A stretch of 19,258 bases of DNA from Streptomyces sp. NRRL S-87 (GTDB taxonomy: Bacteria; Actinomycetota; Actinomycetes; Streptomycetales; Streptomycetaceae). The first letter of the stretch is position 1; each line of letters opens with the position of its first letter. The translations under genes and the position numbers were made by a program. The stretch covers positions 1 to 19,258 of the forward strand of contig NZ_JOGB01000089.1 of assembly GCF_000719335.1 (NCBI RefSeq), given 5' to 3'. Under the pieces are notes generated by a model, which saw only the letters and a program-made list of their open reading frames with translations, searched no databases and was not told where the DNA came from. Positions 1-19,258 of the stretch are shown one piece after another.

Positions 1-110
1 CTCAACCCACAAGACTGTGGGCCGGGGTTGTCAATCTGGCGTTGACTTTTGGCACGCTGTTGAGTTCTCAAGGTGCGGACGCTTCCTTTGTTCCCGTTTT
101 CGGGCCCTCC
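1..110 (-). promoter_or_regulatory. rRNA operon leader with boxA (16S gene lies left of window)
   Basis: Read on the minus strand, 72-57 is CTTGAGAACTCAACAG, which matches the actinobacterial rRNA boxA antitermination element. It is followed by GTGCCAAAAGTCAACGCCAGA (55-35 area), and then by a strong hairpin at 6-21 (arms CCCACA/TGTGGG). This is the conserved arrangement just upstream of 16S rRNA genes in Streptomyces, where boxA recruits Nus factors and the downstream stem takes part in RNase III processing. The 16S gene itself is not in the window. That the transcript runs leftwards off the end of the window is inferred from the orientation of boxA and of the tandem promoters to its right. 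Confidence 0.85.
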
Positions 111-130
111 GGGCGCTTCCTTCGTTTCCG

Positions 131-160
131 ACTCTATCAGATCTTTTCTCGATCCGATTT
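131..160 (-). promoter_or_regulatory. rrn proximal promoter (TAGAGT -10)
   Basis: The minus strand carries TAGAGT at 136-131 inside a 21-bp element (143-123) that is repeated exactly at 237-217. TAGAGT fits the TANNNT -10 class used by the principal sigma factor HrdB, and the position upstream of boxA fits an rRNA promoter. No convincing -35 hexamer is visible, as is common for Streptomyces rrn promoters. Confidence 0.6.
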
Positions 161-224
161 CCTCGGTGCTTTCCGGTTCCGGCCCGTTTCCCTCTCGGGG
201 GGCTTTTCCCTTCCGGCGTTTCCG

Positions 225-261
225 ACTCTATCAGATCCTTTCGGGCCTGACTCCCAGTCAG
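225..261 (-). promoter_or_regulatory. rrn middle promoter (second copy of the same 21-bp element)
   Basis: The minus strand carries TAGAGT at 230-225 within an exact second copy (237-217) of the 21-bp element at 143-123, 94 bp upstream. A short palindrome, CTGACT-ccc-AGTCAG, lies at 247-261, where the -35 region would be. Duplicated promoter cores are typical of multi-promoter rRNA operons. Confidence 0.6.
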
Positions 262-303
262 CGGGTTTGTCCTGTCGGGCTGTTGGGCCCTCGGGACCCC
301 CGA

Positions 304-333
304 ACTCTAGCGGATTTCCCGGGCGGCCCCTAA
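304..333 (-). promoter_or_regulatory. rrn distal promoter (third TAGAGT -10)
   Basis: The minus strand carries TAGAGT at 309-304, preceded 18 nt upstream by TTAGGG (333-328) as a weak -35. It is the third TAGAGT in line with those at 136-131 and 230-225, with 79 and 94 bp between successive copies. The flanks differ from the 21-bp element of the other two. Confidence 0.5.
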
Positions 334-348
334 TCGGGCCTCGAAAAT

Positions 349-369
349 GAATTCGGACATGCCGAATTC
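349..369. promoter_or_regulatory. Perfect inverted repeat upstream of the rrn promoters
   Basis: Arms GAATTCGG (349-356) and CCGAATTC (362-369) flank a 5-nt centre. The symmetry, AT-rich ends and place just upstream of the distal rRNA promoter suggest a dimeric DNA-binding protein site. A structural hairpin is the alternative. No protein can be named from the sequence. Confidence 0.4.
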
Positions 370-477
370 ACTCCCGCTGGGAGATCGTGCTGAGTTGGGG
401 TGCCGCAACGAGGCGGCGGGATGTGCTGTCGCAGAACCGTTCCGGCTCCGTGACAACTCGAAGAACCTTACGGACTC

Positions 478-504
478 GGGAGGCCCCTGTCAACCCGGCC
501 TCCC
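478..504 (-). terminator. Terminator-like hairpin after marR
   Basis: Perfect 8-bp arms GGGAGGCC (478-485) and GGCCTCCC (497-504) lie 20 nt beyond the marR stop codon in its direction of transcription. There is no U-tract, which is usual in Streptomyces. It would separate marR from the rRNA promoters further left. Confidence 0.6.
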
Positions 505-523
505 TACCCACCTCGACGGGGAT

Positions 524-1066
524 CTAACCCCTCGCCTGGGTCTCCTCCACTCGGGCGAGCAGCCGGGTCAGCATGTCGCCCAGCACCCCCCGCTCCTCCG
601 AAGAGAGGTCCTGGAGGAGCTCCTCCTCGAAGACCGTGGCCATGCGCATCGCGTCCAGCCACTTGCTGCGGCCCTCGTCCGTGAGCTCGACGATGACGCG
701 CACCCGGTTCGACTCGTCCCGCTCGCGCGTGACCAGGCCCTCGGCGGTCATGCGGTCGATCCGGTGCGTCATGGCGGCCGGCGTCAGGCCGAGCTGCTTG
801 GCGAGTTCGCTCGGGCCCATGCGGTACGGCGCCCCGGAGAGGACGAGGGCCTTGAGGACCTCCCACTCCGCGTTGCTGATGCCGAGGGCCGAGGTCTGGC
901 GCCCGTACGCGACGTTCATCCGCCGGTTCACGCGCTGGAGGGCCGAGACGACCTTCTCCACCTGCGGGTCGAGGTCCTGGAATTCGCGCTGGTAGACCGC
1001 GATCTGCTCGTCGAGGGACGGCTCTGCGAGGCCGTTCGTGCCGATCTGGTCGGGGGTGTCACCCAT
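524..1066 (-). CDS. MarR-family transcriptional regulator
   Basis: This is a 180-aa protein of MarR size. Residues about 65-135 form the winged helix-turn-helix: SELAKQLGLTPAAMTHRIDR carries the recognition helix, and the acidic/basic wing around RERDESNRVRV is followed by LTDEG, a MarR hallmark. The N- and C-terminal helices (20-55, 140-178) would form the dimer interface. MarR proteins usually repress themselves and a divergent neighbour and are released by small phenolic or oxidised ligands. Here the neighbour is an MFS exporter, so local control of efflux is the likely role. Of the three Cys/Met-type sensing options, no cysteine is present, which argues against an OhrR-type thiol sensor. 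There is no Shine-Dalgarno before the ATG at 1066-1064, and a -10-like hexamer sits 7 nt upstream, suggesting a leaderless transcript. The ligand is unknown. Confidence 0.93.
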   Translation of the reverse strand: MGDTPDQIGTNGLAEPSLDEQIAVYQREFQDLDPQVEKVVSALQRVNRRMNVAYGRQTSALGISNAEWEVLKALVLSGAPYRMGPSELAKQLGLTPAAMTHRIDRMTAEGLVTRERDESNRVRVIVELTDEGRSKWLDAMRMATVFEEELLQDLSSEERGVLGDMLTRLLARVEETQARG

Positions 1067-1073
1067 GCCGCGA

Positions 1074-1101
1074 AGTATCGCACGCCGCGCGTTGGCGTCT
1101 A
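1074..1101 (-). promoter_or_regulatory. Probable marR promoter (leaderless)
   Basis: The minus strand reads TAGACG (1101-1096), a 16-nt spacer, and GATACT (1079-1074), then 7 nt to the ATG. Each hexamer matches the HrdB consensus at four of six positions. This spacing puts transcription start at or next to the start codon, consistent with the lack of a Shine-Dalgarno. Confidence 0.45.
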
Positions 1102-1116
1102 ACTCCTTCGATGTGT

Positions 1117-1141
1117 ACTCTTAAGCATCGAACTTTAGAGT
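1117..1141. promoter_or_regulatory. Candidate MarR operator between marR and the MFS gene
   Basis: ACTCTTAAG (1117-1125) and CTTTAGAGT (1133-1141) are an inverted repeat matching at 8 of 9 positions around a 7-bp centre. It is clearly AT-richer than its surroundings and lies in the divergent intergenic region. MarR dimers typically bind imperfect palindromes of this size. It lies between the two start codons, so one site could control both genes. Confidence 0.6.
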
Positions 1142-1183
1142 TGAAGTCTTCGGACCGGAACTCCAGATCTAGGGTGGTGAAAG

Positions 1184-2554
1184 GTGACCAGGGTGATGGG
1201 CACGGCGATGGGCCGGATCCAGGCGGGCAACGCGATCAGCGCGTTCGGCATCGGCTTCACGGTGCCGTTCCTCTACGTGTACGTGGCGGAGGTGCGCCAT
1301 CTGGGCGCCTTCTGGGCCATGGCGTCGTTCATCGCGCTGGCGGTCGGCGCGGTGCTCACGCTGCCCTTCGCGGGGCGTGCCATCGACCGCCGCGGGCCGA
1401 TCCCGGTGCTCATCGCGGCCGCCTTCACGGCCGCCGCGGGCGCCCTCGCCCTGGGCCTGTCCTCCGGCGTCGCCACGGTCCTGCTGTTCTCCGTCGTGCT
1501 GGGCGCCGGCCAGGCGGTCATGCAGCCCGCGCTCGCGACGATGATCGTGAACGTCTCCACCCCGCAGACCCGCACCCGCGCCTTCGCCCTGCAGTTCTTC
1601 ATGCAGAACCTCGGCCTCGGCATCGGCGGCCTGCTCGGCGGACTGATCGTGGACGTCTCGCGGCCCGGCAGCTTCCTTCTGCTGTTCTCCATCGAGACCG
1701 CGATGTTCCTGGCCCTGGCGGCGATCATCACCACCGTGCGGCTGCCGCAGGAGTCGACGCTCAAGGAGTCCGCGCCCAAGGACCCCGCACCGGCGGGCGG
1801 CGGCCTCGGCGCCCTGCTCCGGCACAAGCCGATGGTCTACCTGTGCCTGCTCGGCTTCGTCATGTACTTCGCCTGCTACGGCCAGTTCGAGTCCGGCCTC
1901 ACCGCCTACGGCACCGAGGCGGGCATCGCCCCCCGCACCCTCGGCTTCGCGCTGGCGGCCAACACCGGTGTGATCGTCGTCGCCCAGTTCGCCGTGCTGC
2001 GGTTCGTCGAGCGGGCCAGCCGTACCAAGGTCATCGCGATCGTCGGCCTGATCTGGACCGCCGCCTGGATCATCGCCGGCTTCGCCGGGCTGACCGGCAG
2101 CGGGCCGGCCCTGGCGGCCACCGCGTTCGTGTCGACGTACGCCCTCTTCGGCCTCGGCGAGGCGATGCTGTCGCCGACCGTCGCCCCGCTGGTCGCCGAC
2201 CTGGCGCCGGACGGCAAGGTCGGGCTCTACAACTCCGCCTTCGCCATGGTCAAGCAGATCGCCCTCGTGGTCGGCCCGCTGGTCGGCGTGCCGCTCGGGG
2301 CCGTGCTGCCGGCGCCGTACGTCGCCGCCTTCGTGGTCTTCTGCCTCGGCTTCTCCTGGCTCGCGCTCCGACTGGGCCGGCAGCTCACGGCCGCCCAGGA
2401 CCGCCCGTTCCCGGTCCTGCGGCCGAGCCGCATCGTGGCCCAGCACAGCCCGGCCACCGAGAACGGGTCCACCGCGGGCGAGTCCGCCGCCGGGGAGTCC
2501 GTCGCACCGGCCGGTGCCGAGCCCGTCGCCGCCGGAGCCGCGCGGGGCATGTGA
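1184..2554 (+). CDS. MFS transporter (probable drug/metabolite exporter)
   Basis: This 456-aa polytopic protein has the length and hydrophobic pattern of a 12-helix major facilitator. Residues 64-75 (GRAIDRRGPIPV) are MFS motif A in the loop between helices 2 and 3. A hydrophilic central loop (about 190-215) separates the two halves, and a polar Ala/Gly-rich tail (about 420-456) follows helix 12. It would move a small solute across the membrane by proton coupling, and the divergent MarR gene suggests inducible efflux. The substrate cannot be read from the sequence. The start is uncertain: GTG 1184 has AGGG 9 nt upstream, while ATG 1196 (codon 5) has AAAGG 11 nt upstream. TAGGGT at 1170-1175 could serve as -10. 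A strong terminator follows at 2628. Confidence 0.93.
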   Translation: MTRVMGTAMGRIQAGNAISAFGIGFTVPFLYVYVAEVRHLGAFWAMASFIALAVGAVLTLPFAGRAIDRRGPIPVLIAAAFTAAAGALALGLSSGVATVLLFSVVLGAGQAVMQPALATMIVNVSTPQTRTRAFALQFFMQNLGLGIGGLLGGLIVDVSRPGSFLLLFSIETAMFLALAAIITTVRLPQESTLKESAPKDPAPAGGGLGALLRHKPMVYLCLLGFVMYFACYGQFESGLTAYGTEAGIAPRTLGFALAANTGVIVVAQFAVLRFVERASRTKVIAIVGLIWTAAWIIAGFAGLTGSGPALAATAFVSTYALFGLGEAMLSPTVAPLVADLAPDGKVGLYNSAFAMVKQIALVVGPLVGVPLGAVLPAPYVAAFVVFCLGFSWLALRLGRQLTAAQDRPFPVLRPSRIVAQHSPATENGSTAGESAAGESVAPAGAEPVAAGAARGM

Positions 2555-2627
2555 GCGGACCCCCCGCCGCTCACGGACCCCGTGCGCCGATGCCGCGGCC
2601 CCCTCGGCGGCCCGGCGCGACGTAGGA

Positions 2628-2660
2628 AAGGCCCCCTCGCCCGCCCGGGCAGGGGGCCTT
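2628..2660. terminator. Bidirectional terminator between convergent MFS and PP2C genes
   Basis: Perfect 10-bp arms AAGGCCCCCT (2628-2637) and AGGGGGCCTT (2651-2660) surround a 13-nt GC loop. The run of A before the left arm and the TTCT after the right arm give U-rich ends in both directions, so it can serve the MFS gene (plus) and the PP2C gene (minus). Confidence 0.85.
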
Positions 2661-2693
2661 CTCCATGCGCAGGCGCCTACGGCAGTCGCCCGA

Positions 2694-2715
2694 TGCTCGA
2701 GCACGCGTATATACG
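2694..2715. repeat. Two adjacent perfect palindromes just past the PP2C stop
   Basis: TGCTCGAGCA (2694-2703) is followed within 3 nt by CGTATATACG (2706-2715). Both are perfect 10-bp palindromes and the second is unusually AT-rich here. They lie between the PP2C stop (2724) and the terminator hairpin. The role is unknown; they may be protein sites or part of a 3' RNA structure. Confidence 0.4.
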
Positions 2716-2723
2716 TATGCCGG

Positions 2724-4712
2724 CTACGCCTGCGGGAGGGCGAACTCGCACCACACCGCCTTGCCCCCGCCCGGCGTGCGCCGGGAACCCCACGACGAGG
2801 CGATGGTGGCGACGATCGAGATGCCCCGGCCGGCCTCGTCCGCCGGCTCCGCACGGCGGCGCCGCGGCAGGTGGTCGTCCCCGTCCGTCACCTCGATGAT
2901 CAGGCGGCGGTCGGTCCGGCGCAGCCGCAGCCGCATCGGGGGCGTGCCGTGCTGGAGGGAGTTGGCGACCAGCTCGCTGGCGGCCAGCACGCCCAGGTCG
3001 CACAGCTCGACCGGGAACCGCCAGGAGGTGAGCACCCCCTGGGCGAACGCGCGGGCACGGGGGGCCGCCTCGATGCCGCCGAGCAGGTCGAGGGCGGCGT
3101 TGTGGAACAGCTCGGCGTCGGACCCGGTGCGGGTGGGGTGCTGCAGGACCAGGACCGCGACGTCGTCGTCGTGGTCGGCGCCGACGCCGAGGGCCCGCAT
3201 GAGCCGGTCGCAGATCACCTGCGGGGTGCCCTGGGCGCCGGACAGGGCACGCTCCAGGGCGGCCACGCCCTCGTCGATGTCCTCGCCGCGCCGCTCGACC
3301 AGGCCGTCGGTGTAGAGGACGGCGGTGGCGCCGGGGCCGAGCGGGATCGTGCCGGAGGTGTGCAGCCAGCCGCCGGTGCCGAGCGGGGGGCCGGTGTGGT
3401 CCTCGGCCCGGTGCACGGTCCCGTCGGCGTCGCGCACCAGGACGGGGAGGTGGCCGGCGGAGGCGTAGACGAGCCGGCCCTCGTTGGGGTCGTGGACGGC
3501 GTAGACGCAGGTGGCGATCTGGCTGGCGTCGATCTCGGCTGCGAGGCCGTCGAGGAGCTGGAGCACCTCGTGCGGGGGCAGGTCGAGGCGGGCGTACGCG
3601 CGCACGGCGGTGCGCAGCTGGCCCATGACCGCGGCGGCGCGGACCCCGCGGCCCATGACGTCGCCGATGACGAGGGCGGTGCGGCCGGCGCCGAGCGTGA
3701 TGACGTCGTACCAGTCGCCGCCGACCGCTGCCTCGGTGCCGCCGGGCTGGTAGGTCGCGGCGATGCGCAGGTCGTCGGGCTGCTCCAGCTCCTGCGGGAG
3801 CAGGGAGCGCTGGAGGGTGACGGCCGCCTCGCGCTGGCGGCGCTCGCTGGCGCGCAGCCGCTCGACGGCCTCGGCGTGGTCGGTGACGTCGGCGAGGTGG
3901 ACGAGGACGCCGCAGGCGGGGCCGGTCGCGTCGGGGTCGGGGTCCGCGGCCGGAGTGCCGTGGCCCAGGCCGGTGACCGGGGTGCAGGTGACGGTGTACG
4001 AACTGCCGCCGGGGGCCTTGCGGTTCTTGACCGTACGGGGCTTTCCGCTGCGCAGGACCTGGTCGAGGAGGGGGAGCAGGCCGAGGTCGGCGAACTCGGG
4101 GAGGGTGTCGCGGGCGGGGGTGCCGGCCGGGCGGGGGCCGAAGCCGGCGGTGTAGGCGTCGTTGACGTACGCGACCCGGTGCTCGGGGCCGTACACGAGG
4201 GCGACGAGCGACGGGAGGCTGCCGATGACCTGGCTGGCGGACAGGTCGTCGAGGGAGGGGACGGTGAGGAGCGCGGTGGCGGTTGTGGTGGCGGTGTCCG
4301 CGCCCGGGCACGTGCCCGGGTCCTCCGCGACGCCGGCGGCGGGGGGTACGGCGGCGCCGGATCCCCCGGTGCGCGTTCCGGTGCCGGTGCCGCTGCCGGT
4401 GCCGGTGCCGGTTCCCGCGACGGTGGGGTCGGCCGGGGCGGCCGGGTCCTGTGGGTCGCGTACGTCCCGGGGGTCGCGTACGTCCCCGGGGTCGCGTACG
4501 TCCCCGGGGTCGCGTACGTCCCGGGGGTCCCGGGTGTCGGTACCGGTCCGGTCCTGCGCCGTGCGGTCGGGCGCGGGCTGGTCCTGGCTGCGGCCGCGGG
4601 CCGCGGGGACGGAGCCCTCGCCGCGCTTGGCACGGGCGGCCGCCGCTTCGGACCGTGCCGCGGCGCGGCGCTGCGTGCCGGGGAAGCGGGCGCTCCAGCG
4701 CGTGAAGTTCAC
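2724..4712 (-). CDS. PAS / PP2C (SpoIIE) phosphatase / HATPase fusion regulator
   Basis: This 662-aa cytoplasmic signalling protein starts at GTG 4712 (MNFTRW...), with GAGG 10 nt upstream; an in-frame ATG at 4820 would add residues unlike the rest. A basic N-terminus is followed by a low-complexity Asp/Pro/Arg and Gly/Thr repeat region (about 50-120). Then come a PAS-like sensor (165-280), a short coiled segment (280-300), and a PP2C domain (300-526) with metal ligands in GGDWYD (332-336), GDVMGRG (350-356), YTDGLVE (467-473) and DDD (515-517). The C-terminus is a GHKL kinase domain (545-660) with ELVANSLQHG (580-589), DGDD (610-613) and GRGISIV (628-634). Proteins with both modules are thought to dephosphorylate anti-sigma antagonists and to phosphorylate or bind sigma partners in a partner-switching system. 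No antagonist or sigma gene is adjacent. It lies 138 bp downstream of ndh on the same strand and may be co-transcribed with it. Confidence 0.92.
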   Translation of the reverse strand: MNFTRWSARFPGTQRRAAARSEAAAARAKRGEGSVPAARGRSQDQPAPDRTAQDRTGTDTRDPRDVRDPGDVRDPGDVRDPRDVRDPQDPAAPADPTVAGTGTGTGSGTGTGTRTGGSGAAVPPAAGVAEDPGTCPGADTATTTATALLTVPSLDDLSASQVIGSLPSLVALVYGPEHRVAYVNDAYTAGFGPRPAGTPARDTLPEFADLGLLPLLDQVLRSGKPRTVKNRKAPGGSSYTVTCTPVTGLGHGTPAADPDPDATGPACGVLVHLADVTDHAEAVERLRASERRQREAAVTLQRSLLPQELEQPDDLRIAATYQPGGTEAAVGGDWYDVITLGAGRTALVIGDVMGRGVRAAAVMGQLRTAVRAYARLDLPPHEVLQLLDGLAAEIDASQIATCVYAVHDPNEGRLVYASAGHLPVLVRDADGTVHRAEDHTGPPLGTGGWLHTSGTIPLGPGATAVLYTDGLVERRGEDIDEGVAALERALSGAQGTPQVICDRLMRALGVGADHDDDVAVLVLQHPTRTGSDAELFHNAALDLLGGIEAAPRARAFAQGVLTSWRFPVELCDLGVLAASELVANSLQHGTPPMRLRLRRTDRRLIIEVTDGDDHLPRRRRAEPADEAGRGISIVATIASSWGSRRTPGGGKAVWCEFALPQA
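4453..4522. repeat. Four perfect 18-bp tandem repeats inside the PP2C gene
   Basis: GGGTCGCGTACGTCCC recurs at 4453, 4471, 4489 and 4507, with only the two linker bases varying (GG or CG). On the coding (minus) strand the units encode the hexapeptide D-V-R-D-P-G/R. A period of 18 keeps the reading frame, so copy-number changes would lengthen or shorten the linker between the N-terminus and the PAS domain. A separate GCCGGT-type repeat lies beside it (about 4375-4415). Confidence 0.9.
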
Positions 4713-4850
4713 TGCGTTCAAGCCTCGTGGTGTCGCTCGTGGGTCGCTGTCTCGCTGAGCCGGGGTCGGCCTCGCCGGTCGGTGATCACTCTGTGCAGGT
4801 GCGGGCACACCCATGGTCACACGTCCGGCGTGGCCGACCGGACCGACGGG

Positions 4851-6380
4851 TCAGTCGGCCCCGCCCCCGGAGGCGTCCGCCTCCGGGTCGGGCCGACGGT
4901 CCGCACCGAGCGTGCCCGACGACGGCCCCGGCGGGCTACCCGTTCCGGAACCCGGTGCGGTGCCGGGTGCCGGCGGGGGCGGCGCCGAGTCGGCCGAGAG
5001 GTCCGCGGGGTCGGGGCGGGGGGCGCCGCCGGCGGCCAGCTCGAACTCGGCGCGCGGGTGTTCCAGCGAGCCCAGCGAGACGATCTCACGGGTGAAGAGG
5101 CCGGCGAGGGTCCATTCGGCGAGCACGCGCATCTTGCGGTTGAAGGTCGGCACCCGGCTGAGGTGGTAGACGCGGTGCATGAACCAGGCGGGGTAGCCCT
5201 TGAGTTTGCGGCCGTAGACGTGGGCGACGCCCTTGTGGAGGCCGAGCGAGGCGACCGAGCCCGCGTACTTGTGGGAGTACTCGGTCAGCGGCTGGCCGCG
5301 CAGCGAGGCGAGGACGTTCTCGGCGAGGACCTTGGCCTGGCGGACGGCGTGCTGGGCGTTGGGGGCGCATTCGCGTCCGTCGTCGGCGGTGACGTCCGGG
5401 ACGGCCGCCGCGTCGCCGGCCGCCCAGGCGTGCTCGGCGCCGTCGACGGTCAGGTGCGGGGTGCACTTGAGGCGCCCGCGTTCGTTGAGCGGCAGGTCGG
5501 TGGCGGCGAGGAGGGGGTGCGGCTTGACGCCGGCGGTCCAGACGACCGTACGGGTGGGGAAGCGCGCGCCGTCGCTGAGGACGGCGACCCGGTCGGCGCA
5601 GGAGTCCAGGCGGGTCTCCAGCCGTACGTCGATGTTGCGGCGGCGGAGCTCGCGGACGGTGTACGTGCCCATCTCGGGGCCGACTTCGGGGAGGATCCGG
5701 TCGCTGGCCTCGACCAGGATCCAACGCATGTCCTCGGGCGCGATGTTGTGGTAGTAGCGCGCGGCGTACCGGGCCATGTCCTCCAGCTCGGCGAGCGCCT
5801 CGACGCCCGCGTAGCCGCCGCCGACGAAGACGAAGGTGAGGGCTGCGGCGCGGACCTCGGGGTCGCGGGTGGAGGAGGCGATGTCCATCTGCTCGATGAC
5901 GTGGTTGCGCAGGCCGATGGCCTCCTCCACGGTCTTGAAGCCGATGGCGTAGTCGGCCAGGCCCGGGACCGGGAGGGTGCGCGAGATCGAGCCGGGGGCG
6001 AGGACGAGCTCGTCGTACTCGATTTCGACGGGGCCCGCGGCCTCCTCCTCGGTGGCGAGGGTGGTGACCGTGGCGGTGCGCTTGGCGTGGTCGATGCGCC
6101 GGGCCTCGCCGATGACGATCCGGCACTTGTCGAGGACGCGCCGCAGCGGCACCACGACGTGCCTGGGGGAGATGGAGCCCGCGGCCGCTTCGGGCAGGAA
6201 GGGCTGATACGTCATGTAGGGCTCTGGGGTGACGACCGTGATCTCGGCTTCGCCGTCTCTGAGTTTCTGCTGGAGACGCAGCGCCGTGTACATGCCGACA
6301 TAGCCGCCGCCCACGACGAGGATGCGCGGGCCGGACGCGGTGCCGGGGCCGGATCCCCGGGTGTATGCAGCCTTCACCAT
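4851..6380 (-). CDS. ndh: Type II NADH dehydrogenase (NDH-2)
   Basis: This 509-aa flavoprotein should oxidise NADH and pass electrons to menaquinone without pumping protons, as a peripheral protein on the inner face of the membrane. The FAD-binding glycine motif GGGYVG is at residues 24-29 and the NADH-binding motif GGGYAG at 187-192. AGDAAAV (321-327) is the second FAD contact. The segment around YPAWFMHRVYHLSRVPTFNR (396-415) resembles the amphipathic C-terminal membrane anchor of NDH-2. A Pro/Ser/Gly-rich tail (450-509) extends beyond the usual end. ATG 6380 is chosen because the FAD motif follows normally; upstream in-frame sequence to 6608 is not protein-like. The Shine-Dalgarno is weak. 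It is divergent from the TetR gene and upstream of the PP2C gene on the same strand. Confidence 0.94.
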   Translation of the reverse strand: MVKAAYTRGSGPGTASGPRILVVGGGYVGMYTALRLQQKLRDGEAEITVVTPEPYMTYQPFLPEAAAGSISPRHVVVPLRRVLDKCRIVIGEARRIDHAKRTATVTTLATEEEAAGPVEIEYDELVLAPGSISRTLPVPGLADYAIGFKTVEEAIGLRNHVIEQMDIASSTRDPEVRAAALTFVFVGGGYAGVEALAELEDMARYAARYYHNIAPEDMRWILVEASDRILPEVGPEMGTYTVRELRRRNIDVRLETRLDSCADRVAVLSDGARFPTRTVVWTAGVKPHPLLAATDLPLNERGRLKCTPHLTVDGAEHAWAAGDAAAVPDVTADDGRECAPNAQHAVRQAKVLAENVLASLRGQPLTEYSHKYAGSVASLGLHKGVAHVYGRKLKGYPAWFMHRVYHLSRVPTFNRKMRVLAEWTLAGLFTREIVSLGSLEHPRAEFELAAGGAPRPDPADLSADSAPPPPAPGTAPGSGTGSPPGPSSGTLGADRRPDPEADASGGGAD

Positions 6381-6405
6381 CCCATGACGCAACGTGGCTG
6401 GGAGT

Positions 6406-6414
6406 TTGTCCACA
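6406..6414 (+). promoter_or_regulatory. Perfect DnaA-box sequence upstream of ndh
   Basis: TTGTCCACA is the preferred Streptomyces DnaA box. It lies 26-34 nt upstream of the ndh start codon, in the expected promoter zone. The opposite strand reads TGTGGACAA, whose TGGACA could double as an ndh -35. One box alone does not make an origin; transcriptional control or DnaA titration is possible. Confidence 0.5.
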
Positions 6415-6543
6415 GGCCCGGCAGATTGTGTGACCGAAGGTCGTCCTTGTGGCGGCCCGCGCGCTGGGGCTCGAGAGGGGGGAGTTCCGCAGGTCAGAGC
6501 GGGGGGAGGGACTGAATCAGAGGGGCGGAATCGGAAAAGTGGG

Positions 6544-6555
6544 GGAGAATGCTCC
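6544..6555. promoter_or_regulatory. Small inverted repeat in the ndh-atrA region
   Basis: GGAG-aatg-CTCC is a perfect 4+4 palindrome about 40 bp upstream of the TTGACT -35 of the TetR gene. It could be part of an operator for autoregulation or for ndh control, but the arms are short and chance is possible. Confidence 0.25.
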
Positions 6556-6593
6556 GATCGGGCGGCGCCCGGTCCGGAGTCCCCTCTTCTGAA

Positions 6594-6622
6594 TTGACTC
6601 TGGCTCAACTATGTTCGTTACT
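6594..6622 (+). promoter_or_regulatory. Probable promoter of the TetR (atrA) gene
   Basis: TTGACT (6594-6599), 17 nt, and GTTACT (6617-6622) resemble a HrdB promoter with a near-perfect -35 and a weak -10. Transcription would start near 6629 and give a ~90-nt leader before the ATG at 6719. Confidence 0.45.
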
Positions 6623-6718
6623 CGCCGGGTGTCGGCCGGGGCGCTCAGTGACCGTGGCCCTCCTGGCACGAAGGCGGGGAGTCTCCGGGGGGAGACGAAT
6701 GATTACCGGGGGAAACAT

Positions 6719-7498
6719 ATGAACATTTCCGATTTCCATGGCTCTGCGACCGCCCTGACCACCGAGGGGCACGGCCGCACGCTCGCGCACGGGACGGGGA
6801 CGGCCGGTACGACGATCGGCCGCTCGACGCCGCTGCGCGTGGACGCACAGCGCAACCTGGAACACGTCCTGCGCGCCGCCCGCGAGGTGTTCGGCGAGCT
6901 CGGCTACGGCGCTCCCATGGAGGACGTCGCGCGCCGCGCGCGCGTCGGCGTGGGCACCGTGTACCGGCGGTTCCCGAGCAAGGACGTCCTGGTCCGGCGG
7001 ATAGCCGAGGAGGAGACCGCGCGGCTGACCGAGCAGGCGCGGACCGCGCTCGGCCAGGAGGACGAGCCGTGGCAGGCGCTGTCGCGCTTCCTGCGGACCT
7101 CCGTCGCCTCGGGCGCCGGCCGGCTGCTCCCGCCGCAGGTGCTGCGGGTGCGGGTCGAGGACGAGGCTGCGGACACCGGAGCGGCGGCCGACGGCCTGCT
7201 CGACGACGCGCGGGTACCGCAGCAGCGGGGCGCCTCCGAGACGGGCGTGGTCGCTCCGCGCGGCGTCGGCGAGGTCTCCGAGGACGCGGGCGCGGGTGCG
7301 CTGCTCGAGGTCGTGGGCCGGCTGGTGGACCGGGCCCGGGCCGCGGGTGAGCTGCGGACCGACGTGACGGTGGCCGACGTGCTGCTGGTCATCGCCACCG
7401 CGGCGCCGGCGCTGCCGGACCCGGCGCAGCAGGCCGCCGCCTCCGCGCGGCTGCTCGACATCCTGCTGGAGGGCCTGCGCTCGCGCAGCGCGGTCTGA
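6719..7498 (+). CDS. atrA: TetR-family regulator, probable AtrA orthologue
   Basis: This is a 259-aa protein. The start ATG 6719 is preceded by CGGGGGAAA with good spacing; the longer in-frame start at 6611 lies inside the promoter and is rejected. After a polar N-terminal extension of about 40 residues, residues 46-95 form the TetR HTH (LEHVLRAAREVFGELGYGAP then VGVGTVYRRFPSKDVLVRRI), with the recognition helix at VGTVYRRFPSK. The C-terminal ~160 residues are the variable ligand-binding and dimer domain. AtrA is identified from the HTH sequence as I remember it and from its place divergent to ndh and next to a sigma gene, as in S. coelicolor. In that species AtrA activates actII-ORF4 and genes for N-acetylglucosamine uptake and sporulation control. 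Orthology is probable, not proven. A strong hairpin follows the gene. Confidence 0.85.
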   Translation: MNISDFHGSATALTTEGHGRTLAHGTGTAGTTIGRSTPLRVDAQRNLEHVLRAAREVFGELGYGAPMEDVARRARVGVGTVYRRFPSKDVLVRRIAEEETARLTEQARTALGQEDEPWQALSRFLRTSVASGAGRLLPPQVLRVRVEDEAADTGAAADGLLDDARVPQQRGASETGVVAPRGVGEVSEDAGAGALLEVVGRLVDRARAAGELRTDVTVADVLLVIATAAPALPDPAQQAAASARLLDILLEGLRSRSAV

Positions 7499-7547
7499 TC
7501 CGGGGGCCGCGCGCAGCGCGGTTCCGGCCGGAGGGTTTCCGTCATGA

Positions 7548-7585
7548 CGCCCCGGTCCCGCCCCTCCGGGGGTGGGGCCGGGGCG
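7548..7585 (+). terminator. Strong terminator hairpin after atrA
   Basis: A 16-17-bp stem of very GC-rich sequence (7548-7564 with 7570-7585, mostly Watson-Crick with a few G-U pairs) closes over a 5-nt loop, 50 nt after the atrA stop. It isolates atrA from the sigma gene. It also shows that the in-frame ATG at 7544 is not the sigma-factor start. Confidence 0.8.
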
Positions 7586-7744
7586 TCGAACGTGCGCGCA
7601 CTCGAACGGGTGAGGGTCTGTACGGCCGTTGGCCGAAGTGTGCCCGGACGAGTGGATACCGGCCGTCGGGGCCACGACTCCCGCGCCCGTGTGCCACGCT
7701 GGCCGCGTACATGGGTCGGAATGTGTCGTTCGGGGGCTTCCGCG

Positions 7745-9730
7745 ATGAGTGGTGACGGCGGGCGGGCAGAGTCGTTCGGCGGTGCCGGAGCCCCGGACGC
7801 CGTCGCGGCCCCCGTCGACGACGCGGTGCCCGGGGGGCTCCCCGCCCGTCAGGTACCGGCCCAGCGCGGCGGCGGCAGCGGCGCGGGCGCCGCGGAACTC
7901 CCGCCTTCCGACGGTGACCTGATCGCCCGTGTGCGGGCCGGCGACGACGGCGCGTACGAGGACCTGTACCGCCGGCACGCCGCCGCGGTGCGCCGGTACG
8001 CGCGTACCTGCTGCCGGGACGCCGACACCGCCGACGACCTCACGGCCGAGGTGTTCGCCCGTACCCTCCAGGCGGTGCGCGGCGGGGCCGGTCCGGACCA
8101 GGCGGTCCGCGCGTACCTGCTCACCACCGTGCGGCGGGTGGCGGCGGCGTGGACCAGGACCGCCCGGCGCGAGCAGCTCGTCGAGGACTTCGCGCTCTTC
8201 GCGGAGCAGGCCGCCGCGGCCCGCGGTCCGGCCGCTCCGGTCGGCGGGGCGGCCTCCGCCGACGCGCTCGGGCTCGGTGCGGACGCACGGGCCATGCACG
8301 AGGCCGAGCAGACGCTCGCCATGCGGGCGTTCCGGAGCCTGCCCGAGCGGTGGCAGGCGGTGTTGTGGCACACGACCGTGGAGGAGGCCTCGCCGAGCGC
8401 GATCGCCCCGCTGTTCGGCCTCACCCCCAACGCCACGGCCGTCCTGGCCAGCCGGGCCCGGGAAGGGCTCAAGCAGGCCTACCTGCAGGCGCACGTGAGC
8501 TCCGCGCTCACCGCGGGCGGCGACTGCGCACGGTACGCCGACCGGCTCGGCGCGTACGCGCGCGGGGGCCTGCGGATGCGGGCGGAGCGGGGGCTGCGCA
8601 AGCACCTGGAGGAGTGCGCGCGCTGCCGGATCGCGGCGGGCGAGCTGAAGGACGTCAACGCGGGCATCCCCGCGCTGCTGCCGGTCGCGGTCATCGGGTG
8701 GTTCGCCGCCGGGTACGCGGTGAAGGCGGCCGGTGCCGTGGCCGGTGGGGCGGCGGGCGCCGCCGGGGCCGGGGCGGCGGCCGCGGCGACGGGCGCCGGG
8801 ACGGGGGCGGGGGGCGCCGCCGGGGCCTCGGCCTCGGCCGGGGGTGCGGGCGCCGGCGGATCGGGGGCGGGGGCCGCCGCGGTCTCCGAGGGCCTCGGGC
8901 TGCCGGCCAAGGCCGCGATCGCGGCGGGGCTCGCGGTGGCCACGGCGGCGGGAGTGGTGTTCGCCCTCACCGGTGACGACCCCGAGCCGCGGGCGACGGC
9001 GCGGCCGGCGCCGAGCGTGGCGCCCGCGGCGCCGGTGGCGGAGACCCCGGAGCCGGAGCGGCCCACGCCCGCCGTGGTGCCGCGGGCGGTCGTGCCGGCG
9101 GCGGAGCGGTCCGCGCCGGCCCCGCGCCGGTCGGCGCCCGCGCCGCGGGTCACGCCGGCCTCCCCGGAGCCCGAGCCCTCGCCGCGGACGTCGCGTCCCG
9201 CGGCGCGGCCGACGCCTCCCGAGCCGACGCCGACGCCGACGCCGAGCCTGCGCCCCAGCCCGAGCCCGAGCCCGACGAGGCCGCCGACGACGTCCGTGCG
9301 GGCGTACCGGCTCGCGGCGCTGCGGCAGTCGGTGTTCGGCGACCACACCGGGCCGGAGATCGACACCCTGCGCAGCAGCTGGGTGTGGCAGCGGTGGGGG
9401 GTGCGGATCGCGGACCGGTGGTACGCGAACGGGGTCACCGTGCACGCCGGGTCGGCCGTCACGATCGACCTGAACCGGTCCTGCGACGCCTTCTCCGCGC
9501 GGGTGGGGGTCGACGGGCTGTCGGCGGGGCCGGGGGCGCTGCGGTTCTCCGTCTGGGCGGACGGGGCGCGGCTGTGGCGCGGGCCGGCGCTGGCGGTGGG
9601 TGATCCGGCCGTGCCGGTGCGGGTGGGGGTGGGCGGGGCCCGGAGACTGCGGCTCGTCGTCGAGCGGGAGTCCGGCCCCGGCGCGGTCCTCCTCGGCGAC
9701 TGGGCCCAGGCCGTCATCACCTGCCGCTGA
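7745..9730 (+). CDS. ECF-type sigma factor fused to anti-sigma-like, membrane and NPCBM-like domains
   Basis: The protein has 661 aa from ATG 7745 (CGGGGG 8 nt upstream), far longer than an ordinary ECF sigma (~180-200 aa). Residues 57-140 are sigma region 2 (DLIARVRAGDDGAYEDLYRR; DDLTAEVFARTLQAV) and 195-247 region 4 (LPERWQAVLWHTTVEE...). Then come a zinc-finger anti-sigma-like element with C261 and H287-x3-C291-x2-C294, a hydrophobic segment 308-328, a Gly/Ala linker, a hydrophobic segment 388-408, and a Pro/Thr/Ser-rich linker (412-517). The C-terminal 518-661 domain (YRLAALRQSVFGDHTGPEID...) resembles NPCBM/NEW2 sugar-binding modules. Related actinobacterial ECF groups with built-in C-terminal control are known (ECF52-like, from memory). 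A surface or sugar signal may release or activate the sigma part. With two membrane passes the last domain would be cytoplasmic, with one it would be outside; topology is unresolved. No separate anti-sigma gene is adjacent. Confidence 0.88.
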   Translation: MSGDGGRAESFGGAGAPDAVAAPVDDAVPGGLPARQVPAQRGGGSGAGAAELPPSDGDLIARVRAGDDGAYEDLYRRHAAAVRRYARTCCRDADTADDLTAEVFARTLQAVRGGAGPDQAVRAYLLTTVRRVAAAWTRTARREQLVEDFALFAEQAAAARGPAAPVGGAASADALGLGADARAMHEAEQTLAMRAFRSLPERWQAVLWHTTVEEASPSAIAPLFGLTPNATAVLASRAREGLKQAYLQAHVSSALTAGGDCARYADRLGAYARGGLRMRAERGLRKHLEECARCRIAAGELKDVNAGIPALLPVAVIGWFAAGYAVKAAGAVAGGAAGAAGAGAAAAATGAGTGAGGAAGASASAGGAGAGGSGAGAAAVSEGLGLPAKAAIAAGLAVATAAGVVFALTGDDPEPRATARPAPSVAPAAPVAETPEPERPTPAVVPRAVVPAAERSAPAPRRSAPAPRVTPASPEPEPSPRTSRPAARPTPPEPTPTPTPSLRPSPSPSPTRPPTTSVRAYRLAALRQSVFGDHTGPEIDTLRSSWVWQRWGVRIADRWYANGVTVHAGSAVTIDLNRSCDAFSARVGVDGLSAGPGALRFSVWADGARLWRGPALAVGDPAVPVRVGVGGARRLRLVVERESGPGAVLLGDWAQAVITCR

Positions 9731-9968
9731 CCGTCCCCGGCCCGCCGCCCGGCCTCCGGCTCGGGCTTCGGCCGGGGGCGCTCCCCTGTGCAGCGGGCCG
9801 CCGCGGGGGCCCTGCGGGGCTGCTCCCCTACCCGCCCTTCCACCGTTCCCCGGGACTCCGCCCCGGACCCCGTGCCCTCAATCGCCGGGCGGGCTGGATA
9901 CGGCCCCCGCCCCCGGACCCGTGCCCTCAATCGCCGGGCGGGCTGGATACGGCCCCTGCCCCCGCACC

Positions 9969-9988
9969 CCGGTGCCCACAAGCACCGG
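9969..9988. terminator. Hairpin in the convergent region (first)
   Basis: Perfect 7-bp arms CCGGTGC (9969-9975) and GCACCGG (9982-9988) flank a 6-nt loop. It is a possible terminator for either convergent gene and lies 238 nt beyond the sigma-gene stop. Confidence 0.5.
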
Positions 9989-9999
9989 AGCTGACGGGG

Positions 10000-10018
10000 C
10001 CCGACGCCTCGCGTCGGG
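10000..10018. terminator. Hairpin in the convergent region (second)
   Basis: Perfect 8-bp arms CCCGACGC (10000-10007) and GCGTCGGG (10011-10018) flank a 3-nt loop, 12 nt after the first hairpin. Together they make a plausible bidirectional terminator. Confidence 0.5.
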
Positions 10019-10225
10019 TGCGCTCAAACGCCGCGCGGGCTGGATTCGGCCCCCGCCGGGCGCATCCTCGGGCCCGGCGGGCAATTCCGGGCTCGCCGGC
10101 GTTCGAGGCGGGGGGTCCGGGGCGGAGCCCCAGGAAGGCCGGGGTCGAGCGGCGGGCAGGGGCCGGAGCGGAGCCCGGGGAGGCCGGCGTCGGAGCGGCG
10201 GGCGCAGCGGTCGGGAGCCGGTGGG

Positions 10226-12340
10226 TCAGAGGGCGGGGCGGGGGACCGAGGGGACGGCGCGGCGGCGGGGGGTGGAGGTGCCCGTCCAGCACGTGCCGCG
10301 GCGGGCCAGGAGCCGGCGGAGCCAGAGTTCCAGGGAGACGAGGTCGGCCAGGCCGTCGAGGGGGACGGGGGAGCCGGCGGCGGCGGCGACCACGGCCTCC
10401 TGGACGACGCGGGCCTCGATCAGGCCGGCGTCGGCGAGGAGCGGGGCCTCGAAGAGGTCCAGCAGGGCCTCCTGGGCGAGCCGCAGCCCCACCCGCGCCG
10501 AGGCGCCCTCCGGCGTGACGGCCCCCCAGCCCGGCGGGAGCTCGCGCACACCCGTACCGGCCAGCACGGTCCGCAGCACCGCGGCCCGGGCCCCCGGCTG
10601 CACCCGCAGCGACTCGGGCAGCGCGCGGGCGGCCCGTACCACCTGGTTGTCGAGGAACGGCGCGTGCAGCCGCTGGCTCCGCACCTCCGCGGCCTGTTCG
10701 AAGACGCGGTGGTCGGCCGCGTACCGGGCCAGGGCCGCCCGGGCCCGGGCCTCCCCCGGCCGGAGGGAGAGCGGCGGCCGGCCGGCCGCCGCCTCGAGTC
10801 TGATCGACACCTCCGCGAGCGCCTCGCCGGTGAGCCAGCGGGCCGCCGGCCCCGGCCGGGACCAGGCCAGCGCGGCCAGGGAGGACGCCACCGCCCCGGT
10901 GGGCTCGTCGGCGTCCACGCGGTGGCCGCGCAGCCGGGCGGCCGCGTCCCGCAGGCCGGACATGTAGGAGGTGCGGGAGAGCCGCCGCGCCGCCAGGTAG
11001 ACGGTCACCGGGACCGCCAGCGAGGGGCCTTCGGCCCGGGCCAGGGCGGCCACCGGCTTGACCAGGTGGCGCCGCTGCCGGTCCATCAGGAGGTCGGCCA
11101 GCCGCGCCGGATGGGCGTCGAGGACCTGGCGGGCGCCGTGCCCGGTGAAGTGGTCGGCGCTGCCGGCCGCGAGCCGCCGCCGGTGCCGGGCGGCCGTGAC
11201 CAGGGACGGGCCGGGTTCGTCGGTGAGCGGGCCCTCGAGGTCGGCGTACGGCAGCGCCTCCTCGCCCGCCGCGACGACGACGTGGTGCAGCCGGGGGTCG
11301 GCGGCGATGGCCCTGGCCCGCTCCAGCTCGGCCTCCCGGCCCCGGGGCGCGGCCAGGTCGTTGAAGGTGACGGCCAGCAGCCGCTCGCCGGCACCCGCAC
11401 CGTGCCCGAGGACGGTCCCGGGCACCCCCGGCAGGCCCGCGGCCAGCAGCGCGAGGGTGGCGGAGGCGCTGCCCCCGGAGAGGTCGGCGCCGATGCCGGG
11501 CGCGGGTCCGCCGCGGGCCGCGCGCCGGTCGGCGGGCCCCATGCCGGGGACGGGCCCCGGGTCGTACGGGAGCGTGTCCGGAGCGTGCCGGGGCGCCGTC
11601 AGCCGGGCCCGTACGGCGCCCACGAGGGCCTCCCGCACGCCCTCCACCGCGTGTTCGGGGTCGGCCGTCGGCGCGGCCACGGCCAGCGAGGCCACCGGCT
11701 CGTACCCGGTGATCTCGCGCGAACCCTCGCGCAGGATCAGGGCGTGGCCGGGCGGGATCCGCCGCACGCCGGTGTACGGCGTGCCGTCGCCGAGGGCCTC
11801 GGGGCTGTCGGGGCAGGCCAGCAGGGCGGCGAGGTGGCCGATGTCGAGCTGGGCCTCGATGAGGTCGGCGAGCGGGAGGGCCGCCGTGGCGTACGCGGTG
11901 CCGTTGGCCCACGGGGTGTGGAAGACGGGCCGCGCGCCGGCGAGGTCGCCCACCACCGTGATCCGGCGGCCGGCCTGGACGACCGCGGTGTAGCTGCCGG
12001 GCCACGCGGTCAGGTGCCGCAGTGCGCCCCCGCGCGCCGCGTAGAGGCCGCGGCGCAGCTCGGCGTCGTCGGCGCCGCAGCAGCCGAGGACGGCGAGCCG
12101 CGTGAAGGGGTCGGCGGGGTCGGCGACGACGGTGCGGATCTCGTCCGGGCGCCAGTCCCCGACGGCCCAGAGCGGGTCGGGGTCGCCCCACAGGAGCTGT
12201 GCGCCGACGGGGTGGAGGGTGCGGGCGGCGTCCTCGCCCGCGTCGTCGGAGTCCGCGAACCCGCCCCGGACGGTGTCGGCGAGGCGGCCGGCCGTGCCGA
12301 AGCTTGCGGCGATACTGCTCCAGCCCACCAACCAGCGCAT
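10226..12340 (-). CDS. Asparagine-synthetase-like protein with degenerate active-site motifs
   Basis: The protein has 704 aa from ATG 12340, with GGAGG 6 nt upstream. The N-terminal ~200 residues resemble an Ntn glutaminase-like domain but begin Met-Arg-Trp, so the catalytic Cys2 of AsnB is absent. This is the case in lasso-peptide cyclases, which also lack glutaminase activity. The C-terminal part resembles the ATP-pyrophosphatase domain: PFLDNQVVRAARALPESLRV (561-580) matches the conserved AsnB/cyclase segment. However, the PP-loop SGGxDS is SGGSAS (288-293), losing its Asp, and the second motif, usually GxGxDE, is GHGARQ (400-405). ATP chemistry may therefore be altered or lost. No lasso precursor, RRE or leader-peptidase gene is adjacent. 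It may be a lasso-cyclase-like or pseudo-synthetase protein; the substrate is unknown. A perfect DnaA box lies 18 nt upstream of the start. Confidence 0.85.
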   Translation of the reverse strand: MRWLVGWSSIAASFGTAGRLADTVRGGFADSDDAGEDAARTLHPVGAQLLWGDPDPLWAVGDWRPDEIRTVVADPADPFTRLAVLGCCGADDAELRRGLYAARGGALRHLTAWPGSYTAVVQAGRRITVVGDLAGARPVFHTPWANGTAYATAALPLADLIEAQLDIGHLAALLACPDSPEALGDGTPYTGVRRIPPGHALILREGSREITGYEPVASLAVAAPTADPEHAVEGVREALVGAVRARLTAPRHAPDTLPYDPGPVPGMGPADRRAARGGPAPGIGADLSGGSASATLALLAAGLPGVPGTVLGHGAGAGERLLAVTFNDLAAPRGREAELERARAIAADPRLHHVVVAAGEEALPYADLEGPLTDEPGPSLVTAARHRRRLAAGSADHFTGHGARQVLDAHPARLADLLMDRQRRHLVKPVAALARAEGPSLAVPVTVYLAARRLSRTSYMSGLRDAAARLRGHRVDADEPTGAVASSLAALAWSRPGPAARWLTGEALAEVSIRLEAAAGRPPLSLRPGEARARAALARYAADHRVFEQAAEVRSQRLHAPFLDNQVVRAARALPESLRVQPGARAAVLRTVLAGTGVRELPPGWGAVTPEGASARVGLRLAQEALLDLFEAPLLADAGLIEARVVQEAVVAAAAGSPVPLDGLADLVSLELWLRRLLARRGTCWTGTSTPRRRAVPSVPRPAL

Positions 12341-12357
12341 CGACCGCCTCCACAGAC

Positions 12358-12366
12358 TGTGGACAA
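12358..12366 (-). promoter_or_regulatory. Perfect DnaA-box sequence upstream of the Asn-synthetase-like gene
   Basis: The minus strand reads TTGTCCACA, ending 17 nt before the start codon and just upstream of the GGAGG ribosome-binding site. It overlaps a CCACA-gac-TGTGG palindrome (12350-12362). DnaA binding here could affect transcription, but a single box could also be chance. Confidence 0.45.
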
Positions 12367-12852
12367 GTTCGGGTCCATGCTGCCACGAGACAGGCGTGCG
12401 AGAGGTGTGAAGGGGGGCGCACATGCAAACGAACACGCCCCGGCCGCGCGGTATTTGGCGATCCGCACCGACCGTTCCATAGGCCGGATTCGGCCATTCT
12501 TCGCCCGGCCGTTTCCCTGCCGCTCCCCCACCGCTTCCCCGTCGTTTCCGTGCCGGACGAGGACGAACGGGACGCAAGGGGCACGTGAGGCGCGAGGTGC
12601 GCGGCCCGGGAGGCGCGGTCCGCCCCCCGGACCGGTCCGCCGCCCGCGGGGATTGAGGCGGCGGTGTCCCCCGGCCCGCCGGTTCCACGCAGCGGGCCGA
12701 CCCACGCACCCCACATGGAAACGTCCGGTCGGGGGACGGGGCAGAGCGCACGTGCGGGCGCACGGCCACACAACAGGAGCACGCCACCCCGGGCCACCCC
12801 CCTCCCCGACCGTGTGTACGGACAACAATCCCGCCATACGACAGAAGGGCCC
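12367..12852. other. Long divergent intergenic region with little coding signal
   Basis: The ~600 bp between the Asn-synthetase-like gene and the orf1590 homologue is lower in G+C in places (12450-12560) and lacks third-position GC bias in any frame. Apart from a possible 19-codon ORF, the DnaA box and the orf1590 promoter, nothing recognisable was found. Its length suggests regulatory sites for the two divergent genes. Confidence 0.6.
12423..12482 (+). CDS. Candidate 19-aa small ORF with strong ribosome-binding site
   Basis: ATG 12423 is preceded by GAAGGGGGG at 5-nt spacing, and the frame reads MQTNTPRPRGIWRSAPTVP then TAG. The Shine-Dalgarno is better than those of most genes here, but the ORF is very short, codon bias cannot be judged, and no family is recognised. 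It could be a leader peptide, a small protein, or chance. It is divergent to the Asn-synthetase-like gene and upstream of the orf1590 homologue. Confidence 0.25.
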   Translation: MQTNTPRPRGIWRSAPTVP

Positions 12853-12881
12853 TTAACGCTTGGGATGCGGCGAACTACGCT
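12853..12881 (+). promoter_or_regulatory. Probable promoter of the orf1590 homologue
   Basis: TTAACG (12853-12858), 17 nt, and TACGCT (12876-12881) fit a HrdB-type promoter. The TANNNT -10 is good and the -35 matches 4 of 6. It would give a ~50-nt leader ending in the GAGGGG ribosome-binding site. A developmental sigma factor cannot be excluded. Confidence 0.5.
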
Positions 12882-12938
12882 GGGTTTACGAATGCCGGGC
12901 GCCTATGCCCCGGCGGCCGTCTGCGTGAGGGGTGGCGC

Positions 12939-14561
12939 ATGTCCAGGGAGCTCCGCGAGCCGAACGAGAAGCTCGGCGCCGTCCTCGCCCTCGCGGGCAT
13001 CAGCAACGCGGGCCTCGCGCGGCGGGTCAACGACCTCGGCGCGCAGCGCGGTCTGACGCTTCGCTACGACAAGACCTCGGTGGCCCGCTGGGTCTCCAAG
13101 GGGATGGTCCCGCAGGGCGCGGCCCCGCACCTGATCGCAGCCGCGATCGGCGCGAAGCTGGGCCGCCCGGTGCCGCTGCACGAGATCGGACTGGCCGACG
13201 CGGACCCGGCCCCGGAGGTCGGACTGGCCTTCCCGCGCGACGTGGGGGCGGCGGTGCGCTCGGCGACCGAGCTGTACCGGCTGGACCTGGCGGGGCGCCG
13301 CGGGGGTGGCGGGATCTGGCAGTCGCTGGCGGGGTCGTTCGCCGTGTCGGCGTACGCGACGCCGGCGTCGCGGTGGCTGATAACCCCGGCGGACAGCTCG
13401 GTGGCCCGGGAGGCGCCGGCTCCGTCCACCGCCGCCGAGCCCCCGAAGGACGGCGGGTCCGCGGCGGGGCCGGGCGGGCCGGTACCGGGAGCGGGCGGCG
13501 CCCCCGTACAGGGCACCGGCGGCGCCCAGGCCCACGCCGGTGCGGGCGGGCCCGTACCCGTACCGGCCCAGGCGGGCCCGGGCCGGGTGCGGTCCGGGTC
13601 GGCGGCGCGGGCCGCCGGGGCGCCCGTACCGGAGGCCTCGCCGCAGCGGGTGGGGCACAGCGACGTGGCCAAGCTGCGCGAGGCGGCCGAGGACGCCCGG
13701 CGCTGGGACTCCAAGTACGGCGGCGGGGACTGGCGTTCGTCGATGGTCCCGGAGTGCCTGCGGGTGGACGCGGCGCCGCTGCTGCTGGGCTCCTACTCGG
13801 ACGAGGTCGGCCGGGCCCTGTTCGGCGCGACGGCGGAACTGACCCGGCTGGCCGGGTGGATGGCCTTCGACACCGGCCAGCAGGAGGCCGCGCAGCGCTA
13901 CTACATCCAGGCGCTGCGGCTCGCGCGGGCGGCGGCGGACGTCCCGCTCGGCGGGTACGTCCTGGCCTCCATGTCCCTGCAGGCCACATACCGGGACTTC
14001 CCCGACGAGGGCGTGGACCTCGCGCAGGCCGCCATCGAACGCAACCGCGGTCTGGCCACCTCCCGCACCATGAGCTTCTTCCGGCTGGTCGAGGCGCGCG
14101 CGCACGCGAAGGCCGGCGACTCGGCGGCCGCGGGCGCCGCGCTGCGGGCGGCCGAGGGCTGGCTGGAGCGCTCGCGCGAGGGCGACCACGACCCGTCGTG
14201 GCTGGGCTTCTACTCGTACGACCGCTTCGCGGCGGACGCGGCGGAGTGCTACCGCGACCTGAAACTGCCGCGCCAGGCACGACGGTTCACCGAGCAGGCG
14301 CTGTCGCGCCCGACGGAGGAGTACGTCCGCTCGCACGGTTTACGGCTGGTCGTGAGCGCCGTCGCGGAGCTGGAGTCCGGGAACCTCGACGCGGCGTGCG
14401 CGCAGGGCGCGCGGGCCGTGGAGGTGGCCGGGCGGATCTCGTCCGCGCGCACCACCGAGTACGTGCGGGACCTCCTGCACCGCCTGGAGCCGTACGGGGA
14501 CGAACCCCGGGTCGCCGAACTGCGCGAGCGGGCCCGGCCGCTGCTGGTGGCGCCGGCGTAG
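12939..14561 (+). CDS. Sporulation-associated HTH/TPR protein (orf1590 / NsdA-like family)
   Basis: The protein has 540 aa from ATG 12939 (GAGGGG 6-7 nt upstream). Residues 10-60 form an HTH-like segment ([20 protein letters not shown]... [11 protein letters not shown]). A Pro/Gly/Ala-rich linker (155-235) follows, then helical TPR-like repeats to the end (about 295-535), including [20 protein letters not shown] and [11 protein letters not shown]. It resembles S. griseus ORF1590, whose gene gives a full-length protein and a shorter one lacking the HTH, and the TPR regulator NsdA. Both affect differentiation. Met56 (ATG 13104) is a candidate second start. Leu468 is encoded by TTA (14340-14342), the rare codon read by the developmental tRNA BldA, so translation probably depends on bldA. 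It lies upstream of, and on the same strand as, the LhgO-trmB-prsW group but is separated by 251 bp. The name is by resemblance. Confidence 0.85.
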
Positions 14562-14626
14562 AACGCGCCGGCTCGGCTGCGTCCTCGGGAAGGCGCCGGG
14601 CGCAACGCGGCTTCGTGTGGCCGCAG

Positions 14627-14658
14627 GCGCCGGGCTACCTGCGGGGCGCAGCCCGCGC
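14627..14658 (+). terminator. Possible terminator after the orf1590 homologue
   Basis: GCGCCGGGCT (14627-14636) can pair with AGCCCGCGC (14650-14658) with one bulge, 66 nt past the stop. No U-run. It is a weak call. Confidence 0.3.
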
Positions 14659-14812
14659 ACCACGGGACGGCCCCGGGGAGCGAGCCCGCCCTGACGGCCA
14701 CCCGCCCACGTGGCGCAGCCCACGTGATCTTCGTGGCCGGACCTGTGTGGCCACCCGGGGCCCTGGGCACTGGTTGTCAGTGCGGGGGTGCAGTATCGGG
14801 GTGGGAGGTGGC

Positions 14813-16009
14813 ATGGAGCGCGTGCACTGCGATGTGGTGGTGATCGGCGGCGGGATCGTCGGACTGTCGACCGCTCATGCCCTGTCGCGGCTCGCACCCG
14901 GGACGCGCGTGGTGGTGCTGGAGAAGGAGTCCGGCCCGGCCCGGCACCAGACCGGCCGCAACAGCGGCGTGATCCACAGCGGGATCTACTACCGGCCCGG
15001 CTCGCTCAAGGCCCGCTTCGCGGTCGGGGGCGCGGCCGAGATGGTCAAGTTCTGCGCCGAGCACGGCATCGCGCACGAGGTGACCGGCAAGCTGATCGTC
15101 GCCACCGGCCGGGACGAGCTCCCGCGGCTGCACGCCCTGGTCCAGCGCGGCAGGGAGAACGGGATCCCGGTGCGGGAGCTCGGCCCCGCCCAGATCGCCG
15201 AGTACGAGCCGGACGTCGCCGGTCTGGCCGCCATCCACGTCGGCACGACGGGCATCGCGGACTTCGGAGCGGTGGCGGAGTGCCTCGGGGAGGCCTCGGG
15301 GGCGCAGATCCTCTACGGCACGCGGGCGGTGCGCATCTCCCGCCGGTCGTACGGGGTCGCCGTCGGCACCTCCACCGGCACGGTCGTCCGGGCGAAGGCC
15401 CTGGTGAACTGCGCCGGGCTGCAGTGCGACCGGGTGGCGCGGCTGGCCGGGGACGACCCGGGCATGCGGATCATGCCGTTCCGGGGCGAGTACTACGACC
15501 TGACCCGGCCCGAGCTGGTGCGCGGCCTGGTCTACCCGGTGCCGGACCCGGCGTTCCCGTTCCTCGGCGTGCACCTGACCCGCGGGGTCGCCGGCGGGGT
15601 CCACGTGGGACCGAACGCGGTGCCCGCCCTGGCCCGCGAGGGGTACGGCTGGGGCACGGTCCGGCCCCGTGACGTGGCGGACGAGCTGGTCTTCCCGGGC
15701 ACGTGGCGGGTGGCGCGGCGGCACTGGCGGTACGGCGCGGGCGAGATCCGCCGCTCGCTGTCGAAGCGGGCCTTCACCGCCGCGGTCCGGCGGCTGCTGC
15801 CGGAGGCCACCGAGGCCGACCTGACGCCGGCCGGCGCGGGCGTACGGGCGCAGGCGGTGCTGCGGGACGGCACCCTGGTGGACGACTTCCTGATCCGCGA
15901 GGCCCCGCGCACGGTGCACGTGCTGAACGCGCCCTCCCCGGCCGCGACCGCCTCCCTCCCGATCGGCCGCGAGATCGCCCGCCGGGCCCTGGCCGCGGCG
16001 CGCCCGTAG
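14813..16009 (+). CDS. lhgO: L-2-hydroxyglutarate oxidase-like FAD oxidoreductase
   Basis: The protein has 398 aa from ATG 14813, with GGGAGG 4 nt upstream. An N-terminal Rossmann fold has the FAD motif GGGIVG (12-17) and a Glu (E37) ending the second strand. HQTGRNSGVIHSGIYY (45-60) is the signature that marks LhgO among DAO-family flavoproteins. Length and C-terminus (SPAATASLPIGREIA) also fit. LhgO oxidises L-2-hydroxyglutarate to 2-oxoglutarate and feeds electrons to the quinone pool in E. coli; related FAD proteins differ in substrate, so the exact reaction is inferred. It is followed after 9 nt by trmB, whose -10 hexamer overlaps this gene's stop codon. Confidence 0.88.
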   Translation: MERVHCDVVVIGGGIVGLSTAHALSRLAPGTRVVVLEKESGPARHQTGRNSGVIHSGIYYRPGSLKARFAVGGAAEMVKFCAEHGIAHEVTGKLIVATGRDELPRLHALVQRGRENGIPVRELGPAQIAEYEPDVAGLAAIHVGTTGIADFGAVAECLGEASGAQILYGTRAVRISRRSYGVAVGTSTGTVVRAKALVNCAGLQCDRVARLAGDDPGMRIMPFRGEYYDLTRPELVRGLVYPVPDPAFPFLGVHLTRGVAGGVHVGPNAVPALAREGYGWGTVRPRDVADELVFPGTWRVARRHWRYGAGEIRRSLSKRAFTAAVRRLLPEATEADLTPAGAGVRAQAVLRDGTLVDDFLIREAPRTVHVLNAPSPAATASLPIGREIARRALAAARP

Positions 16010-16012
16010 AAT
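16007..16012 (+). promoter_or_regulatory. -10 element of a leaderless trmB transcript
   Basis: TAGAAT includes the lhgO stop codon TAG as its first three bases and ends 6 nt before the trmB GTG. TANNNT-N6-start is the spacing that puts +1 on the start codon. trmB has no Shine-Dalgarno, which supports leaderless translation. No good -35 is visible. Confidence 0.6.
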
Positions 16013-16018
16013 CGGGCG

Positions 16019-16795
16019 GTGTCCGAGTCGCAGAACCCCCAGCCCAAGCCGCCCCCGGTCTGGCGCGTCCAGCCCCGCTTCCCCGACGGCCCCGCCCCCG
16101 ACCCGGCGGGATCCCACCACGAGCGGCGGATCCGCAGCTTCCAGCCGCGCCGCAGCCGGGTGACCGCCGGCCAGGAGGACGCCCTGCGGCGGCTCTGGAG
16201 CACGTGGGGCTTCGACATCGACGGGCGCGAGGTACTCGACCTCGACAAGATGTTCGACGGCAGGCCCGTGGTGCTGGAGATCGGCTTCGGCATGGGCGAG
16301 GCCACCGCGCTGATGGCCGCCGAGGACCCGGAGACCGGCATCCTCGCCATCGACGTGCACACGCCCGGCCAGGGCAACCTGCTCGGCCTCGCCGAGCGCG
16401 CCGGCCTGACCAACGTCCGCGTCGGCAACGGCGACGCGATCATCCTCCTGCGCGAGATGCTGGCGCCGGACTCGCTCGCCGGGATGCGCGTGTACTTCCC
16501 GGACCCGTGGCCGAAGAAGCGGCACCACAAGCGCCGGCTGATCCAGCCCGAGTTCCTCACGCTGGCCGCCACCCGGCTGGCCCCGGGCGCGATCCTGCAC
16601 TGCGCCACGGACTGGGAGGACTACGCCGAGCAGATGCTCGAAGTCCTCACCGAGCACCCGGACTTCGAGAACACCGTGCCCGGCGGGGGCTACGCTCCGC
16701 GCCCGGACTTCCGGCCGCTGACCCGCTTCGAGGGCCAGGGCCTGGACAAGGGGCACGTCGTGCACGACCTCCTCTTCCGGCGTACCCAGAACTGA
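16019..16795 (+). CDS. trmB: tRNA (guanine-N7-)-methyltransferase TrmB
   Basis: This 258-aa protein methylates G46 of tRNAs at N7 using S-adenosylmethionine. The SAM-binding motif VLEIGFGMGEATALMA (85-100), acidic D112 (AIDVH), NGDA (137-140), the family signature PDPWPKKRHHKRRLIQPEF (161-179) and the C-terminal TRFEGQG (235-241) are all present. The basic N-terminal ~45 residues extend beyond shorter bacterial TrmBs, as is common in actinobacteria. The GTG start at 16019 is supported by the leaderless -10 arrangement. It sits between lhgO and prsW. Confidence 0.95.
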   Translation: MSESQNPQPKPPPVWRVQPRFPDGPAPDPAGSHHERRIRSFQPRRSRVTAGQEDALRRLWSTWGFDIDGREVLDLDKMFDGRPVVLEIGFGMGEATALMAAEDPETGILAIDVHTPGQGNLLGLAERAGLTNVRVGNGDAIILLREMLAPDSLAGMRVYFPDPWPKKRHHKRRLIQPEFLTLAATRLAPGAILHCATDWEDYAEQMLEVLTEHPDFENTVPGGGYAPRPDFRPLTRFEGQGLDKGHVVHDLLFRRTQN

Positions 16796-16825
16796 AACCG
16801 GCCCTCCGGTCAGGGCCCGGACCGC

Positions 16826-16831
16826 TACCGT
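16826..16831 (+). promoter_or_regulatory. -10 element of a leaderless prsW transcript
   Basis: TACCGT ends 6 nt before the prsW GTG at 16838, the same TANNNT-N6-GTG geometry as trmB. There is no Shine-Dalgarno before the GTG. The -35 is not recognisable. Confidence 0.5.
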
Positions 16832-16837
16832 CGTGGC

Positions 16838-17791
16838 GTGTTCCGGGTCCTGTCTCGTGCGTCCATCGGGCTGCTCGCGGCCGCCGGAGTGCTGATCCTC
16901 GAACTCGTTCGGGAGCAGACCGGCACCCAGGGGTTCCTCGTCGGCCTCGGTCTCGCCGTCCTGCCGGTGCCACCGCTGATGGCGGTGTTCCACTGGCTCG
17001 GGCGGACGCAGCCGGGGGGCGGCGTCTGGCCGCAGCACCTGTTCGCCTTCGTCTGGGGGGCCTGCGCCGCGGCGCTGATCGCGATAGTGGCGAACAGCTT
17101 CGCGACCCGGTGGATATCCGCGGCGGCCGACCCGGCGGAGGCCGACCTGCTGGGCTCCGTCGTGATCGCCCCGGTGGTGGAGGAGTTCGCGAAGGCGGCC
17201 GCGCTGCTGCTGGTGTTCCTCTTCCGGGGGCGGGAGTTCAGAGGGGTCGCTGACGGGATCGTGGTGGCAGGGTTCACCGCGACCGGCTTCGCGTTCACCG
17301 AGAACATCCTCTACCTCGGCAACGCCTTCGGGCAGGACCTGGGCACCGGTACGTCCGTCATGGGATCGGTGACCGCCGCGACCTTCTTCGTCCGGGCGGT
17401 GCTGTCGCCCTTCGCCCACCCGCTGTTCACCGTGTGGACCGGGCTCGGCTTCGGCTGGGCGGCGTACGCGTACGGGCCGGGGCGGGGGGCCGGGCCCGGA
17501 CGCCGGGCCCGGACCGGGCCGCCGGCGGCGGGGCTGGTGGCGGCCATGGCCGTGCACGCCCTGTGGAACAGCTCCTCCGAGTTCGGCGAGTACGGCTTCT
17601 ACGTCGTCTACGGGACCGTGATGGTGCCGGTCTTCGGTCTGCTGACGTGGCTGGCGGTGCGGACCCGGCGGTGGCCGGGGCCGCCCGTCCTCGTCCCCGC
17701 TATGCGTTCACACCACGGTCGGCCAGCCAGGCCAGCGGGTCCGCCGTCGCTCCGTCGATCCGCACTTCCAGGTGCAGATGGGGGCCGGTGA
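16838..17791 (+). CDS. PrsW-family intramembrane metalloprotease
   Basis: This 317-aa polytopic membrane protein has the three PrsW motifs: APVVEEFAKA (111-120), GFAFTENILYL (150-160) and the two histidine sites FAHPLFT (192-198) and AVHALWN (238-244). The Glu and His residues would bind a zinc ion in the membrane. In Bacillus subtilis PrsW cuts the anti-sigma factor RsiW, so a regulated membrane-protein cleavage role is plausible; the substrate here is unknown. Eight or nine hydrophobic segments are visible. The last 30 residues (288-317) are hydrophilic and lie antisense to the end of the M23 peptidase gene. The GTG start is supported by the leaderless -10 spacing. Confidence 0.9.
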   Translation: MFRVLSRASIGLLAAAGVLILELVREQTGTQGFLVGLGLAVLPVPPLMAVFHWLGRTQPGGGVWPQHLFAFVWGACAAALIAIVANSFATRWISAAADPAEADLLGSVVIAPVVEEFAKAAALLLVFLFRGREFRGVADGIVVAGFTATGFAFTENILYLGNAFGQDLGTGTSVMGSVTAATFFVRAVLSPFAHPLFTVWTGLGFGWAAYAYGPGRGAGPGRRARTGPPAAGLVAAMAVHALWNSSSEFGEYGFYVVYGTVMVPVFGLLTWLAVRTRRWPGPPVLVPAMRSHHGRPARPAGPPSLRRSALPGADGGR

Positions 17792-18740
17792 CGTTGCCGG
17801 TGGCGCCGACCCGGCCGATGGTCTGACCGGTCTCGACGGTGCCCGAGGCGACCGAGATCGAGGACAGGTGGCAGTACCAGAGCTCGGTGCCGTCCTGGAG
17901 CTTGAGGACGATGCGGTAGCCGTACGGGCCCGACCAGCCGGCGGAGGTGATGGTGCCGCCGTGCACGGCCTTGACCGGGGTGCCGGTCGGGGCGGCGAAG
18001 TCGAGGCCGGTGTGGTAGCCGGAGGACCACATCGAGCCGGCGTCGCCGTAGTGCGAGGTCAGCGTGTACGAGGAGGTGGGGAGGGTGTAGGCGCCGGCCA
18101 GCTTCGCGAGCCGCTCCTTCTCCGCCTTCTCCGCGGCGGCCTTCTCCTCGGCGGCCTTCTCGGCAGCGGCCTTGGCGGCGGCCTCGGCCTCGGCCTGCTT
18201 GCGGGCCGCCTCGCCCTCCGCCTTGGCCTTGGCCGCGGCGGCCTCCTCGGCGGCGCGCTGGGCGGCGGCCTTGGCCGCGGCGGCCGCGGCGTCGGCCTGC
18301 GACTCGGCCTGCTGGAGGATCCGGTTGCGCAGCGCCTCGCCGGCGTCGGTGCCCCGCGCGGCCTGGGCGGCGGTGACCCCGGCGCCGGTGAGCGGGGCCG
18401 CGACGGCGGTGGACCCGGGCTCGTCCGCGTCGCCGGTGAGCGCGTCGGGAAGGACGTCGGGCAGCTCGTCCGGGAGCAGGGAAGGTAGGGATATCGCGAC
18501 CGGGGGCTTGTCCTGCGCGGTGGCGATGCCGCCCGCGCCGACGGCGGCCATGATGCCGACGCCGAGGACGGTGGAGCTGCGGGCCAGGCCCTGGCGCTGC
18601 TTGACGACACGGTGGCGGCCGCCGACCGGGCGTACGGAGTCCTCGGTGGGGTTCCACTCGCCCCACGCGCCGGCGCCCTCGGGGGCGGCGGCGGCCGTGG
18701 AGGACGGGGGGATGTCGGCGGCAGGGCCGTTGGACGCCAC
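17700..18740 (-). CDS. M23-family peptidoglycan metallopeptidase with coiled coil
   Basis: This 346-aa protein has a GTG start at 18740 (AAGGAG about 8 nt upstream). It has a polar ~50-residue N-terminus, then a hydrophobic segment (56-75, ending AQD) acting as signal or membrane anchor. A Pro/Asp-rich spacer precedes an Ala/Glu/Lys coiled coil (142-215). The C-terminal LytM/M23 domain (222-346) has the zinc and catalytic residues H243 and D247 (HTGLDFA), H291 (YCHLSS) and H321/H323 (GPHLHLEV). It should cut peptide cross-links in the cell wall during growth, sporulation or germination. The coiled coil may hold or regulate the enzyme, as in EnvC/FtsX-type partners. Expression is controlled by the c-di-AMP riboswitch in the leader. 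The 3' end overlaps prsW on the other strand by 92 nt. Confidence 0.93.
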   Translation of the reverse strand: MASNGPAADIPPSSTAAAAPEGAGAWGEWNPTEDSVRPVGGRHRVVKQRQGLARSSTVLGVGIMAAVGAGGIATAQDKPPVAISLPSLLPDELPDVLPDALTGDADEPGSTAVAAPLTGAGVTAAQAARGTDAGEALRNRILQQAESQADAAAAAAKAAAQRAAEEAAAAKAKAEGEAARKQAEAEAAAKAAAEKAAEEKAAAEKAEKERLAKLAGAYTLPTSSYTLTSHYGDAGSMWSSGYHTGLDFAAPTGTPVKAVHGGTITSAGWSGPYGYRIVLKLQDGTELWYCHLSSISVASGTVETGQTIGRVGATGNVTGPHLHLEVRIDGATADPLAWLADRGVNA

Positions 18741-18756
18741 GGGGGCGCTCCTTTCC

Positions 18757-18890
18757 TTCCCTCTTCGCCTACCGGGTTAGCTGACGGGTTCGGAGCAGGA
18801 AGGTCTCCTACGGGCCGGCGGGCCCGATGCACCCCATGTTGGTGGTTCCCCGGTTCCCTCGCGGGATTCGGCGCGCACGCGCGCGGTGCC
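18757..18890 (-). promoter_or_regulatory. ydaO-type c-di-AMP riboswitch
   Basis: On the minus strand the leader of the M23 gene has the class hallmarks in order: GGGGAACCA (18851-18843), GGGGTGCATC (about 18836-18827), GAGACCTTCC (18807-18798) and CCGTCAGCTAACCCGGTAGGC (18787-18767, written in full as the key core). Then come a short purine-rich stretch and the ribosome-binding site. In Streptomyces this riboswitch is found before cell-wall hydrolase genes such as rpfA, where high c-di-AMP lowers expression. Whether it acts by termination or by blocking translation is not clear, as no obvious terminator lies between it and the GTG. Outer boundaries are approximate. Confidence 0.93.
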
Positions 18891-18921
18891 GTCACTGACG
18901 ACGGCTGGGACAGCCGCGCTG

Positions 18922-18947
18922 CGTTATCGAACGGTAATAGACAACGG
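18922..18947. promoter_or_regulatory. Candidate operator/promoter region upstream of the riboswitch
   Basis: CGTT-atcg-AACG (18922-18933) is a perfect palindrome within an AT-richer stretch, and the minus strand reads TATTACCG then ATAACG, two similar half-sites about 11 bp apart. It lies about 35 bp upstream of the riboswitch, where the promoter of the M23 gene should be. The half-site look recalls sites of cell-wall response regulators such as MtrA, but this is only a guess. Confidence 0.35.
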
Positions 18948-19163
18948 TGAGTGATTCCAAGCGCCGCGCCATGATCCTTCCGGTCAACTCAGCAGTCCGT
19001 GACCGACTTTGGCCATGACTTATGCCCTATCGGAGGAGAAATACGGACGAGTTGCCACCCAGGAGAGCCCCCGCGCGGCCGGAACCCGCCCCTGACACCC
19101 CCTCAGCGGCTGTGCGGAGCGCGCCCTTTCGGCTACGGAACGTGGTGGGTCGTGCGCGGACAC

Positions 19164-19200
19164 GACGAAGGCCCGGATCCTGAGGATCCGGGCCTTCGTC
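19164..19200 (-). terminator. Terminator of the tRNA-Met gene
   Basis: Perfect 17-bp arms (19164-19180 and 19184-19200) enclose TGA; the outer bases are GACGAAGG and CCTTCGTC. It begins 6 nt beyond the tRNA 3' end in the tRNA's direction. No U-tract follows. Confidence 0.9.
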
Positions 19201-19205
19201 TTCAG

Positions 19206-19258
19206 TAGCGGGGACAGGATTTGAACCTGCGACCTCTGGGTTATGAGCCCAGCGAGCT
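19206..19258 (-). tRNA. tRNA-Met (CAT), initiator type, 3' part only
   Basis: The minus strand gives an anticodon arm CTGGG-CTCATAA-CCCAG with anticodon CAT at 19245-19243. Then come variable loop AGGTC, T-arm GCAGG-TTCAAAT-CCTGT and acceptor strand CCCCGCT with discriminator A; CCA is not encoded. The three G:C pairs next to the anticodon loop (GGG/CCC) are the initiator-tRNA signature. The 5' half lies beyond the window, so the C1 mismatch that would confirm an initiator cannot be seen. Elongator Met or Ile2 remain less likely alternatives. Confidence 0.85.

What the first reader, a model, noticed from the sequence alone, without database searches (positions are those of the whole stretch)
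7745..9730. One polypeptide joining an ECF sigma factor, a zinc-finger anti-sigma-like element, membrane segments and an NPCBM-like domain
Sequence shows sigma regions 2 and 4, an H-x3-C-x2-C element, two hydrophobic segments, a ~100-residue Pro-rich linker and a C-terminal domain resembling NPCBM/NEW2 sugar-binding modules. Such fused ECFs are known as groups, but their signal and mode of sigma release are poorly understood. A PrsW-family protease gene ~7 kb away offers a speculative means of releasing the sigma domain.
Basis: partly seen in the sequence, partly recalled or inferred. Interest (0 to 1): 0.7.

Follow-up and report, generated by a model that had tools for sequence, protein, structure and literature searches.

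The report
Membrane-tethered sigma factor with sugar-binding domain
A Streptomyces gene makes one protein that joins a transcription-starting sigma factor to its own inhibitor, a membrane anchor and an outer sugar-binding domain; this is a known kind of protein, widespread in Streptomyces, and the new detail here is how it probably sits in the membrane and that one lineage has lost the sugar-binding part.

Summary
Window 7745-9730 (+) encodes a 661-aa ECF sigma factor fused to a zinc anti-sigma (ZAS) domain, two hydrophobic segments, a Pro-rich stalk and a C-terminal NPCBM/CBM51 domain. It is not new: it matches the published ECF52 group, studied as SCO4117 of S. coelicolor. A TetR gene lies upstream in 80 of 80 fetched loci, as atrA does there.

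What I add: (1) only the second hydrophobic segment probably crosses the membrane; the first sits where anti-sigma helix 4 should be and is as conserved as sigma4. (2) NPCBM is very likely outside: 301 of 301 domains have exactly two Cys. (3) One Streptomyces clade lost NPCBM but kept the rest. (4) Some relatives carry lectin or Ig-like outer domains on the same chassis. (5) PrsW is the genome's only copy, but its nearness looks like genus-wide synteny, and two genomes with anchored relatives show none.

Verdict: a new member of a known kind; proteolytic release is plausible but undemonstrated.

The parts
7642..7716 (+). Conserved upstream DNA: block 7642-7658 (CCCCGGA.GAGTGG-like) and block 7687-7716 (TGTG.CAC.CT.G.CCGGTG-like), a probable promoter/regulatory region of the gene
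   Evidence: Alignment of the window with 80 loci, two islands of well conserved columns in a poorly conserved intergenic stretch; function inferred
7745..9730 (+). ECF52-type fused sigma factor gene, 661 aa
   Evidence: conserved ATG; one match in the window genome and one each in 10 other same-genus genomes at E <= 1e-30 (misses mostly not listed)
7964..8170 (+). Sigma-70 region 2 (residues 74-142)
8321..8464 (+). Sigma-70 region 4 (residues 193-240)
8525..8629 (+). Zinc anti-sigma (ZAS) domain, C261-x25-H287-x3-C291-x2-C294
   Evidence: Pfam zf-HC2 6.3e-5; pattern in 343 of 343 proteins; weak PDB match to RslA, E 0.026
8660..8722 (+). Hydrophobic segment 1 (residues 306-326), proposed anti-sigma helix-4 / membrane-face element, probably not a membrane span
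   Evidence: 88% mean identity for 304-327 against 66% for the second segment; motif in 340 of 343 proteins; position after ZAS and charge data; inferred
8723..8899 (+). Ala/Gly-rich linker (residues 327-385), proposed cytoplasmic, length variable in orthologs
   Evidence: 36 to 111 residues between positions 327 and 389 over 62 proteins; basic bias in relatives
8900..8971 (+). Transmembrane segment (residues 386-409), proposed N-in/C-out
   Evidence: Insertion scan (constants recalled); basic before, acidic after, summed over 20 proteins
8975..9298 (+). Pro-rich stalk (residues 411-518), proposed to span the cell wall
   Evidence: 43% Pro, 74-128 residues over 62 proteins; wall-spanning role inferred
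9299..9727 (+). NPCBM/CBM51 domain (residues 519-661) with Cys pair C580/C660
6611..7498 (+). TetR-family gene in the atrA (SCO4118) position
   Evidence: TetR_N 3.5e-13; matched on the same strand within 2.7 kb upstream in 80 of 80 loci; identity as AtrA not tested by sequence
16838..17791 (+). PrsW-family intramembrane protease gene, candidate site-1 protease
   Evidence: PF13367 3.8e-50; only PrsW match in the genome; functional link not shown

Best explanation
This is the ECF52 sigma factor of this Streptomyces (ortholog of SCO4117 by architecture and position), a one-protein signal transducer. Shown by sequence or model: sigma2-sigma4, ZAS domain, conserved hydrophobic segment, A/G linker, TM-like segment, Pro-rich stalk, CBM51 domain. 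Inferred: the ZAS domain folds back on its own sigma domain. Hydrophobic segment 306-326 takes the place of anti-sigma helix 4 (against sigma2 and/or lodged in the inner membrane face) and keeps the sigma off RNA polymerase. Segment 386-409 is the only membrane crossing. The roughly 100-residue Pro-rich stalk carries a disulphide-closed CBM51 domain into or through the cell wall, where it binds a glycan. A change in that contact exposes the stalk or TM region to a site-1 protease and then to intramembrane cleavage. The freed cytoplasmic part loses or opens its ZAS domain and activates development and antibiotic genes, including its own gene. The protease is unknown; PrsW is one candidate.
For: Domains and folds. 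ECF52 definition and knockout phenotypes of SCO4117 (passages read). TetR gene upstream in 80 of 80 loci and Scr4115 sRNA in the window. All four zinc ligands in 343 of 343 proteins. Outer location of NPCBM: exactly two Cys in 301 of 301 domains; no Cys at the place of C580 in the five PDB CBM51 sequences aligned (the place of C660 is not covered there). N-in/C-out second segment: over 20 proteins (window, 8 from the plasmid collection, 11 from other genomes) the stretch between the segments holds 40 K+R against 11 D+E, and the 20 residues after segment 2 hold 17 against 45 (Fisher 6.9e-8, rows not independent). The stretch before segment 1, cytoplasmic by its fusion to sigma, is acidic (26 to 46), so segment 1 has the wrong polarity for an N-in span. 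Segment 1 is 88% identical on average, like sigma4 (88%) and ZAS (91%), whereas the TM is 66% and NPCBM 51%. In class I anti-sigma domains helix 4 after the zinc motif binds sigma2 (passages of PMC7406223), and RslA aligns, across a 4-residue gap, GVPALL to GIPALL after its zinc motif. A proteolysis model for ECF48/52/53, and IutY processed by Prc and RseP, are in PMC8999054 (passages).
Against: I saw no experiment on cleavage or topology of an ECF52 in the passages read. In S. coelicolor a strain expressing the sigma domain alone is still delayed in development and its gene rises only 1.3-fold, so the freed sigma domain does not behave as strongly active. Neither AF2 model fixes where segment 1 lies: both draw one helix running from the ZAS through it at low confidence. 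Within the 62 Streptomyces proteins the linker charge bias is weaker (125 K+R to 58 D+E, and 119 to 136 after the TM), and 5 of the 20 proteins have no basic residue in the linker at all; the acidic stretch before segment 1 also shows that the charge rule is not obeyed everywhere. Some distant relatives have a segment 1 as hydrophobic as a TM (L106-L108, L113). A clade without NPCBM keeps everything else, so sugar binding cannot be needed everywhere. In the model the last sigma4 helix (228-257) runs almost into the ZAS helix (260-273), so a protease that destroys the ZAS would have to stop sharply.
Confidence: 0.6

Rival explanations
1. Both hydrophobic segments (perhaps with the A/G-rich stretch as a third) cross the membrane; the protein is a two- or three-pass anchored sigma factor. 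With two passes the NPCBM would be cytoplasmic; with three it would be outside.
For: Segment 1 scores 0.50 and segment 2 -0.13 on an insertion scale (constants recalled); the A/G stretch scores 1.9-2.5 in many orthologs, though above 2.5 in the window, and is 82% identical on average; the review passage speaks of one to two TM helices for ECF48/52/53.
Against: Two passes conflict with the Cys pair of NPCBM and with basic residues before and acidic residues after segment 2. Three passes leave K327, invariant in the 62 aligned proteins (Gln in P0242 and P0244 of the CBM-less clade), outside. Segment 1 is far more conserved than a plain anchor.
Confidence: 0.25
2. The ZAS is an intracellular redox or zinc switch: oxidation or zinc loss opens it while the membrane part only positions the protein.
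For: C-x25-H-x3-C-x2-C in 343 of 343 proteins, the ligand spacing of redox-sensing RsrA (recalled); sigmaR/RsrA works by a disulphide (passage).
Against: PMC7406223 finds about half of membrane-bound anti-sigma domains zinc-binding and argues that the motif can be structural (passages); it would not explain the conserved stalk and outer domain.
Confidence: 0.12
3. PrsW, encoded 7.1 kb downstream, is the dedicated site-1 protease that frees this sigma factor, as in RsiW of Bacillus (recalled).
For: Only PrsW match in the genome; the same 11 same-genus genomes match both the sigma part and PrsW, on the same contig about 9-14 kb apart in 10 of 11; outside the genus PrsW is in 9 of 12 genomes with a relative against 53 of 125 without (Fisher p 0.037; the 125 assumes that the sample of 148 holds no further same-genus genome, since misses were mostly not listed).
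Against: PrsW sits behind TrmB in 28 of 29 loci that reach that far, so nearness is synteny; outside the genus only 1 of those 9 genomes keeps it near; two genomes with anchored relatives have no PrsW match (G027 96%, G042 85% complete); the counts ignore phylogeny.
Confidence: 0.15
4. The full-length protein works from the membrane without cleavage: ligand binding outside opens the ZAS by conformational change and the tethered sigma initiates transcription.
For: Conformational change is offered beside a proteolytic cascade by Pinto and Mascher 2016, as cited in PMC5826349 (passage); the sigma-only strain is only mildly active; the tight sigma4-ZAS join makes clean proteolytic removal awkward.
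Against: A flexible roughly 100-residue Pro-rich stalk and A/G linker should transmit force poorly (inference); fused IutY is activated by proteolysis (passage).
Confidence: 0.2

Closest known systems
SCO4117 of S. coelicolor (ECF52), PMC5826349
   Same: ECF sigma, pfam13490 zinc finger, TM region, Pro-rich stretch, smart00776 carbohydrate-binding module; atrA upstream; only ECF52 in its genome (passages). The window gene matches each of these as far as tested.
   Different: SCO4117's own sequence was not fetched, so identity is not given. The passages read treat the TM region as one domain and do not discuss segment 1 or the Cys pair. They name S. avermitilis as an exception to the atrA neighbourhood.
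S. venezuelae RS19240 (listed as r2, r4, NPCBM), PMC11256431
   Same: Same domain combination in a table of sigma genes (passage).
   Different: Not named ECF52 there; only its expression change in an ECF deletion mutant is listed.
Fused ECFs of Streptomyces, Micrococcaceae and Nonomuraea records in the plasmid collection (L081-L088)
   Same: Sigma, ZAS ligands, segment 1, linker, TM-like segment and long C-terminal part.
   Different: About 32-40% identical over the inner part; ricin-B lectin domains in L081, L084, L086, a weak Ig-like match below cut-off in L087, none named in L082 and L083 (L085 and L088 not scanned); no NPCBM in the six scanned.
IutY of Pseudomonas putida (ECF243)
   Same: Sigma and anti-sigma fused in one membrane protein (passage).
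   Different: Siderophore signalling; released by Prc and RseP.
RslA/SigL (3hug) and RsiW/SigW (5wuq) anti-sigma pairs
   Same: Zinc-type class I anti-sigma domain on an ECF sigma; RslA aligns through the segment-1 start.
   Different: Two separate proteins; RsiW is cut by PrsW (recalled).
CBM51 of C. perfringens ZmpB and GH95 (7jrl, 2vmg)
   Different: Parts of glycan-acting enzymes; about 21-22% identity; no Cys at the C580 position in the aligned sequences.

Membership tests
ECF52 sigma factors | ECF sigma domain with regions 2 and 4 | tested here: met
   TIGR02937 above cut-off; Pfam r2; r4 weak in Pfam but matched in the model
ECF52 sigma factors | Zinc finger (pfam13490) C-terminal to sigma4 | tested here: met
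   zf-HC2 261-295, 23.4 against 22.2 bits
ECF52 sigma factors | Transmembrane region (variable number of helices) | tested here: met
   Prediction only: two hydrophobic segments, one probable span
ECF52 sigma factors | Long Pro-rich extension with carbohydrate-binding domain | tested here: met
   43% Pro stalk; NPCBM 3.1e-24
ECF52 sigma factors | Restricted to Actinobacteria | tested here: inconclusive
   148 genomes of the class of the window were sampled; the collection-wide scan kept only the best 80 of 460 places, titled Streptomyces or, once, Actinobacteria bacterium
ECF52 sigma factors | Gene downstream of atrA | tested here: met
   TetR gene 246 bp upstream in the window, within 2.7 kb upstream on the same strand in 80 of 80 loci; that it is AtrA was not tested by sequence
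ECF52 sigma factors | Match to the published ECF52 group model | not testable with these tools
   The ECF classification models are not among the libraries
CBM51/NPCBM | Sequence profile and beta-sandwich fold | tested here: met
CBM51/NPCBM | Sugar binding | not testable with these tools
   No ligand data; binding residues were not compared
Class I zinc anti-sigma domain (ZAS) | Hx3Cx2C plus upstream ligand | tested here: met
   343 of 343 proteins
Class I zinc anti-sigma domain (ZAS) | Helix 4 that contacts sigma2 | tested here: inconclusive
   Segment 1 lies in that place; models of low confidence there
PrsW/site-2 protease substrates | Cleavage by PrsW or a site-2 protease | not testable with these tools
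   Only co-occurrence and position of PrsW could be looked at; site-2 proteases were not searched

The most novel reading that the evidence does not exclude
The fused ECF family is a modular single-pass receptor: a constant inner unit (sigma, ZAS and a cytoplasmic hydrophobic 'clasp' that replaces anti-sigma helix 4 and sits on the sigma or on the membrane face), one TM, a wall-spanning stalk, and an exchangeable outer sensor (CBM51, ricin-B lectin, Ig-like, or in one Streptomyces clade almost nothing). The clade that lost its CBM51 would then be a natural constitutive or re-signalled form of a regulator of development and antibiotic production.
Probability: 0.4. Interest if true: 0.5.

Novelty: new member of a known kind. 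Interest (0 to 1): 0.32.

Why it matters
SCO4117, the studied ECF52 protein, affects development and antibiotic production in S. coelicolor, yet the signal, topology and release step are given as unknown or proposed in the passages read. The topology argument, the paired cysteines and the CBM-less clade turn these into simple tests: which segment crosses the membrane, whether the outer domain senses a wall glycan, and what a lineage does without it. The window gene itself is an ordinary ortholog.

Tried and rejected
Rewiring idea: the CBM-less clade has a changed region 4.2, which suggested that loss of the sensor went with a change of promoter. Rejected: the NPCBM-bearing sister rows share the change, so it is older than the loss.

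Redox switch from the Cys ligand: kept only as a rival, since zinc motifs are common in membrane-bound anti-sigma factors.

AF2 for the position of segment 1: the full-length model and the 50-413 model both run one helix from the ZAS through it at low confidence; structure searches confirmed the sigma and CBM51 folds but say nothing on sigma-ZAS packing. I noticed no anti-sigma chain among the listed rows, which proves nothing. No distance between C580 and C660 was measured.

Upstream footprint: two conserved blocks, no clear ECF -35/-10 pair recognised by eye; not pursued.

CBM51 ligand residues: the literature search gave no usable list in view; not compared.

NPCBM losses outside the main clade: rows P0257, P0263, P0279 and P0304 also lack it, each alone in the tree (7 changes in all for the 13 rows without it). 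P0263 is named partial, P0304 ends in an Arg-rich frame; I treat all four as truncated or frameshifted without proof. 21 further rows were too short to tell.

Rows dropped: of 80 loci, 61 gave an intact full frame and were aligned; 19 were not (11 cut by a contig end, 5 with sigma and NPCBM in different frames, 3 with the sigma part in a frame without NPCBM). From I left out L089 (no sigma frame found), L116, L117 and the second L083 frame (short frames without a clear membrane part). The 343 proteins come from three lists capped at the best 120.

Reverse strand: long open frames lie opposite the gene, as expected at this GC content; I translated the opposite strand but did not scan it against families.

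Full report
Observation. The frame 7745-9730 on the + strand encodes 661 residues. Each base of its ATG is conserved in 90% or more of the window plus 80 aligned loci, although the frame itself opens earlier. Profile searches find sigma region 2, an ECF-wide profile over 70-245, a zf-HC2 zinc finger and an NPCBM domain. Region 4 is below the Pfam cut-off but is matched by the ECF-wide profile and by structure.

Conservation. 61 of 80 fetched loci hold an intact full-length gene; the other 19 are cut by contig ends or split in frame. Over these 61, mean identity to the window is 81% for sigma2, 88% for sigma4, 91% for the ZAS domain, 88% for hydrophobic segment 1, 82% for the following A/G stretch, 66% for segment 2, 41% for the stalk and 51% for NPCBM. 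The inner part is thus nearly fixed while the outer part drifts. Of 343 proteins with the sigma-ZAS part (window included, from capped lists), all keep C-x25-H-x3-C-x2-C and 340 keep the segment-1 motif. In a sample of 148 genomes of the class, 23 match the sigma-ZAS part at E <= 1e-30: the window genome and 10 others of its genus, one match each, and 12 outside the genus; 105 of the 125 genomes without a match were not listed, so I cannot say that no genus member lacks it.

Identity. This matches the ECF52 group: sigma domain, zinc finger, TM region, Pro-rich extension and carbohydrate-binding module, with SCO4117 of S. coelicolor the studied member, found downstream of atrA in the species analysed there except S. 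avermitilis (PMC5826349, passages read; PMC8999054, passages read). In the window a TetR gene ends 246 bp upstream, and one lies within 2.7 kb upstream on the same strand in 80 of 80 loci. The Streptomyces sRNA Scr4115 lies at 12600-12707; I take its name to refer to the SCO4115 region (inference). S. venezuelae RS19240 is listed in print with sigma r2, r4 and NPCBM (PMC11256431, passage). I did not have the SCO4117 sequence, so orthology rests on architecture and position.

Topology. Two hydrophobic segments need care: if both crossed the membrane, the NPCBM domain would be cytoplasmic. Three lines argue against that. First, the NPCBM domain has exactly two Cys in 301 of 301 proteins (294 in one strict pattern). 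In the model C580 begins strand 580-590 and C660 ends strand 650-660 (no distance measured). No Cys stands at the C580 place in the five PDB CBM51 sequences aligned. An exported disulphide is the natural reading. Second, in the window plus 19 diverse relatives, the stretch between the segments has 40 K+R and 11 D+E, and the 20 residues after segment 2 have 17 and 45, the signature of an N-in/C-out span for segment 2. The stretch before segment 1, cytoplasmic by its fusion to sigma, has 26 and 46, so segment 1 has the wrong polarity for an N-in span; it also shows that the charge rule is not obeyed everywhere. Five of the 20 linkers hold no basic residue, and in the 62 close proteins the bias is weaker (125 to 58 before, 119 to 136 after). 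Third, segment 1 follows the zinc motif where class I anti-sigma domains have helix 4, the sigma2-binding helix (PMC7406223, passages), and the RslA chain of 3hug aligns GVPALL to GIPALL there across a 4-residue gap, at a weak E of 0.026. I therefore favour one crossing, with segment 1 as a cytoplasmic clasp. A hairpin or a third span through the A/G stretch is not excluded. Both AF2 models are too uncertain there to decide, and the insertion scores use constants recalled from memory.

Release and PrsW. A proteolytic model for ECF48/52/53 is in print, without a protease for ECF52 in the passages read. PrsW of the window is the only match in the genome. The 11 same-genus genomes with the sigma gene all match PrsW, in 10 of 11 on the same contig about 9-14 kb apart. 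But PrsW follows TrmB in 28 of 29 loci that extend far enough, so its place is part of a conserved block. Outside the genus it occurs in 9 of 12 genomes with a relative and 53 of 125 without (p 0.037, no correction for descent, and assuming no unlisted same-genus genome in the sample). Only G115 of these nine keeps the two genes near, about 5 kb apart. G027 and G042 have anchored relatives (L105, L113) and no PrsW match; G146 also lacks PrsW, but its relative ends soon after the zinc motif. PrsW is a candidate, not a conclusion; site-2 proteases were not searched. The sigma-only strain of S. coelicolor is still delayed and raises its own gene only 1.3-fold, which any release model must explain.

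Verdict. The finding is real and well read, but it is a widespread and already described kind of Streptomyces protein. The gain is a sharper topology, the outer Cys pair, the varied outer domains and a natural CBM-less clade.

Noticed in passing
window 18751-18883 (-): c-di-AMP riboswitch (ydaO/yuaA, 99.5 bits) directly upstream of an M23 peptidase frame (17700-18740, -), whose end overlaps the end of the PrsW frame.
   Followed up: no
window 12600-12707 (-): Streptomyces sRNA Scr4115 (83.3 bits), overlapping the 5' part of the asparagine-synthase-like frame 10226-12787 (-); the true start of that gene may be further in.
   Followed up: no
window 1 and upstream; L008 1-2259: 54 of 80 loci end 6-9 kb upstream of this gene and the window starts at base 1 of its contig; in S. 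scabiei an rRNA operon lies there, which would explain the assembly breaks.
   Followed up: yes
L031, L039, L044, L072, L078: Sigma part and NPCBM part lie in different frames; S. clavuligerus is reported to have a stop between the two, perhaps a sequence error in the Pro-rich region. Probably assembly errors in the repeats, but a real split was not excluded.
   Followed up: partly
window 12939-14561 (+): 540-aa frame without any Pfam match whose best segment is 88-100% identical in 63 of the 64 loci where it was found (62% in L072); one of the most conserved genes of the region.
   Followed up: no
window 7642-7716: Two strongly conserved DNA blocks between the TetR gene and the sigma gene, a likely regulatory region.
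   Followed up: partly
L083 2495-3214: On a Paenarthrobacter plasmid a second sigma-ZAS gene without membrane part (stop soon after the zinc motif) sits next to a full fused one.
   Followed up: no
G000 C13 and C56 (L090, L092): The window genome has two further NPCBM matches (5.2e-44 and 9.3e-6) in other proteins.
   Followed up: no
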